Source of the DNA: Thiomicrorhabdus indica
GTDB taxonomy: Bacteria; Pseudomonadota; Gammaproteobacteria; Thiomicrospirales; Thiomicrospiraceae
NCBI RefSeq assembly: GCF_004293625.1
Contig: NZ_CP033040.1
Location: 930,001-994,000, forward strand
Direction of reading: 5' to 3'
DNA: 64,000 nt
Position 1 is the stretch's first letter, and each line of letters begins with the position of its first letter. The notes beneath the pieces are model-generated. The model saw nothing but the letters and a program-made list of their open reading frames with translations, ran no database searches and was not told where the DNA came from. Of this stretch, positions 1 to 64,000 are shown piece by piece. A program made the translations under genes and the position numbers.

Positions 1-1
1 T

Positions 2-487
2 TCTCATGAAGGCTCTAGTATTGGAATTAGCAAAGCAAATGATATCGCACAGCTCAAGCAATCCGTAATCGATGCACAGAAATATGATTCTGAAGTGTTA
101 ATCGAGCAATGGATTTCAGGGGAAGAGTATACCTGTGGCATTTTAGATGGCATGCCGTTACCGATGATAAAGCTACAAACAAGTCACGACTTTTATGATT
201 ATGAAGCAAAATATCAATCAAATGACACACAATATCTGTGTCCATGTGGTTTGAATGAAGAAACTGAAAAATCGATTCAGGCGATTGCCCTGAAAGCATT
301 TAATACTGTTGGCTTAAAGGATTGGGGGCGAGTGGATTTTATGATTGATGAACAAGGTCAAGCTTGGTTAATTGAAATTAACACCATTCCTGGCATGACC
401 GACCACAGTTTGGTTCCGATGGCAGCACAACAGCATGGAATTGAATTTTCTGACTTGGTATTACGTATTTTAAAAACCACTTTGTAG
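2..487 (+). CDS. ddlB: D-alanine--D-alanine ligase, C-terminal part (cut by window edge)
   Basis: The reading frame is open from the window edge and starts inside the ATP-grasp domain with EGSSIGISKA, the ATP-binding segment of Ddl enzymes. Further on are the grasp strand EQWISGEEYTCGIL and the metal/ligand end WGRVDFMIDEQGQAWLIEINTIPGMTDHS is recognisable by its EINTIPGMT core, the Mg-binding end of D-Ala-D-Ala ligases. The enzyme makes the D-Ala-D-Ala dipeptide for peptidoglycan in the cytoplasm. About 160 C-terminal residues are present of the usual ~300. It lies 71 bp before ftsQ, the standard ddlB-ftsQ-ftsA order. An internal ATG at 95 is not the true start. Confidence 0.93.
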   Translation, partial: SHEGSSIGISKANDIAQLKQSVIDAQKYDSEVLIEQWISGEEYTCGILDGMPLPMIKLQTSHDFYDYEAKYQSNDTQYLCPCGLNEETEKSIQAIALKAFNTVGLKDWGRVDFMIDEQGQAWLIEINTIPGMTDHSLVPMAAQQHGIEFSDLVLRILKTTL

Positions 488-542
488 AAGTTATTCAAAT
501 CAGTAGGTACTTAAGACTTTTTAGTCACTTTCAATAAACCTT

Positions 543-552
543 ACCGGCCGGT
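543..552. repeat. ACCGGCCGGT palindrome before ftsQ
   Basis: Exact copy 6 bp before the ftsQ ATG. Its last bases (GGTG, 550-553) sit where a Shine-Dalgarno sequence is expected, so the palindrome may double as the ribosome binding site. Confidence 0.9.
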
Positions 553-558
553 GAATTT

Positions 559-1308
559 ATGACAAACGTTTTTTACAAAAACGCGGCACTTTTTCGAAAA
601 ATATTTTGGGGCGTAGTTATTTTGCTGCTGTTGAGTGGTTTAGTGGCTTGGCAACTTTCAGAAAAGCGTTTAACGGACTCTTCGGGGGAACAAAGTTGGT
701 TTTCTTACCCTCTTGCTGACTATGAAATCTTGACGCAAACTAAGCAAGTCAACCGTGAACAAATTGACGAAGTTCTTAAACCTTATATTGGGCAATCCTT
801 TTGGGACTTACCGTTACCAGAAATTCAATCAAAGTTAATGCGTTTGGATTGGGTTGTCAGTGCAAAAGTCTCCAGAAATTGGCCTGATTTATTAGGCGTG
901 GTAATTACTGAACAAGAGGCCATTGCACGGTGGGGAGAAAATGGACTGGTGAATCAGTCTGGAGAAGTGTTTTATCCAACAAGTATGGACGGTTATGATG
1001 ATTATGTTTTGCTTGATGGAGACTTGCAGTTTGCGGTTTTGGTCTCACAGCGTTTTTCTGAAATTGCACCGCTTTTCTCCCAACATGATTTATGGATTGA
1101 ATCGTTGGTGTTACTTGATGAACAGGTTTGGGAATTACAAATTTTTCAAGGTCCATTAATTCGTTTTTCCGAAGGTGTTTGGCGAGAAGAAATTGAACGT
1201 TTTTTACTCGCTTATCCAGAGCTTAAATCGGATTTTAGAAATTCAGCAGTCTATTATGATTTGCGCTATAGTAATGGTTTTGTAATGAAGCCAAACAAAA
1301 CAAATTAA
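559..1308 (+). CDS. ftsQ: cell division protein FtsQ
   Basis: A 249-aa bitopic membrane protein with a short basic cytoplasmic tail, one transmembrane helix at about residues 15-35 (IFWGVVILLLLSGLVAW), a POTRA-like region (about 55-120, with the typical IGQSFWDLPL and RLDWVVSAKVSRNWPD segments) and a periplasmic beta domain. FtsQ bridges early and late divisome proteins through FtsB and FtsL. Length, topology and position between ddlB and ftsA all fit. The start follows an ACCGGCCGGT palindrome that leaves only GGTG as possible ribosome binding site. Confidence 0.93.
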   Translation: MTNVFYKNAALFRKIFWGVVILLLLSGLVAWQLSEKRLTDSSGEQSWFSYPLADYEILTQTKQVNREQIDEVLKPYIGQSFWDLPLPEIQSKLMRLDWVVSAKVSRNWPDLLGVVITEQEAIARWGENGLVNQSGEVFYPTSMDGYDDYVLLDGDLQFAVLVSQRFSEIAPLFSQHDLWIESLVLLDEQVWELQIFQGPLIRFSEGVWREEIERFLLAYPELKSDFRNSAVYYDLRYSNGFVMKPNKTN

Positions 1309-1380
1309 AAACAAAATCTCTCAGAAAAAGTGCTTTGAACTGAACCAGTCATAGACTCGAAAGAAAAGATAGGGAAGGGT

Positions 1381-2652
1381 ATGAACATTAGGCATGATCA
1401 AAATGCGTCAGACGTGGTAGTGGGGCTTGATATTGGAACCTCAAAGATTGCTGCTATTGTTGGAAAATTAACGAATAATGGTCAGGTTGAAGTGTTGGGA
1501 ATTGGGACCTATCCTTCTGTTGGGATGAAAAAAGGCGTTGTAGTCAATATCGAGGCAACGGTTGACTCGATTCGTGAAGCTGTCACTCGCGCGGAAAATA
1601 CTTCAGGGATCAGTAACATTAAACGTGTGCTAGTTGGGGTGTCAGGTAGCCATATTCAGAGTATTAATTCGCACGGTACTGTGGCCATTCCTAATAAAGA
1701 AGTTTCCCATGAAGATATTGATCGAGTCATGCAAAACGCTCAAACGATCAAGCTTCCCTCGAGTGACCAAATCTTGCATGTCATGCCGCAATCGTACACC
1801 ATTGATGGTCAAGAAGGGATTCGCGAGCCTTTAGGCATGTCGGGGGTTCGTCTTGAAGCTAATGCGCATATTGTGACGGGATCAGCCAGTGCTTTATCCA
1901 ATATTACTAAATGCGTTGAACGATGTGGTTTGGAAGTCGATGGGTTAGTGCTTGAGCAATTGGCTTCCAGCGATGCGGTTCTTTCTGAAGATGAAAAAGA
2001 ACTTGGGGTTTGTTTGGTTGACATTGGTGCAGGGACAACAGATATTGCCATCTATCATGAGGGCGCTATTTGTCACACGCATGTTTTCCCAGTCGGGGGT
2101 GACCAAGTGACCGGAGACATTGCTTATGCTCTTCGAACGCCGACCCAGGCGGCTAATGACATTAAAGTTAAATATGCTTGTGCACATCCACAAGCGATGC
2201 ATGAAGATGAAGATATTGAAGTGCCAAGTGTTGGTGACCGTGTTGCTCGTTGCTTGTCTCGTAAAAGTTTAGTAGGGGTCGTCGGACCTCGTTATGCTGA
2301 AATTTTTGAGATGGTAGAAGAAGAAATAAGTAAGGCGGGTTATGCCAATAAACTTGCAGCCGGTGTTGTTTTGACAGGCGGTTCTTCTCAAGTTCAAGGC
2401 TTAGTTGAGCTTGCAGAGGAAACAATGTCTATGCAAGTTAGAATGGGGTTTCCAATGGGCATAACAGGGATGCTACAAGACGTGTGCCATCCAGAATATG
2501 CAACAACAGTCGGTTTGCTTTTATATGCACGTGATAATTTAGAAAATATTGAAACAATTCAACCACATCAAGAGATTCAGGTTTTTGAGCCTGAACAGCC
2601 TAAATCTTCAGCTGCAAGTCGTTTCTTTAATTACTTGAAAGATAAATTCTAA
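1381..2652 (+). CDS. ftsA: cell division protein FtsA
   Basis: A 423-aa actin-fold ATPase that tethers FtsZ filaments to the inner membrane. The first phosphate loop is VVGLDIGTSKIAAIVG near residue 13, the second is CLVDIGAGTTDIAI near 212, and the adenosine motif is VVLTGGSSQVQGL near 328. The C-terminus SRFFNYLKDKF is the conserved amphipathic membrane-targeting helix. A strong AGGGAAGGG precedes the ATG. The gene ends normally and is followed by a terminator, then lpxC; ftsZ, its usual downstream neighbour and partner, is not here. Confidence 0.96.
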   Translation: MNIRHDQNASDVVVGLDIGTSKIAAIVGKLTNNGQVEVLGIGTYPSVGMKKGVVVNIEATVDSIREAVTRAENTSGISNIKRVLVGVSGSHIQSINSHGTVAIPNKEVSHEDIDRVMQNAQTIKLPSSDQILHVMPQSYTIDGQEGIREPLGMSGVRLEANAHIVTGSASALSNITKCVERCGLEVDGLVLEQLASSDAVLSEDEKELGVCLVDIGAGTTDIAIYHEGAICHTHVFPVGGDQVTGDIAYALRTPTQAANDIKVKYACAHPQAMHEDEDIEVPSVGDRVARCLSRKSLVGVVGPRYAEIFEMVEEEISKAGYANKLAAGVVLTGGSSQVQGLVELAEETMSMQVRMGFPMGITGMLQDVCHPEYATTVGLLLYARDNLENIETIQPHQEIQVFEPEQPKSSAASRFFNYLKDKF

Positions 2653-2687
2653 ACTTTTGTGTTCAAAGCTTAGAGTATTGTTTAACT

Positions 2688-2718
2688 AAAACCCGCAAAT
2701 TCAATTGCGGGTTTTTTT
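2688..2718 (+). terminator. Rho-independent terminator after ftsA
   Basis: Stem AAACCCGCAA/TTGCGGGTTT with a 6-nt loop and a T run. It closes the ddlB-ftsQ-ftsA operon at the point where ftsZ would usually begin. Confidence 0.85.
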
Positions 2719-2746
2719 GTTTCCGATAAAGCTGTTTAAAGATTTA

Positions 2747-2755
2747 TGCTAGAAT
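2747..2755 (+). promoter_or_regulatory. candidate extended -10 promoter of lpxC
   Basis: TGCTAGAAT matches an extended -10 (TGnTAnAAT) about 75 bp before the lpxC start and just after the ftsA terminator. No good -35 is visible. The same 9-mer lies before secA. Confidence 0.4.
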
Positions 2756-2830
2756 TCACCGATTAAAAAATGCAGTATGAATATTTTTTGAGGGGTAGGG
2801 AGTTTATAGCGGTTTGAAATTCATAAATCT

Positions 2831-3841
2831 GTGCAAGAAATGAATGTTCAGCAAGCTTTACCTATTGAATCAAAAAGCAGTTTGGCAGAACAAAGGGTTA
2901 AAAACTTGAACCAAAGAACCATCGCAAATCAGATAAAAGCCCGTGGTATTGGCTTGCATACTGGTCACGAATCCGTCATGACACTTAAGCCAGCACCTGA
3001 GAATTCAGGAATTGTGTTTCGTCGAGTTGACTTGGAGTGCCCTATTGATTTTAAAGTGACACCAGAGATTGTTGGTGAAACAACTTTGTGTACGACAATT
3101 GTCAATCCAGACTTTCAAGGCGATACGGGCGATGGTGTGAATGCAAAAATTGCGACGATTGAGCATTTGATGTCTGCTTTGGCGGGTATTGGAATTGATA
3201 ATTTACTGATTGAATTGACGTCAGATGAAGTGCCAATTATGGATGGAAGTTCTTCAGATTTTATCTTTTTATTGCAATCGGCAGGGATTGAGATTCAATC
3301 GAAGCCAAAGCGCTTTGTAAAAATTATCGATACCGTCCGCGTTGAAAATGAAAAAGGTGGCTGGGCAGAATTTAAACCGTTTGATGGTTATCGTTTAAAT
3401 TTTTCAATTGAATTCGATCACCCTGCTTTTCAGCAAACTGCTGAAAGTATGACACTAGAGTTTTCATCGACTGCATATTTCAAAGAAGTCAGTCGTGCCC
3501 GTACATTTGGTTTCATGAAAGATATGGAAATGCTCCGTGCTCGTAATCTTGGACTTGGTGCGAGTCTTAAGAATGCGATTGGTCTTGATGATCAAGGCGT
3601 GATGAATGATGAAGGTTTACGTAACAAGGATGAATTTGTCCGTCATAAGATTCTGGATGCCGTCGGCGATTTGTATATGTTAGGTCATCCAATTGTTGGC
3701 GAGTTTACTGCGCATAAATCTGGACATGCATTGAATAATCAATTGTTGCGTGCATTGCTTGCAAATCCTTCAGCCTATGAATTAGTTGAGTATTCGGATC
3801 AAAGTGCTCCAATTAATTACGGAAGCAGTAAAGTTCTCTAG
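2831..3841 (+). CDS. lpxC: UDP-3-O-acyl-N-acetylglucosamine deacetylase
   Basis: Zinc amidase that catalyses the committed step of lipid A synthesis in the cytoplasm. Family motifs are GIGLHTG near residue 40, the zinc ligand region TIEHLMSALAGIGIDN, PIMDGSS, and the C-terminal HKILDAVGDLYMLGHPIVG plus KSGHALNNQLLRAL that hold the other zinc and catalytic residues. The GTG start gives 336 aa, about 25-30 longer than usual. A TTG at 2906, preceded by AAAGGG at 2892-2897, would give MNQRTIANQIKARGIGLHTG, which aligns with the normal N-terminus, so the true start is uncertain. It directly follows ftsA. Confidence 0.95.
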   Translation: MQEMNVQQALPIESKSSLAEQRVKNLNQRTIANQIKARGIGLHTGHESVMTLKPAPENSGIVFRRVDLECPIDFKVTPEIVGETTLCTTIVNPDFQGDTGDGVNAKIATIEHLMSALAGIGIDNLLIELTSDEVPIMDGSSSDFIFLLQSAGIEIQSKPKRFVKIIDTVRVENEKGGWAEFKPFDGYRLNFSIEFDHPAFQQTAESMTLEFSSTAYFKEVSRARTFGFMKDMEMLRARNLGLGASLKNAIGLDDQGVMNDEGLRNKDEFVRHKILDAVGDLYMLGHPIVGEFTAHKSGHALNNQLLRALLANPSAYELVEYSDQSAPINYGSSKVL

Positions 3842-3863
3842 AAAATATTATCTATTTCATTTT

Positions 3864-3890
3864 AAAAGCGCTCATCAAGGCGCTTTTTTT
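3864..3890 (+). terminator. Rho-independent terminator after lpxC
   Basis: Stem AAAAGCGC/GCGCTTTT, 8-nt loop, T tail. It lies between the convergent lpxC and dciA genes. Confidence 0.88.
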
Positions 3891-3904
3891 ATGCACCAAA
3901 CTTA

Positions 3905-3914
3905 ACCGGCCGGT
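3905..3914. repeat. ACCGGCCGGT palindrome at the dciA stop
   Basis: Exact copy whose last base overlaps the dciA stop codon on the minus strand. The longer context AACCGGCCGGTT is also palindromic. Confidence 0.9.
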
Positions 3915-4372
3915 TAAGTTTTTCTTTTTCTACAATTACTCAATTTTTGTAGCGCATGTTTTAAGTTATCCGATTCAATATGTTCACTCAGTTCGCGCAT
4001 TTGTAATGCATTCTCTGTCGATAAGGGTTCCATCTGGCAGCCTTTTTTCTCAGGCTCTTTAGTTTGAGGGATTACTTTGACTTTTACTCGCTGGAGATTT
4101 AAGTGCGGCAAGTTATGTTGAAAAACCCCCAGAATATTGGGCTCATAAAACCGCAGTTGCGTGGCCCAGACTGAGTGATCAATCTGCAAAATCAAAACAT
4201 TTTCTTCGAAAAAAACGCCAATTAAATGCGCATTTAAAGGAGCGGGTAAGCCATCTCGTCCAAGCTCTAAAAGGGCTTGAAACATGTGAGCATTTTCCAG
4301 TAACTCATTCAGTGCACCGCCTTTTTGATTCAAGGCAGTTTGATAAAATTGTTTCTTCGTTTTGCGAACCAT
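3914..4372 (-). CDS. dciA: DciA-type (DUF721) replicative helicase loader
   Basis: A 152-aa protein with the DUF721 pattern: an N-terminal basic helix, then LPAPLNAHLIGVFFEENVLILQIDHSVWATQLRFYEPNIL, recognisable by the SxWAxxLRF-like core of the KH-like fold. DciA loads DnaB in most bacteria that lack the phage-derived DnaC. It is transcribed divergently from secA and convergently with lpxC, the same lpxC-dciA-secA arrangement seen in Vibrio. The C-terminal part (from about residue 105) is low in recognisable motifs and probably disordered. The family assignment rests on pattern and synteny. Confidence 0.75.
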   Translation of the reverse strand: MVRKTKKQFYQTALNQKGGALNELLENAHMFQALLELGRDGLPAPLNAHLIGVFFEENVLILQIDHSVWATQLRFYEPNILGVFQHNLPHLNLQRVKVKVIPQTKEPEKKGCQMEPLSTENALQMRELSEHIESDNLKHALQKLSNCRKRKT

Positions 4373-4389
4373 CGCTTTTTGATTTCCTG

Positions 4390-4398
4390 TGCTAGAAT
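4390..4398 (+). promoter_or_regulatory. candidate extended -10 promoter of secA
   Basis: TGCTAGAAT in the dciA-secA intergenic gap, 44 bp before the secA ATG. It is identical to the candidate before lpxC. No clear -35 is visible. Confidence 0.4.
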
Positions 4399-4442
4399 AA
4401 GCGACAATTTTAGCTCAACATTAACCGGAATATAGAGTAAAC

Positions 4443-7205
4443 ATGGCCTTTAACATCTTTCAGAAAATCTTCGGTAGCCGTAACGATCGCATTCTAAAAC
4501 AGTACAGAAAAACGGTTGATCAAATCAACGCACTGGAATCGAGCTTTGAAGGGCTAGATGACACGGCTTTACAAAATAAAACGCAAGAGTTTAAACAACG
4601 TATTGCTAATGGTGAAAGTTTAGAAGCGATTCTGCCGGAAGCTTTTGCGGTGGTTCGTGAAGCTGGTAAGCGTGTGTTTGGAATGCGTCATTATGATGTG
4701 CAGTTGATTGGTGGGATGGCACTAAATGATGGTCGAATTGCCGAAATGCGGACTGGTGAAGGGAAAACCTTAGTGGCAACATTGCCAGCTTATCTGAATG
4801 CGTTAAATGGTGAAGGCGTTCACGTCATTACAGTGAACGATTATTTAGCCAAGCGTGATGCAGAATGGATGGGACAGTTGTATGGTTTTCTTGGTCTTGA
4901 AACCGGTGTCATAGTAAGTGGCCAATCGCAGCAAGAAAAGCAAATGGCGTATGCGATGGATATCACTTATGGAACTAACAATGAGTTTGGGTTCGATTAC
5001 CTGCGTGACAACATGGCGATTTTCTCTGGTGAACGTGTTATGCGTGACCAGCATTTTGCGATTGTCGATGAGGTTGACTCGATTCTGATCGATGAGGCGC
5101 GAACGCCTCTGATTATTTCTGGACCAGCAGAAGATAAATCGGAAATTTATGAAAAAATTAACCCTTTGATTTCGCATCTTGAACAAGGTGAAGAAGATAA
5201 AGAGACCAAAGAAACCACCGGTGATTTCACCATTGATGAAAAAGCCAAACAAATTTACTTAACGGATGATGGTCACGCAAAAGTCGAAGATTTACTCACT
5301 GAAATTGGTTTGCTGGAAGAAGGCGATAGTCTTTATGATGCCGCTCACATTGGCCTAATGATTCATGTCAATGCGGCGCTACGTGCGAACCTGTTGTTTG
5401 AAAAAGATAAAGATTACATTGTTGAAGATGGTCAAGTGGTGATTATTGATGAATTCACTGGCCGGAAAATGGCTGGGCGACGATGGTCGGAAGGGCTTCA
5501 CCAAGCGATGGAAGCCAAAGAAGGCGTCAAGATTCAGCAAGAAAGTCAAACCTTTGCGTCGATCACATTCCAGAATTACTTCCGTCAGTATGACAAGCTT
5601 TCTGGTATGACTGGGACAGCCGATACAGAAGCGGGAGAGTTCTTATCGACTTACAAACTGGAAGTTGTGGTGATTCCACCAAATAAATTACCACAACGTA
5701 TTGATCAGCCTGATTTGGTTTATCTGGATATGGAAGGGAAATTTGCCGCCATTGTTGAAGATGTTCGTCAGACCTTTGAGTCTCAACAACCCGTTTTGGT
5801 CGGTACAGCTTCGATTGAAATGTCTGAGTTGCTGTCGCGTTTATTTACTCAGGCCAAAATTCCACATAATGTTTTGAATGCGAAGCATCACGAACAAGAA
5901 GCACAAATTATTGCCAATGCTGGCCTTCCAGGAGCAGTGACAATTGCAACGAATATGGCTGGTCGTGGTACGGATATTGTATTGGGTGGTAATCTTGAGG
6001 CTGAGCTAGAGTCCTTAGGAGAGGGTGTGAGCGAGGATAAAATTGCTCAAGCCAAAGTGGATTGGCAAAAGCGACATGACCATGTGCTAGAACTCGGTGG
6101 TTTAAAGGTTATTGGTTCTGAACGTCATGAGTCACGCCGAATTGACAATCAGCTACGTGGTCGTTCTGGTCGACAAGGGGATGTGGGCTTAACGCGGTTC
6201 TATTTATCCTTGGATGACGATTTAATGCGTCGCTTTGCATCCGATAAGGTGAAAAATATGATGCGACGCTTGGGAATGACTTCCGATGAAGCGATTGAGC
6301 ACAAAATGGTCACTAAATCGATTGAGCGAGCGCAAAAACAAGTTGAGCGTATGCACCAAGACGAGCGTGCTAATCTTCTAAAATTTGATGATATTGCCAA
6401 TGAACAACGTAAGGTGGTTTATAACCAGCGTAACGAATTGATGTCATCAACGGCAGAAGAGGTCACAGATGTGATTGACGGTCTTCGCGAACAAGTTGTT
6501 GAGCAAATCGTTGGCGTTTATATACCGCCAGGTTCTTTGCACGAGCAGTGGGATATTCCTGGCGTTGAAAAAGCGCTTCATGAGGAGTTAGGTGTTGAAC
6601 TTCATATTCAATCTTGGTTGGATGAAGATCCAAATCTTTACGAAGAGACATTGATTGAGAAAATTGTTGCAGAGTTGAAGACCGCCTACACCCAAAAAAT
6701 GTCGGTCATTGACGAAGATACCAGACACCACTTTGAAAAAGAAGTCTTGCTACGTACGATTGATTCTCAATGGCGTACGCATTTGGCAGAGATGGATTAT
6801 TTGCGTCGAGGGATTCATTTGCGTGGTTACGCGCAAAAAGATCCATTCCAAGAGTATCGTCGTGAGTCGGGTGACATGTTCAATGCATTCCTGAATGAAG
6901 TGATGATGGAAACGGTGAAAATGCTGTCTCTAGTTCGCATAGGGAATGACCAAGATGTTGCAGAATATGAACAACAAGCGCATCAGCCTGAAAAGCTTGA
7001 AGCGAATCACCCAGCCGCAGCAGGTATTGCAGATGCCATGAATAATGCGATGCAAAATCCAGAAGAATCGGATTCTGAAGGACATACTTCACCGGCCGGT
7101 CAAACAGGGACTGTTCGACGTGAAACCCCCAAGGTGGGGCGAAATGATCCTTGTCCTTGTGGTTCGGGCAAAAAATATAAACAGTGTTGTGGTAAGTTAA
7201 GCTAA
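4443..7205 (+). CDS. secA: preprotein translocase ATPase SecA
   Basis: A 920-aa motor that drives unfolded preproteins through SecYEG. Visible are Walker [13 protein letters not shown] near residue 103, Walker [21 protein letters not shown] near 208, the preprotein cross-linking domain, NBD2 with [15 protein letters not shown] near 505, the conserved [16 protein letters not shown], and a C-terminal zinc tail with [13 protein letters not shown] that binds SecB and lipids. An ACCGGCCGGT palindrome (7091-7100) is embedded in the linker before the zinc tail and encodes part of SPAGQ. No secM lies upstream. Confidence 0.98.
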
Positions 7206-7227
7206 AATCTACAACAAAGCTGAATCC

Positions 7228-7265
7228 AAAACCCATCGTGTGTCATGAACCTCGATGGGTTTTTT
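7228..7265 (+). terminator. Rho-independent terminator after secA
   Basis: Stem AAAACCCATCG paired with CGATGGGTTTT and a T run. The right arm ends just before the argJ ribosome binding site, so argJ transcription must start close by or come from read-through. Confidence 0.85.
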
Positions 7266-7281
7266 CGTTAGGAGAGAACAA

Positions 7282-8487
7282 GTGAGTGAAATGAATTTAC
7301 ATCCCGTGGCAGGTATTTATTTAGGCACGACTGCTGCGAAAATTAAAAAAAATGGTAACCCAGATTTAGTCATCATCGAGTTAAAGGAAGGGTCAAAAAC
7401 TGCTGCAACTTTTACGACTAACGCCTTTTGTGCTGCACCAGTAAGCTTGGCAAAAGCCAATCTGGTTTCGACAATGCCACGTGCGTTAGTGATTAATGCA
7501 GGGAACGCCAATGCCGGTACGGGTGAGCAAGGGATGATGGATGCCAAAGCGACTTGTGAACTAGTCGCTAAAGAATTGGGGTGTTCTGGTGAACAAGTGT
7601 TGCCGTTTTCAACAGGGGTCATTGGTGAAAATTTGCCAATGGAAAAGTTTGAAATTGGTATTCCTGATGCTTTGGCGAACTTGAAAATTGATGGTTGGAA
7701 GGCCGCATCTACAGCAATTATGACTACAGACTTAGTCGCAAAAACCTTTAGTAAGGTCATTGATATCAATGGATCAAAAGTCACTTTAACAGGCATGTCA
7801 AAAGGCTCAGGCATGATTCATCCGAATATGGCAACCATGCTGGGATTTGCTGCGACGGATGCGAAAATTTCTCAGGCGTGTTTAGAAAAAGCCCTTAAAG
7901 ATGCAGTGAATGTCAGCTTTAACCGTATTACTGTAGACGGGGATACCTCTACCAATGATGCTTGCACCTTAACGGCAACAGGTGAAGCGGATATGCCTGA
8001 AATTTCTGATAGCAATAGCCTTGATTACCAAGTATTTTCTGAAGCTGTGACAGAAATGATGACTGATTTAGCGCAAAAAATTGTGAGAGATGGTGAAGGT
8101 GCGACGAAATTTGTGTCAGTGATTGTCGAAGAAGCGAAAACGGAAGAAGAGGCATTGAAAGTTGCTCATACCGTGGCTTTATCACCTTTGGTTAAAACTG
8201 CTTTGTTTGCCTCCGATCCCAATTGGGGACGTATTTTGGCAGCAGTCGGTCGTGCGGGGGTTGAGGATTTAGATATCAATGCACTTGAGATTTACTTAGG
8301 GGATGTCTGTATTGTTCGAAATGGCGGGCGTGCTGAAGAATATACCGAAGCACAAGGTCAGAAAGTAATGGATCAAACCGATATTGATATTACAATTTGG
8401 CTAAATCGTGGACCGGTGAATGAAACCGTTTGGACCACGGATTTCTCGTACGACTATGTCAAAATCAATGCAGAATATCGGTCTTAA
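7282..8487 (+). CDS. argJ: bifunctional glutamate N-acetyltransferase / amino-acid N-acetyltransferase
   Basis: ArgJ transfers acetyl from N-acetylornithine to glutamate, recycling acetyl groups in arginine synthesis. The self-cleavage motif is MSKGSGMIHPNMATMLGFAA; cleavage between Ala and Thr releases the N-terminal Thr nucleophile of the beta chain. The GTG at 7282 is chosen because AGGAGAG (7270-7276) lies 5 bp upstream. An in-frame ATG at 7255 lies inside the secA terminator and is rejected. The protein is about 401 aa, normal for the family. argA is also present in this window (17310-18626), so both routes to N-acetylglutamate are encoded. Confidence 0.95.
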   Translation: MSEMNLHPVAGIYLGTTAAKIKKNGNPDLVIIELKEGSKTAATFTTNAFCAAPVSLAKANLVSTMPRALVINAGNANAGTGEQGMMDAKATCELVAKELGCSGEQVLPFSTGVIGENLPMEKFEIGIPDALANLKIDGWKAASTAIMTTDLVAKTFSKVIDINGSKVTLTGMSKGSGMIHPNMATMLGFAATDAKISQACLEKALKDAVNVSFNRITVDGDTSTNDACTLTATGEADMPEISDSNSLDYQVFSEAVTEMMTDLAQKIVRDGEGATKFVSVIVEEAKTEEEALKVAHTVALSPLVKTALFASDPNWGRILAAVGRAGVEDLDINALEIYLGDVCIVRNGGRAEEYTEAQGQKVMDQTDIDITIWLNRGPVNETVWTTDFSYDYVKINAEYRS

Positions 8488-8553
8488 TTGTTCCTAGAAA
8501 TAAAACTGCATTGAATGACTTTTAAAAAGCACTCAAAGGATGAATTCTTATCA

Positions 8554-8650
8554 GGCTGGTATTGTTTTGAAAAAGACGTAGCAAGATCTCCCAAGATTAC
8601 TCTGGTTCGCCATCCGTGGCTTTCCAAACTTTTTCAAAATAATACCGGCC
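8554..8650. repeat. long inverted repeat between argJ and hisC
   Basis: Two 22-nt arms (8554-8575 and 8629-8650) match as reverse complements at 20 of 22 positions around a 53-nt loop. The outer ends are GGCTGGTATT and AATACCGGCC, so half of the genome's ACCGGCCGGT palindrome lies at the right end. It could be a bidirectional terminator, a small RNA or a minimal transposon relic between two convergent genes. Confidence 0.7.
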
Positions 8651-8683
8651 TTCACTATCACTCCAGTCTTCAACGTTAATTTA

Positions 8684-8693
8684 ACCGGCCGGT
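8684..8693. repeat. ACCGGCCGGT palindrome after hisC
   Basis: Exact copy 5 bp beyond the hisC stop codon, in the longer context TTAACCGGCCGGTAAA. Confidence 0.9.
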
Positions 8694-8698
8694 AAAGT

Positions 8699-9760
8699 TT
8701 ACTTTCCTAAAATCTCTTTCAATGCTGCTATCAACGCATTGTTTTCCTCATCGGTGCCAATGGTAATACGCAAATACTGATCAATGCGCGGTTTATTAAA
8801 ATAACGCACAATAATTTTGCGTTCACGCAAAGCCATGGCTAATTTTTCGGCATCTTCAGTTGTATGTTTGGCAAACACAAAATTTGCCGCCGATGGAATC
8901 ACTTCAAAGCCTATTTCTTTCATGGCATTTGTCAGTGTCTCACGGGTGGAGATAATTTTTTGACAACAGTCTTGAAAATACTCTTCATCTTTAAAGGATG
9001 CACTAGCGCCATATAAAGCTAATCGATCAATGGGATAGGAATTAAAACTATTTTTGACACGTTCAAGAGCCTCAATCAAGTGTGCTTGACCCACGGCAAA
9101 TCCTACTCGCATTCCGGCCAGTGAACGAGATTTAGACAAAGTTTGCGCGACTAAAAGATTCGGATAATCGTTCACAAGCGAAATTGCTGATTTTCCACCA
9201 AAGTCGATATAGGCCTCGTCCACTAGAACCACACGATTAGGATGCATTTCTAATATTTCTTTAATCGCGTCTAATTTCAGCAAGCGTCCTGTTGGTGCGT
9301 TTGGATTGGGGAAAATAATTGCCCCACAGTTTTGCTGATAATCGGCAGGTTGAATTTCAAACTGGTCGTTTAAAGGGATGGTTTCATAGTCAATACCATA
9401 TAGACCGCAGTAAACAGGATAAAAGCTGTAAGTAATATCTGGGAACAGCAGAGGTGCGTCTTGTTTAAGAAGGGCTTGAAATGCATGCGCCAAAACTTCA
9501 TCGGAGCCATTTCCCACAAATACCTGATTTGTCTCAAGCGAATGGTAGTCGGCAATCGCCTGTTTTAGCAGGTCTGAATTTGGATCAGGATAAAGCTTGA
9601 GTTTTTCATTGTTCTGCTCAGCAATTGCTGCCAAAACTTTTGGAGACGGTGGGTAAGGGTTTTCATTGGTATTGAGTTTAATTAAATTATCGACTTTTGG
9701 TTGTTCGCCCGGTACATAGGGGGTCAAGGTGTGAACAAGCTGGCTCCAAAATTGGCTCAT
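8699..9760 (-). CDS. hisC: histidinol-phosphate aminotransferase
   Basis: PLP-dependent class I/II aminotransferase converting imidazole-acetol phosphate to histidinol phosphate. Family signs are [15 protein letters not shown] near the N-terminus, [30 protein letters not shown] and the PLP-lysine motif [18 protein letters not shown]. The ATG at 9760 has AGGAA at a good distance. A TTG eight codons upstream (9784) has no ribosome binding site and is rejected. About 353 aa, normal. It is a lone his gene here, convergent with argJ. Confidence 0.94.
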
Positions 9761-9860
9761 GGCATGATTTCCTGAAGTAATCAAAAAAATTGACTGCTAT
9801 TTTAGCGCAATCAGTTGGCATACAATAGCAACCAATTTCAAACTTTTGAGGTTTTAAGAC

Positions 9861-10814
9861 ATGAGCAAGGGTTCAAGCGAGTTTGTGGAAATTGCTGTTG
9901 GGGTTTTGCGCTGCGAAGATGAGGTTTGTCTTAGTCTTCGCCAAAAGCATCAATCGCATTCTGACAAATGGGAGTTTCCTGGTGGCAAAGTTGAAGCAGG
10001 TGAAACAGTTGAACAAGCGCTAAAGCGTGAGTTTATTGAAGAGCTAGGAATTGATACCGATAATTGGCAAGCATTGATTGTAATCCCTTGGCATTATGAA
10101 AATGTCAGCGTTCGCCTTCATGTCTATCAAACCTATGAATTTACCGGCCGGCCAATAGGCGTAGAAGGACAAGTTGTTCGTTGGTTTGATAAATCTGAAT
10201 TAAGAGCGTTGAGTTTTCCAGAAGCCAACCAAGGTATCTTAACTGCTCTGGAGTTGCCTGATCAAATGGCTATCACAGGACGATTTGATAACCAAGACGA
10301 TTTGCGTGAAAAAGTGTCAAATGTGTTTTCAAAAGGGGTTAAATGTTTGCAACTGCGAGAAAAAAGTTTTACCGATAGTGAGTTTTTATATTACGCTCAA
10401 GCGGTTTTGCCTTTGATTCATCAGCATCAAGCGAAACTTTTGTTAAACACTCGTAAAATCCAAATTTTGAATGAAGTTGATGTAGATGGTATTCAATTAT
10501 CTTCCAAAGCACTGTTTGATTTTGAAAGCCGTCCCATTCCAAAAGATAAGTTGTTGGGTGCTTCGGTGCATGATTGTGAAGAAATCCAGCAAGCTCTGAA
10601 AATTGATGCGGATTTTTTGCTTTTATCTCCAGTGCTTTTTACTCAGACACATCCAGATATGAAGGGGTTGGGATGGCAAGCTTTTAAAGAATTGGTGAAT
10701 GCTTGTCCAGTGCCTGTTTATGCGCTAGGAGGAATGCAAGAGCAACATTTAAGAGTCGCTAAACAGAACGGTGCACAAGGGATTGCAGCAATTGGCACTT
10801 TTTGGACGGAGTAA
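9861..10814 (+). CDS. Nudix hydrolase (MutT) fused to a ThiE/TenI-like domain
   Basis: Residues 1-135 form a MutT-like Nudix domain with the box GGKVEAGETVEQALKREFIEELGI compressed to GX5EX7REUXEEXGU, expected to hydrolyse 8-oxo-dGTP. Residues about 140-317 form a TIM barrel like thiamine-phosphate synthase (CLQLREKSFTD, GIQLSS, GASVHD, PVYALGGM). This fusion is known in gammaproteobacteria near secA-argJ; whether the second domain makes thiamine phosphate is unclear. The start has only a weak ribosome binding site. A one-mismatch palindrome (ACCGGCCGGC, 10143-10152) is embedded near residue 95. Confidence 0.9.
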   Translation: MSKGSSEFVEIAVGVLRCEDEVCLSLRQKHQSHSDKWEFPGGKVEAGETVEQALKREFIEELGIDTDNWQALIVIPWHYENVSVRLHVYQTYEFTGRPIGVEGQVVRWFDKSELRALSFPEANQGILTALELPDQMAITGRFDNQDDLREKVSNVFSKGVKCLQLREKSFTDSEFLYYAQAVLPLIHQHQAKLLLNTRKIQILNEVDVDGIQLSSKALFDFESRPIPKDKLLGASVHDCEEIQQALKIDADFLLLSPVLFTQTHPDMKGLGWQAFKELVNACPVPVYALGGMQEQHLRVAKQNGAQGIAAIGTFWTE

Positions 10815-10845
10815 CGTTAGGTGGAAAACGGTTGAGTTAGCGTTT

Positions 10846-10855
10846 ACCGGCCGGT
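10846..10855. repeat. ACCGGCCGGT palindrome between convergent genes
   Basis: Exact copy in the 65-bp gap between the Nudix-ThiE gene and the convergent hybrid kinase gene. Confidence 0.9.
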
Positions 10856-10879
10856 AGAGTATTTTGGGTTTAGTCAGCT

Positions 10880-13486
10880 TTAATTCGGAGTTTCGCAGAA
10901 TTCAAACCATTCTGATAATACTTGAATCAAAGCGTCTCGCTCTATTGGCTTACTAAGATGATTCTTCATGCCTGAATCGAGTGTTTTTTGGCGTTCTGCA
11001 TCGGTGACAGATGCGCTTAGGGCAACAATTGGTAGTTCAGGTTTGTTTTCCAGAATCTGTTTTGCTGCTTCATGTCCATCCATAATTGGCATCTGGATAT
11101 CCATTAGCACTAATTCAAATTCAGTATTTTGGCAGGTGTGAACGGCTTCTTCTCCATTGCTTGCAATGCTGACGTCAAATCCAAGCTGAGATAGCAGTGT
11201 TTGAGCAACTAACTGGTTTATTTCATTGTCCTCTACCAACAGTAACTTGGGGTGATTAAGGACGGTAACGGTTTGAATGGTTTTGGCGACTGGTGTCGAT
11301 TTATCTGTTTGCTCTTTGTGCTGTCTCGTTTGCGTGGTTTCTTCTAAAGGTAGAGTCAATGAGAAACGGGTTCCTTTTTGGGGTTTGCTTTCAAATTCAA
11401 TTTGCCCTTCCATTAACTTAATCAACTTTCGACAAATAACCAGTCCAAGACCTGTACCACCATAGGTTTTGGCTGTTGAACTGTCGCCTTGCTCAAATGG
11501 TTGGAAGAGTTTTTTTTGCAAATTTTCTGCAATCCCAATTCCTGTGTCTTCAACATCAATCGCTAACCAAATAATTGGGTTTTTCACAGTTGATTTGCGA
11601 GATAGCGCTTTAAGGTTTTTTTCAACAGAAATCCGAAGAGTGATAAAACCTTCTTCAGTAAACTTTAGTGAATTACTCACTAAATTATTTAAGATTTGTG
11701 TAATTCGGTGCGCATCTCCCATTAAGTAGTCAGGCGTTTCAGGGGAAATATCTATTTTAAGTTGTAAACCTTTTGAATGGATTTGTTTGTGGTATAGGTT
11801 TGCAACATTTTTAATAATTTGGCGAATTGAAAACTTTTCTTTTTCAATGGTTAATTTACCGGCCTCTATTTTTGAATAATCAAGAATATCATTAATAATA
11901 TGTAATAGACTCTTTGATGCGAGCAGACTGTTTTCAAGATAGTTTTGTTGTGTGCTGTCTAGTGGCGTATCCAGAGCAAGTTCAGTCAAACCAATAACGC
12001 CATTGAGAGGTGTACGAATTTCATGACTCATATTAGCTAGAAATTCAGATTTTACTGAATTGGCTTTTTGCGCATCCTGCTTAGCAACCGTTAGCGCTTG
12101 CATTAAATTTTTCTGCTTGGAAATGTCGGTGAAGATGCCTGCAATGACAACCGTTTCACCTAAAGTGTTTTTTTGAAGTGAGACCGCTTTAATATGAAGC
12201 CAGTTGTAAGGGGTCTTATTTGACTGGCGATAACGAAGCTCGATATCGAGTTGCGATTGTTCCCCTTGAGTCAGTTGAGTTATTTCACTTTCAAATTTGA
12301 GTCTGTCCGCTCGGTGAATTCCGTTTTTCCATTGCGATATGTTTATTCCTTCTTCTGAAGTATCTGAATCCATTAAAACATTCTGTGAAGAGGGTTTTTC
12401 CTCAAGATCTAAAATGGCATAACCCATTTCCGAAAGCCGCAAATTGTTGTTTGATGTATTCAGCTCCCAATAGGCGATTTGATTTTTATCCAAGGCAAGG
12501 TCGAGCTTCTTTTTAAAACTGTGAATTGCTGATAAGTTACTTACCGAGATGAAAAGGTGTTCTTGCTCATTAAGTAAAATTTTATGGGCTTCAATTTGCG
12601 TTTCGAGAGCCAGTGAATCTGCAGTTTTCAGAGTAAGCGTTTTTGGGATGCTAGGAGTTTGCCAGTTGAGTAGGTGGCGAATAAGGTGGTGAATGTTCTC
12701 GACCACAAACCAGTCGGTTAAATGAGTATTTACAATGTGTTCATGCGTTGTCTGAAACAGTTTACATAGCGATTGATTGGTTTCAATAATCAGACCTTGC
12801 TGATTACAAATTAAAATGCCGTCTTTGGTGCTGTGAAACAGTTGACTGAAATGCTCTTTCTCTTGAATAAGTTGTTTTTCGGCCTGTTTGGTGCGACGAA
12901 TAGCAGGTAAAAATATCAAGAGCATTTCAATCAATAAAGTTAACACCGTGGCAGCAAAAATCCATGTTTCAATGTTTTTGATTTGCTGGATAGCACGATT
13001 GCTATCCATCTCAAACGTTTTTACCGCTGAATCCAGTTTGGGAAGTAATTCTTTCGACTGGAAAATGATTTCATCTAATAATTCTGCGGATGGTTCATCC
13101 GAAAAGTTTTTGAGCAGTTTCAAATAGTGACGAGTTTGAGGGTCGAGGTATGTGGGAGAGTCTAAGTAGAGTGTTTTTAAATCATCAGAGTTAAGGTTTT
13201 TTAACAGCAATTGGTGGCTTTTTGACATTTGCAAACGCAGAGAAAGCAGTTCGAGTTTAAGAGATGAGTCTTGTTCATGCCAAATTTGATATGAAAATAA
13301 GCTTGTCTGTTGCAGCAACATTCGCTGTTTGCCACTGATATTAATTAGTTTTGCGTAACTTTTTTGTGTGTCAATTGTTTTGATCAGGGTGAGGAATGCC
13401 AATAGAGACCACAAAAATAGCGTCACAAAAAATATGAAATAGGCATTTTTTAGATTCAATGAACGGTGCATAGAAAAAAATGACAT
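10880..13486 (-). CDS. membrane hybrid sensor histidine kinase with receiver domain
   Basis: An 868-aa inner-membrane sensor. TM1 is about residues 15-37; a periplasmic helical region follows (TQKSYAKLINISGKQRMLLQQ resembles the NIT/PilJ-type sensor start); TM2 is about 173-195. Then come two PAS-like regions (about 205-320 and 325-455), a dimerisation domain with the phospho-His box NMSHEIRTPLNGVIG near 485, an HATPase domain (NNLVSNSLKF near 604, EDTGIGIAE, GGTGLGLVICRKL) and a C-terminal receiver with phospho-Asp in LVLMDIQMPIMDG near 794. There is no Hpt domain or partner regulator nearby. The signal is unknown. Confidence 0.92.
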   Translation of the reverse strand: MSFFSMHRSLNLKNAYFIFFVTLFLWSLLAFLTLIKTIDTQKSYAKLINISGKQRMLLQQTSLFSYQIWHEQDSSLKLELLSLRLQMSKSHQLLLKNLNSDDLKTLYLDSPTYLDPQTRHYLKLLKNFSDEPSAELLDEIIFQSKELLPKLDSAVKTFEMDSNRAIQQIKNIETWIFAATVLTLLIEMLLIFLPAIRRTKQAEKQLIQEKEHFSQLFHSTKDGILICNQQGLIIETNQSLCKLFQTTHEHIVNTHLTDWFVVENIHHLIRHLLNWQTPSIPKTLTLKTADSLALETQIEAHKILLNEQEHLFISVSNLSAIHSFKKKLDLALDKNQIAYWELNTSNNNLRLSEMGYAILDLEEKPSSQNVLMDSDTSEEGINISQWKNGIHRADRLKFESEITQLTQGEQSQLDIELRYRQSNKTPYNWLHIKAVSLQKNTLGETVVIAGIFTDISKQKNLMQALTVAKQDAQKANSVKSEFLANMSHEIRTPLNGVIGLTELALDTPLDSTQQNYLENSLLASKSLLHIINDILDYSKIEAGKLTIEKEKFSIRQIIKNVANLYHKQIHSKGLQLKIDISPETPDYLMGDAHRITQILNNLVSNSLKFTEEGFITLRISVEKNLKALSRKSTVKNPIIWLAIDVEDTGIGIAENLQKKLFQPFEQGDSSTAKTYGGTGLGLVICRKLIKLMEGQIEFESKPQKGTRFSLTLPLEETTQTRQHKEQTDKSTPVAKTIQTVTVLNHPKLLLVEDNEINQLVAQTLLSQLGFDVSIASNGEEAVHTCQNTEFELVLMDIQMPIMDGHEAAKQILENKPELPIVALSASVTDAERQKTLDSGMKNHLSKPIERDALIQVLSEWFEFCETPN

Positions 13487-13579
13487 AGCCCACCCTGATG
13501 TAATTAATTTAATTAAGATACTAAAAAGGTAGTTTTTAGTATGATTTTTCTATTCTATATCTAATACGTTTAGTGCGCG

Positions 13580-14200
13580 CTAATTTGTATTAATAATCTC
13601 TGCCACTTGCTGTTCCAAATGTTCGAGGTTTTGGTTATTGTCAATCACGAGATTGGCAAACGATAGTCGTTGCAAAGGAGTTGCTTGGCTAGCAATAATG
13701 TTTTTGATTTGCTCAATCGTCGTTCCATCTCTTTGACTTGCTCGTTCAATCTGTTTGCTCTCTAAACAGTCGATGACCCAAATTTCATCTAAATAGTCTG
13801 GAATTTCACGTTTTTTGACAATTCCTTCAATCAGTAGTGGGATTGCCACTAATAAAAAGGGAGCTCGGTAGTTCTTATCTTGTTTAAATTGTTGAATTTG
13901 TGTAAGGGTTTTGTCTTGAATTAATGGATGCAGAATCGATTCAAGTTTTAACCGGCCGGTGGAATCTTGAGGATCCCTAAAAATAATATTACGGAGTACG
14001 GTTCTATTTAAGCTTCCATCCTCATTGAGCACTTTTTTACCAAATTCTTTAACGACTCTCTTCAAGCCTTCTGTGCCAGGCTTGACAACTTCTCGAGCGA
14101 TTTGATCTGTGTCAATGGTCTCAATGCCATGGACGAACATAAGTTTACAAAAAGAGCTCTTGCCTGAGCCAATTCCGCCGGTGAGTCCAATAATTTTCAT
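13580..14200 (-). CDS. coaE: dephospho-CoA kinase
   Basis: The last enzyme of coenzyme A synthesis phosphorylates the 3'-OH of dephospho-CoA. The P-loop is GLTGGIGSGKSSF at the extreme N-terminus, followed by TDQIAREVVKPGTEGL and HPLIQ, all typical. The ATG at 14200 places MKIIGLTGG at the start as in the family; an upstream in-frame ATG at 14233 has no ribosome binding site. About 206 aa. It is divergent from the amidotransferase gene. Palindrome ACCGGCCGGT (13951-13960) is inside the gene and reads STGRLKLE in protein. Confidence 0.93.
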   Translation of the reverse strand: MKIIGLTGGIGSGKSSFCKLMFVHGIETIDTDQIAREVVKPGTEGLKRVVKEFGKKVLNEDGSLNRTVLRNIIFRDPQDSTGRLKLESILHPLIQDKTLTQIQQFKQDKNYRAPFLLVAIPLLIEGIVKKREIPDYLDEIWVIDCLESKQIERASQRDGTTIEQIKNIIASQATPLQRLSFANLVIDNNQNLEHLEQQVAEIINTN

Positions 14201-14256
14201 ATAGTCGGTGTTCTTTGAATACAATATTGACATTAATTTTATAGGAGCCTGAGCAT

Positions 14257-16080
14257 ATGTGCGGCATTTGTGGAGAAATTTATTTTAATGGTCAACAGGC
14301 CAGCGAGCAGAGTTTGCAGCCAATGTTGGATGAAATGCAACAACGAGGGCCGGATGATGTTGGAGCTTGGATCGATGGGCACATAGGTCTTGGTCACAAA
14401 CGTTTATCGATTATTGATTTGTCATCCGCAGGGCATCAGCCGATGCTAGACGACGAGTTATCACTGGTGTTTAATGGTTGTATTTACAACTATGTTGAAC
14501 TGCGTGATGAGTTAATCGAGCATGGTCACAGCTTTGCCTCGCATTCTGATACGGAAGTGATTTTAAAGGCCTATCGTCAATGGGGGATGGAGTGTGTTAA
14601 TCGCTTTGAGGGCATGTTTGCCATTGCGATCTGGGATGATCATCATCAGCAACTGTTGTTGGCGCGTGATCGTATTGGAATCAAGCCGCTTTATTATGCA
14701 TTGGTCGACGGCGGAATTCGTTTTGCTTCCAATACCCAAGCGCTGTTGGCAACTGATGGTATTGACACTGAAATCGATCCGGTCGGTTTGCATTTTCAGC
14801 TGACCCTACATGCGGTGATTCCTGCACCATATACGATTCTAAAAGGGATTCGCAAGTTAGAACCGGGACATTGGATGATCATTAATCCTGATGGACAGGT
14901 GTTTAAAAAGCGTTATTGGCACTTGGAAGCGAAACGACCGGCCGGTGACGTTTTTAAAGGTAAAGCGGTTCCGCAAACTGAAAGCGAATGGGTGGATGCG
15001 ATTCATGATTCATTAAAGCAGGCGGTTCATAAGCGTTTAACCGCGTCGGATGTGCCGGTTGGGGTTCTGTTATCAGGTGGTTTGGATTCGAGTTTGTTGG
15101 TGGCCATGTTGGCGGAAGCTGGCGTGGAAAATATCAAAACCTATTCAATCGGGTTTGAAGATGCTCCGGAAGAGAAAGGCAATGAGTTTGAATTCTCGGA
15201 TATGGTCGCTGAGCGTTATCAGACCGACCATAAAAAATTCCATATTGCCAATGAAACGGTTTTACCTCGACTGCATGAAGCGGTAGAAGCGATGTCTGAG
15301 CCAATGGTGGGGCAAGATGCAGTGGCATTTTATCTATTGTCGGAACAGGTCGCCAAAGAGGTTAAAGTTGTGCTTTCAGGACAAGGCGCGGATGAAGTCT
15401 TTGGTGGCTACTTTTGGTATCCACTAATGGCGCAGGCGGGTAAAAAAATTGATTTACAAAACCCAGAACAGGCATTGAATGCCTTTGCACCCTATTACTT
15501 TGATCGTTCTCATGACGAGTGGATAAGTGTGATTAATGAAAAGTACCACGTGCATAATGTTACCGGTGATTATATTGCCGACCGTTTAACGGAGACCGGC
15601 GCAGATGAGTTTTTAGATCAAGTGTTACGCTTAGATACGACAACCTTGATTGTCGATGATCCTGTCAAGCGAGTGGATAATATGACGATGGCTTGGAGTC
15701 TTGAGGCGCGTGTGCCATTTTTGGATCACGATCTCGTTGAATGGGCAATGGCCGCTCCACCGGAGATGAAAACCGGTGGCAAACATATTCTCAAAGCGAT
15801 TGGCCGAGGCATTGTGCCGGACGAAATTATTGATCGTCCAAAAGTAGCGTTTCCAATGCCAGCACTGAAATATGTTCGTGGTGAGTTTTATGAATTTATG
15901 AAAGGGTTGTTAACCTCGGAAGCGGCTCAAAAACGCGGGATTTTTAATCAGGAGAAATTAGCCGAACTGCTTGAAAACCCTGAGGCAGAGAATGCCTTTA
16001 CGGCGATTCAGGGCTCTAAGCTTTGGCATGCCGCGCTACTCGAGTTCTGGTTGCAAAAACATGTTGATAAAACCTTATAA
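14257..16080 (+). CDS. class II asparagine-synthetase-type amidotransferase, probably N-acetylglutaminylglutamine amidotransferase
   Basis: 607 aa: an N-terminal Ntn glutaminase (Cys2 in MCGICGE, then KRLSIIDLS and FNGCIYNY) and a C-terminal ATP pyrophosphatase domain with the loop LLSGGLDSSL near residue 271. The segments LHAVIPAPYTILKGIRKLEPG, SEPMVGQDAVAFYLLSE and VVLSGQGADEVFGGYFWYP look closer to the enzyme that forms the osmolyte N-acetylglutaminylglutamine amide than to ordinary AsnB. The usual partner synthetase (ngg) is not in the window, so asparagine synthesis remains possible. Palindrome ACCGGCCGGT at 14937-14946 encodes part of RPAGD. Confidence 0.82.
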   Translation: MCGICGEIYFNGQQASEQSLQPMLDEMQQRGPDDVGAWIDGHIGLGHKRLSIIDLSSAGHQPMLDDELSLVFNGCIYNYVELRDELIEHGHSFASHSDTEVILKAYRQWGMECVNRFEGMFAIAIWDDHHQQLLLARDRIGIKPLYYALVDGGIRFASNTQALLATDGIDTEIDPVGLHFQLTLHAVIPAPYTILKGIRKLEPGHWMIINPDGQVFKKRYWHLEAKRPAGDVFKGKAVPQTESEWVDAIHDSLKQAVHKRLTASDVPVGVLLSGGLDSSLLVAMLAEAGVENIKTYSIGFEDAPEEKGNEFEFSDMVAERYQTDHKKFHIANETVLPRLHEAVEAMSEPMVGQDAVAFYLLSEQVAKEVKVVLSGQGADEVFGGYFWYPLMAQAGKKIDLQNPEQALNAFAPYYFDRSHDEWISVINEKYHVHNVTGDYIADRLTETGADEFLDQVLRLDTTTLIVDDPVKRVDNMTMAWSLEARVPFLDHDLVEWAMAAPPEMKTGGKHILKAIGRGIVPDEIIDRPKVAFPMPALKYVRGEFYEFMKGLLTSEAAQKRGIFNQEKLAELLENPEAENAFTAIQGSKLWHAALLEFWLQKHVDKTL

Positions 16081-16098
16081 GAATCGTGTGAAAAATAC

Positions 16099-16108
16099 AC
16101 CGGCCGGT
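16099..16108. repeat. ACCGGCCGGT palindrome after the amidotransferase gene
   Basis: Exact copy 18 bp beyond the stop codon, in the 156-bp gap before grxD. Confidence 0.9.
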
Positions 16109-16236
16109 AGAATATTGTGAATTCCTGAGTAAAATGGTCGGGAATTAAAGTTGGTATGCTATCAATTTACTTATATTATTAGTAGAATATTGGTCAGATT
16201 AATAATTTTTATGATTAAAGTCTTAAGGGAAGCATT

Positions 16237-16593
16237 ATGGAAAACCAAGAACAAATTGTTAAAGAAACACTTGACCGAATTCATGATCAAGTTTCAAACA
16301 ACCCTGTAGTGATTTATATGAAGGGAACGCCGCAAATGCCATCGTGTGGCTTTTCAAGTCGAGCTGCGCAAGCTTTGGTTGAAACTGGTGAGAAGTTTGC
16401 GTTTGTAAATGTTCTTGCGGATGCCATGATTTTTGAACATCTGCCGAAATACCAAGACTGGCCAACTTTCCCTCAGTTATACATCGATGGTGAGTTGCAA
16501 GGTGGGTGTGACATAACCCTAGAACTTGCAGAATCGGGCGAGTTGAAAAACATGATGGCCGCTGCAAATGCGAAGGTGGCCGACGCAGAATAA
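16237..16593 (+). CDS. grxD: monothiol glutaredoxin Grx4
   Basis: 118 aa with the monothiol active site CGFS in MPSCGFSSRAAQAL, the KGTPQMP lead-in, and the glutathione-binding WPTFPQLYIDGELQGGCDI. Such proteins bind a glutathione-ligated [2Fe-2S] cluster between two subunits and hand it on, and regulate iron homeostasis with BolA-type partners. The start has AAGGGAAG upstream. A terminator follows. Convergent with rnt, as grxD and rnt are close neighbours in enterobacteria as well. Confidence 0.96.
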   Translation: MENQEQIVKETLDRIHDQVSNNPVVIYMKGTPQMPSCGFSSRAAQALVETGEKFAFVNVLADAMIFEHLPKYQDWPTFPQLYIDGELQGGCDITLELAESGELKNMMAAANAKVADAE

Positions 16594-16614
16594 ATTACAG
16601 TTTATTCAAGTCAC

Positions 16615-16653
16615 AAAAACGCCATACTGGATTTTCAGTGTGGCGTTTTTTTT
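16615..16653 (+). terminator. Rho-independent terminator after grxD
   Basis: Stem AAAACGCCA with further pairing up to ACTG/CAGT, closed by TGGCGTTTT and eight Ts. It also ends with A-rich sequence on the other strand, so it could serve rnt too. Confidence 0.85.
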
Positions 16654-16682
16654 GGCCTGAATGGTCGAACAGACTCCTAGGT

Positions 16683-17300
16683 TTAATAGTCTTCGCTATC
16701 TGTTTCCAGTGGCCATTGATTAACAATTTTGCAGAACAAATCAGCCGTCTTTTCTGTGTCATAGACCGCAGAATGCGCAAGTGAATTGTCCCATTCTATA
16801 TTCGCTTTTTCCATTGCTTTGGCTAGAACCGTTTGACCATAAGCAAGGCCGGAAAGCGAAACCGTATCAAAGGTACTGAATTGATGGAAAGGGCTTTTGA
16901 GGTTGTTGCGTTCTGCTGCCGCCAGCACAAAGTTCAAGTCAAAAAAAGCATTGTGGCCAACGAGAATGGCACGTGTGCAGCCGGTGGCTTTGATTTCTTT
17001 ATTGATGACTTCAAATAATTCTTTAAGTGCTTGTTTCTCGGGCATAGCATTACGAAACGGATGATAGGGGTTTTCCATGCCAATAAACTTTAAAGCGCTT
17101 TGCTCGATATTTGCGCCTTCAAATGGCAGGATGTTGCGGTCGTAGGTCTGTTTCGGTTTTAACCGGCCGGTGGAATCCATTTCTAAAGTCACAACAGCTA
17201 CTTCCAGAAGTGCATCCGTTTGAGCGTTAAAGCCAGCCGTTTCAACATCGACAACAATTGGAAGAAATCCTCGGAAACGATCTTTGATTTGAAAGGTCAT
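16683..17300 (-). CDS. rnt: ribonuclease T
   Basis: A DEDDh 3'-to-5' exoribonuclease that trims tRNA and small stable RNA 3' ends. The catalytic acids are in VVDVETAGF (ExoI), VGHNAFFDLNFV (ExoII) and HSAVYDTEKTADLF (ExoIII). 205 aa, normal length. Its start lies 9 bp after the argA stop, so argA-rnt are probably co-transcribed. Palindrome ACCGGCCGGT at 17162-17171 reads STGRLKPK in protein. Confidence 0.95.
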   Translation of the reverse strand: MTFQIKDRFRGFLPIVVDVETAGFNAQTDALLEVAVVTLEMDSTGRLKPKQTYDRNILPFEGANIEQSALKFIGMENPYHPFRNAMPEKQALKELFEVINKEIKATGCTRAILVGHNAFFDLNFVLAAAERNNLKSPFHQFSTFDTVSLSGLAYGQTVLAKAMEKANIEWDNSLAHSAVYDTEKTADLFCKIVNQWPLETDSEDY

Positions 17301-17309
17301 GAAATATCT

Positions 17310-18626
17310 TTAGCTGGTTTTCAGCGGTTTAATTAATACTTTTGATTGGCGTTGATAGTTGTACAACTCTTGTTTACCGGCTGGTAAATCTTCGGGGGAT
17401 TTTAATTCAAACCCATGCTCGATAAACCAGTGATAGGTTTGAGTTGTCAGTAAAAAAAGTTGCGTTAAATTTTTTGATTGCGCTTTTTGGGTAATGGCAT
17501 GCAAAAGCTGCTCACCCAGTTGCTGCCCTTGATAATCTTGGTGTACCGCGAGACATGCAAGTTCACCACTTGTTTTATTGTGGCTATCGGAGTATTCGTA
17601 AAGCGCGGCACAACCAATAATACAATGATCGCGTTCAATGACGGTAAATTTATCAATTTCCAATTCTAGTCGCTCGCGCGAGCGTTTTACTAAAATGCCT
17701 TTTGATTCCAATGGCGTAATTAGTTCGATAATTGCAGAAATATCTTCATGTCTAGCGGAGCGAATCTGATGATAGTGATCACTGAAAATTAGCAACCCAG
17801 AACCATCACGTGTAAAGAGTTCGGTGAGTAAAGACGAAGGTTCATTCTGATGCAGAATGTGGATGCGTTTTACATCTTGATAAATCGTGCGCAATTGATT
17901 GATTTTAGGTTGTAAGCTTTCGGGAAGCGCTTTTGCATTTTGTTCAAATTCCCATTGTGAAATTTGCCGGCCGGTGGATTTTAATGGTTCAAGCCATGCT
18001 TGAAGGTCTTCAAAAACCATTAATTTATCGGCTTTAAGCTGCTTAGCAATTTCGCAAGCTTGTTCAAAGGTGTTGAGATTAAACACCTCTCCCGTTAATG
18101 AATACGCAAGTGGCGTAAGCAAAACAATTTGCTTGGCGTTAAGAGAGTCTTGAATACCGGCAATGTTTACTTTTCTTAAGATTCCTGTATGGCCAAAGTC
18201 AATGCCGTCAATGACGCCTTTGGGTTGTGCAATGACCCAGTTGCCAGACACAATCGTTAGGGGTTGAGTCTGTTGGTGACTGGTGGCACAAAAAATGGCT
18301 TCGAGTTGACTTCTAACTTGACCAATTGTTTTTTGGAAAATGGGAAGAATTTCAGTCGGAGTAATGCGACAACCGAGGTGTTGTTGCCATGCATGTCGCT
18401 GTTGTTCAAGCGCTTGGTCAATTTGTGTGGTTGCTCCCATCGCCAAGACAAGATTAATATTCAAGTTATGCAATAAGGTGATGTCTTGAGATAACTGGAG
18501 TAAAGCATCAGATTCATCTAATAATTCACCAGGTAAATAAAGGACAAAGGTCTTGCCACGATGTTGCTCAATATAATGTGAGGATTGGCGTAGGCTTTGG
18601 ATAAAATCTAATTCAGATTGCTTCAT
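17310..18626 (-). CDS. argA: amino-acid N-acetyltransferase (N-acetylglutamate synthase)
   Basis: 438 aa: an amino-acid-kinase-like regulatory domain (about 20-280) fused to a GNAT acetyltransferase domain (about 295-430) with the acetyl-CoA loop DYQGQQLGEQLL. It makes N-acetylglutamate, the first step of arginine synthesis, and the kinase-like domain normally binds arginine as feedback inhibitor. The domain order and length are classical ArgA. A variant palindrome (GCCGGCCGGT, 17966-17975) lies inside and reads STGRQ. Confidence 0.94.
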   Translation of the reverse strand: MKQSELDFIQSLRQSSHYIEQHRGKTFVLYLPGELLDESDALLQLSQDITLLHNLNINLVLAMGATTQIDQALEQQRHAWQQHLGCRITPTEILPIFQKTIGQVRSQLEAIFCATSHQQTQPLTIVSGNWVIAQPKGVIDGIDFGHTGILRKVNIAGIQDSLNAKQIVLLTPLAYSLTGEVFNLNTFEQACEIAKQLKADKLMVFEDLQAWLEPLKSTGRQISQWEFEQNAKALPESLQPKINQLRTIYQDVKRIHILHQNEPSSLLTELFTRDGSGLLIFSDHYHQIRSARHEDISAIIELITPLESKGILVKRSRERLELEIDKFTVIERDHCIIGCAALYEYSDSHNKTSGELACLAVHQDYQGQQLGEQLLHAITQKAQSKNLTQLFLLTTQTYHWFIEHGFELKSPEDLPAGKQELYNYQRQSKVLIKPLKTS

Positions 18627-18759
18627 GAATATGCGAAAATAGTTGGATTAATTTTTCAAAGTATATACTACTCAATCTTGAATAATCTAATCTCTTTGCA
18701 AATTGCAGGGCGTTAAATGATTCACTCAGGTTGAATTCGTCATTATCAAGGAGTTTTTC

Positions 18760-20622
18760 ATGCCTCAATATCGTTCAAAAACCAGTACTCATGGCCGTAA
18801 TATGGCCGGCGCTCGAGCGCTTTGGCGTGCAACCGGAATGCAGACTGAAGATTTCGGTAAGCCAATTATTGCGGTTGCGAACTCGTTTACTCAGTTTGTT
18901 CCAGGTCATGTTCACTTGAAAGACATGGGTCAGTTGGTTGCCAGAGTGATTGAAGAGGCCGGTGGTGTTGCCAAAGAATTCAATACGATTGCGGTCGATG
19001 ACGGGATTGCAATGGGGCATGACGGTATGTTGTACTCTCTGCCATCGCGTGATTTGATTGCGGATTCAGTAGAGTATATGTGTAATGCTCACTGCGCGGA
19101 TGCGTTGGTGTGTATTTCCAACTGTGACAAAATTACTCCAGGGATGATGATGGCCGCTATGCGCCTGAATATTCCAACCATTTTTGTGACCGGTGGGCCA
19201 ATGGAGTCAGGGAAAACCGTTCTTGGTGGCGAAGCAATCAAATTAGATTTAGTGGATGCGATGGTCATGGCGGCTGACAGCAATTGTTCTGACGCGGATG
19301 TTGAAGAAGTTGAGGTGTCTGCGTGCCCAACGTGTGGTTCATGTTCAGGGATGTTCACTGCAAACTCGATGAACTGTTTAGCAGAGGCTCTTGGTATGGC
19401 ATTACCGGGTAATGGTTCGACATTGGCCACTCATGCAGATCGTAAGCATTTATTTGAAGAAGCAGGCCGTCGAATTGTTGAAATTGCTAAAGAATATTAT
19501 GAAAAAGACAATGCAGATGTCTTGCCACGTGCGATTGCAACCTATGAAGCTTTTGAAAATGCTATGGCATTAGATGTCGCAATGGGTGGTTCAACCAATA
19601 CAGTTCTTCATTTATTAGCAATTGCTAAAGAAGCGGGTGTGAATTTCACGATGGCAGATATGGATCGTATTTCTCGTCAAATTCCTTGTTTAGTTAAAGT
19701 TGCACCAAATTCGAAGATTTTCCATATGGAGGATGTTCATCGTGCCGGTGGGATTATGCGTATTTTGGGTGAGCTAGATCGTGGGGGCTTAATTAATCGT
19801 GATGTGCCAACGGTTCACGCATCGTCTATGGGTGCTGCAATGGATTTATGGGATGTTCGTCGAACGGATGATGAGGCAGTGCATAAATTTTTCCGTGCTG
19901 CTCCAGGTGGTGTTCGCACTACAGAAGCGTTTAGTCAGGACAAACGTTGGAAAACGACGGATACCGATCCAGCTGAGGGGTGTGTGCGCGATTTAGAGCA
20001 CGCTTACACAGTTGAAGGTGGACTTGCTGTTCTGTATGGAAACATTGCTCTGGACGGCTGTATTGTTAAAACAGCTGGAGTGGATGAGGAAATCTTTAAG
20101 TTCTCTGGGCCTGCTCGTATTTATGAATCGCAAGATGCTGCTGTGGCTGGTATTTTAGGTGATGAAGTGAAGTCTGGTGAAGTTGTAATTATTCGCTATG
20201 AAGGGCCAAAAGGTGGTCCGGGAATGCAAGAGATGCTTTATCCAACCTCTTATCTCAAGTCGAAAGGGTTAGGTAAAGAATGTGCGTTGCTAACAGATGG
20301 TCGTTTCTCGGGTGGTACTTCTGGTCTGTCAATTGGCCACGCTTCACCAGAAGCCGCTGAAGGTGGAAACATCGGCTTGGTGGAAACGGGCGATATGATT
20401 GAAATCGATATTCCAAACCGTACGATTAATGTTCAATTGACAGATGAGCAATTGGCAGAACGACGTCAAGCAATGGTCGCTAAAGGTAAAGATGCGTGGA
20501 AGCCGGTAGAAGATCGTCCTCGTCGAATTACACCAGCATTGCGAGCTTATGCTGCCATGACAACGAGTGCAGCGTTTGGTGCAGTTCGAGACGTTGACCA
20601 AATTGAACACAAGAAATTTTAG
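18760..20622 (+). CDS. ilvD: dihydroxy-acid dehydratase
   Basis: 620-aa iron-sulfur dehydratase of the branched-chain amino acid pathway. Cluster ligands are in CNCDKITPG (written here as [10 protein letters not shown]) and [37 protein letters not shown] is the C-terminal family signature. AAGGAG lies 8 bp before the ATG. It stands alone, away from ilvIHC (50.5-53.9 kb) and leuA (27.1 kb). A short hairpin follows. Confidence 0.97.
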
Positions 20623-20627
20623 TTTTT

Positions 20628-20659
20628 AACGCCAATAGTGTTACTCTGTTGGCGTTTTA
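20628..20659 (+). terminator. probable terminator after ilvD
   Basis: AACGCCAA/TTGGCGTT stem with a 13-nt loop and a short tail TTTTAT. The T run is weak. Confidence 0.5.
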
Positions 20660-20683
20660 TCAAAACTCAATCAGGGGAGTTTT

Positions 20684-21085
20684 ATGTTTGCAGATCAGTT
20701 AACCCAAGAACAGCGACAAGTTGTTTTTGATTTGGCAGCGAATTTAGCAGCGGCCGATAATGAAGTGTCTCCAGAAGAGGAGCAGTATCTTAAAGATTTC
20801 AGCGAAGCCTATGCGATTGATTATGACTTGGATAAATCTGAGTTAGACATTAACGTTGCTTTATCGAAATTGGATACCAAGAAATCCAGAATTATTACCT
20901 TGCAAGAGTTGATTAAGCTGTCATATAAAGATGGCCACTTTGGCAAGGAAGAGCAAGATAAGGTTTTCTTACTCGCTCAAAAAATGGGTTTGAATAACAC
21001 TGATTTCTTAATGCGTGTTGAAGCATGGGTTCGTCAAGGGTTTGATTGGATCTATGAAGGTGAGCAGATGCTTGACGGTGAATGA
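20684..21085 (+). CDS. TerB-like tellurite-resistance family protein
   Basis: 133-aa helical acidic protein. The pattern FDLAANLAAADNEVSPEEEQYLKDF followed by LIKLSYKDGHFGKEEQDKVFLLAQKMG matches the TerB fold, with paired acidic metal-site segments (ADNEVSPEE and KDGHFGKEE). Such proteins are cytoplasmic; most solitary copies have no proven role in tellurite resistance. AGGGGAG precedes the ATG. A terminator follows immediately, so it is a single-gene unit after ilvD. Confidence 0.7.
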   Translation: MFADQLTQEQRQVVFDLAANLAAADNEVSPEEEQYLKDFSEAYAIDYDLDKSELDINVALSKLDTKKSRIITLQELIKLSYKDGHFGKEEQDKVFLLAQKMGLNNTDFLMRVEAWVRQGFDWIYEGEQMLDGE

Positions 21086-21120
21086 TTAAGTTTTAGAGCT
21101 GAGTCACTTATCTTATAAAG

Positions 21121-21146
21121 ACCCAGATTATTCTGGGTTTTTTTAT
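21121..21146 (+). terminator. terminator after the TerB-like gene
   Basis: Stem ACCCAGA/TCTGGGT, 4-nt loop, T run. Confidence 0.85.
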
Positions 21147-21170
21147 GTCTGCCTTAAGGTGGTTTTATTT

Positions 21171-21180
21171 ACCGGCCGGT
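21171..21180. repeat. ACCGGCCGGT palindrome between two terminators
   Basis: Exact copy with longer palindromic context TTTACCGGCCGGTAAA, between the convergent terminators of the TerB-like gene and the sox operon. Confidence 0.9.
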
Positions 21181-21204
21181 AAACGTTTCTAAAAATTAGA
21201 CAAT

Positions 21205-21230
21205 AAAAAACCCAGCATAGGCTGGGTTTT
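21205..21230 (-). terminator. terminator of the soxXYZA operon
   Basis: Stem AAAACCCAGC/GCTGGGTTTT with a 4-nt loop. On the minus strand it ends in a T run (TTTTTTATTG), 26 bp after the soxA stop. It could work in both directions. Confidence 0.85.
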
Positions 21231-21256
21231 GAAAAGTTTTAAGTTAGAACTTAAAC

Positions 21257-22087
21257 TTATTGACGGTAACCAGGACCGTTGATTTCCAAGTGGTTTGACA
21301 TGTAAGCTTGGAAGAATTCTAGGTTACGGTATTCCTCACTCTGTGCTTTAAATGGTTTAGCACGCATGTTTTTATGACAACCACCGTAACGACGGTGCAA
21401 TGTCCCTAATTCCTGCCATTTAGCGCGGAATACTGGGAAGTGAGTTGTGTGACCTAGGTTAGGTGATAACAAATCTGCACGTGCATAACGCCCAGAATTG
21501 TAGGTATGACATTTCGCACAAGATAGGCCTAACTGACCTGTTGGACGTAGGTAAATATCACGACCTTTGTTGAAAGCAGCTTTAGCGCCTTCAGAATCGA
21601 TTTTGACGTTAACTTTTTCACCGCGAGCTTGGTAAGCAAGGTACGCGCTTACTTTTGCCATGTCACCTTTTTTATATTTGTAAGGTTTCAGGCCTGCGTT
21701 TTCACGACAAATATTGATTGCCCATTCAAGTGTCACCACTTGCTGAGTCTTTTCATCGAAGTATGGATAATGTTGGCGAACATTTGCAGGATCATCTCCA
21801 AAGCATTTTTCATAAACTGCTTTGTCTGCATTATAAAGTTCTTCACCGGCATCAACCGAATCTAAATATGGAGGGAATTCTTCAACGGCTTCCCATTGAG
21901 CGCGTTTATCTTCACTGTAGATATAACCACCGTCTTTGTAATCGTCAAATGCGATTTTAGGACTTTTGGCTTTAAAGAAGTCAACAAGTTGTTGACGATC
22001 TGTTTCAGGATCTACATTCGAGTTCGCCATTGCAGTATTGGCGCCTACAGATACACCCAAAAGTGCAATTAGTAGTGTTTTTTTCAT
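21257..22087 (-). CDS. soxA: sulfur oxidation c-type cytochrome SoxA
   Basis: 276-aa exported cytochrome with a Sec signal peptide (residues 1-21, ending AMA). Only one haem motif is visible, CAKCH, near residue 190; the region of the N-terminal haem of diheme SoxA has lone cysteines (KCFGDD, NICREN) that could form a disulfide. The active-site segment is RRYGGCHKNMRAKPF, whose Cys carries the persulfide to which SoxAX joins thiosulfate before transfer to SoxYZ. GGAGGA precedes the ATG. It is last in the soxXYZA operon. Confidence 0.95.
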   Translation of the reverse strand: MKKTLLIALLGVSVGANTAMANSNVDPETDRQQLVDFFKAKSPKIAFDDYKDGGYIYSEDKRAQWEAVEEFPPYLDSVDAGEELYNADKAVYEKCFGDDPANVRQHYPYFDEKTQQVVTLEWAINICRENAGLKPYKYKKGDMAKVSAYLAYQARGEKVNVKIDSEGAKAAFNKGRDIYLRPTGQLGLSCAKCHTYNSGRYARADLLSPNLGHTTHFPVFRAKWQELGTLHRRYGGCHKNMRAKPFKAQSEEYRNLEFFQAYMSNHLEINGPGYRQ

Positions 22088-22188
22088 TGTAATCCTCCGA
22101 CCGAGAGCTAGAAATGTATTGTTTTTATATTTTAGAGGGGATGGGCGCCTAAACAGAGTTAGGCGCCAAGAAACAAATCAGGTACTAA

Positions 22189-22500
22189 TTACTTGATTTT
22201 GATTGTTTCTTCACCAGTTTCACCAGTGTTGTCTTTCAGAGTAACTTTAACTTCATCACCTGAGTTAGCGCTAACTTTAACAGCCATGTATGGGTTTGCA
22301 GAAACCGCACCAGACCATTGAGAGTTAATTGCTGCAGTACCGTTTACAGATACTTCAACCATGTCGATGTATTTTGCTGGATATGGCTTACCAGTTTTTT
22401 TGTTCATACGAACACCAGATTCCATTGGGTGCTTGATTAGAGCTTTGATCTCTGCAACGCCACCTTTTGATTTGCCACGCATACGGATTTTAATAGACAT
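22189..22500 (-). CDS. soxZ: thiosulfate oxidation carrier subunit SoxZ
   Basis: 103-aa immunoglobulin-like protein (IKIRMRGKSKGGVAEIKALIKHPMESG, HPMESG being a SoxZ hallmark). It has no signal peptide and is exported as a complex with Tat-targeted SoxY. SoxYZ carries sulfur intermediates on the SoxY cysteine arm in the periplasm. AAGGAA precedes the ATG. It sits between soxY and soxA. Confidence 0.95.
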   Translation of the reverse strand: MSIKIRMRGKSKGGVAEIKALIKHPMESGVRMNKKTGKPYPAKYIDMVEVSVNGTAAINSQWSGAVSANPYMAVKVSANSGDEVKVTLKDNTGETGEETIKIK

Positions 22501-22552
22501 ATTATTTCCTTCTAAAAATTATTGAATCGTAAAGTAATACTGGGGTAGTGGA

Positions 22553-23023
22553 TTAACCACCACATCCACCGATTGTTACTTTAACTTCTTGCTCAGCTTT
22601 AAGAAGCTTGCCGCCAGCGTTAACAATAGCGATAACGTTCATTGTTTCACCCATTTTGATACGAGTAGAAGCGTAACCTACTGCACCAGCACCGAATGTG
22701 TATTCACAAACCATTGGCATTGGGTTTTTAGAAGCAAGGATAGAGATAGATTCAACACCAGAGATACCAGAAGCATCTACAGTAACAGGAGTTACTGCAC
22801 CGTTCTCAGCAATCGCAGGAGCTTTAAGCTTTACATCACCAGATGCAGTTGCAGCAGAAGAACCGTAAACAGCTGAGATAGCGTCGTCAGTTGATTTTGC
22901 TGCGAAAGCTTTTGAGTTCCAATCAGCAGCTAGAACTGTGCTTGGTGTTAGAAGACCAGCGTTAACAGCAACTGCTGCTGCACCAGTGGCTAGGGTACCT
23001 TTAAGGAAAGATCTACGTTTCAT
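22553..23023 (-). CDS. soxY: thiosulfate oxidation carrier protein SoxY
   Basis: 156 aa. The N-terminal RRSFLKG is a twin-arginine signal, followed by a hydrophobic alanine-rich segment. The C-terminus TIGGCGG is the invariant SoxY swinging arm whose cysteine binds the sulfur substrate covalently. It works with SoxZ in the periplasm. The ribosome binding site GGGAG lies 11 bp before the ATG. Confidence 0.96.
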   Translation of the reverse strand: MKRRSFLKGTLATGAAAVAVNAGLLTPSTVLAADWNSKAFAAKSTDDAISAVYGSSAATASGDVKLKAPAIAENGAVTPVTVDASGISGVESISILASKNPMPMVCEYTFGAGAVGYASTRIKMGETMNVIAIVNAGGKLLKAEQEVKVTIGGCGG

Positions 23024-23064
23024 AAGGTTTTAAACTCCCGGTTAAGGTTTATGAAAAAATTAAA

Positions 23065-23442
23065 TTACAGCGTATAGATATAATCAACAATTTTGCTGAT
23101 TTCATCATCAGATAAAATACCGTGTGATCCAAACTCCGGCATCATGCTGTTAGGAACTTTTGGTGAATCATCCGTTCCCCAAACTTTGTCGAACAGCTTT
23201 TGCTTGTCAGGATAACGTAATTTCATTGCAATTAGCGCTGGACCAATATTGCCCGGTTGAGCACCATCACCTGCCATATGGCAAGCAAGACAGTTCCCTT
23301 TAGCACGAGAGAAAGCTAACTTCTTACCTTCTTCAATAGTAGAAGCACCTTTTTCTGCAGCCTGCGCAGTTACTGGAGACAATGCTACTGCAGATGAAAT
23401 AGCTACAGCTGTCAACAGTTGTTTCACTTTAGAATTAATCAT
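23065..23442 (-). CDS. soxX: sulfur oxidation c-type cytochrome SoxX
   Basis: 125-aa exported monohaem cytochrome with a signal peptide (1-28, ending AQA), the haem motif CLACH near residue 56 and a distal Met in SMMPEFGSHG. It accepts electrons from SoxA when thiosulfate is attached to SoxYZ. AGGAGGAG just before the ATG is the strongest ribosome binding site of the operon, and this is the first gene. The 192-bp region upstream must hold the operon promoter; I could not pick out clear promoter boxes. Confidence 0.94.
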   Translation of the reverse strand: MINSKVKQLLTAVAISSAVALSPVTAQAAEKGASTIEEGKKLAFSRAKGNCLACHMAGDGAQPGNIGPALIAMKLRYPDKQKLFDKVWGTDDSPKVPNSMMPEFGSHGILSDDEISKIVDYIYTL

Positions 23443-23634
23443 TCTTCTCCTCCTAAAAATGTCTTTCGACTATCCCTTATCTAATTAGTTGGGATTTATA
23501 TTTTGAGCTAAGGATTGCTCTTGGTTGGTTAGCTTACTGGCTAAAAAAACAAACGCAAGCCTTTTGAATGCGTTTATCTATAGCAATATTTAATCTGCTC
23601 TAAATATTTTTTTATGAACTAGGGTATATCTAAA

Positions 23635-25119
23635 CTAATCAGAAAGTTTTTTAAAGGTATCTTCATATTTTGTAAGGAATTTTTGGATTTCTTCATTGTG
23701 GGTGCCATTGTTTTTGTCATTGATTCTCTTGGCCTCATCAATAAAATGTTTTGATCGTTCAAAGTTAAAAATACTCTGTTGAGCTGTTGCTTGGTGCAGG
23801 TATGCCAAAGCCTGAACCCCCATTAGGTCATAAATTTCCGCTAATTTATTCTCTAATGCAAAACTGTATTTCTCTCTTTTATGGTTTGAGAGCCATTTGA
23901 TTGCTTGAGTTGGTCGTTGATTTTGAATAAATAAATCTGCAACAAAAACAGAGGTTGCTATGCGCTGTGTGTAAATAGAGTCATGCAGTTTGGCCATTTT
24001 TATTGCTGCGTCTTCATATATTGTTAAGTCTGGCAGGTTTTTATTTTCAATTTTTAAGTCGGTGATTCTTTCTAGTAATAAATTTGTGTAAAGCGGATGG
24101 GTAAATTCTTCATTACTTGCTTTTAGTAAACAATTCAGGTGTTTAATTGATGAATTGTTTTTGGTTAGTTCTATCGTATTCAGCTGATAGCAATGCTCGG
24201 CTTTCGATAATTCGCCTTTAGTTCGGTTAAGGTGCCAATTTCGTTGTGAATTTAGTTGGTTAAGTCGAATTTTAATGAGTGAAAGTTGTTCACTGGGAGG
24301 ATTGATTTTGAGTGGAAGCAAGTTATTGGCTCGGTTTTCTGCTTGGATTAGTCTGTTGGTCGACATCGGGTGTGTACGTAGAATTTCAGGAATTTGAAAT
24401 TCATTATTACGACTTTCATCAGCAAGACGACCAAAGAAATCTGCCATTGCATGAGCATTGAAGCCTGCATCGTATAAAATCTTGATGCCAACATAGTCAG
24501 CTTCGTTTTCATGTTGGCGAGAGTTTTTGAGTTGTTTTTCAATGTTTAGGCTTTGTCCACCCATTAATGCAGCCATTCCTGCATTGGGATCAACCATGCC
24601 AATTAAAATTGCAGCAAGCAACGTTGCAACAGAGGTGGTTGTTCCTTGTGTCGAATTATAAAGATAGCGGCGAGATAGATGTTGTTGTGTAATGTGGGCA
24701 ATTTCATGTGCAATGACAGAAGCAAGTTCTGCTTCTGTTTTGACCGCTTTAATCAGGCCTGTATGAATGCCAATTACTCCATTAGGTCCTGCAAATGCGT
24801 TGATTGAATCATTTTCAATGACGTAAAAGCTGAATTCACGGTTTTGTCCACTGTGCATGGCGACCTTGTGTCCAATTTGACGAATATAGTCGTTAATTTC
24901 TGGGTCTTGGTTCAATTTGAATTCAGTGTGTAGACTTCTCGTAAAAGCTTGTCCGAATTTTTTTTCGGCTTCGGGTGTGTACAAGCTGAGGTCGGGCGCA
25001 CCCAAATCAGGAAGGTGAATGGCGTCGGAGAGTACTTTTGATGGCGTTAATATGAGCAATGCACTAAAAAAAATGGCTGGCAGTTTTTGAGAAAGCAGAA
25101 AATTAAGAGTTTTATGCAT
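23635..25119 (-). CDS. periplasmic M48 metalloprotease with TPR region (BepA-like)
   Basis: About 494 aa. A signal peptide (about 1-30) leads into an M48 catalytic domain with the zinc motif HEIAHITQQH and the third ligand in ENEADYVGIKIL. The C-terminal half is helical and TPR-like (NFERSKHFIDEAKRIND). BepA degrades or assists the assembly of outer membrane proteins such as LptD. The ATG at 25119 is preferred to a TTG at 25128. Spacing and orientation fit a single-gene unit divergent from tusA. Confidence 0.87.
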   Translation of the reverse strand: MHKTLNFLLSQKLPAIFFSALLILTPSKVLSDAIHLPDLGAPDLSLYTPEAEKKFGQAFTRSLHTEFKLNQDPEINDYIRQIGHKVAMHSGQNREFSFYVIENDSINAFAGPNGVIGIHTGLIKAVKTEAELASVIAHEIAHITQQHLSRRYLYNSTQGTTTSVATLLAAILIGMVDPNAGMAALMGGQSLNIEKQLKNSRQHENEADYVGIKILYDAGFNAHAMADFFGRLADESRNNEFQIPEILRTHPMSTNRLIQAENRANNLLPLKINPPSEQLSLIKIRLNQLNSQRNWHLNRTKGELSKAEHCYQLNTIELTKNNSSIKHLNCLLKASNEEFTHPLYTNLLLERITDLKIENKNLPDLTIYEDAAIKMAKLHDSIYTQRIATSVFVADLFIQNQRPTQAIKWLSNHKREKYSFALENKLAEIYDLMGVQALAYLHQATAQQSIFNFERSKHFIDEAKRINDKNNGTHNEEIQKFLTKYEDTFKKLSD

Positions 25120-25247
25120 GATCACCAACGGTTGCTTTTTGTGTGTTTTAAAAAATGGATTGTAACTTGGAATCGTAATCTATTTAAGGCTCCATGCTTG
25201 AGGCATCGTTGCGATAAAATATCAAAAATGCTGTAAGGAATTCAAAT

Positions 25248-25526
25248 ATGACAAATAATGTGCAAGTGCTCGATGTTGTTGGAGTTGCATGTCCAATGCC
25301 GATTATCAAGTTAAAAAAGACATTGTCTCAACTTAGGGCTCAAGCGGATAGGCCTTCTTTGCAAGTATTTTTTTCTGATAAAGGAGGACTCAAAGATATT
25401 CCAGCGTTTTGCCAACAAGCACAGTTGAAATGTCGAACGCCTCAAAAAGATGAAAAGCTCCTATTGAGCAACTTGGATGAAATTGCAAAAGGTACAGAGG
25501 TGTATTGTTTTGTTATCACTTTTTGA
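25248..25526 (+). CDS. TusA-family sulfurtransferase
   Basis: 92 aa. The CPMPIIKLKK motif near residue 15 holds the persulfide cysteine of TusA/SirA proteins. In E. coli TusA serves tRNA thiolation; in sulfur oxidisers, TusA encoded beside dsrE genes relays sulfane sulfur in the cytoplasm toward the sHdr or Dsr systems. The downstream dsrE2 gene 28 bp away points to the second role. AAGGAA precedes the ATG. Confidence 0.87.
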   Translation: MTNNVQVLDVVGVACPMPIIKLKKTLSQLRAQADRPSLQVFFSDKGGLKDIPAFCQQAQLKCRTPQKDEKLLLSNLDEIAKGTEVYCFVITF

Positions 25527-25554
25527 TGGAATTGGGATCAAATAGGTTTTAAAT

Positions 25555-26094
25555 ATGACAGATGTGTTATCAGAATCTGCTTTAAACAGCACCGGCCGGT
25601 TAAGTATTATTCAATCGCAGGGAACGTTGGACTGGGCGTACGCCAATTTCATTTTGGCTTCAACTGCAGTGGCTATGGATAAAGAGGTTGAGGTGTTTTG
25701 TACCTTTTATGGGTTAGAAGTTCTGAAAAAAGACTTATCTGGATTGAAAATCAATCCACTTGGTAACCCGGCTATGCGCCTCCAGAGTCCCGTTGGGCCG
25801 GATTGGTTTAAGGCAGTAGATTGGAATCGTGTTATGCCTGGCTTGGCTTGGAGTTTGCCTGGAATGAGTAAGTTAGCGACAGCCGCGTTTAAAAAGACAC
25901 TGCAAAAAAATGGTCAGCTGCCTATTCATGAACTGCGTGAACTTTGCGTTGAGTTGGGGGTCAAGATGACGGCTTGTCAGATGACTGTGGATTTGCTTGG
26001 CTATCAAGCCGAGGAGTTAATTGAAACTGCAGAGTTTGCTGGCGCAGCCAGTTATTTTGCGGCTTCACCGAATAATCAAAGTTTATTTATCTAA
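25555..26094 (+). CDS. DsrE2-like sulfur-transfer protein
   Basis: 179 aa, resembling DsrE2/DsrE-DsrF family proteins: an N-terminal Rossmann-like strand (LSIIQSQGTLDWAYANFILASTAVAM), a central hydrophobic region and the conserved ELRELCVELGVKMTACQMTVDLLGY, whose Cys is the likely sulfur carrier. It is next to tusA, the usual tusA-dsrE2 pair of sulfur oxidisers; the rhodanese often found with them is not here. Palindrome ACCGGCCGGT (25591-25600) encodes STGRLS near the start. Confidence 0.8.
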   Translation: MTDVLSESALNSTGRLSIIQSQGTLDWAYANFILASTAVAMDKEVEVFCTFYGLEVLKKDLSGLKINPLGNPAMRLQSPVGPDWFKAVDWNRVMPGLAWSLPGMSKLATAAFKKTLQKNGQLPIHELRELCVELGVKMTACQMTVDLLGYQAEELIETAEFAGAASYFAASPNNQSLFI

Positions 26095-26208
26095 TGACTG
26101 AGGTAATTCGTTGAGTAAATTATCTGTTCGGTCTGATATGATTTGCCATTAGCAATGTATTTTAATGTACATTGCTGCTCTTTAGATGGATTAGGAAAGA
26201 AATAACAG

Positions 26209-27024
26209 ATGAAATCCTTTAATCGTGGAATTTATTTATTGCCCAATTTAATGACAACAGCTGCATTGTTTGCAGGGTTTTACGCTGTCATTGCTGGTAT
26301 TCAAGGCGCTTTTCTTGAAGGTGCAATTGCTATTTTTGTGGCAATGATTTTCGATGGCCTCGATGGTCGAGTGGCTCGTATGACCAATTCCAGCAGTGCT
26401 TTTGGGGCAGAGTATGACAGCTTAGCGGATATGGTGTCGTTTGGTTTGGCGCCAGCCTTACTTATGTTTCAGTGGGCGATGCAAGATTTTGGCAAAATTG
26501 GTTGGTTGGCTGCATTTATTTACACTGCAGGAGCGGCGTTACGTTTGGCGAGGTTTAACACGCAAGTTGGGGTTGCAGATAAACGCTACTTTCAAGGTCT
26601 ACCTAGTCCCGCAGCAGCGGCTTTGTTAGCCGGCTTAATCTGGATGGTGGAATCTAATCAAATGCAAGACGCTTATGTACCAATGGTCGGTCTTTTCTTA
26701 ACAGTTTTTGCCGGCTTAATGATGGTTAGTAATATCCGCTTTCATTCCTTTAAAGAGCTTAATTTAAAAGGTAAGGTGCCTTTTGTAACCTTGCTGGTTG
26801 TGGTGATGATATTTGTCATTATTACGATTAAGCCTGCCATGATTCTGTTCTCGATCATGTTTTTGTATGCATTTTCTGGTCCTGTAATTACTTTAGTGAC
26901 TTTACGTAAAACTCGGGAATTGCGTCGTCAACAACACCGTCAAGCGGAAAAAAACAAAAATCAAGATGAAGGCAATGAGCGAGATCTTGGTTCAGAAAGC
27001 CAATCCGATACGAATTCTAAATAG
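26209..27024 (+). CDS. pssA: CDP-diacylglycerol--serine O-phosphatidyltransferase
   Basis: 271-aa integral membrane enzyme making phosphatidylserine, the precursor of phosphatidylethanolamine. The CDP-alcohol phosphotransferase motif is complete (DGRVARMTNSSSAFGAEYD followed by SLAD; pattern DGX2ARX8GX3DX3D). Several hydrophobic helices follow, and the tail after about residue 240 is charged and probably cytoplasmic. AGGAAAG lies before the ATG. Its position before leuA is common in gammaproteobacteria. Confidence 0.94.
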   Translation: MKSFNRGIYLLPNLMTTAALFAGFYAVIAGIQGAFLEGAIAIFVAMIFDGLDGRVARMTNSSSAFGAEYDSLADMVSFGLAPALLMFQWAMQDFGKIGWLAAFIYTAGAALRLARFNTQVGVADKRYFQGLPSPAAAALLAGLIWMVESNQMQDAYVPMVGLFLTVFAGLMMVSNIRFHSFKELNLKGKVPFVTLLVVVMIFVIITIKPAMILFSIMFLYAFSGPVITLVTLRKTRELRRQQHRQAEKNKNQDEGNERDLGSESQSDTNSK

Positions 27025-27049
27025 TTGATTGAAAACCAAATGAAATGTT

Positions 27050-27059
27050 ACCGGCCGGT
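27050..27059. repeat. ACCGGCCGGT palindrome between pssA and leuA
   Basis: Exact copy 26 bp after the pssA stop and 46 bp before the leuA start. Confidence 0.9.
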
Positions 27060-27105
27060 GGAGTTTAAGGCGGTTAACAACGTTTAAAAATATAAGGGAT
27101 TTAAC

Positions 27106-28647
27106 ATGAATGATTCATTAATTATTTTCGATACTACTTTGCGTGACGGTGAGCAAAGCCCTGGTGCCTCAATGACGAAAGAGGAAAAGATTCGCATTGC
27201 CAAACAGTTGGAAAAAATGCGAGTGAATGTCATTGAAGCAGGGTTTCCGGCAGCATCTATTGGTGATTTTGAGGCGGTACAAGCGGTTGCCTCTACGGTC
27301 AAGGATAGTACCATTTGTGGTTTGGCGCGTGCGGTTGAAAATGATATTCGTCGTGCAGGTGAAGCTATTAAACCCGCAAACTCCGGTCGTATTCATACTT
27401 TTATTGCGACGTCGCCAATTCATATGGAAAAGAAACTGCGTATGAGTCCTGATGAGGTGGTTGAGCGAGCAGTCTGGGCGGTGAAGTTGGCTCGTCAGTA
27501 CACTGATAATGTTGAATTTTCCCCTGAAGATGCTGGACGTTCTAATCCTGACTTTTTGTGTCGCGTGATTGAAGCGGTCATTGAAGCCGGTGCCGGTACG
27601 ATTAATATTCCAGATACGGTAGGTTATAACGTGCCTGAGCAATTCGGTGCTTTGTTTAAACACCTGATTTCAAATATCCCAAATTCTGATAAGGCGATTT
27701 TCTCGGCGCATTGCCACAATGATTTGGGTCTGGCAGTGGCTAACTCGCTTTCCGCTGTTCAAAACGGTGCTCGTCAGATTGAATGTACGATCAATGGTTT
27801 GGGTGAGCGTGCTGGAAATACCGCTTTGGAAGAAGTGGTAATGGCGGTGAAGACCCGTCAGGATGTATTTGGTATTGATACACAAATCAACACGCAGGAA
27901 ATTGTGCCAGCTTCCAAGTTGGTCGCAAATATTACTGGGTTTGCCGTGCAACCGAACAAAGCGATTGTGGGAGCAAACGCCTTTGCTCATGAGTCAGGGA
28001 TTCACCAAGATGGTGTTCTCAAGCATCGTGAAACCTATGAAATCATGCGAGCGGAAGACGTGGGCTGGACAGCCAATAAAATGGTTCTGGGCAAACATTC
28101 TGGTCGCAATGCATTTAAAACCCGTTTGGAAGAGTTGGGGATCGTGATTGAAACCGAGCAGGAACTGAATGAATTGTTTGTTCGTTTTAAAGATTTGGCG
28201 GATCGTAAACATGAAATTTACGATGAAGATATTCAGGCTTTGGTCACTGATAATAATACGGTCATGACCGAAAATGAGAGTTATAAATTGGTTTCATTAA
28301 AAGTCTCGACAGAAACCGGCGAGCAACCTCAAGCGCAAGTCACATTGTGGGTGGAGGGTGATGAAGTACAAGCGACGGCGCAAGGTGGTGGTGTTGTGGA
28401 TGCGACCTTTAAAGCGATTGAGTCAATGGTGAATTCTGGCGCATCGCTTGAATTATATTCGGTAAGTAATGTGACCAACGGAACGGATTCATTAGGTGAA
28501 ACAACGGTTCGCATGGAAAAGGCTGGGCGAATTGTGAATGGTCAAGGTTCGGACACGGATATTGTGACGGCTTCTGCAAAAGCGTATATCAATGCATTGA
28601 ATAAGTTGAAAGCCGATCCGCAAAAAGCACATCCTCAATCGGTTTAA
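27106..28647 (+). CDS. leuA: 2-isopropylmalate synthase
   Basis: 513-aa first enzyme of leucine synthesis. The N-terminal TIM barrel starts [17 protein letters not shown]; metal ligands are in [16 protein letters not shown] and the lid region is [18 protein letters not shown]. The C-terminal regulatory domain (about 390-513) is intact, so leucine feedback is expected. AAGGGA lies before the ATG. No leader peptide or attenuator is evident in the 81 bp upstream. Confidence 0.97.
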
Positions 28648-28682
28648 TGAGTTTTATTGGTAGAATTAAGTAGCAAAGTTAA

Positions 28683-29276
28683 GTGTCTAATTCAAAGCAG
28701 AAAGCAAAACTACAACCTCAATTTTCGACAGAATTTCTCAGTCAACTCGGTGTTCCTGCTTGGAGTGAAAATCCAGAGTTTTTTCACCGGCCGGTTGAGA
28801 ATCAAGTTCAAGATAATGCGTTGTTAGAGACGCAAGTTCGAAGTAGTGAGCCTGAGTCACAAGCAAAGGTTCCTGTAGCTTCTTCCGAGCCAGTCCAAAA
28901 TTCATCTAATGATGTTTCAACAGTCCAACAAGTTGCTCGTGTCTTTATTGCTAGTGGCGTGGATGAAATTTGGCAGAACGAAACATCACTTGCTTGGCAG
29001 TTGTGGGAAAATATTTTATTGGCGTTTGGCTGGCAGGAATCGGAGGTTGAGTTTTTCGATGCGGCTACAATGGTCACAGAAGAGAGTCTTTTTGATTGTA
29101 TGGAAGCTTTAATGGAGTTGCCAATTGATCAAGTCTTTGTGATGTTGGATGATCACCCAATTGTTGAAATGTTGCAAGAGGGATTAGAGGTGGTGCATTT
29201 GCCGAGTTTTGAAGAAATGCTCGATGACCCTTATGCTAAGCAACGTTTTTATCAAAGCGTCATTCAGTACGCTTAA
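28683..29276 (+). CDS. holD: HolD-like DNA polymerase III psi subunit
   Basis: 197 aa with a GTG start and weak ribosome binding site. The N-terminus FLSQLGVPAWSENPEFF resembles the E. coli HolD pattern (QLGITQW...) that contacts chi, and the C-terminus LPSFEEMLDDPYAKQRFYQSV resembles the HolD end (SPALTDLRANPTARAALWQQI). Between them is a linker of about 50 residues rich in S, E and Q, which makes it longer than E. coli HolD (137 aa). The gene precedes rimI exactly as in E. coli holD-rimI. Palindrome ACCGGCCGGT at 28786-28795 reads HRPVE. Assignment rests on short patterns plus synteny. Confidence 0.65.
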   Translation: MSNSKQKAKLQPQFSTEFLSQLGVPAWSENPEFFHRPVENQVQDNALLETQVRSSEPESQAKVPVASSEPVQNSSNDVSTVQQVARVFIASGVDEIWQNETSLAWQLWENILLAFGWQESEVEFFDAATMVTEESLFDCMEALMELPIDQVFVMLDDHPIVEMLQEGLEVVHLPSFEEMLDDPYAKQRFYQSVIQYA

Positions 29277-29284
29277 TTCTTTAC

Positions 29285-29601
29285 GGAACCTCTGATCGAA
29301 TCAGATTAATTTCTCAGCTCTTCGCCGAGTTCTTCGTTTCTGGCAACGCCAAATTTTTCAGGTCAAGGCGTGAAGTTACAGGAATGTCTAGACTTTGCAA
29401 AACTTCGCAATGCAGAGATGATAAATTTCTCGGCTCTTCGCCAAGTTCTAGGTTTGGCTAAGCCCCTGCGGGCGTAGCTTCAACCCCGTTTCTTTGTTGT
29501 TGTGACCCTTGACCTTAGAGTAACTAAGGTCGGCGTGCCACGCCTAAAATAACCGGGCTTGAAGTCACGCAGAATTTCAATTTGATTCAATCAGAGGTTC
29601 C
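29285..29601. mobile_element. 317-bp MITE-like element with 19-bp terminal inverted repeats
   Basis: The ends are GGAACCTCTGATCGAATCA (29285-29303) and TGATTCAATCAGAGGTTCC (29583-29601), reverse complements at 18 of 19 positions. Both sides carry TTAC (29281-29284 and 29602-29605), a plausible 4-bp target duplication. There is no transposase ORF. Inside, a segment of about 30 bp is repeated twice (start TTTCTC(A/G)GCTCTTCGCC; about 29308 and 29423). It fills the gap between holD and rimI and ends 10 bp before the rimI ATG. Confidence 0.8.
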
Positions 29602-29611
29602 TTACATTTTC

Positions 29612-30088
29612 ATGTCTGATTTTTTTGTTCGTGCCATGTCTGAAACGGATTTGCCAGATGTTTTGGCAATTGAGCGTAAAGCCTATGCATTTCCTTGGTC
29701 GCAAAAGGGATTTGAAAATGCCTTGGATCAGGGACTCAATTTTGTCTTTGAAAATCTTCAAAAACAAATTATAGGCTATGGCTGTTTTTTAACGGTTTTG
29801 GATGAAGCGACGCTCATGAATCTTTGTATTTCGCCAGATTATCAGGGGCAAGGTATCGCAAAATCCGCTTTAAAACAGTTGCTGGAAAAACTGCAAGATA
29901 ACTTTCAGTTTATCTATTTAGAAGTTCGAGAATCTAACCGGCCGGCAAGAAACCTCTATACTAAATTTGGATTTAGTGAAGATGGTATTCGCAAAAACTA
30001 TTATCCGGCTTGGATTAAGAAAGACGGTGTTCAAACTGAAGGTCGTGAGGACGCGATTTTAATGTCAAAGCGGTTGAGAAATATCTAA
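29612..30088 (+). CDS. rimI: ribosomal protein bS18-alanine N-acetyltransferase
   Basis: 158-aa GNAT enzyme that acetylates the N-terminus of ribosomal protein S18. Motif A is LCISPDYQGQGIAKSALKQLL, followed by YLEVRESNRPARNLYTKFGF, which is characteristic of RimI. The ATG at 29612 is chosen over an upstream in-frame start inside the MITE-like element. The only nearby purine stretch, AGAGG at 29593-29597, belongs to the element's terminal repeat, so insertion may have replaced the native ribosome binding site. A variant palindrome (ACCGGCCGGC, 29937-29946) lies inside. Confidence 0.92.
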   Translation: MSDFFVRAMSETDLPDVLAIERKAYAFPWSQKGFENALDQGLNFVFENLQKQIIGYGCFLTVLDEATLMNLCISPDYQGQGIAKSALKQLLEKLQDNFQFIYLEVRESNRPARNLYTKFGFSEDGIRKNYYPAWIKKDGVQTEGREDAILMSKRLRNI

Positions 30089-30201
30089 CAGTAGATCGCT
30101 AAGGTTTTTTAGGGTTGCGTAGGTTAAGGATGATCTGGAGAGAGCATCCTTTGAAAGTGAGTTCCTATCACCCTAAAATTTCTTACAGATCAAGGTGCTG
30201 C

Positions 30202-31002
30202 TTAGTTCTTACGGTTTTTAGGTGCCGTTTGCCCAATAATTTGTGCCATATGTTTATAAAGTTTTGGATTGGTTGCCAGAATGTTTCCACTCGCTAAGTA
30301 ATTTTCTCCGCCACCAAAATCTGTGACCAATCCACCGGCTTCTTGAACGATTAACGCTCCAGCAGCAATATCCCAAGGTTTTAGATTATATTCCCAGTAA
30401 CCATCAACTCGTCCGCAAGCGACATAAGCTAAATCCAAGGCAGCAGAACCTGCACGACGAATGCCGGCTGTTTCTGTCATAAAACGTTTGAAGCCTGCAA
30501 GATATTCATCCGCATAGTCAAATTGATAGTAAGGGAAGCCGGTCGCCATTAAAGAGTTTTCCAACTCTTTTTGCTCTGAAACACGTATTCGAGTTTGGTT
30601 TAACCACGCTCCTTCACCTCGGCTAGCGGAAAACATCTCATCTTTGACAGGGTCATAAATGGCTGCATGTTGCAGTTTGCCATTTTCAGTTACTGCAATT
30701 GAAACAGCGAAGTGCGGAAACTGGTGTAAAAAGTTGGTTGTGCCATCTAAAGGATCAATAATCCATTCAAATTTACTATTGGTTTTATGCCGGCCGGTTT
30801 CTTCTGCCAAAATGGCATGGTCTGGATGGTATTTGCGAATGGTTTGAATGATTCTCTGTTCCGCTTCAAAATCGACTTGGCTGACAAAGTCGTTCCGGCC
30901 TTTTTGCTGAATTTCAACCGCATCAAATCGCTCAAGATGATAACGGATGGATTTTCCAGCAGCTTTTGCGGCTTCTTGAGCAATATTCAATAATGGATGC
31001 AT
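30202..31002 (-). CDS. suhB: inositol-1-monophosphatase family protein SuhB
   Basis: 266-aa Mg-dependent phosphatase. Metal-site motifs are ILAEETG, WIIDPLDGTTNFLH and the C-terminal WDIAAGALIVQEAGG. In enterobacteria SuhB also joins the rRNA antitermination complex. AGGAGA precedes the ATG. It is divergent from trmJ, the standard suhB-trmJ-cysE-iscR order. A variant palindrome (GCCGGCCGGT, 30789-30798) lies inside the gene. Confidence 0.95.
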   Translation of the reverse strand: MHPLLNIAQEAAKAAGKSIRYHLERFDAVEIQQKGRNDFVSQVDFEAEQRIIQTIRKYHPDHAILAEETGRHKTNSKFEWIIDPLDGTTNFLHQFPHFAVSIAVTENGKLQHAAIYDPVKDEMFSASRGEGAWLNQTRIRVSEQKELENSLMATGFPYYQFDYADEYLAGFKRFMTETAGIRRAGSAALDLAYVACGRVDGYWEYNLKPWDIAAGALIVQEAGGLVTDFGGGENYLASGNILATNPKLYKHMAQIIGQTAPKNRKN

Positions 31003-31156
31003 AAGGGTCTCCTGATTAGAATTTTCGGACTTGTGCCGATTTAGCGTGTTTGAGGCATTAATTGATGCTTGGTCACTACGGGTGCGAAGCCCGATATGAA
31101 AGAGTACAATGTTGGCACATAAAAAATTTAGATGATTATAAACGGAATAATAAACG

Positions 31157-31933
31157 ATGATTGAAGATTACTGTCTTGACCCTAACTTACAAAAAATTCG
31201 AGTGGTTTTGGTGGAGACATCTCATCCAGGAAATATTGGCGCTATCGCTCGCGCTATGAAAAACATGGGGTTGAGTGAACTGGTGTTGGTTAAACCAAAA
31301 GAGTTTCCTTCACAAGTCGCCTCTGCTCGGGCGTCGAGTGCCAGCGATATTCTTGACAGAGCTCGAGTCGTACAGTCATTGGATGAGGCTTTGGTCGGAT
31401 GTAAGCTTGCATTCGGTGCGAGTGCACGTTTAAGAAAAGTGTCTTGGCCACAATTGGATGTCCGCGAAACGGCTGAATTAGCAATTAAAACAGTGGTAGA
31501 GGATCAAGCAACCGTTGCTATGGTGTTTGGTCGTGAAGATTCTGGTTTAAGTAATGCTGAGATGGATAAGTGTCACTATTTGTCGCATATTCCATCAAAT
31601 CCAACTTATAGCTCGCTTAATATTAGTCAGGCAGTACAGGTTTTTGCGTATGAATGCTTAATGGCGACAAATGTAAAGTCGGTGCATCAAAAAGAAGGGT
31701 ATCGCCATAAATTAGCTTCCAGTGATCAATTGGAAGGGTTTTATGACCATTTATATCAAGCCCTTCAGGATATTGGTTTTTTAGATCCAAACAAAAATGC
31801 TCGATTTATGCGTCGAATGCGTCGATTATTTAATCGTTCGCAGTTGGATATTAAAGAAGTCGATATCCTGCGTGGAATTTTACGGGCGACCCAGCGCAAG
31901 TTGGGTGCAAAAGATTCGCAGAAAATAGATTAA
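31157..31933 (+). CDS. trmJ: tRNA (cytidine/uridine-2'-O-)-methyltransferase TrmJ
   Basis: 258-aa SPOUT methyltransferase modifying the ribose of position 32 in tRNA anticodon loops. N-terminal motif 1 is VLVETSHPGNIGAIARAMKNMG; motif 2 VFGREDSGLSNAEMDKC and motif 3 IPSNPTYSSLNISQAVQVFAYE form the SAM-binding knot. A C-terminal dimerisation tail follows. It lies 51 bp before cysE. Confidence 0.95.
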   Translation: MIEDYCLDPNLQKIRVVLVETSHPGNIGAIARAMKNMGLSELVLVKPKEFPSQVASARASSASDILDRARVVQSLDEALVGCKLAFGASARLRKVSWPQLDVRETAELAIKTVVEDQATVAMVFGREDSGLSNAEMDKCHYLSHIPSNPTYSSLNISQAVQVFAYECLMATNVKSVHQKEGYRHKLASSDQLEGFYDHLYQALQDIGFLDPNKNARFMRRMRRLFNRSQLDIKEVDILRGILRATQRKLGAKDSQKID

Positions 31934-31984
31934 ATAGCACAAGAAAAGAATCTATATAAAAACAAAAATTCTAAGGATAATCCA

Positions 31985-32815
31985 ATGTTTAAACGGCTAC
32001 GTTCTGATATAAATTGTGTGTTTGATCGAGATCCTGCGGCACGAAATACGTTTGAGGTTTTGACAACCTATCCCGGATTGCATGCGATTTTATTCTATCG
32101 GCTTGCGCATGTATTGTGGGGGTGGAAATTGAAATGGCTGTCGCGTTGGTTATCTGGCTTTGCGCGATGGTTTACAGGTATAGAGATTCACCCTGCGGCA
32201 AAAATTGGTGATCGTCTGTTTATTGATCATGGTATGGGTGTCGTGGTTGGTGAAACTGCCGAAATTGGTGATGATTGCACGCTCTATCATGGTGTAACGC
32301 TTGGAGGGACTTCATGGCAAAAAGGAAAACGTCATCCAACGTTGGGAAATGGTGTGGTTGTTGGGGCAGGAGCTAAAGTATTAGGCCCAATTGAAGTGGG
32401 TGATAATTGCCGAATAGGTTCTAATGCAGTCGTTCTGAAGCCAATTGAGTCAGGTAAAACCGTAGTTGGGATCCCAGGGCGCGTAGTTAAAAAATCTTCT
32501 GCGAATGAAAAGCGCCGTGCGCAGATGGCAGAAAAAATTGGTTTTGATGCCTATGGGGTTTCTCAGGAAACGCCGGATCCGGTTGAAAAGGCGATTTATA
32601 GTTTGCTTGATCATATTCAGGTTCAAGACGAAAAGTTGCAGAAACTTTCCGAAGCTTTAGTAAAAGTTGGGGGAGAAACGATTGATATGCATTTTCCTGA
32701 TTTAAGAGATGCGGTTTTAGAGCCTGATGACCCTGAGCAAGCTGCACATTTAAAACCTGAAGATGAAAAAGAAAATTCTTCAAAGCCTCACAATAGGGCT
32801 GATTACGAAAAGTAG
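31985..32815 (+). CDS. cysE: serine O-acetyltransferase (EpsC-type)
   Basis: 276-aa left-handed beta-helix enzyme making O-acetylserine for cysteine synthesis. The N-terminal region is short ([24 protein letters not shown]), as in the EpsC-type class, and the hexapeptide repeats hold [15 protein letters not shown], the catalytic HGVTLGG and PGRVVKK. The tail after about residue 190 is charged and longer than average. AAGGATAA lies before the ATG. Confidence 0.94.
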
Positions 32816-33078
32816 CCATAATTGATATGGATTAAAGTAACTTGAGGGCTTATTTATAAACGAACGATAGATGTATTTAAGTATAGAAAGGTTTTTATTT
32901 TAAAAATAGCGTTCTGATTCAGGCAAATACTTGAGTAGTTTAGAAGGTTATTGTAATCTTAGCTCAATCATTGCATCCCCAAAAAAAATTAATATTAGAG
33001 AATATTTATATCGATTTGCTCTGTGATTGTTAGTAGTGCAAATTTTACGTCGTTTACAAATTTAAAAGGCCGAATCAA

Positions 33079-33510
33079 ATGAAACTTACTTCAAAAGGGC
33101 GTTACGCTGTCACAGCGATGCTTGATATTGCTTTGAACCAAGAGAAAGGTGCGATTACTTTGTCTTTGATTTCTGAGCGTCAGGGGATTTCGTTATCGTA
33201 TTTAGAACAAATTTTTGCAAAATTAAAGCGCGCGCAACTGGTTTCAAGTGCTCGTGGTCCAGGAGGTGGGTATCGTCTAAGCCGTAACCCAAAGGAAATT
33301 TCTGTTGGGCAAATTATTCATGCAGTGGATGAAAACTTGGATGCCAGTCAATGTTCAGGTCAGCAGAACTGTAAGGGCGGAGAGGAGTGCTTATCTCATC
33401 AGCTTTGGTGTGAAGTTAGTTCAAAGATTGATGATTTTCTTCAAGGGATTGCGCTTCAAGATGTGATGGATAAACAGCAGGTTGAACAGAAGGAAGTTCG
33501 GTTTGGCTAA
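33079..33510 (+). CDS. iscR: Fe-S cluster-sensing repressor IscR
   Basis: 143-aa Rrf2-family regulator with an N-terminal winged helix (KLTSKGRYAVTAMLDIAL, ISLSYLEQIFAKL) and cluster ligands C92, C98 and C104, the exact IscR spacing. It senses Fe-S supply and represses isc genes when clusters are plentiful. The canonical downstream genes iscS and iscU are absent; a terminator follows and then iscA. The 263-bp upstream region to cysE contains no ORF; I could not identify a clear IscR box in it. Confidence 0.94.
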   Translation: MKLTSKGRYAVTAMLDIALNQEKGAITLSLISERQGISLSYLEQIFAKLKRAQLVSSARGPGGGYRLSRNPKEISVGQIIHAVDENLDASQCSGQQNCKGGEECLSHQLWCEVSSKIDDFLQGIALQDVMDKQQVEQKEVRFG

Positions 33511-33540
33511 ACTTCTGACAGTCTGTTTTTGATGCAATTG

Positions 33541-33568
33541 ATTCTCATTTGTTGAGAATTTTTTTTTA
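33541..33568 (+). terminator. terminator between iscR and iscA
   Basis: ATTCTCA/TGAGAAT stem with a 5-nt loop and nine Ts. It separates iscR from iscA, unlike a normal isc operon. Confidence 0.75.
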
Positions 33569-33611
33569 AATTCGCTACAATGAAGCTTTAGAAAATTTAC
33601 GGAGATTTCCC

Positions 33612-33938
33612 ATGGCAGTTACTCTTACAGAATCAGCGTCACAAAGAGTTCAAGATATGATTGCTAAACGTGGGGCTGGTATCGGTTTGCGCGTCTCTAC
33701 TAAAGTGAGTGGTTGTGCAGGATTTGCTTATGTTGTCGATTATGCGGATTCTATCGACGAAGGTGATCAAGTTTTTGAGAGCTTTGGGACTAAGGTTGTA
33801 GTGGATGCTAAAAGTCTAGCAAATATTGATGGGATGGAAATTGATTACGTGCGCGAGAGCCTTTTGAATGAGGGGTTTGAGTTCAATAATCCAAATGTGA
33901 AGGACAGCTGCGGTTGTGGTGAGTCCTTTACTGTCTAA
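33612..33938 (+). CDS. iscA: A-type iron-sulfur carrier IscA
   Basis: 108 aa. The three conserved cysteines are in SGCAGFAY and at the end in KDSCGCGESF; the segment NPNVKDSCGCGESF favours IscA over ErpA. The protein carries iron or [2Fe-2S]/[4Fe-4S] clusters to target enzymes. CGGAGA lies before the ATG. It stands alone after the iscR terminator, where iscS, iscU and iscA would normally follow in sequence. Confidence 0.92.
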   Translation: MAVTLTESASQRVQDMIAKRGAGIGLRVSTKVSGCAGFAYVVDYADSIDEGDQVFESFGTKVVVDAKSLANIDGMEIDYVRESLLNEGFEFNNPNVKDSCGCGESFTV

Positions 33939-33978
33939 AGACCAATTCCATCAGCTGAAAGCTTGTTGAGAACGTTAG

Positions 33979-34007
33979 AAACCTCAGAAACTTCTGGGGT
34001 TTTTGTT
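33979..34007 (+). terminator. probable terminator after iscA
   Basis: AAACCTCAGAA pairs with TTCTGGGGTTT (one G-T pair) across a 3-nt loop, followed by Ts. Confidence 0.7.
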
Positions 34008-34078
34008 TTTCTGCAGTCAAAAATAATAATTGATAGAATACTTTTCATAAATTTTTTAGCGTGTTCAAAGGATCTAGC

Positions 34079-34498
34079 GTGCAAAAGACATTTTCAATCA
34101 TTAAGCCAGATGCCGTTAAACGAAATCTTATTGGAAAAATTCTCCAAAGGTTTGAGGACAATGGCCTTCAGGTTACCGCTTCTAAGATGATTCAGTTGAC
34201 AGCAGAACAGGCTGAAGGGTTTTATGCGGAACACAAAGGGCGTGATTTTTACGAGCCTTTAGTGGCTTACATGCTTTCTGGGCCAATTATTGTCCAAGTG
34301 CTTCAAGGTGAGAATGCGATTGCAAAGAATCGGGAGATTATGGGGGTGACAGATCCTTCGAAAGCGGCAGAGGGAACGATTCGCAAAGATTTCGCCTTAT
34401 CTGTCCGTGAAAACTCAGTGCATGGTTCCGATTCTCCAGAAAGTGCAGCAAGAGAGATTTCTTTCTTTTTTAATGAATCTGAAATTTGTGAGCGCTAA
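34079..34498 (+). CDS. ndk: nucleoside diphosphate kinase
   Basis: 140 aa. It balances NTP pools by phosphate transfer through the catalytic His in [16 protein letters not shown]. The N-terminus [18 protein letters not shown] is invariant in the family. The GTG at 34079 is chosen because AAAGGA (34067-34072) lies 6 bp upstream and it restores the normal N-terminus; an in-frame GTG at 34061 is rejected. It is 4 bp ahead of rlmN. Confidence 0.96.
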
Positions 34499-34502
34499 GC
34501 TA

Positions 34503-35669
34503 ATGTCGCAAAGCGTTACAGAAATAAAAGCAATGACACCGGCCGGTGACATGCAAAATCAGCTGTTTGAAAGTGAACTGCATAAAAAAACCGATTTGCT
34601 TGGCATGGATCGCCAAGCAATGGAAGCTTTTTTCAAGGAGATTGGTGAAAAGCCTTTCCGTGCTGGCCAAATTATGAAATGGATTCATCAGTTTGGGATT
34701 TCAGAGTTTGATGAAATGACCAATCTGAGCAAAGCACTGCGTGAAAAGTTAAAAAAAATTGCAGTGGTACGAACGCCTAAAATTGTTGCGGAACAGGTTT
34801 CGGAAGATGGCACCATCAAGTGGTTGTTAGAAGTGGATAATAGCAATTCCGTTGAGACGGTGTTCATTCCGGAAAAAAATCGTGGCACTTTGTGCATCTC
34901 TTCTCAAGTCGGGTGTGCTCTGGATTGTAAATTCTGTGCAACGGGTAAGCAGGGGTTTAATCGTAATCTTGAAAACTGGGAAATTATCGCTCAAATGTGG
35001 GTTGCGAATAAGGCATTAGGTTGTTTGCCAAAAGAAGAACGTCGCATTTCCAATGTTGTTTTTATGGGAATGGGTGAGCCGCTTTTGAATGTGAAGCATA
35101 CTTTTCCAGCGGCTCGTATTTTGATGGATGACTTTGCTTATGGTTTGTCGAAACGTCGAGTGACTATTTCGACGGCTGGTGTGGTGCCAGCAATTGACAT
35201 GATTAAGGCGGAGCTTGATGTTTCTCTAGCGATTTCATTGCATGCACCGAACAACCCTTTACGGGATGTATTGGTTCCGATTAATGAAAAATACCCACTT
35301 GAAGTCTTAATGCCTAGTCTTTATCGGTATGTAGAAGGTGGGCACAGTAAGAAGCATGTGACGGTTGAATATGTCATGATTGATCATGTTAATGATCGAG
35401 TAGAGCATGCACAAGAACTTGTGGCTTTACTTGGAGAGTTGCCATGCAAGGTTAACTTGATTCCATTTAATCCGTTCCCTGATACGGATTATAAACGCTC
35501 ATCCAATAATGCCATTCATCGTTTTCGTGAAGTTTTGGAAAAAGGTGGTTTGAATGTCACGGTACGTAAAACACGTGGTGATGACATTGATGCGGCTTGT
35601 GGGCAATTAGCAGGTAAGGTTAAAGACCGTACTAAACGAACACTACATAAAATTGAATTTAATCGTTAG
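34503..35669 (+). CDS. rlmN: dual-specificity rRNA/tRNA adenine C2-methyltransferase RlmN
   Basis: Radical SAM enzyme that methylates A2503 of 23S rRNA and A37 of some tRNAs. The cluster motif is CALDCKFCATG; the methylated cysteine is in DIDAACGQLAG near the C-terminus. The ATG at 34503 follows the ndk stop by 4 bp, so translational coupling is likely; a further in-frame ATG at 34533 is possible. About 388 aa. Palindrome ACCGGCCGGT at 34538-34547 encodes TPAGD near the N-terminus, before the conserved domain. Confidence 0.95.
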   Translation: MSQSVTEIKAMTPAGDMQNQLFESELHKKTDLLGMDRQAMEAFFKEIGEKPFRAGQIMKWIHQFGISEFDEMTNLSKALREKLKKIAVVRTPKIVAEQVSEDGTIKWLLEVDNSNSVETVFIPEKNRGTLCISSQVGCALDCKFCATGKQGFNRNLENWEIIAQMWVANKALGCLPKEERRISNVVFMGMGEPLLNVKHTFPAARILMDDFAYGLSKRRVTISTAGVVPAIDMIKAELDVSLAISLHAPNNPLRDVLVPINEKYPLEVLMPSLYRYVEGGHSKKHVTVEYVMIDHVNDRVEHAQELVALLGELPCKVNLIPFNPFPDTDYKRSSNNAIHRFREVLEKGGLNVTVRKTRGDDIDAACGQLAGKVKDRTKRTLHKIEFNR

Positions 35670-35686
35670 GTTCATTGGAAAATCTT

Positions 35687-36193
35687 ATGCGAGAGACCAA
35701 CTCTGTTTCGATTTCTGGATTACTTGCTCATGCAAGAGATGATAAAGAAATGAGTCTGGAACAGGCTGCCGAGAAGCTAAATTTATCAGCAGAACAGTTA
35801 AGTGTTTTTGAAAAGCCCAATTTAGATGTTTCAGAGTTGACGGCATTTGAACGTGGATATTTACGAAACTATGCCGTTTTGCTTGAAGTAGATCTTCAAC
35901 AGTTTCCAGAGCTTTTACCGGCCGGTAATAATTTGACAAGTGAGTTACATCCAACCGCTGAATATAATGATTATTCACAAAAACCACCTTTTTTTGGTGC
36001 TTCGTTATTTAAAAAGATTTTTTGGTCATTATTGCTATTCTTGATTGGGTATGGAGTTTATTCAGTTTGGCCCGGAGGGGCTGAGCTTTCGGAAATTGCT
36101 GAAGATTCTTTTGAGTTGCGGCTTGAAATCCCTGATTTAATTGAGTCCGAAAACGAACCCTCAACAGTAATAAATGGTGACAGTAGTAAGTAA
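35687..36193 (+). CDS. RodZ-like helix-turn-helix membrane protein, short
   Basis: 168 aa. An N-terminal Xre-like helix-turn-helix (LLAHARDDKEMSLEQAAEKLNLSAEQLSVFE...RGYLRNYAVLLEVD) is followed by one transmembrane helix (IFWSLLLFLIGYGVYSVW, about 112-129) and a short acidic periplasmic tail. RodZ anchors MreB filaments; this copy lacks the long periplasmic beta domain. The ATG at 35687 has GGAAA upstream and is preferred to a TTG at 35675. It sits between rlmN and hisS where rodZ is expected; pilF and ispG, usual flanking genes, are missing. Palindrome at 35917-35926 encodes LPAGN. Confidence 0.75.
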   Translation: MRETNSVSISGLLAHARDDKEMSLEQAAEKLNLSAEQLSVFEKPNLDVSELTAFERGYLRNYAVLLEVDLQQFPELLPAGNNLTSELHPTAEYNDYSQKPPFFGASLFKKIFWSLLLFLIGYGVYSVWPGGAELSEIAEDSFELRLEIPDLIESENEPSTVINGDSSK

Positions 36194-36280
36194 CATTACA
36201 CAGGCCTTTGACAGGCAATGTGGAAGCACTGAAGATAACGTCTTTTCAATAAAATAAGAATGAATAAAAAGTAAAAATCT

Positions 36281-37555
36281 ATGTCTAAACAAATTTCAGC
36301 TATTCGCGGCATGAATGATCTTTATGGTGAACAAGCAGCAGCTTTTGAGTATTTAGTTGAGTCTGCACAAGCGGTTTTACAGCAGTACGGATATGAATCG
36401 ATTCGTTTGCCGATTGTTGAAAAGACGCAACTGTTTGCTCGCTCAATTGGTGAAGTTACCGACATTGTTGAAAAAGAAATGTATACGTTTGATGACCGTA
36501 ACGGTGATAGCTTGACCCTTCGTCCAGAAGGTACTGCTGGTTGTGTTCGAGCAGTTATTCAAAATGGGCTTGCATATAACCAGATTCAAAAGTTGTTTTA
36601 TACAGGGCCAATGTTTCGCTATGAACGTCCTCAGAAAGGTCGTTATCGCCAATTTCACCAGTTTGGGGTTGAGGTCTTTGGTTTAGCCACGCCAGATATT
36701 GATGCTGAGTTGATTGTTTTATCTGCCCGTTTGTGGGAGAAGCTTTGTTTGGAAAACCTTGAATTACAAATCAATTCTCTAGGCTCTGCGCAAGCACGTG
36801 CGGATTATCGGGATATATTGGTGGTTTATTTTAATGAGCATAAAGACCGATTGGACGAAGACAGCTTACGGAGATTGGATTCAAACCCATTGCGAATTTT
36901 GGATACTAAAAATCCCGATATGAAAGAGTTGGTTGAAAATGCACCTAAGCTCATTGATCACTTGGATGATGAATCGATTCAGCATTTTGAGAATGTTAAA
37001 GGCTATCTGGATGATGCAGGAATTGATTATGTAGTGAACCCAAACCTTGTGCGTGGTCTCGATTATTACAATCGCACAGTGTTTGAGTGGGTGACCACAG
37101 AGTTAGGTGCGCAAGGAACGGTTTGCGCAGGTGGACGATACGACGGCTTGGTTGAACAAATCGGTGGTAAAGCAACGCCAGCGGTTGGTTTTGCCATGGG
37201 TATTGAGCGTTTAATGGCATTGCTGATGGATAAAGATTTAGTACCGGCCGGTCACAATTCGCCCGATATTTATGTGGTCTTGGTTGGAGATAAGGTTCAA
37301 CGTCCAGGTATGGTGCTTGCTGAAATGTTACGGGATTCAACAAGTCGATTCAAAGTCCAGATGAATTGCGGTGGAGGTAGCTTTAAAAGTCAATTTAAAA
37401 AAGCGGACAAGTCAGGTGCGCAGTTTGCAATTATTTTGGGAGATGAAGAAGTTGAACAAAAATCTGTCTCTGTTAAGTTTTTACGCCAAGCGCAAGAACA
37501 GCAAACGGTGTCTTGGGACAATCTGGTTGAATTTATCGAACAACATGCCGGTTAA
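36281..37555 (+). CDS. hisS: histidyl-tRNA synthetase
   Basis: 424-aa class IIa synthetase. Motif 1 begins [10 protein letters not shown], motif 2 includes [24 protein letters not shown], the histidine-A motif is [16 protein letters not shown], and motif 3 is [15 protein letters not shown]. The C-terminal anticodon-binding domain is complete. Palindrome ACCGGCCGGT at 37243-37252 encodes VPAGH at the join between the catalytic and anticodon domains. Confidence 0.97.
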
Positions 37556-37699
37556 AGTTTGAGGTTGATTTTTATCTTTTGAAAAAGCCCTCACAATTTG
37601 AGCAAACTCAGTAAAATAACCAAACTTTTACATTCCTGTGATAACACAGGTGCTTAACTGAACAAATATCGAAATACATAGAGAGAAAAGGTTGACTTC

Positions 37700-38341
37700 A
37701 TGAGCCGATTTGAAACCGAAGATGAACAAGTCGAAGCCATTAAATCTTGGTGGAAGAAAAACGGTACGGCATTACTTACAGTGATTTTAGTGGTCGTTGT
37801 AGCTATTTCCGGTTGGCGTTATTGGCAAAACTCAGAGTTTGTCGAATCTGCAAATGCATCGGCAACCTTTGAGGTGTTGCAAAGTCGTTCTCTGCAAGGC
37901 AGTTTTGGCGATGTCGCGCGTGATGCATTGAAGTTGATGAATGAAAACCCTGAAAGTCCGTATGCAGCCGCGGCGGCATTATTGCACGCTAAGTATGACT
38001 TTGAAAAAGGTGAGATTGAGCAAGCGCAAACGAATTTACAGTGGGTAATTGATCATGCGACTTCCGAAGAGCTGAAAGCTATTGCTCAAATTCGAATGGC
38101 ACGCTTACTTGCTCAGCAATCCAAGTTGGATGATGCGCAGGCAATTTTGGCAAAAATTCCACGTGATGCAGAGGACTCAGCACTTTCAGCAGATATTGAT
38201 TATTTGCAGGGGTTGATTGCGTTGTCTAAGCAGGAGTTAACGCAAGCACAGACGGCTTTTCAGTCCGTGATTGATAATCCAAACACTGACGACAATTTAC
38301 GTGGCTTGGCTGAAATTCAGTTAGCTGATATTGCTCAATAA
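37700..38341 (+). CDS. yfgM: YfgM-type ancillary SecYEG translocon subunit
   Basis: 213 aa. It has a short acidic cytoplasmic N-terminus (EDEQVEAIKSWWKKNG), one transmembrane helix (about 25-43) and a periplasmic TPR-like region. YfgM associates with SecYEG and PpiD and helps hand proteins to periplasmic chaperones. It is followed by bamB 35 bp downstream, the standard hisS-yfgM-bamB-der order. Confidence 0.92.
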   Translation: MSRFETEDEQVEAIKSWWKKNGTALLTVILVVVVAISGWRYWQNSEFVESANASATFEVLQSRSLQGSFGDVARDALKLMNENPESPYAAAAALLHAKYDFEKGEIEQAQTNLQWVIDHATSEELKAIAQIRMARLLAQQSKLDDAQAILAKIPRDAEDSALSADIDYLQGLIALSKQELTQAQTAFQSVIDNPNTDDNLRGLAEIQLADIAQ

Positions 38342-38376
38342 CTACCGCCTCATATATTTTTTAGAGTGAATTTCCA

Positions 38377-39714
38377 ATGATGCAACCGCTTTTTACCAAA
38401 CAGAGTAAGCTAACACTAACCTTATTGATTGCAATGGGGTTAGGCGCTTGTTCTTCAACGATTGAGCTCAAAGAACCGCCTATGACGCCAATTGAATCTG
38501 AATTGAAAATGGTCAAAAAGTGGCAGGTATTTCAAGGAAGCTTGGACAAGCATGATACAGAAGGTTTGGTATTTACGATTAAGGATGAGCAGTTATTTGT
38601 CGCTAATAATAATGGGCGATTGAGTGCTCTGAAGGTTGCAGATACAAGTCGTTGGCAGGATCAGGTGGTATGGCAGGGTACTTTTTCAGAAAAAGTGATT
38701 TCCGGTCCTGTGATGGATGACGACCAATTAATTGTTGGAACGGCTAAGGGGCGTGTCAAAGCACTAGATCCAGCGACTGGAAGTGTTAAGTGGCAATCTC
38801 AGCTTTCAAGTGAAGTGTTAAGTGCTGCAACGGTTTCCCAAGGGAAAATTTACACACGTACCGCTGATGGAAAAATTTACGCACTAAACCGTGCAAATGG
38901 TGAAGTCGTCTGGGTATCTGAGCATCAGATGCCCAAACTATCTTTACGAGGCGCACCGAAAGTCTTGGCAAGTGATGATAAGGTCTACGTCGCTTGGGAA
39001 ACTGGAATTTTACAAGCACTTGAAGCGCAGTCTGGAAATTTAGCTTGGGAGACTCGAGTTGCAATCCCTTCAGGGAGAACTGATTTAGAGCGTATAGTAG
39101 ATATTCAGTCTAACTTGGCTTTACTAGATGGTACGCTTTACGCACTTGGTTTTCATGGAAAATTTGTCGCAATTAATGTCGAAACGGGTAACTTTCGTTA
39201 CGTTAAAGAGCTTTCTGGCTATCGTGATTTCGTGGTAGCTGACCAAGCCATTTATCTAGTTGATGAGAATGACGTTATTCAAGCATTGGATCGTTTTACA
39301 GGTACTACACTTTGGAAACAAAAAAGCATGGCGGGCCGTATGATTAACGACCTCAATGTATATGGTGGCGATTTAGTGGCTGCAGATGCTTGGGGCTACG
39401 TGCACTGGTTTAATGCTGTGCAAGGTAATGAGTATGCACGAGTCAAACATAGTAATGAATATGGTGACGGTAATCGTATTACCAACATGAAAGTCAGTGA
39501 TAATCAGCTGTATTTGATGGATGAAACGGGCACAATTAGCAAGTATCAAGTTGAAAAATCAAATTTACTGCAATTTAGAGAACAGATTGCAGAACAGACG
39601 GGTGAGCCAATTGAGCCACTGAATTCATCAGAAAGTGAGCCAGAAGAAACAACAGATCACGAGAAAATTGAGAAGTCTGAGTCAGGGTTCTTCTCAAAAC
39701 TCTGGCCATTTTAA
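38377..39714 (+). CDS. bamB: outer membrane protein assembly lipoprotein BamB
   Basis: 445-aa lipoprotein with lipobox LGAC (Cys at about residue 25) and eight-bladed PQQ-type beta-propeller repeats (for example VKALDPATGSVKWQSQL and IYALNRANGEVVWVSE). It is part of the BAM complex that folds outer membrane proteins. The C-terminal extension after about residue 390 is acidic and low in complexity, so the protein is somewhat longer than E. coli BamB. Confidence 0.94.
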   Translation: MMQPLFTKQSKLTLTLLIAMGLGACSSTIELKEPPMTPIESELKMVKKWQVFQGSLDKHDTEGLVFTIKDEQLFVANNNGRLSALKVADTSRWQDQVVWQGTFSEKVISGPVMDDDQLIVGTAKGRVKALDPATGSVKWQSQLSSEVLSAATVSQGKIYTRTADGKIYALNRANGEVVWVSEHQMPKLSLRGAPKVLASDDKVYVAWETGILQALEAQSGNLAWETRVAIPSGRTDLERIVDIQSNLALLDGTLYALGFHGKFVAINVETGNFRYVKELSGYRDFVVADQAIYLVDENDVIQALDRFTGTTLWKQKSMAGRMINDLNVYGGDLVAADAWGYVHWFNAVQGNEYARVKHSNEYGDGNRITNMKVSDNQLYLMDETGTISKYQVEKSNLLQFREQIAEQTGEPIEPLNSSESEPEETTDHEKIEKSESGFFSKLWPF

Positions 39715-39805
39715 TAGCGCGTTTTTACTCAACGCATGATAGTGAAAATTATCAAACCTGAAATTTATTTACGCTGAAAAGCACCTTTAAGAAGTCTAGC
39801 TACGA

Positions 39806-41236
39806 ATGTCAAAACCAGTAATCGCTTTAGTCGGACGCCCTAATGTGGGCAAGTCGACCTTATTTAATCGTCTGACGAGAAGTCGAGATGCCATTGTCGC
39901 CGACTATCCTGGACTGACTCGTGATCGTCAATATGGCACTGGTCGTATTGGAAATTCACCTTATGTTGTCGTCGACACGGGTGGTTTAAGCGGTGAATCT
40001 GAAGGTGTTGATCCACTGATGGCTGGTCAGGTTCGAGCGGCATTGGATGAAGCGGACGCGGTATTATTTTTAGTCGATGGTCGTCAAGGTTTAGTGCCGG
40101 GAGATGAGCAAATTGCCAACTATGTTCGCTTGTTTGAAAAACCCGTTCAGGTCTTAGTGAACAAGGCAGAAGGTTACGACCATACATTAGCAATTGCCGA
40201 ATTCTTTGAGCTTGGGCTGGGCGAGCCGATGGCGATTTCTTCCGCGCATGGAGATAATGTTGCTGTAGCTGTAGACTCTGTATTGTCAGAGCTTCCGGAA
40301 AAAGATGAAACCGATGAGATGGATCCTGATGATCATCCAGGAATTCGTGTTGCGGTCATTGGACGGCCAAATGTAGGTAAATCGACCTTAATCAATCGTA
40401 TGATTGGTGAAGAACGGGTGGTTGCTTTTGATATGCCGGGTACAACGCGTGACAGTATTTTTGTGCCGTTTATGCGAGATGACAAAGAGTACACTTTGAT
40501 TGATACAGCGGGTGTTCGTCGTCGTAAAAACATTAAAGAAAAAATTGAAAAGTTTTCGATTGTCAAAGCAATGGAAGCGATGGAACAGTCCCATGTGGTA
40601 ATCTTGGTAATTGATGGTTCAGAAGGGCTGACAGATCAAGATTTGACCTTGCTTGGTTTGGCGATTGAATCTGGACGAGGTTTGGTTCTGGCTGTAAACA
40701 AGTGGGATAATCTAACCTCATATCAGCGTGAGCAAGTCAAGCATGAGTTAAGCTTCCGTTTGCAGTTTGTGGATTATGCGAAACAACATTTGATTTCAGC
40801 ATTGCATGGTTCTGGTGTCGGCGACCTCTTTAAAACCGTGAATGCGGTTCACATGGCAGCTTTCAAAAAAGTATCAACTTCTGACTTGAACCGCGTATTA
40901 GAGCAAGCTGTGCATGAACATCAACCGCCGTTGATTTCAGGTCGTCGCGTGAAACTTCGTTATGCGCATTTGGGCGGTCTTAATCCTCCAAGAGTCATTA
41001 TTCACGGAAATCAAGTCGATCGCTTGCCACAGGCGTATACCAAGTATTTGATTGGGGTTTTTCGTAAAGCCTTTAAGTGGGTAGGAACGCCGGTCACAAT
41101 TGAATATAAAGCATCACAAAACCCGTTTGAAGGGCGTAAGCAAAAACAGAAGTTTGCATCCGATAAAGAAGCTCTAGATGCAAAAATGCGTCAGCGTAAA
41201 CGCAAAAAGAAAATGCAGAAAAAACGCATACAGTAA
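39806..41236 (+). CDS. der: ribosome assembly GTPase Der (EngA)
   Basis: 476 aa with two tandem GTPase domains, each starting with GRPNVGKST (residues about 8 and 190), switch motifs DTGGL and DTAGVRRR, and NKxD-type motifs VNKAEG and VNKWDN. A C-terminal KH-like domain and a very basic tail follow (RQRKRKKKMQKKRIQ). It acts in 50S subunit assembly. Note VNKAEG in the first domain, where NKxD has Glu-Gly; this is known to vary in Der. Confidence 0.97.
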   Translation: MSKPVIALVGRPNVGKSTLFNRLTRSRDAIVADYPGLTRDRQYGTGRIGNSPYVVVDTGGLSGESEGVDPLMAGQVRAALDEADAVLFLVDGRQGLVPGDEQIANYVRLFEKPVQVLVNKAEGYDHTLAIAEFFELGLGEPMAISSAHGDNVAVAVDSVLSELPEKDETDEMDPDDHPGIRVAVIGRPNVGKSTLINRMIGEERVVAFDMPGTTRDSIFVPFMRDDKEYTLIDTAGVRRRKNIKEKIEKFSIVKAMEAMEQSHVVILVIDGSEGLTDQDLTLLGLAIESGRGLVLAVNKWDNLTSYQREQVKHELSFRLQFVDYAKQHLISALHGSGVGDLFKTVNAVHMAAFKKVSTSDLNRVLEQAVHEHQPPLISGRRVKLRYAHLGGLNPPRVIIHGNQVDRLPQAYTKYLIGVFRKAFKWVGTPVTIEYKASQNPFEGRKQKQKFASDKEALDAKMRQRKRKKKMQKKRIQ

Positions 41237-41250
41237 ATAGTAATAATCTT

Positions 41251-41260
41251 ACCGGCCGGT
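41251..41260. repeat. ACCGGCCGGT palindrome after der
   Basis: Exact copy in a longer imperfect palindrome: AATCTT on the left and AAAGATTA on the right. It could form a hairpin at the end of the der transcript. Confidence 0.9.
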
Positions 41261-41391
41261 AAAGATTATACTTATCGGGCAATTAATTATTTTATGGCCT
41301 TTGTTGTGAAACTGACAAAGGCTTTTTTCGTTTTCTCTCTTCTGAAAATGGAAAGCATTATCATCTTAACTAAATAAGAGTATTGAATAGC

Positions 41392-44300
41392 ATGAGTCCA
41401 AATCCGACCAAACGTATTCGCGAAATTCCTTATAACTACACTTCTTTTTCAGATAAAGAGATTGTTACAAGATTTTTGTGCGATGAAGGTTGGCGCACGA
41501 TTGAAATCTTGCGAGACCAACGAAATACTGGCCGGTCAGCTCGTATGTTATTTGAAGTGCTGGGTGATATGTGGGTAGTGACTCGTAATCCGTATATCCA
41601 AAATGATCTATTGGATAACCCAAAGCGTCGAAATGCTCTATTGGCTGCACTTTACCATCGATTAAATGAAGTGGAAAAGCGTTTAGGCAACAACCCAAAA
41701 GCGACTAAGTTACACCAAGATATCACGCAAGCGGTTTCCGATTTTGAAGCTTGGTTCCCTGAGCAGGTAAAGCTTCGTGCTCGTGTGTTACGAAAACTCA
41801 AAAAAGTGACACGTGAAGACAATGTTGATTTTGACGGTTTAGCACGCGTTTCTCATGCGACCGATGCGACGGATTGGCGTGTTGAATTGCCATTGGTGGT
41901 CATTAGTCCCGATACCGAGGAAGAAACTGCCAAGATTGTCGGCGCTTGTATTGAGCTGGGATTAACGTTGATTCCTCGCGGTGGTGGAACAGGATATACC
42001 GGTGGTGCAATTCCGCTTCATGCCAACACTGCGGTCATCAATACCGAAAAACTCGAGTTTATGAGTTTGGTCGAGCAGGTTGAATTGCCAAAGATTGGCA
42101 AGGTTCCTACCATTCGGACGGGAGCAGGGGTTGTTACGCGTCGTGTGTCTGAACAGGCGGAACGATTTGGTTACACCTTTGCAGTGGATCCAACGTCACA
42201 AGATGCCTCAACCATTGGTGGAAATATTTCCATGAATGCGGGGGGGAAAAAAGCGGTTCTATGGGGAACCACTCTCGATAATCTGGCGTCATGGAAGATG
42301 GTGACACCGGATGCTAAATGGTTGGAAGTTGAGCGTATCAATCACAACCTTGGCAAGCTACAAGATCAAGCGACGGTCATTTTTGATATCAAGCGCTTTG
42401 AACAAGATGGTCAAACGCAAATTGGTGAAACAGAACGTCTAGAGATTCCTGGTTCGGCATTCCGTCAAGCAGGTCTAGGTAAAGATGTTACTGATAAATT
42501 CTTGAGTGGTTTGCCGGGTGTGCAAAAAGAAGGCTGTGATGGCTTGATAACCTCGGCTCGCTTTATTGTGCATCGTATGCCGAGCCATACTCGAACCGTC
42601 TGCTTGGAGTTTTTTGGCACAGATTTAAGCAATGCCGTTCCGGCCATTGTTGAAATTATCGATTATGTTGAGTCAAAAAAGGCGCAAGGTATCTTGCTAG
42701 CGGGTCTTGAGCATTTAGATGATCGTTATATTCGTGCGGTGAAATACAACACCAAAGCGGATCGCAAAGAGTTGCCCAAAATGCTGCTGCTTGCAGATAT
42801 TTGTGGTGAAAACGGTTTTGAAGTTGCAAAAACCTGTACCGAAATTGTCGAACTCGCCAATAAACGTGATGCTGAAGGTTTTGTCGCGGTTTCTGAAGAG
42901 GCTCGTAAGCGTTTCTGGCTTGATCGTTCTCGTACTGCAGCGATTTCTGCACATACTAATGCGTTTAAAATCAATGAAGATGTGGTGATTCCATTAGAGC
43001 GATTGAATGAGTATAACTCTGAAATCGAGCAATTGAATATTGAAATGTCGATTAAAAATAAGCTGGAAATTTTGGAAGCTTATGAGAATTATTTTGATAA
43101 CCCAATTGCAGAATTTACTTATGAAGATGATTTTGAAAATGCATCGGGTGACAACGCCGATTACTTTAAAAAACGTCTTGAGAACACTAAAGAGCACCTT
43201 GCTGCGGTGAAAGCTGAATGGTCGGAAATCTTACAAAAGTTAAATAAACCGGCCGGTGACAATCTGCATTTGTTGTCGGAAGAAACGCAGGCAAATATTC
43301 AAGAGGATGATCGAATCTTTGATTTGTTCTTGCGTCGTGATATTCGTATTAGTTTGCGTAAGAGAGTCAAGCAGTTCTTTGACCAGACCTTTATGGGGCA
43401 TGATTTCGAAGCCATGCACAAGGCCTTAGATGAAATTCATGCAGGGATTCGAACCAACCGTCTGTTTGTCGCGTTGCATATGCATGCCGGTGATGGGAAT
43501 ATTCACACAAATATTCCCGTGCACTCTGGCAATTACCAAATGGTGCATCAAGCCGAAGAGTTGGTTGACCGTATTATGGAAATCGCCCACCGTTTGGATG
43601 GGGTGATATCAGGTGAGCATGGTATCGGTTTGACTAAGTTCCAATACCTTGAGCAAGAAAAAATCGAAGCCTTTGTTAAATACAAAAACAAGGTTGACCC
43701 AAACGGCCACTTTAACAAAGACAAACTGATGCCTGGTTCTGGATTGCAGAATGCTTACACACCGGCGTTGAGTTTAGTGAAGCAGGAAGCGATTATTCTG
43801 GAGGCCAATGAGTTGGACGAATTGAATAATGATATTAAAGATTGCTTGCGCTGTGGTAAGTGTAAGCCGGTCTGTCAAACGCACATTCCTCGCGCAAATT
43901 TGTTGTATTCGCCACGTAATAAGATTTTGGCAACCGGTCAGGTAATTGAAGCGTTCTTGTATGAAGAGCAAACGCGTCGTGGGATTTCTCTACAACATTT
44001 TGATGCGATGAATGATGTCGCTGATCATTGTACAACGTGTCACAAATGTGAAACGCCTTGTCCAGTGGATATCGACTTTGGTGATGTGTCCATTCGAATG
44101 CGTAATATTTTGACCAATATGGGTAAAAAACGCTTCTCATTGACCACTAAAGCGGCTCTGTTCTTCTTGAATGCGAAGAATCCTGCGACCATTAATATTA
44201 TGCGTAAGGCGATGATCGGTTGGAGTGCGAACTTTATTACCCTTGGAAACAAATTGTTCCGTGCAATGGGCTTAGTGAAGAAGTCTTCAACAGAAGAGAT

Positions 44301-45264
44301 TCCCGGGAAAACCTCCAAGATTGCCCCTGTTCAGCAGCAAGTGATTAACTTTGTTCGTAAGCCTCTGAATACAGGGCCTAATAACCCTACCATGAGAAGT
44401 GTGTTGGGCTTGGAAGATAGTACTATTGTGCCGATTGTTTCCAATCCTGAAAAGGCAACAGAGGATTCGGATGCCGTTTTCTATTTCCCAGGGTGTGGTT
44501 CTGAGCGTCTGTTTAGCGATATTGGAATGGCGACGATTGCCATGCTTTCCGAAACTGGGGCGCAAACAGTATTGCCACCGGGTTATCTCTGTTGTGGTTA
44601 TCCACAAACTGCAGCAGGTCAAGCGACCAAAGGAGAGCAAATTACCGCTGAAAACCGTGCTTTGTTCCACCGTGTAGCGAATACCTTGAACTACATGGAT
44701 ATTAAAACGGTGATTGTGTCTTGTGGAACCTGCTATGACCAATTGCTCAAATATGAGTTTGGACGTATTTTCCCAGGATGTCGTTTAATGGATATTCATG
44801 AATATCTTCAGGAAAAAGGTATTTCTTTGGAGAGTGCGACCGGAACAAAATATTTGTATCATGCGCCTTGTCACGATCCAATGAAAATCAAAGATGGAAC
44901 TTCAGTGGCTCAAGACCTTCTAAAAACCGAAGAGGTTCAGTTGAATGATCGTTGCTGCTCAGAGGCGGGAACTTTGGCAACCGCTCGCCCAGATATTTCA
45001 ACGCAATTGCGTTATCGTAAAGCGATCGAGTTGAAAAAAGGCATTAAAGAGCTAACGGGTGAAGAAACTGCACGTGACGGTAATGTGAAAGTTTTGACTT
45101 CTTGTCCTGCATGCCAACAGGGTCTGAATCGTTATGAAGAAGAAACCGGCTTAAAAACCGATTACATCGTAGTTGAGTTGATTAAAAACTATCACGGTGA
45201 GCACTGGAAAGAGCAGTTTGTTGAACAGCTCAAAGAAGGTGGGGTTGAAAAGGTTCTATTGTAA
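41392..45264 (+). CDS. giant FAD-linked oxidase / Fe-S oxidoreductase (DUF3683-type)
   Basis: About 1290 aa. An N-terminal domain of about 150 residues (DUF3683-like) precedes an FAD-binding domain ([14 protein letters not shown] near 197), an FAD-oxidase C-terminal domain ([30 protein letters not shown]), two [4Fe-4S] motifs ([11 protein letters not shown] near 818, [12 protein letters not shown] near 880) and two CCG domains ([31 protein letters not shown]). This resembles D-lactate/glycolate dehydrogenase (GlcD/Dld) and GlpC-type subunits joined in one protein. Substrate unknown. The ATG at 41392 follows AAGAG. Palindrome at 43248-43257 encodes KPAGD in a linker. Confidence 0.85.
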
Positions 45265-45293
45265 TCTTGTTAACTAAACATTAAAGCGCAATA

Positions 45294-45331
45294 AAAAACG
45301 CCAGCACTTTTTATAAGTCTGGCGTTTTTTT
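45294..45331. terminator. bidirectional terminator
   Basis: Stem AAAAAACGCCAG/CTGGCGTTTTTT with a 14-nt loop. It lies between the convergent oxidoreductase and cytochrome genes and has T runs on both strands. Confidence 0.88.
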
Positions 45332-45372
45332 ATCGAAAATTTAACCTATTGTCGGTTTTTCGAACTTGAATA

Positions 45373-45669
45373 TTACTTTTGAGTTTGAGATGCGTAGTAA
45401 GCGGCTAATTCTTTGATTTCTTCATCCGTTAGACCCGCTGCGAATGGCCCCATTGTTGCATCTTTACGGAAACCATCACGGAAATCTTTTAGAGTTTTTT
45501 CTAGGTAAGCGGCATGTTGTCCAGCCAATTTTGGAAAGTTAGGGACCATAGAATTACCATCTGCACCGTGACAACCAACACATGTGGCCGCTTTAGCCGG
45601 TGCTTGTGCGAAAGAAGCACTTGAGAATAGGGCAGTCGTTGCGACAGCAGCAATCATTAACTTTTTCAT
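45373..45669 (-). CDS. small periplasmic cytochrome c (c553/c5-like)
   Basis: 98 aa. It has a signal peptide (1-21, ending SFA) and the haem motif CVGCH near residue 29, with PKLAGQH and a distal Met in ATMGPFAAGL. GGAGAG lies 5 bp before the ATG at 45669; a TTG at 45681 overlaps that site and is rejected. Similar in size and pattern to the next cytochrome gene upstream, suggesting an old duplication. Probably an electron carrier to a terminal oxidase. Confidence 0.88.
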   Translation of the reverse strand: MKKLMIAAVATTALFSSASFAQAPAKAATCVGCHGADGNSMVPNFPKLAGQHAAYLEKTLKDFRDGFRKDATMGPFAAGLTDEEIKELAAYYASQTQK

Positions 45670-45793
45670 ATCTCTCTCCAATTAATCAAGTTTATGAGTT
45701 TGATAAAACAAAATTTATTATAAGGGAATTTTTTTAAGTTTGTATGCTTTCAAAAAAATTGCCTTATAAGCCGGTTTTGTTTTATTGAGTTAT

Positions 45794-45822
45794 AAAAAAA
45801 GCCGCAGCAGACGAGCTGCGCG
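45794..45822 (-). terminator. terminator of the second cytochrome gene
   Basis: GCCGCAGC pairs with GCTGCGCGGC with a 2-nt bulge; on the minus strand a run of seven Ts follows. Confidence 0.75.
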
Positions 45823-45851
45823 GCTTCTTGCTTCTTAAGTTGCAGTCTAAA

Positions 45852-46157
45852 TTATAGACCAGCAACGTATGCAGCGATGTTTTCCATGTCTGCATCAGAA
45901 AGACCAGCAGCCATTGGAGCCATCATAGAAGTCATAGGACCTACTTGCTCACCAGCTTTGTATTTGTGTAGTAGTTCAACAACTTTTGCAGGATCTTGAC
46001 CAGCTAGTTTAGGGCCAACACCACCTTCACCAGCACCACCGTGACAACCTGCACAAGTAGCGTAAGCTGCTTGACCTGCTGCTGCGTCACCCGCTTGCGC
46101 TGCTGCACCAAAAGAAACTAAACCTGCTGCTGCTAGAGCGATCATTGTTTTTTTCAT
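45852..46157 (-). CDS. small periplasmic cytochrome c
   Basis: 101 aa with an Ala-rich signal peptide (1-22, ending AQA), the haem motif CAGCH near residue 35, PKLAGQDPAK and Met candidates in GPMTSMMAPMAAGLSD. It shares PKLAGQ and AGL(T/S)D with the neighbouring cytochrome, so the two look like paralogues, each with its own terminator. GGAGAG precedes the ATG. In sulfur oxidisers such proteins commonly carry electrons from Sox to cbb3 oxidase; that role is an inference. Confidence 0.88.
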   Translation of the reverse strand: MKKTMIALAAAGLVSFGAAAQAGDAAAGQAAYATCAGCHGGAGEGGVGPKLAGQDPAKVVELLHKYKAGEQVGPMTSMMAPMAAGLSDADMENIAAYVAGL

Positions 46158-46430
46158 TTTGTACTCTCCTAAGCACTATAAAAATAAAAGTTCGGGTTTC
46201 CCCTGGGTGCATATTACAAACGCATTGCCATTTTTAGTCAAGCGACGAGACTTGAGCAAAGGTTGAATTAGCCTAAAATATTGAAGGAATTTACTATAGC
46301 AGCTATAGAGTCTGTCTAAATATTGTTAAAACTTTTGTCAGAAGTGGTAATTCAGGTGAGGAATTTAGCCATACAAATGCTTAATTCGTTAAAATTTACA
46401 TCATCAATATTACTTAGCTAAGGAAGGGAT

Positions 46431-46610
46431 ATGATTCGATTATGGATTGTGGTGTTTGCACTCACGCTGGCGAGTTGGTTGGTTCTTAAAGTCATTCGCA
46501 AACCAATGAATTTGTTTTTGGTGTTTGGTTTCTGGGTTGTGGCTATTTGGGGAACTATGGGGCTGATTTACGGTATTTCGGTGCTACTTGCTCAAAATAG
46601 CCCGATATAA
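46431..46610 (+). CDS. small membrane protein, 59 aa
   Basis: A short frame reading MIRLWIVVFALTLASWLVL, a basic turn (KVIRKPMN), then LFLVFGFWVVAIWGTMG and a short tail. Two hydrophobic helices are obvious. AAGGAAGGG lies 3-11 bp before the ATG, a near-perfect ribosome binding site, which is the main reason to call it a gene. It lies alone between the cytochrome and rsgA, so no partner is suggested. Function unknown; the family was not recognised. Confidence 0.7.
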   Translation: MIRLWIVVFALTLASWLVLKVIRKPMNLFLVFGFWVVAIWGTMGLIYGISVLLAQNSPI

Positions 46611-46615
46611 AAGAT

Positions 46616-46625
46616 ACCGGCCGGT
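46616..46625. repeat. ACCGGCCGGT palindrome after the small membrane gene
   Basis: Exact copy 5 bp after the stop codon, between that gene and the convergent rsgA. Confidence 0.9.
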
Positions 46626-46665
46626 AAAGAGTTCTCTGTAGAGTTTGTGGTTTGAGTATGTTTCT

Positions 46666-47682
46666 TTATGAAGATTCGTTTTCAAATTCTTCTAATAGAC
46701 GCCGAAAACTTTCATAGCGGCTCAGTGCAATTTCATCATCTTCCACAGCTTGTTTAATTGCGCAATGAGGTTCAATCGAGTGCGTGCAGTTGTTGTATTT
46801 GCATTGACCTAAAAAGGATGCGAAATCTGGATAATGTGTTTCCAGTTCAGTGAGTGAACAAGGATTTGGACTGAATTGACGGACACCTGGTGAGTCAATT
46901 AAGTTTCCACCATGAGTTGTTTCATTGTCTAAACTTGGAAGATGGTACAAAATACTGTTTGTCGTAGTGTGCTTGCCAAGCCCTGTGGCTTCAGATAACT
47001 CTCCGACTCGAATGTCTAAATCGGGAATCAATGCATTAATCAGTGAAGATTTACCGGCACCAGAGGCACCGACTAAGACAGAGTTTTTCTGGTCCATAAA
47101 TTCACGTAATTCTCGAAGGCCTTCTTCTGACACGCTTGATGCCGGCAAAATCTCAATTCCCATTTCTGCATAAGGGTGTAACAGTTCTGCAACCATTTCC
47201 CACTCTTCATCAGAGCTTAATAGGTCAACTTTGTTGATGATAATAATGACAGGGATATCCAGCTGTGAGGCGGCAACTAAGTAGCGGTCAATCATATCTG
47301 GGTGAATGCCGGGCACAACAGGCATGACGATACCAATAAAATCAATATTGGAGGCAATCATTCGTTTTTGCCCACGAAACCCAGGGCGACTAAGCTCATG
47401 GTGGCGTGCTAGCAGTTGAGTAACGACACCTTCATTCGTGTTTGGCACTTCTTGCCAAACCACTTCATCACCAGCGACCAACTTGCCAAGTCCTTGACGA
47501 ATTGCGCAGCTAAATTGCTCACCGGATTGATTTTCTAGCAAAACGCGCTTACCAAAACTGGTAATAATCAGACCTTTTTGCTGTTCATCACTCAATTGAG
47601 ATTCATCAATCAGTGTTTGTGTTGCTTGGCGCTTCTCTTGAATCCGAGCAATCTGCTTTTTATTTAAACGTCGTTTTGCCAT
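46666..47682 (-). CDS. rsgA: small ribosomal subunit biogenesis GTPase RsgA
   Basis: 338 aa. It has a basic N-terminus, an OB-fold, a circularly permuted GTPase domain (IINKVDL, GASGAGKSSLINAL, DSPGVRQF) and a C-terminal zinc finger (CKYNNCTHSIEPHCAIK). RsgA tests 30S subunits late in assembly. It is close to orn, as in many gammaproteobacteria, but here a dehydratase and a protease gene lie between them. Confidence 0.96.
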   Translation of the reverse strand: MAKRRLNKKQIARIQEKRQATQTLIDESQLSDEQQKGLIITSFGKRVLLENQSGEQFSCAIRQGLGKLVAGDEVVWQEVPNTNEGVVTQLLARHHELSRPGFRGQKRMIASNIDFIGIVMPVVPGIHPDMIDRYLVAASQLDIPVIIIINKVDLLSSDEEWEMVAELLHPYAEMGIEILPASSVSEEGLRELREFMDQKNSVLVGASGAGKSSLINALIPDLDIRVGELSEATGLGKHTTTNSILYHLPSLDNETTHGGNLIDSPGVRQFSPNPCSLTELETHYPDFASFLGQCKYNNCTHSIEPHCAIKQAVEDDEIALSRYESFRRLLEEFENESS

Positions 47683-47734
47683 TGAAAAAATATGCCTTGG
47701 AGATAAATGTTCTGCAAGTAATTCCGAAAGATGT

Positions 47735-47752
47735 CACTTGTACCCTTGCGGT
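47735..47752. repeat. 18-bp repeat upstream of rsgA
   Basis: CACTTGTACCCTTGCGGT, identical to 48213-48230. On the minus strand it lies about 52 bp before the rsgA start. Surrounding bases are also similar (AAACCCATCCATG versus GAACTCATTCATG). Confidence 0.75.
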
Positions 47753-47806
47753 ATGAACTCATTCATGAAGTTTCCAGATTCGCTTGCTGAATCATTTCGA
47801 TTTAAA

Positions 47807-48157
47807 TTAACTTTCAATCAGCGCATTGATTTTAGCGGCCATAATCATATCGTTCATGGTCAAGCCTTTCACAACATGGGTTGTCAGTGTGATTTTGCAT
47901 TCATTGTAGCCAAAGCAGATCTCAGGATGATGATCTTCTTTATGTGCCAGCCAAGTGACAGCATTCACAAACGCAGTTGTTTGGTAGTAATTTTTGAACT
48001 TAAAGGTTTTGCGAATGTCTGCATAGTTGAGAGGCGCTTCCCAACCTTCAAGTTCTGAAACATTGCTTTCGATAGAGGGAATAATCAGAGACTTATCTTT
48101 GGCAGACTTTGGTTCACATTTGCTGTTCAAAAGTTCGTTTAAAATTGTGTTTTCCAT
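47807..48157 (-). CDS. phhB: 4a-hydroxytetrahydrobiopterin dehydratase (pterin carbinolamine dehydratase)
   Basis: 116 aa. The active-site motif AHKEDHHPEI and the later THVVKGLTMND are diagnostic of the family. In organisms with phenylalanine hydroxylase it recycles the pterin cofactor; in others it supports molybdopterin enzymes or folate metabolism. No hydroxylase gene is in this window. The N-terminal ~25 residues are longer than usual. Confidence 0.9.
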   Translation of the reverse strand: MENTILNELLNSKCEPKSAKDKSLIIPSIESNVSELEGWEAPLNYADIRKTFKFKNYYQTTAFVNAVTWLAHKEDHHPEICFGYNECKITLTTHVVKGLTMNDMIMAAKINALIES

Positions 48158-48212
48158 AATATTTCCATAAGTTTTTTATTTTTAGAAACCGATAAATACT
48201 TTATAAAGACGC

Positions 48213-48230
48213 CACTTGTACCCTTGCGGT
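48213..48230. repeat. 18-bp repeat upstream of phhB
   Basis: Second copy of CACTTGTACCCTTGCGGT, about 56 bp before the phhB start on the minus strand, the same relative place as the copy before rsgA. Confidence 0.75.
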
Positions 48231-48306
48231 GCAAACCCATCCATGTGGGATACTCGAATGGGTGCGACTCAGACCATCCAAGCCTTCGGCGCTTTACAAA
48301 GCATTA

Positions 48307-49557
48307 TTATTTCTCTTGTAAACTTTTTAAATGATCAATCCGAATTTTTGCCGGCGGGTGGCTGTCGTGATAGGCCGAATAACTTGGATCGGGTGTCAAG
48401 GTGCTGGCATTATCCCTATACAGTTTTAGCAAGGCCGAGATCAAATGTTCTGACCCAACATGTTCTGCCGCAAAAGCATCTGCTTCAAATTCATGTTTGC
48501 GACTTTTAATGGCACTAATAGGCCCCATAAAAAAGAACATCACCGGCACTGCGGTCATAAACAGCAAAAGCGCAATGGCAGGTGTTTGGTCAACCATCCC
48601 TAGACCTGAATAGAAAACTGGTTGTTCTGCGAGCCAGCCCAATAATGCTAAACCTGCCAAGGTCATTAAAGTCGCTTCAATGAGACGTTTTTTGATGTGA
48701 CCATGTTTAAAGTGGCCCAGTTCATGCGCCAAAACGGCTTCAACCTCTTCTGGTGAGAGTTTTTCAAGAAGAGTGTCAAAAAACACAATTCGTTTGTTTT
48801 TACCAAAGCCAGTGAAGTAAGCATTGCCGTGACCGGAACGTGAAGAACCGTCCATTACAAAAACACCATTGGATTCAAACCCCGTTCGATCAAGTAAGGC
48901 TTCAATGCGTTGTTTCATTTCCCCATCTTCGAGAGGGGTGAATTTATTGAAGATTGGTGCAATCCATTTTGGGTAAGCCCACATCAAGACTAATTGAAAG
49001 CCCATCCATAGTGCCCAAGTATAAAGCCACCATAAGTCGTCAATATAGGCATTCATTATCGAAACGACTGCCCAAACCAATGGTAATCCAAGTACAAGAC
49101 CAAGCGCCCAAGATTTTAGAAGGTCGGTGGCAAATTTGGTTGGAGTTGTTTTATTAAAGCCAAACTGCTCTTCAATTTTAAAGGTACTCATTATCGAAAA
49201 TGGCAAATGTAAAATTGATAAGAACCAAATCGTTGACAGTAAAAAGGCGACATTACGCCAAATAGGTTCTAGGGTGGTTTGCAACCAGAGATTGTAGATG
49301 TCTTGGAAACCACCACCAAGAGTCATAAAAAGAATGATCGCCGCATCGTAAAACAGCCCTAAACGACCCAGTTGCAGTTTGGCACGACTGTAATCTGCGG
49401 CTTTTTGGTGAGCGTCAAGGCTGACGACATCTGAGAAATCATCCGGCACTTTTTCTCGATGAGCGCCAATATGGAATTGGTTTTTGATATTGAGCCACAA
49501 TTCTAAAATTAGATTAAGAATCAGAGCAAACAGAAAAATAGAGGTAATCCAGTTCAT
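48307..49557 (-). CDS. M48 family Ste24-like membrane metalloprotease
   Basis: 416 aa with several transmembrane helices and the zinc motif HELGHFKHGH near residue 278, third ligand in KHEFEADAFAA. The layout matches CAAX prenyl protease 1/Ste24 homologues of bacteria, which act on membrane proteins from the cytoplasmic face. Bacteria have no CAAX pathway, so the substrate is unknown. It is divergent from orn. Confidence 0.9.
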   Translation of the reverse strand: MNWITSIFLFALILNLILELWLNIKNQFHIGAHREKVPDDFSDVVSLDAHQKAADYSRAKLQLGRLGLFYDAAIILFMTLGGGFQDIYNLWLQTTLEPIWRNVAFLLSTIWFLSILHLPFSIMSTFKIEEQFGFNKTTPTKFATDLLKSWALGLVLGLPLVWAVVSIMNAYIDDLWWLYTWALWMGFQLVLMWAYPKWIAPIFNKFTPLEDGEMKQRIEALLDRTGFESNGVFVMDGSSRSGHGNAYFTGFGKNKRIVFFDTLLEKLSPEEVEAVLAHELGHFKHGHIKKRLIEATLMTLAGLALLGWLAEQPVFYSGLGMVDQTPAIALLLFMTAVPVMFFFMGPISAIKSRKHEFEADAFAAEHVGSEHLISALLKLYRDNASTLTPDPSYSAYHDSHPPAKIRIDHLKSLQEK

Positions 49558-49634
49558 AGAAATTTACAGGTATCGTTGATTAATCTTAGTTTAAGATAAT
49601 GGCAATTTTTGAAATTTAAAGAGTAGCCACACAA

Positions 49635-50195
49635 ATGAAGTCGGATAATAACCTAATTTGGATTGACTTGGAAATGACAGGACTTGAGCCCAAGACCCAT
49701 AAGATTATTGAAATCGCAACTGTCGTTACCGATGCCCAACTCAAGATTTTGGCGCAGGGACCTATTATTGCGATTGCAACTGAGCAGGAAGAACTGGATA
49801 AGATGGACAATTGGTGCGTTACACACCACGGAAATTCAGGGCTAACCCAGCGTGTCCAGACATCTACAATTTCGATGAGTGAGGCGGAAGCCCAAACGAT
49901 TGAATTTTTACGTGAATGGGTTCCGGCCGGTAAATCGCCTATGTGCGGTAACTCCATCTGCCAAGATCGACGTTTTATGGTTGAGCAGATGCCAAAACTT
50001 GAACAGTTTTTTCATTATCGAAACTTAGATGTGAGCACATTAAAAGAGCTGGCTCGACGTTGGGCACCGGAAGTGTATTCCTCTCACGAAAAACAAGGAT
50101 CACATTTGGCGATGGACGATATTTTAGAATCGATTAATGAGCTCAAGCATTATCGTAATAATTTGTTGGCAGAAAAGTTTCGTGATCACGCCTGA
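49635..50195 (+). CDS. orn: oligoribonuclease
   Basis: 186-aa DEDDh exonuclease that degrades 2-5-nt RNAs and linear c-di-GMP product pGpG. Motifs are [22 protein letters not shown] and the final [15 protein letters not shown] with the catalytic His and Asp. A variant palindrome (TCCGGCCGGT, 49922-49931) is inside the gene. Confidence 0.96.
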
Positions 50196-50295
50196 GAAAA
50201 TCGGTTGAATTTTTAACAGATCAATTTAAATAACCTTTGGTTAGAAGGGGCTTAAATCCCTTGTACTTTCTAAGCGTTTCCTTTCAAAACAGAAT

Positions 50296-50315
50296 TCCGC
50301 TAAAAAGCGGTTTTT
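50296..50315 (+). terminator. probable terminator after orn
   Basis: Short stem TCCGC/GCGG(T) around TAAAAA, followed by five Ts. It is in the 274-bp gap before ilvI; no leader peptide gene was recognised there. Confidence 0.5.
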
Positions 50316-50399
50316 ATGGTTCTATTCAGTACCGCTTTCCGTTATAATTTCGCGCTTAACTTTTTATTTTGAAAAGTTTTTTTATTTTTAATGAATTTT

Positions 50400-50409
50400 A
50401 CCGGCCGGT
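50400..50409. repeat. ACCGGCCGGT palindrome upstream of ilvI
   Basis: Exact copy 60 bp before the chosen ilvI start. Confidence 0.9.
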
Positions 50410-50469
50410 GGTTTGCAAGACCTGCACAAAAACTTTCGTTCGGTGAACTTAACCAAGAGGACCATTGTT

Positions 50470-52173
50470 GTGGAAATGACTGGTGCCCAGACTCTTGTCC
50501 ATTTTTTGGAAGATGAGGGCGTAGAGCATATATGGGGGTATCCTGGTGGAGCGGTTTTGCCAATCTACGATGCCCTAGATACTGACGCTAAGAAATTAAA
50601 TCATATTCTTGTCCGTCATGAACAAGCGGCTGTCCATGCGGCAGACGGCTATGCACGCTCTACAGGTAAGCCAGGAGTGGTCTTAGTCACATCCGGACCG
50701 GGTGCGACGAATGCGGTAACTGGTATTGCAACCGCCTATATGGATTCAATTCCTATGGTGTGCATTACTGGACAAGTACCAACAGGATTGATTGGTTTGG
50801 ATGCGTTCCAAGAGATCGATACTGTTGGGATTACCCGACCAATCGTAAAACACAACTTCTTGGTCAAGGATGTTAATGATCTGGCAGATACGCTCAAAAA
50901 AGCGTTTTTCCTGGCTACAACGGGTCGACCTGGCCCTGTTGTCGTTGATATTCCGAAAGATGTTCAAAACGCCAAAAGCAACTATGTCTTCCCACAAGAA
51001 GTTGATATACGCTCCTATTTGCCTGTAACGAAAGGCCATAGCGGACAGATCAAGAAAGCGGTGGAAATGATGCTTTCTGCGAAGCGTCCTATTTTGTATA
51101 CCGGTGGCGGTGTCATTTTAGGTGATGCTTCTGAAGAGTTGACAACGCTGACTCACAAGTTAGGCTTCCCAATTAACCAAACGCTGATGGGCTTGGGGGC
51201 ATTTCCTGCTTCTGATAAGCAAGCGTTAGGCATGTTGGGAATGCACGGAACTTACGAAGCAAACTTGGCAATGCATCACTCGGATGTGATTATTGCGATT
51301 GGTGCGCGTTTTGATGACCGTGTCACTGGGAATCTTGAGAAATTCTGTCCCGACGCAAAAATCATTCACATCGATATTGATCCAGCATCGATTTCGAAAA
51401 ACGTGATTGTCGATATTCCAATCGTTGGACCTGTTAAGCAAGTCTTAACGGAAATGATTCAAGTATTGGATAATACCAAGCAGAAAAAAGACGAAGAAGC
51501 ACTTGCGACGTGGTGGCAACAGATCGAAGAATGGCGTGCAACGAACTGTTTGCGCTATGACACGACTGGCAAAAAAATCAAGCCGCAAGCAGCAATGGAA
51601 GCAGTCTGGAAATCAACAAACGGTGATGCCTATGTTTCATCGGATGTTGGTCAACACCAAATGTATGCGGCGCAATACTACCCATTTGATAAACCTCGTC
51701 GCTGGATTAATTCCGGTGGTTTGGGAACGATGGGCTTTGGTTTGCCTGCGGCGATGGGTGTGCAAATGGCGCATCCTGAAGCGATTAGCATTTGTGTGAC
51801 AGGTGAAGGTTCGATTCAGATGAACATTCAAGAACTTTCGACTTGTTTGCAATACGGCTTGCCGGTAAAAATTATCTGCTTGAATAACGGTTTCCTAGGA
51901 ATGGTTCGTCAGTGGCAGGAATTCTTCTATGAGCGTCGTTATTCGATGTCGTATATGGATTCATTGCCAGATTTTGTTAAGTTAGCAGAATCTTACGGCC
52001 ACGTCGGTGTTCGTATTGACGATCCAAAAACCATGCAGGCGCAACTGGATGAAGTCTTCTCTGAGAAATACAAAGACCGTTTGGTGTTTGTCGACATCCT
52101 AACCGATCAGCAAGAGAACGTTTACCCAATGATTCCAGCGGGTGCGGGCTTAAACGAAATGATTTTGGTCTAG
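50470..52173 (+). CDS. ilvI: acetolactate synthase large subunit
   Basis: 567-aa ThDP enzyme that makes acetolactate and acetohydroxybutyrate, the first common step for Val, Leu and Ile. It has [14 protein letters not shown], the catalytic Glu in [15 protein letters not shown], and the ThDP motif [15 protein letters not shown]...[13 protein letters not shown]. The GTG at 50470 is chosen because AGAGGA (50456-50461) lies 8 bp upstream and it gives [10 protein letters not shown], matching the E. coli IlvI N-terminus; earlier in-frame starts are rejected. ilvH follows 10 bp later. Confidence 0.96.
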
Positions 52174-52183
52174 GGGAGCGAAG

Positions 52184-52675
52184 ATGAAACATATTATTTC
52201 AATGTTAGTTGAAAATGAATCGGGTGCGCTGTCTCGAGTTTCAGGTCTGTTCTCTGCACGTGGTTACAATATCCAAGCACTGAATGTGGCACCAACTGAA
52301 GACGATACTCTGTCGCGTTTGACGTTGGTAACAGAAGGCACGGATCAGCAAATCGAACAAATCGTTAAGCATTTGAATCGTTTGATTGATGTGGTCAAGG
52401 TTTTGGATTTAACCGAAGGTCAGCACATTGAACGAGAATTGATGTTGATTAAGGTTTCGGCAACCGGCGATATGCGCGAAGAGTATATGCGTTTAGCGGA
52501 CATCTTCCGTGCGGATATTATCGATGTCACACCGACGACTTACACCATTCAAATGGTGGGCGACAGCAAAAAATTAGACGCGTTTATCGATATTATCGAT
52601 TCGGGACTGATTTTAGAAACAGTTCGCTCAGGAACGGTTGGTGTCTTGCGTGGCGAGAAGTGTTTAACGCTATAA
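52184..52675 (+). CDS. ilvH: acetolactate synthase small subunit
   Basis: 163-aa ACT-domain regulatory subunit (ISMLVENESGALSRVSGLFSARGYNIQALNVAPTED, shortened in form to the SGLFSARGYNI signature). It activates the large subunit and confers valine inhibition. GGGGAG lies before the ATG. Two palindromes and a hairpin separate it from ilvC. Confidence 0.97.
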   Translation: MKHIISMLVENESGALSRVSGLFSARGYNIQALNVAPTEDDTLSRLTLVTEGTDQQIEQIVKHLNRLIDVVKVLDLTEGQHIERELMLIKVSATGDMREEYMRLADIFRADIIDVTPTTYTIQMVGDSKKLDAFIDIIDSGLILETVRSGTVGVLRGEKCLTL

Positions 52676-52698
52676 AACGCTATAAAAAGACAAAACCG

Positions 52699-52708
52699 AC
52701 CGGCCGGT
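52699..52708. repeat. ACCGGCCGGT palindrome 1 of the ilvH-ilvC pair
   Basis: First of two exact copies spaced 25 bp start to start; this tight pair is the only one in the window. Confidence 0.9.
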
Positions 52709-52723
52709 AAACTTTATATCTGT

Positions 52724-52733
52724 ACCGGCCGGT
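52724..52733. repeat. ACCGGCCGGT palindrome 2 of the ilvH-ilvC pair
   Basis: Second exact copy. The pair shares the 3' context GTAAA (CGGTAAACT and CGGTAAATA). Confidence 0.9.
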
Positions 52734-52796
52734 AAATACCCAGATGAATTCAAATGGGTAAATAACGAATTTTGAAAATTTATTTTGATTAACCTA

Positions 52797-52822
52797 GCGC
52801 CGCAGCTATGCGGGCGTTTTTA
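52797..52822 (+). terminator. hairpin with T tail just before ilvC (possible attenuator)
   Basis: CGCCGCA and TGCGGGCG form a GC-rich stem with one bulged G and a short loop, followed by TTTTT, ending about 14 bp before the ilvC ATG and just ahead of its AAAGGA ribosome binding site. It could terminate ilvIH transcripts or attenuate ilvC. Confidence 0.6.
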
Positions 52823-52832
52823 GAAAGGATAA

Positions 52833-53852
<1,020 letters not shown>

Positions 53853-53939
53853 TTTTTAGGGGCTTGTTTTCCTGATTTCTTTGTTGGAAGTTAGCTCGTT
53901 TACTAAATGTAAACGTCGCCAACTCAGAAAAAACGCCAC

Positions 53940-53969
53940 CTAAAAATGAATGTTTGAAAAACCGGCTAT
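53940..53969. repeat. 30-bp direct repeat, copy 1 (downstream of ilvC)
   Basis: Matches 54123-54152 at 27 of 30 positions (core TGAATGTTTGAAAA). This copy overlaps the left arm of the ilvC terminator. Confidence 0.7.
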
Positions 53970-53983
53970 ATGCCGGTTTTTTT
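53957..53983 (+). terminator. terminator after ilvC
   Basis: Stem AAAACCGGC/GCCGGTTTT, short loop, T run; 105 bp after the ilvC stop. Confidence 0.85.
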
Positions 53984-54010
53984 GTTTTAGGTATATAGAA
54001 AAAAGACTGT

Positions 54011-54044
54011 CATTACGAGGGCTCTTATGCCCGTGGCAATCTAA
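54011..54044. repeat. REP-like dispersed-type sequence
   Basis: CATTACGAGG...CCCGTGGCAATCTA pattern, similar to short dispersed sequences of the type CATTGCGAGC...GTGGCAATCT found in many proteobacterial genomes. Only one copy is in the window, so its status as a repeat is from general pattern only. Confidence 0.4.
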
Positions 54045-54047
54045 TTT

Positions 54048-54057
54048 ACCGGCCGGT
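54048..54057. repeat. last ACCGGCCGGT palindrome before the cassette array
   Basis: Exact copy. No further copy is found from here to 64000. Confidence 0.9.
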
Positions 54058-54073
54058 TAGTTTTGTTATCTCG

Positions 54074-54095
54074 TTCTCACGCTCCTGCGTGGGAA
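54074..54095. repeat. small hairpin between ilvC and the cassette array
   Basis: TTCTCACGC and GCGTGGGAA pair with one mismatch around a 4-nt loop; resembles the common CGTTCCCACGC...GCGTGGGAACG dispersed hairpin. The whole 53853-54337 stretch has no gene; it holds the terminator, this hairpin, the REP-like sequence, the palindrome and the two direct repeats. From 54153 to 54337 I see only AT-rich sequence with short repeats of TTGCC and GGCAA, and no integrase gene. Confidence 0.5.
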
Positions 54096-54122
54096 TGAAT
54101 ATTTTTCCCCGAAAAGCGCTCG

Positions 54123-54152
54123 CTAAAATTGAATGTTTGAAAATCCAGCTAT
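54123..54152. repeat. 30-bp direct repeat, copy 2 (left flank of the cassette array)
   Basis: Second copy of the repeat at 53940-53969, 3 mismatches; here the terminator stem is degraded. It may mark a duplication made during insertion. Confidence 0.7.
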
Positions 54153-54337
54153 TTGTATGGAAAACTACAATTTTTTACATTAATATCTTTATTAAATAAG
54201 CCTTGTCAATGACAAGTTTAAATAGGTAATACAAGGTAACTTGCCAAATTGACAGGAAATACATGATAAACAAGCATAATTGCCTGAAAATATTGCCAAT
54301 ATATTAAATAATCGGGCAAATATGCCTGATACTAAAT

Positions 54338-54505
54338 GTTACGAGTGACCGCAAGCGGTCACTCGTAACGGGGTGGCGATAATAGATTTCATTGTTCGAC
54401 TCGCTTGCGCTCCTCATAACAATGCAATCAACCTGACGTGTTTCACCCACAAAAAATTTTCAATTTTTCGTGCGCGAAGCCACGCAGGTTATCGCCACCC
54501 CGTTA
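54338..54505 (+). mobile_element. ORF-less cassette-like unit with attC-like site, copy 1
   Basis: It opens with a perfect 15-bp stem, 2-nt loop hairpin (GTTACGAGTGACCGC, AA, GCGGTCACTCGTAAC; 54338-54369). An attC-like site follows, with 17-bp perfectly complementary ends TAACGGGGTGGCGATAA (54366-54382) and TTATCGCCACCCCGTTA (54489-54505) and an inner pair CATTGTT/AACAATG. Cutting at G/TTA at both ends gives a 164-bp unit, the same as a second copy at 61612. It has no convincing ORF. It could also be a MITE-like element with terminal inverted repeats. Confidence 0.65.
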
Positions 54506-54536
54506 TGCCCCCGTATAGATAAGGAGTACTTGAAGA

Positions 54537-55304
54537 GTGCAGTTCATTCATACCGACCTTGGTCAAAGGAAGCGCGGGGAAATTGTAGAGATTACCCTGA
54601 CAAGTGGTGCTAACGTCCGATTGATGGATAGCTCGAATTTTAATAGCTACAAAAATGGTAAGCGTCATCGCTACACCGGCGGACTCGCCAAGAAATCACC
54701 AGTTCGGCTGCAAATCCCTTCCTCTGGACATTGGCATGTTGCAGTAGATATGCAAGGGCTCAGAGGTAGTACAAGGGCTTCCGTTCGGGTTCTTCCCGGC
54801 GTATTGCCAGATATACAAGAACGTCCGTTAAGTGAAGTTCCAAGCCTTGTTCGAGATAACATTCCACCGTCAACAGAGACTGGCGCGGAGGTTCACGACG
54901 TTTTTATCTCTCATGCATCCGAAGACAAAGATGATTTCGTTCGCCCACTTGCAAACGCTCTTATTAGTGAGGGACTAAATGTATGGTTCGACGAAATGAC
55001 CCTACGCATAGGCGATAGTCTTCGCCAAAAAATAGATAAAGGTCTAGCGAGTAGTCGAGTAGGCCTTGTTGTTTTGTCCCCAGCCTTTATCAGCAAGGGC
55101 TGGACCAACTATGAGCTAGACGGAATTGTTAGCCGAACCGTTTCTGGCGAGCAAATTCTTCTACCGATATGGCACAACATTACAAAACAGCAGGTAATGG
55201 ATTTTAGCCCGTCCATAGCAGATAAAGTGGCGCGCAGTACTGCAACACACACAATTGAAGAAATCGCTACCGAAATAGCGGAATTAATAAGGTCCAAGGC
55301 ATAA
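54537..55304 (+). CDS. DUF1883-TIR domain protein (putative anti-phage NADase)
   Basis: 255 aa. Residues 1-87 match the DUF1883 pattern (MQFIHTDLGQRKRGEIVEI, SGHWHVAVDMQG). Residues about 119-250 form a TIR domain (HDVFISHASEDKDDFV, GLNVWFDEMTLRIGDSL, SRVGLVVLSPAF, WTNYELDGIV with the likely catalytic Glu). Bacterial TIR domains commonly cleave NAD+ when phage infection is sensed. GTG start with AAGGAG 10 bp upstream. Its TAA stop is also the first base triplet of the attC-like site that follows. Function here is inferred. Confidence 0.85.
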   Translation: MQFIHTDLGQRKRGEIVEITLTSGANVRLMDSSNFNSYKNGKRHRYTGGLAKKSPVRLQIPSSGHWHVAVDMQGLRGSTRASVRVLPGVLPDIQERPLSEVPSLVRDNIPPSTETGAEVHDVFISHASEDKDDFVRPLANALISEGLNVWFDEMTLRIGDSLRQKIDKGLASSRVGLVVLSPAFISKGWTNYELDGIVSRTVSGEQILLPIWHNITKQQVMDFSPSIADKVARSTATHTIEEIATEIAELIRSKA

Positions 55305-55363
55305 CAAAGTGCTGCTAGGGACAAAATACGCTGCGCTCCGTTTTGCCCCTGAGTACGGCGTTA
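55302..55363 (+). repeat. attC-like recombination site after the TIR cassette
   Basis: 62 bp from TAACAAAG to GGCGTTA. The inner stem GGGACAAAA/TTTTGCCCC is imperfect, with GCTGCGC in the loop. Its start TAACAAAGNGCTGC is shared with the sites at 59738 and 61553. The expected cut is after G55360. Confidence 0.8.
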
Positions 55364-55484
55364 TACGGCATCGCTCGAGTGTGCGTTTTCTACCGTAAGC
55401 GGGCATCGGTCGAAAAGTAGCAGAAAGAAATAATATTAAATGTAAGTCCCCTTGTCTTTGGTCCGTTTTTTAAGGTCTTGATAC

Positions 55485-57650
55485 ATGAAAATTACTTCCT
55501 TCGCTTTAAAGAATTACCGGCGGCTAGCCGATGTAACCTTAGTGCTTGATGATAAAACAGCGGTTCTTGTAGGTGCTAACAATAGTGGAAAAACGTCTTG
55601 CATTGGTGCTCTACATACATTTCTAAAAAGTCCGGAAAATCTCAAGGTTAGAGATATATCTAAGAAGAATTGGAGGAACATCCAAAATCTGGGTAAAGAA
55701 GTCGAAGTAGAGTTTCCCTCCATCGAGAAAATGCAGGAACTATCCGATGCTCTTATCAGGTTATTGCCTAGTTTAGATATCGAGATAACAGCGGAAGCGA
55801 GTGAGGCATATAAGGTTCGTGACATCCTACCAGACCTAGAGTGGAAAGGTGGTGCTCTATCCGTTCGCATAAATTATGAAGTAATTGATGTCTCCAAATT
55901 ATTTAGTGAGTTTGTTGATACGAGAGTGGTAGTATCCAAGCATCAAGGTGAGGTAAGCCTATGGCCTAAAGATCTCTGTGATTTTTTAGAGAAAGGCCGG
56001 AACTTCAGTAAGTTCATAAAGCAAAAGCACTACGTTTTGAGCAAAGAGGCTGAGCCTAGTTCGAACGAAATTTTACAGCCGCTAAAATCTGAAGCTTTGA
56101 AAAAGTTAATTCGAGTAGACGTTATATCCGAGCAGCGGGGGCTAGGTGCTGAAGATAACGCAGATCAAAAAGGGCCATATTCAGAAAAGCAGCGGCTCAA
56201 CAAGTTACTTCGAGACTATTATGAGCGTATTTTGAACCCAGAAGATTACCCAGAGGCTGACGACCTCAAAGTTTTGGGGCAACAGCAAAAATTAGAAAAT
56301 GACTTCACCAAAAGATTAAACGATCAGTTTGAGGCTCCTTTCGAAGAGTTGAAAAGTATGGGTTATCCTGGTATTGGTGGTAATCCAACTGTTGAGATTT
56401 CCGCGCAAATTAGCGGGACGGATGCGTTGCAAAAATCGTCATCGGTACGATACCGTTTTGATAAAAAAGATGAAGAGTTTCTTCCCGAAAGCTACCTGGG
56501 GCTTGGCTACCAGAATCTCATCTATCTGACTTTTAGGCTTCTAGAATTCCGCGACAAATGGATGCGTGTTGGTAAATCGGCTTCTTCAGGGGACAATGTC
56601 GAAGAGCAGATTGAGCCAATTCACCTGGTCTTACTTGAAGAACCGGAAGTTAATCTTCACGCGCAAGTTCAGCGTGTTTTTGTATCGAAAGCTTACGATA
56701 CTTTGCGGAATCATCCCGATTTGCGCGACAAGAATACCAAAAAAGATAAGTCTGAATACCAGACACAGCTCGTGATTAGCACCCACTCCAGTCATATTAT
56801 TAATGATATTGACTTCAAAAATTTACGTTACTTTCGACGGAATGATGCAAACACGTCGTCCATCGCAATGGACCATACAACAATTGCAAACATGTCAGAG
56901 CTTTTTGCGAATGCGAAAGATGAGCTTTTGTTTGTAAGTAAACACTTGAAGCTCACTCATTGTGATATCTTCTTTGCCGACGGCGTTATATTCGTCGAGG
57001 GGCAAGCAGAGCGTCTTTTGGTACCAGAGTTCATTTCCAATAGCTTCCCGGATTTATCTAATCGGTACATCTCGATGCTCGAGGTGAACGGTGCTCACAC
57101 GCACAAGTACAAAGCGTTAGTCGAGAAGCTTGGGGTCACGACTCTAGTGCTGACGGATCTTGACTCTGTTGATAACAACGGGAAGTCTTGTTTTCCGCAA
57201 AGAAACTCTGATCAAAAGAGCAACAATGATACTTTGAAGATCTGGCATCCACAGAAAGAAACGTTGGATGAGTTAGTAGATTTGCCCAAAACGGAACATA
57301 TGACAACAAGTGAAGGTGCACCGCTTTACGTTGCTTTTCAGAAGCCGACCCAGATTTCTGAGAAGGAGGTCTTAGCCCGAACATTTGAAGATGCTTTGAT
57401 ATTGGCTAATTTTGACCAAGAGTATTTTCAGAAGAAACCCAAACTCAAAACTGCAAAATCGGCCCATGAAGATGATAGTAAGTCGTTGTCAGAGTCACTT
57501 TATGAATATGTGCAAGGTTTAAAAAAAGGCGACTTTGCCTTCGATTGCCTATTCCATCTCGCGGATAAAGAGTCGAATAGCTTCAACCCCCCTGAATACA
57601 TGAGCGATGGCCTTAAATGGCTGGCAGCTCAGCTTTCACCAAAAGAATAG
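55485..57650 (+). CDS. OLD-family ATPase-TOPRIM endonuclease (GajA-like)
   Basis: 721 aa. The ABC-type ATPase has Walker A VGANNSGKTS (about 29-38), a signature-like LGLGYQNLIYL (about 345), Walker B VLLEEPEVNLHAQ (about 381) and ISTHSSHI. A TOPRIM nuclease domain follows, with FVEGQAERLLVPEF (about 500) and VLTDLDSVD (about 555). Class 2 OLD proteins next to a UvrD-like helicase constitute Gabija, in which GajA nicks DNA when nucleotides are depleted by phage. It is longer than the typical ~580 aa GajA, mostly in the C-terminal part after TOPRIM. The 121 bp before it lies within the cassette. It is followed by the helicase gene after 11 bp. Confidence 0.85.
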   Translation: MKITSFALKNYRRLADVTLVLDDKTAVLVGANNSGKTSCIGALHTFLKSPENLKVRDISKKNWRNIQNLGKEVEVEFPSIEKMQELSDALIRLLPSLDIEITAEASEAYKVRDILPDLEWKGGALSVRINYEVIDVSKLFSEFVDTRVVVSKHQGEVSLWPKDLCDFLEKGRNFSKFIKQKHYVLSKEAEPSSNEILQPLKSEALKKLIRVDVISEQRGLGAEDNADQKGPYSEKQRLNKLLRDYYERILNPEDYPEADDLKVLGQQQKLENDFTKRLNDQFEAPFEELKSMGYPGIGGNPTVEISAQISGTDALQKSSSVRYRFDKKDEEFLPESYLGLGYQNLIYLTFRLLEFRDKWMRVGKSASSGDNVEEQIEPIHLVLLEEPEVNLHAQVQRVFVSKAYDTLRNHPDLRDKNTKKDKSEYQTQLVISTHSSHIINDIDFKNLRYFRRNDANTSSIAMDHTTIANMSELFANAKDELLFVSKHLKLTHCDIFFADGVIFVEGQAERLLVPEFISNSFPDLSNRYISMLEVNGAHTHKYKALVEKLGVTTLVLTDLDSVDNNGKSCFPQRNSDQKSNNDTLKIWHPQKETLDELVDLPKTEHMTTSEGAPLYVAFQKPTQISEKEVLARTFEDALILANFDQEYFQKKPKLKTAKSAHEDDSKSLSESLYEYVQGLKKGDFAFDCLFHLADKESNSFNPPEYMSDGLKWLAAQLSPKE

Positions 57651-57661
57651 GGGGGGAAGTT

Positions 57662-59587
57662 ATGTCAGAAGAATTCTACTTGGCTGAAACCAAACCCATA
57701 GATCATGACAGTGATGTTGATGAAGCTATTAAGGGGTGCCTGCGCATAGGGTCAGGAAAAAGCTTTATTACCTTCGCTGGGGCGGGATCAGGCAAAACCT
57801 ACTCTCTAAAAAATGCTCTGGATTTCCTGAAAAATCAACACTCTGACGACTTTTCTCGGCGAGGAAAGCAAATTGCCGTTGTAACCTTTACTAACAACGC
57901 TGCAGATGAAATCAAGGACCGAATCGAGCAAAACCCGATCTTCGCGGTTTCCACGATTCATAGCTTTTGCTGGGATGCAATTGGCGGATTCAATGAGGAC
58001 ATTCGCAAGTGGTACTTGGAAAAAATTCCCACCGATTTAGAAGATCTCAAGGAAAAAGAAGATAAAGGCCGTGCAGGCAAGGCATCCGATGCCCGAAAAA
58101 GGGATATCACCCGCCTGACTAAGAAAATGGAATGGTTAGCGAAACCTCGCTCATTCGATTACGATCCAAACGGCATAAACTCCTCTCCAAATGCCCTTTC
58201 GCACGCGGATGTTTTGAAGATTTTCTCTAATTTATTGACCACCAAACCGATGATGGCGGAAGTCATAATAAATAAATTCCCGTTCATATTCATCGACGAA
58301 AGCCAAGATACTAATAAAGACGTTATTAGTGCATTCTTTGAGCTGCAAAAAGCCAAATCGGATAGAGTTGTTATCGGCCTGTTTGGGGATACGATGCAGC
58401 GTATCTTTGGCGGGGGAGAACCTGAGCTGGGTAAGACTAAGCCCAGTGGTTGGACTACTTTCGACAAGAAAATGAATCATCGATCAGCACGGCGCATCGT
58501 TGGTTTGGGGAATCAAATTCGTAGTGAGGATGATGAACGTAGCCAGTTTGCCCGAGATGGAGCCGCGGAAGGTTATGTTCGGTATTTTTTATTGTCGTAC
58601 GGTGTTTCAGAAAAAGACCAAGTCGAAGAGAAAATTCGTGAGACTATGGCGGAAATTACGGGTGACGCAGACTGGAAAGATACTCAATCCAAAGAAACCG
58701 CTATCTTACTTTTGGAACATAAAATGGCTGGACGTCGACTTGGCTTTGGTGAGCTTTGGGACACGCTTTCAAGATCAGACAAAATTAAAGATCGGATTGC
58801 TGAAGGTGAAAATACCGAACTTAACTTCTTCTCTAGCATTGTTTTTCCTTTGGCTGAGGCGAGCCGGAAGGAAAGACGAGCCGAATTGATGTATATCTTG
58901 AGAGAAAGCAGGTCTCCGCTGTTGGAAGCCATTGCGCTTGATGCAAACAAGGGCGATCCGCTCGCGCTTGCCCGAGCCGCGGAACATGCATTTAGAGATG
59001 TGGTTTCAAATGATAAGGTCAGCTTTCGTGAAGTTTTAGAAGTACTTGCTAAGCACAAGCTACTTAGAATCCCAGAAAAATTGCAGTCGTTTGTGGCGGA
59101 TTTAGAAGAAGCAGAGACTGAATCAGAGTCAGTCCAAACGGGAGCTGGCCCGGAGGGTGACCCAGAACCTAAGGAGCGGGATGATAGCGAAATTGCTGCT
59201 TGGGCTGAAGCCTTGGAGACTGGTTTCTTCCAGATTAAAAACTATAAAAACTACATCGATGAGAACTCAATTTTTCGAACCCATCAAGGCGTGAAGGGTA
59301 ACGAATTCGAGCGTGTAATGGTTGTCATGGATGATGATGAAGCTGGTGGGTTCTTATTTTCCTACGAGCAGTATTTTGGCGCGAAGGAGCTTTCGCAAGC
59401 AAGCAAAAAAAAACGGGATGCAGGTGAAGAAACTGGTTTGGATCGAACCCGACGATTATTTTATGTCACATCTACTCGTGCGAAGAATAGCCTAGCTCAT
59501 GTGATTTATACTTCAGATGTGACTAAAGTAAAGGAAAGTCTTATCAAAAAAAAATTAGCGCGAGAATGTGAAATTATTGAGTTATAA
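57662..59587 (+). CDS. UvrD/Rep-type superfamily 1 helicase (GajB-like)
   Basis: 641 aa. Motif I is FAGAGSGKTYSL (about 38-49), motif Ia VVTFTNNAADEIKDRI, motif II FIFIDESQDTNKD, motif III-like VVIGLFGDTMQRIF, motif V HQGVKGNEFERVMVV and motif VI RRLFYVTSTRAKNSL. The ATG at 57662 follows a G-rich AGGGGGGGAAG; an upstream in-frame ATG overlaps gajA and is less likely. In Gabija, GajB senses DNA ends and activates GajA. It is longer than the typical ~500 aa GajB, mainly through a middle acidic region (about 490-520). The pair occupies one cassette. Confidence 0.85.
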   Translation: MSEEFYLAETKPIDHDSDVDEAIKGCLRIGSGKSFITFAGAGSGKTYSLKNALDFLKNQHSDDFSRRGKQIAVVTFTNNAADEIKDRIEQNPIFAVSTIHSFCWDAIGGFNEDIRKWYLEKIPTDLEDLKEKEDKGRAGKASDARKRDITRLTKKMEWLAKPRSFDYDPNGINSSPNALSHADVLKIFSNLLTTKPMMAEVIINKFPFIFIDESQDTNKDVISAFFELQKAKSDRVVIGLFGDTMQRIFGGGEPELGKTKPSGWTTFDKKMNHRSARRIVGLGNQIRSEDDERSQFARDGAAEGYVRYFLLSYGVSEKDQVEEKIRETMAEITGDADWKDTQSKETAILLLEHKMAGRRLGFGELWDTLSRSDKIKDRIAEGENTELNFFSSIVFPLAEASRKERRAELMYILRESRSPLLEAIALDANKGDPLALARAAEHAFRDVVSNDKVSFREVLEVLAKHKLLRIPEKLQSFVADLEEAETESESVQTGAGPEGDPEPKERDDSEIAAWAEALETGFFQIKNYKNYIDENSIFRTHQGVKGNEFERVMVVMDDDEAGGFLFSYEQYFGAKELSQASKKKRDAGEETGLDRTRRLFYVTSTRAKNSLAHVIYTSDVTKVKESLIKKKLARECEIIEL

Positions 59588-59737
59588 AATTATCGTTGAA
59601 ACTGTATTTAATATTGAGTTTCACACTAAAGAGTCAATAGGAATGAACGTGATCCGAAGAATTATGTTGTTCAGGGGTGTTTTGTGGATGACCGCTTCCG
59701 GCCATGAGGGCAGTGAGAGGCTAGTTCAAGTTCCGTA

Positions 59738-59803
59738 TAACAAAGCGCTGCTGTCGGACAAGTTTTCCGCTACGCTACAAATTTGCCGCAGAGCGCGGCG
59801 TTA
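59738..59803 (+). repeat. attC-like site after the GajAB-like cassette
   Basis: 66 bp from TAACAAAGCGCTGC to GCGGCGTTAGGC; the last 7-bp core GTTAGGC is the only strict GTTRRRY match in the array. The 150 bp between the helicase stop and this site has no convincing gene; a frame from 59643 runs through the site and is rejected. Confidence 0.82.
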
Positions 59804-59846
59804 GGCTTTATTCTTTCCCTATTAACTAATCTCATAAGTGAACAAC

Positions 59847-60584
59847 ATGACTCAATTCGTGAATTACTTGAATTTAAAAGACAGCGAGCTAGATCAATAT
59901 ATTTATAGAATCATTTCGCTAGACAGATTAAATCAATTGTTTAATGAAAAAGTAAATGTGCTTGTTAGTCCTGAGCTTTGGGATGACCCTTTTGAAAACT
60001 TCATTATGAAATCAAATGTAAGGTTTGACGATGGAACTATCGCGAATATTGATTTTAGTGATGATTACTATGGGCAGTGTTGGACTTTACATAAAGCATC
60101 TGATGCGATGTGGAGAATATATTCAAACGATAAAAAAAGTGTAAGAATTCGCACAACTGTCCGTAAGCTCGCTGAAAGTTTAAGCTCTACTCTCGGAGAA
60201 TTGAAAAACGTCCAGTCTTACATAGGTAAAGTTGAGTATCTTCCAAATAAAGGACTGATGGCGTTTGCAAACACCGTATTAACAGGTCTACCACAGCCAA
60301 CCAGTTTTGCCAAAACACTTCTTGTAAAAAGGCCAGCGTTTAGACATGAAAAAGAAGTTAGATTAATTTACATGGATAAAGATAAAAAAATAGATTCTAA
60401 GCTATTCAGTTATTCCATCGATCCTCACGAGTTAGTTGATCAAATTATGATTGATCCAAGGCTGACTAAAAGTGAAGCTAATGAAGTCAAAAAACAGATT
60501 ATTTCTTCAACCAAATTTCAAGGCACAATAAAGAGGTCTCTTCTTTATGATCTTCCAGAAGGGATGGTATTCAATTTTAGATAA
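59847..60584 (+). CDS. DUF2971 domain protein
   Basis: 245 aa. The DUF2971 pattern is present: LVSPELWDDPFENFI near the N-terminus, YGQCWTLHKASDAMWRIY in the middle and FRHEKEVRLIY toward the end. These proteins are common in accessory islands and have no established biochemical role; several occur in defence contexts. An ATG at 59847 is chosen; a GTG at 59838 is possible, and neither has a good ribosome binding site. It is a single-gene cassette with its own attC-like site 3 bp after the stop. Confidence 0.75.
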   Translation: MTQFVNYLNLKDSELDQYIYRIISLDRLNQLFNEKVNVLVSPELWDDPFENFIMKSNVRFDDGTIANIDFSDDYYGQCWTLHKASDAMWRIYSNDKKSVRIRTTVRKLAESLSSTLGELKNVQSYIGKVEYLPNKGLMAFANTVLTGLPQPTSFAKTLLVKRPAFRHEKEVRLIYMDKDKKIDSKLFSYSIDPHELVDQIMIDPRLTKSEANEVKKQIISSTKFQGTIKRSLLYDLPEGMVFNFR

Positions 60585-60587
60585 GCC

Positions 60588-60642
60588 TAACAATTCACTC
60601 AACCCGACCGCGCTAACGCGTGGCTGGTTAGCTTAAACGTTA
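60588..60642 (+). repeat. attC-like site after the DUF2971 cassette
   Basis: 55 bp, TAACAATTCACTCAACCC at the start and TTAGCTTAAACGTTA at the end, with CGCGCTAACGCG between. The same site type recurs at 62358 with 8 bp deleted. Confidence 0.8.
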
Positions 60643-60661
60643 AGGCACTCAAGGAGTATTG

Positions 60662-61555
60662 ATGTCACTACTAAGAGAGATACAAGATGCGGCAATCGAT
60701 TCCAAAACGGATCTTGCTAGCTTATTGCGTAAATGCAAGGTTTTAGCAGCTCGGCTCGGAAGCGAAGAGTTCAAGTCCTGGGTAGACTCTGAACTAAGTG
60801 GCTACAAGAATGTTGAGGACTTACCGGAATATAGAGTTTTGCATGTAACATCAAAAGGTCATTTTTCTGGTGCATTTGGCTCTGGTATGAATAACGCGGA
60901 CATCCCCATGTTTTGTTTGCCAGAAAAATTTCGTGAAACCATGTCACGATCTAACATGATGGAGCCAGTTGCTTCTATTGAAGCCCTGGTAAGTAAATCA
61001 GACGGTGGAACTGCTCAAGAACCTTGGAACCCTGATTTTGTTGCAATGGTAGGTCAGAAAATCTATCAAGGCATGAACTGCATGCAAGCTTGGAAAGTAA
61101 TTCCCATTACTGCGTTAATCGCCGCGCTAGATGAAATTAGAAATAGAATTTTGAATTTTGTCTTGGAAATAGAAGCGCAAGATCCTGATGCTGGCGAGGC
61201 TGCTCTGAATTCTTCTCCAGTACCTCCAGAAAAAGTAAATCAAATATTTAATACCTATATATCAGGCAGCGTTCAGAATGTTGCGACTGGTAGTCATAGC
61301 TTTGAGCAGCATGCTACAAACAACGATATAAATGCGGAATTATTCTCTCAGCTATTGGAGGCATTGCAGTCCGTTAACCAGCCAGAGATTACAGTGCCTC
61401 TATGTAACAATGTCGAAGAAATGCGCTCTAGTCAGGGCACTCAAAGCTTTAAAGAACACTATCAGCATTTTATGTCTTTGCTATCAAATCACATGACAGT
61501 GTTGGGTCCCGTCGTGGCCCCATTTCTTCCGGCTTTAGCGGCAATCGTGCCTTAA
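60662..61555 (+). CDS. AbiTii-domain protein
   Basis: 297 aa. The N-terminal region (LLREIQDAAIDSKTDLASLLRKCKVLAARLGSEEFKSWVDSEL, here recognisable by LLRKCKVLAARLGS and WVDSELSGY, then LPEYR) matches the AbiTii domain of abortive infection proteins. The middle and C-terminal parts are not recognised; the last 25 residues are hydrophobic (VLGPVVAPFLPALAAIVP) and may insert in a membrane. AAGGAG is 5 bp before the ATG. The stop codon opens the following attC-like site. Confidence 0.75.
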   Translation: MSLLREIQDAAIDSKTDLASLLRKCKVLAARLGSEEFKSWVDSELSGYKNVEDLPEYRVLHVTSKGHFSGAFGSGMNNADIPMFCLPEKFRETMSRSNMMEPVASIEALVSKSDGGTAQEPWNPDFVAMVGQKIYQGMNCMQAWKVIPITALIAALDEIRNRILNFVLEIEAQDPDAGEAALNSSPVPPEKVNQIFNTYISGSVQNVATGSHSFEQHATNNDINAELFSQLLEALQSVNQPEITVPLCNNVEEMRSSQGTQSFKEHYQHFMSLLSNHMTVLGPVVAPFLPALAAIVP

Positions 61556-61615
61556 CAAAGAGCTGCAGCGGATCAATTTTCGCTGCGCTCAAATTGCCCG
61601 CTGAGCTGGGCGTTA
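61553..61615 (+). repeat. attC-like site after the AbiTii cassette
   Basis: 63 bp from TAACAAAGAGCTGC to CTGGGCGTTA. The inner segment ATCAATTTTCGCTGCGCTC pairs partly with AAATTG. Its end is shared with the second ORF-less unit. Confidence 0.8.
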
Positions 61616-61778
61616 CGAGCGACCGCAAGCGGTCGCCCGTAACGGGGTGGCGCTAATAGATTTCATTGTTCGACTCGCTTGCGCTCCTCGTAACAATGCA
61701 ATCAACTTGACGCCTTTCAATCCCCAAAAATTAAAGTTTTTAGGTCGCGAAACCACGCAGGTTATCGCTACCCCGTTA
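61612..61778 (+). mobile_element. ORF-less cassette-like unit with attC-like site, copy 2
   Basis: Clearly the same unit as 54338-54505: hairpin GTTACGAGCGACCGC/GCGGTCGCCCGTAAC (one mismatch), ends TAACGGGGTGGCGCTAA and TTATCGCTACCCCGTTA, and a shared middle around ATAGATTTCATTGTTCGACT. The region from about 61705 to 61745 has diverged. The G/TTA-to-G/TTA unit is 163 bp, against 164 bp for copy 1. Confidence 0.65.
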
Positions 61779-61793
61779 TAGCATTGGTAAATT

Positions 61794-62360
61794 ATGACAA
61801 ATGAAGAGCTAGATATTTTTTTAAGAACCTTTTACGAAATAAAAGAACAATCAGTTTCTGGAAGTTATGGTTTTGATGATAATTGGAATATTTTTATAAA
61901 AAAGATATTAGCTTTATCTCCAAAATCTTACGGAACAAAAATTCAAAATAGAGTCATTTTTCAAAATGATTTGAAACATGTGAAAGCAAATGAAGATAAA
62001 GGTGATTTCAGAAAAAACAGCAAATATTATGAAATCAAAACATCTATATTGACGGTAACAAATAAAGCAGCAAACATAACTGGCGTACGCCCCTGGCAAC
62101 CCATTGATGGGTATTACATTCTTATTATAGATGCTAGAGATTTCGAAAATATTTGCACATATAATTTTCATTTAACTAAAGAGCAGATGAGTGAGGAATT
62201 AAAATGTCTAAAAGCTTTACCTCTTAATGGGACTAAAAGGGCAAACGAAGGCAACATAAACTTGCCTCAGAGATTTCAACTATCTTTAAATGATGGGAAT
62301 TTCAAAAGATGGGTTCAACGTTACTCATTCGATACAGATGAAGTTATTAAAAAGTTATAA
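61794..62360 (+). CDS. probable PD-(D/E)XK-fold restriction-endonuclease-like protein
   Basis: 188 aa, not a family I can name. The segment GDFRKNSKYYEIKTSIL has an Asp, then 8 residues, then EIK followed by TS, as in the catalytic core of many type II restriction enzymes. Downstream YYILIIDARDF is a beta strand of the kind that follows it. No methyltransferase is near, so it is either an orphan nuclease, part of a defence module or a different function. The sequence is AT-richer than neighbouring cassettes. The stop opens the next attC-like site. Confidence 0.55.
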   Translation: MTNEELDIFLRTFYEIKEQSVSGSYGFDDNWNIFIKKILALSPKSYGTKIQNRVIFQNDLKHVKANEDKGDFRKNSKYYEIKTSILTVTNKAANITGVRPWQPIDGYYILIIDARDFENICTYNFHLTKEQMSEELKCLKALPLNGTKRANEGNINLPQRFQLSLNDGNFKRWVQRYSFDTDEVIKKL

Positions 62361-62404
62361 CAATTCACTCAACCCGACCGCGCTGCCGGTTAGCTTAAAC
62401 GTTA
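62358..62404 (+). repeat. attC-like site, shortened form
   Basis: 47 bp, identical to the site at 60588-60642 except for an 8-bp deletion with small changes in the centre (CGCGCTGCCGG instead of CGCGCTAACGCGTGGCTGG). The terminal parts are unchanged. Confidence 0.75.
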
Positions 62405-62835
62405 TGAATATCGAGATCGTAGAAAAAACAGATCACCTTAAGCTGATAGAGATATGGGAGGCATCGGTCAGGGCAACCCACGACTTTTTAGCTGAAGCTG
62501 ATCTACAGGAGTTAAAGACGTTAATTCTAGAACAGTATTTTGACGCTGTTGATTTAAGGTGCGTTAAAAATGGCAACGGTGAAATACAGGGATTTTGCGG
62601 CGTACATGACGGTAGTATTGAAATGCTGTTCATCTCACCTGATACGCGCGGAAAAGGCATCGGTGTCATGTTAGTGTCAAATGCTATCAATGAGCAGGGA
62701 GCATCAAAGGTCGACGTTAATGAACAGAATGAGCAGGCGCTAGGTTTTTATCAGCATATTGGTTTTAAGGTTACAGGACGCTCTCCAGTCGATGGGCAGG
62801 GTAAAGCCTATCCGTTGCTGCACATGGCGTTATAA
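62404..62835 (+). CDS. GNAT-family N-acetyltransferase
   Basis: 143 aa. The acetyl-CoA motif is MLFISPDTRGKGIGVMLVSNAI, preceded by GFCGVHDGSIE and followed by VNEQNEQALGFYQHIGFKVTGR. It resembles small YjaB/PhnO-like acetyltransferases; the substrate is unknown. The ATG at 62404 overlaps the last A of the preceding attC-like site's GTTA, so the start lies at the recombination junction and has no ribosome binding site of its own. Confidence 0.88.
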   Translation: MNIEIVEKTDHLKLIEIWEASVRATHDFLAEADLQELKTLILEQYFDAVDLRCVKNGNGEIQGFCGVHDGSIEMLFISPDTRGKGIGVMLVSNAINEQGASKVDVNEQNEQALGFYQHIGFKVTGRSPVDGQGKAYPLLHMAL

Positions 62836-62840
62836 AAATT

Positions 62841-62900
62841 TAACAAGCCAGCCACGGCGACGTTTTTTTCGTTGCGGCTTCTCCTTCACTACAAAGCCGC
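62841..62900 (+). repeat. broken attC-like site at the right end of the array
   Basis: Starts TAACAAGCCAGCCACGGCGACG, shortened here to TAACAAGCCAGCC, as the other sites do, but no matching GTTA end follows within 120 bp. A stem GCGGCTT/AAGCCGC follows. It looks like a truncated site marking the array boundary. The remaining 62901-63079 has no recognisable gene; an imperfect hairpin CCTCA/TGAGG lies near 63000. Confidence 0.5.
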
Positions 62901-63079
62901 TGAGTGAAACCTATCTACGGGATAAATCATGAACCACAAAATTCTCGATAAAAAAGCTAAGAAGAGGTGACGAGTCTTTTCACGCCTGTTTTCCCCTCAT
63001 CTGAGGAGAAGGAAAAAAGAAGGCTAATTAGTAACCTTGCCTCAGAGCTATCTTCAAGAGCCGATAGAAGTACTACTTC

Positions 63080-64000
63080 ATGGAGATGATCCTCATTATT
63101 TTTCTGCTCCTCTTGCTGACCGGCATACTCGTTCTTGCCATTAGGTTAGTCAAGTGGATTTTAGTAAATAAAATAAGATCATGGATATGTTTAGGCATTG
63201 TGCTTGTCGGTTCGGTAGGATTGGGTATTCATCATTTCTTTTTCAAACAGATGATGCTCATCCAATCTGAAGTCTATCCTAATCTTTACTTAGTCAAGTA
63301 TTATGAAAATGATGAAAATCAATTCCATTCATTAATCAGAGAAAAAATAAAAAATCACCTGAGTCATCAGATTCCCGATGGTAAAAAACTGAGCTACCAA
63401 AAAGACAACGTCATTTTCTTTTATGCGTATTACAAGGCATTTCCTATCAGTGTGTTTCAAGATGAAGGGACCGCATATTTCTTAGAAAATGAAGAAGACC
63501 TCGGTGGATTAGTGACTGAAGAGTTGGGGATGTATTTCAGATACAAGTTAGCAGAGTTTTATTATGCTCCCTGCGAATCTGAGCCAACACTTTATTGTGG
63601 TGAAATCAGTTATTTCAACGACGGTAACTTGGTTAAGTTTGAGCGTCTTACTAATCTTCACGTATATCAAAGCGTTGAAAAACCAATAGATACTGAGACT
63701 CTCATAGATCAACTTCAGTTGGCTTATTCAACAAAAAATGAAGAGCAGTTTCTAAATCAATTTCCGTCAGACTTTCAGCAGTTTGTCACTCTTTTTGGCT
63801 GGGATGAGCAAGCTGATCGTCCTAATAAACTATATAACGTGAGTGATGCGTATATTACTTATTTCTTCACGTTAATCGATAATGAAAGGTATCGAGAATT
63901 TGACGATAAGATAATTAGCATTGCTAAAGGTGGCAGATGGCAAGCGGACGCCGTCAATTATTTTCAAAATAAAGCATTAGTTTATATCAGGGATAAGCGT
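63080..64000 (+). CDS. membrane-anchored protein of unknown function, cut by window edge
   Basis: An open frame of 307 codons runs to the window end with no stop. It starts MEMILIIFLLLLLTGILVL, a first transmembrane helix, then a basic loop (KWILVNKIRSW) and a second helix (ICLGIVLVGSVGLGIHHFF). The remainder is soluble and rich in F, Y, D and E (for example FLNQFPSDFQQFVTLFGWDE and LYNVSDAYITYFFTL), consistent with a periplasmic or cytoplasmic domain on a two-helix anchor. The ATG at 63080 has only a weak AGAAG upstream; ATG 63086 is an alternative. No family recognised. Confidence 0.7.
   Translation, partial: MEMILIIFLLLLLTGILVLAIRLVKWILVNKIRSWICLGIVLVGSVGLGIHHFFFKQMMLIQSEVYPNLYLVKYYENDENQFHSLIREKIKNHLSHQIPDGKKLSYQKDNVIFFYAYYKAFPISVFQDEGTAYFLENEEDLGGLVTEELGMYFRYKLAEFYYAPCESEPTLYCGEISYFNDGNLVKFERLTNLHVYQSVEKPIDTETLIDQLQLAYSTKNEEQFLNQFPSDFQQFVTLFGWDEQADRPNKLYNVSDAYITYFFTLIDNERYREFDDKIISIAKGGRWQADAVNYFQNKALVYIRDKR

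Follow-up and report, generated by a model that had tools for sequence, protein, structure and literature searches.

Integron cassettes that carry no gene are usually read as promoters or as decayed genes. Cassettes can insert at genomic attG sites, and MITEs are short, non-coding and non-autonomous, carry inverted repeats and occur in several copies. As far as the accessible parts of the sources go, published gene-less cassettes carry promoters (PMC11014356, PMC6557892), and attG is named in the accessible part of a third source (PMC12901181). Those of the Vibrionaceae superintegrons, in the portion of PMC11014356 at hand, contain an attC but no gene, may affect genes located behind them and measure 491–666 bp, some of them holding degenerated genes; the terms hairpin, palindrom and inverted do not occur in the main text of that paper. 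ORF-less cassettes also occur in oral Treponema and in Xanthomonas (sRNA-Xcc1), and one of these is in first position, where such cassettes are few in the available portion of PMC6557892 (1/42 and 1/5).

Here we describe a unit of 164 bp from the window, by which we mean the whole 64,000-nucleotide stretch analysed (bases 930001–994000 of the 2.83-Mb single-contig genome of Thiomicrorhabdus indica). Like the Vibrionaceae cassettes it has an attC, lacks a gene and may influence the genes behind it, and like those of Treponema and Xanthomonas it is ORF-less and can stand in first position. It differs from the former in its length, in consisting of an attC and an inverted copy of it, in being multi-copy and in lying often at attI, and from the latter in the inverted-attC layout, which the accessible part of PMC6557892 does not describe. 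Open-licence titles and abstract openings, a scope outside which most subscription papers fall, yielded no description of a cassette of attC plus inverted copy or of Thiomicrorhabdus integrons. Judged from sequence comparison, this layout, found described nowhere in the open-licence literature searched, is present in two families of units and has probably been spread by an integrase acting in trans. At a probability of roughly 0.58, we favour the explanation that the unit is a gene-less cassette behaving as a non-autonomous mobile element.

Boundaries and genomic setting of the unit

Copy 1 of the unit occupies 54339–54502 on the + strand, 164 bp from the crossover of one core site (G^TT at G54338) to that of the next (G^TT at G54502). 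Its longest stop-free stretch in six frames is 51 codons, in agreement with an earlier note on this DNA that had seen no gene in it, and we count it as having no ORF. Both ends are G^TT core sites in line with the neighbouring attI or attC, and because of these boundaries and neighbours we have little doubt that the unit is a gene-less integron cassette. The same note had described a perfect 15-bp hairpin and an attC-like site with perfectly complementary 17-bp ends. Both pairings are present: the hairpin arms, 54338–54352 and 54355–54369, pair at 15/15 positions around a loop of AA, and the 17-bp ends are 54366–54382 and 54489–54505. An attC is present too, but the one that resembles the attC of gene cassettes is confined to the 3' part (R'' at 54415–54420 to R' at G54502) and does not extend over the full 140 nt. 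The hairpin and the structure of the 17-bp ends overlap by four bases (54366–54369) and therefore compete, which is an addition to the earlier note.

A second copy had likewise been reported, and we find it at 61612–61779 with 88% identity and a spacing of 7274 bp. From crossover to crossover it measures 163 bp (61613–61775, + strand), the attC upstream of it belongs to the AbiTii cassette, and its hairpin has one mismatch. Copy 1 does stand first in its array as proposed, directly behind an attI-like site that has no adjoining integrase gene (54230–54341, + strand, left limit approximate). This site ends in the 27-mer GGCAAATATGCCTGATACTAAATGTTA at 54315–54341, with the crossover after G54338, and the stretch before the 27-mer resembles, by eye, the attI beside intI of relatives. 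The 27-mer GGCAANNNTGCCTTATACTAAATGTTA with at most three mismatches occurs at 53 sites in 27/60 genomes of the bacterial family, up to four per genome (reversed-pattern control: 0 sites in 60 genomes), and an integrase match at E ≤ 1e-40 was obtained in 17/60; many of the sites must therefore be without a neighbouring integrase.

Three of the 53 sites have no crossover G and one lies at a contig edge. Among the 49 that were read, the unit is the first cassette at 11, one of them with a deletion across both palindrome centres described below (h1 and h2), and is not the first at the 38 others; these labels come from a home-made attC caller that is insensitive, having found one attC in the window array. 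Two of the 17 integrase loci end at a contig edge behind attI, and 5/15 of the others start with a unit, four with family A, of which one is truncated where its contig ends, and one with family B. Of 30 ilvC loci scanned, those of the window genome and T. heinhorstiae alone have the attI-like 27-mer behind the gene. At this site the unit of the window genome is nearest to a T. marina unit (93%), and that of T. heinhorstiae is of the other subtype, across a supported split (96/94) in a tree of the 13 family-A units that has four open forks and from which only supported splits were used. With different subtypes at the same ilvC attI, insertion or replacement there was therefore independent. A 44-bp repeat (82%) also lies behind ilvC in the window, at 53929–53972 and 54112–54155, and repeats follow ilvC in some relatives as well.

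The first gene behind copy 1 encodes a DUF1883-TIR protein (54537–55304, + strand) and is followed on the same strand by a Gabija-like pair at 55485–59587 (GajA 55485–57650, PADLOC 5e-242; GajB 57662–59587, 7.4e-228), a DUF2971 protein that is the PADLOC candidate PDC-S31 (59838–60584) and an AbiTii-domain protein (60659–61555). This part of the array, 54537–61555, is rich in phage-defence genes. Behind copy 2, also on the + strand, come a gene for a protein that neither PADLOC nor Pfam matched at E ≤ 0.001 (61794–62360) and a GNAT acetyltransferase cassette gene (62404–62835, start codon placed by eye; Pfam query 62290–62832).

Both window copies thus lie directly upstream of a gene, as would suit a cassette that, first at attI, gives a promoter or an mRNA-stabilising 5' hairpin to the genes behind it. 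Most of the gene-less Vibrio cassettes tested show promoter activity, as far as the available text of PMC11014356 reports, and the hairpin h1, which starts at the crossover, would sit close to the 5' end of any transcript initiated in attI. Consensus scans found no sigma-70-like site in either copy; this is not decisive, and the accessible text of PMC11014356 states that promoters of this kind escape in silico identification. However, a promoter or leader would account for h1 and not for the three other body elements introduced below (X, A and h2), and the difference in size from the Vibrio cassettes speaks against it as well. We regard this function as unlikely to explain the unit.

Layout of the body and its attC

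The attC of the unit (54415–54508, + strand) comprises R'' at 54415–54420, L'' at 54429–54438, L' at 54483–54491 and R' from G54502, and is of a type that is also found behind genes (at L004, L034 and L058). The body in front of it holds four elements, none with an assigned strand. Palindrome centre 1, h1 (54338–54369), is the 15-bp hairpin with the AA loop and begins at the crossover G. X (54366–54382) repeats the R' arm of the same cassette in inverted orientation and pairs at 17/17 positions with 54489–54505. A (54385–54396) likewise repeats the R''-side spacer in inverted orientation; it pairs with 54418–54429 with one mismatch and co-varies with this partner. Palindrome centre 2, h2 (54397–54415), lies immediately 5' of R'' and corresponds to h1 in inverted, diverged form.

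Closing the unit into a circle at G^TT joins the R' arm to h1 without a break, TTATCGCCACCCCG|TTACGAGTGACCGC-AA-GCGGTCACTCGTAACGGGGTGGCGATAA, and the two hairpins of the earlier note appear as one inverted repeat. A palindrome spanning the junction is present in 14/14 units examined, with arms of 19–27 bp and 0–3 mismatches; thirteen of these units come from a signature scan, and L008_9882, in which X' is degenerate, was added by hand. In loci that partly overlap and total 1.03 Mb, a scan of both strands gave the signature at 13 distinct places; three mononucleotide shuffles, scanned on one strand, gave none. In the second half of the body, A pairs with the R''-side of the attC around h2, in the same pattern as X'-h1-X. 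As we read the alignments, the body of about 75 nt, taken backwards, would run h1-like, R''-side, R'-side, h1, and would represent the attC inverted, minus its inner part (L'', terminal structure and L'). Two units of T. heinhorstiae (L020 and L031) have identical 5' halves but differ in the terminal structure of the attC, a pattern that resembles an exchange of the attC arm.

Co-variation was scored on 12 of the 13 members of family A, the short copy being omitted. Cells changed on both sides number 17, all in h1, against 6.1 ± 2.0 after shuffling; 94.9% of h1 cells are paired, and two-sided changes fall in 5/15 h1 pairs, a count that 85/500 shuffles reach. In X-X', 92.9% of cells are paired and two-sided changes number 0. 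The match of h1 to the h2 of its own unit averages 32.4, compared with 24.6 to the h2 of other units (0/10000 permutations), with the own h2 being strictly the best match in only 5/14 units. Similarly, A scores 16.6 against its own partner A', 12.0 against others and 8.8 ± 2.1 when shuffled (0/10000), in a test of 17 rows of which three are truncated copies. Relatedness of the copies inflates all these tests, and gene conversion could yield the same pattern. The shared layout in the unrelated L096 unit is not easily explained by kinship, unless the homology is too old to detect.

A co-varying hairpin would also be expected of a transcribed, functional RNA, and the part of PMC6557892 available names sRNA-Xcc1 as an ORF-less sRNA cassette, so we considered whether the hairpins are parts of a non-coding RNA. 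Against this, Rfam gave nothing over the gathering score in 53800–64000, its one sub-threshold match lying outside the unit, and a scan found no terminator-like site on the + strand inside the unit, one bottom-strand match listed there being h1 itself. Moreover, the two halves of the inverted repeat meet across the junction of the cassette, and no array transcript would have them in this order. A non-coding RNA cassette is therefore a very improbable reading.

Copies, families and movement

The window genome holds four copies; the further two, at C1:1649957–1650118 and C1:1650772–1650879 (short), lie near its integrase gene. By BLAST (E ≤ 0.001) family A is present in 13/62 genomes of the bacterial family and in 2/7 genera, some matches being partial or attC only, and the order-level search covered the same 62 genomes. 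Symmetric copies are present in nine genomes, and truncated ones at L025, L038, L057 and L060. Family B was first found beside a divergent intI in G036, from a neighbouring genus, where three copies at 100% lie within one array, one directly beside intI; it has matches in 4/60 genomes of the bacterial family, one merely 32 bases long. A family-A query finds nothing in G036 and a family-B query nothing in G000, the window genome, and family B, as the alignments have it, is the same layout as family A with no detectable sequence similarity. The neighbouring genus labelled g3 is presumably Hydrogenovibrio.

Outside these genomes, the strict signature was not found beyond G036 in 59 array-side regions (from the class-level integrase matches listed) plus the G036 array, 603,840 bases in which many regions are short contig ends. 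The unit had no match in plasmid, phage and E. coli collections, nor had one exact pattern in IMG/VR, all of which may omit records of or near the window genome. Among 13 pattern matches in GTDB contigs, nine are Thiomicrorhabdus units; L044, L045, L047 and L053 are likely chance matches in unrelated sequence and were set aside.

Identical copies at different positions show what we read as recent movement, and an unsystematic look turned up no copy in the opposite orientation to its array. These distributions bear on the view that the unit is neutral debris, in which a template switch at an attC hairpin gave an inverted partial dimer that is unselected and whose symmetry is kept only by gene conversion. 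Two palindrome centres and one arc deleted in its inner part are what a fold-back remnant is expected to leave, and truncated copies do exist. Such debris would, however, hardly be expected to share its layout between two families without detectable similarity, to remain symmetric in nine genomes or to have moved recently, and we think this origin improbable.

In G042 a single family-B unit lies outside any array, at G^TT, between genes that by eye are ion-channel-like and LysR-type-regulator-like. G043 provides the empty site: the joined G042 flanks align with it over 260/260 positions at 79.6%, and only GTTA, the core itself, is repeated around the insertion; three other relatives (L246–L248) gave no alignment across the site. 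GTTA flanks occur at every integron joint, and a 4-bp duplication of the same letters is by sequence indistinguishable from one. The case looks like insertion at attG, differing in that the inserted cassette is without a gene.

The earlier note had also raised the possibility of a MITE imitating attC, for which copies with target-site duplications outside any cassette context would speak. The one copy found outside an array is the lone family-B unit in G042, and no duplication beyond GTTA was seen around it. The likeness to MITEs in behaviour is apt, the unit being short, non-coding, non-autonomous and multi-copy with inverted repeats, but identity with them is weakly contradicted: its ends are integron core sites, and a complete attC, of the type found behind genes, lies inside it. 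Full-length copies of the window family with a readable left flank follow, by eye, attI-like or attC sites (L023 behind a degenerate one), and the lack of matches in the plasmid, phage, E. coli and IMG/VR searches above counts against a MITE-type transposon as well. Because a GTTA duplication and an integron joint look alike, the odds are somewhat raised for a transposon with target GTTA that happens to enter integron arrays and of which the out-of-array copy would be an instance; even so, we consider it the least probable of the readings weighed here.

Returning to the gene-less cassette as a non-autonomous mobile element, an integron integrase acting in trans would excise and insert the unit by recombination between the bottom strand of the unit's 3' attC and a G^TT target, in many cases attI. 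That integrase drives the spread of the unit is probable in our estimation. In the window genome the integrase gene lies at C1:1658195–1659049 (L008 18195–19049), beside the main array. Compared by eye with the 326-aa IntI of T. marina, its product has an insertion and is without the segment TTMIYTH, which we take to hold the catalytic tyrosine. With that segment absent the unit is probably immobile in the window strain, and movement here would therefore need an integrase from elsewhere. Arrays in two genera (L008 5358–6301 and L235 249–1082) lie near the same pair of genes, which look rhodanese-like and PgpA-like by eye, and this points to a hot spot common to both.

The lone unit of G042 provides the stop codon of the ion-channel-like chromosomal gene, and in G043 a truncated unit lies directly behind a gene. 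It is conceivable, though quite doubtful, that the units are mobile attC donors, consisting of recombination-site DNA only, that enter G^TT sites also behind chromosomal genes and make these genes into cassettes.

Folding and a possible role of the inverted copy

The earlier note had named attC folding of the bottom strand as a check. With a DNA fold, the bottom strand of copy 1 reaches −57.4 kcal/mol compared with −23.7 ± 3.1 in 200 shuffles (z −10.8), and copy 2 has a z of −5.4. Taken alone, the 3' attC is more stable on the bottom than on the top strand in 14/14 units, with P(R''-R') on the bottom strand of 0.09–0.98 (DNA parameters; 0.09 in copy 2); among seven gene-cassette attC controls the bottom strand is more stable in 4/7 and P is 0.03–0.88. 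A wobble-direction test of the folding strand did not favour the bottom (h1, 4 kinds vs 2; X, 0 vs 4, against the bottom). Within the whole unit, the canonical attC pairing has a P of 0.00–0.01 in linear and 0.00 in circular form across the 14 units, and forcing it costs 2.9–19.4 kcal/mol linear and 4.8–26.1 circular. Such predicted in-unit values would be at odds with a frequently moving element, unless folding is kinetic or assisted.

The function that we infer for the inverted copy is masking: once the cassette is inserted, the copy would cover the attC, and the cassette would tend to remain where it landed. In V. cholerae, as far as the accessible part of PMC2727003 reports, a stem that has no extrahelical bases and whose central spacer is fully paired is a poor substrate for recombination, and the X-X' stem of the unit is of that kind. 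Shuffled bodies of equal composition, however, give mean P values of 0.01–0.61, with P < 0.2 in 604/840 shuffles and a mean ≤ 0.10 in 7/14 units, and when X alone is shuffled, a clear rise in P is confined to c1 (0.17) and L024 (0.52). Since most of the shuffled bodies hide the site as well, we put masking forward tentatively, as a possibility with the odds somewhat against it. Conversely, the palindrome might help extrusion from duplex DNA and raise insertion.

Two families of units consist of a recombination site plus an inverted partial copy of it, kept with co-variation and often placed at attI. This suggests that integrons have non-autonomous passengers of their own, or self-locking cassettes. 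The units offer a concrete substrate for work on the control of attC folding and on the origin of the link between gene and attC; if they do act as attC donors, they would provide one answer to how genes first gain an attC.
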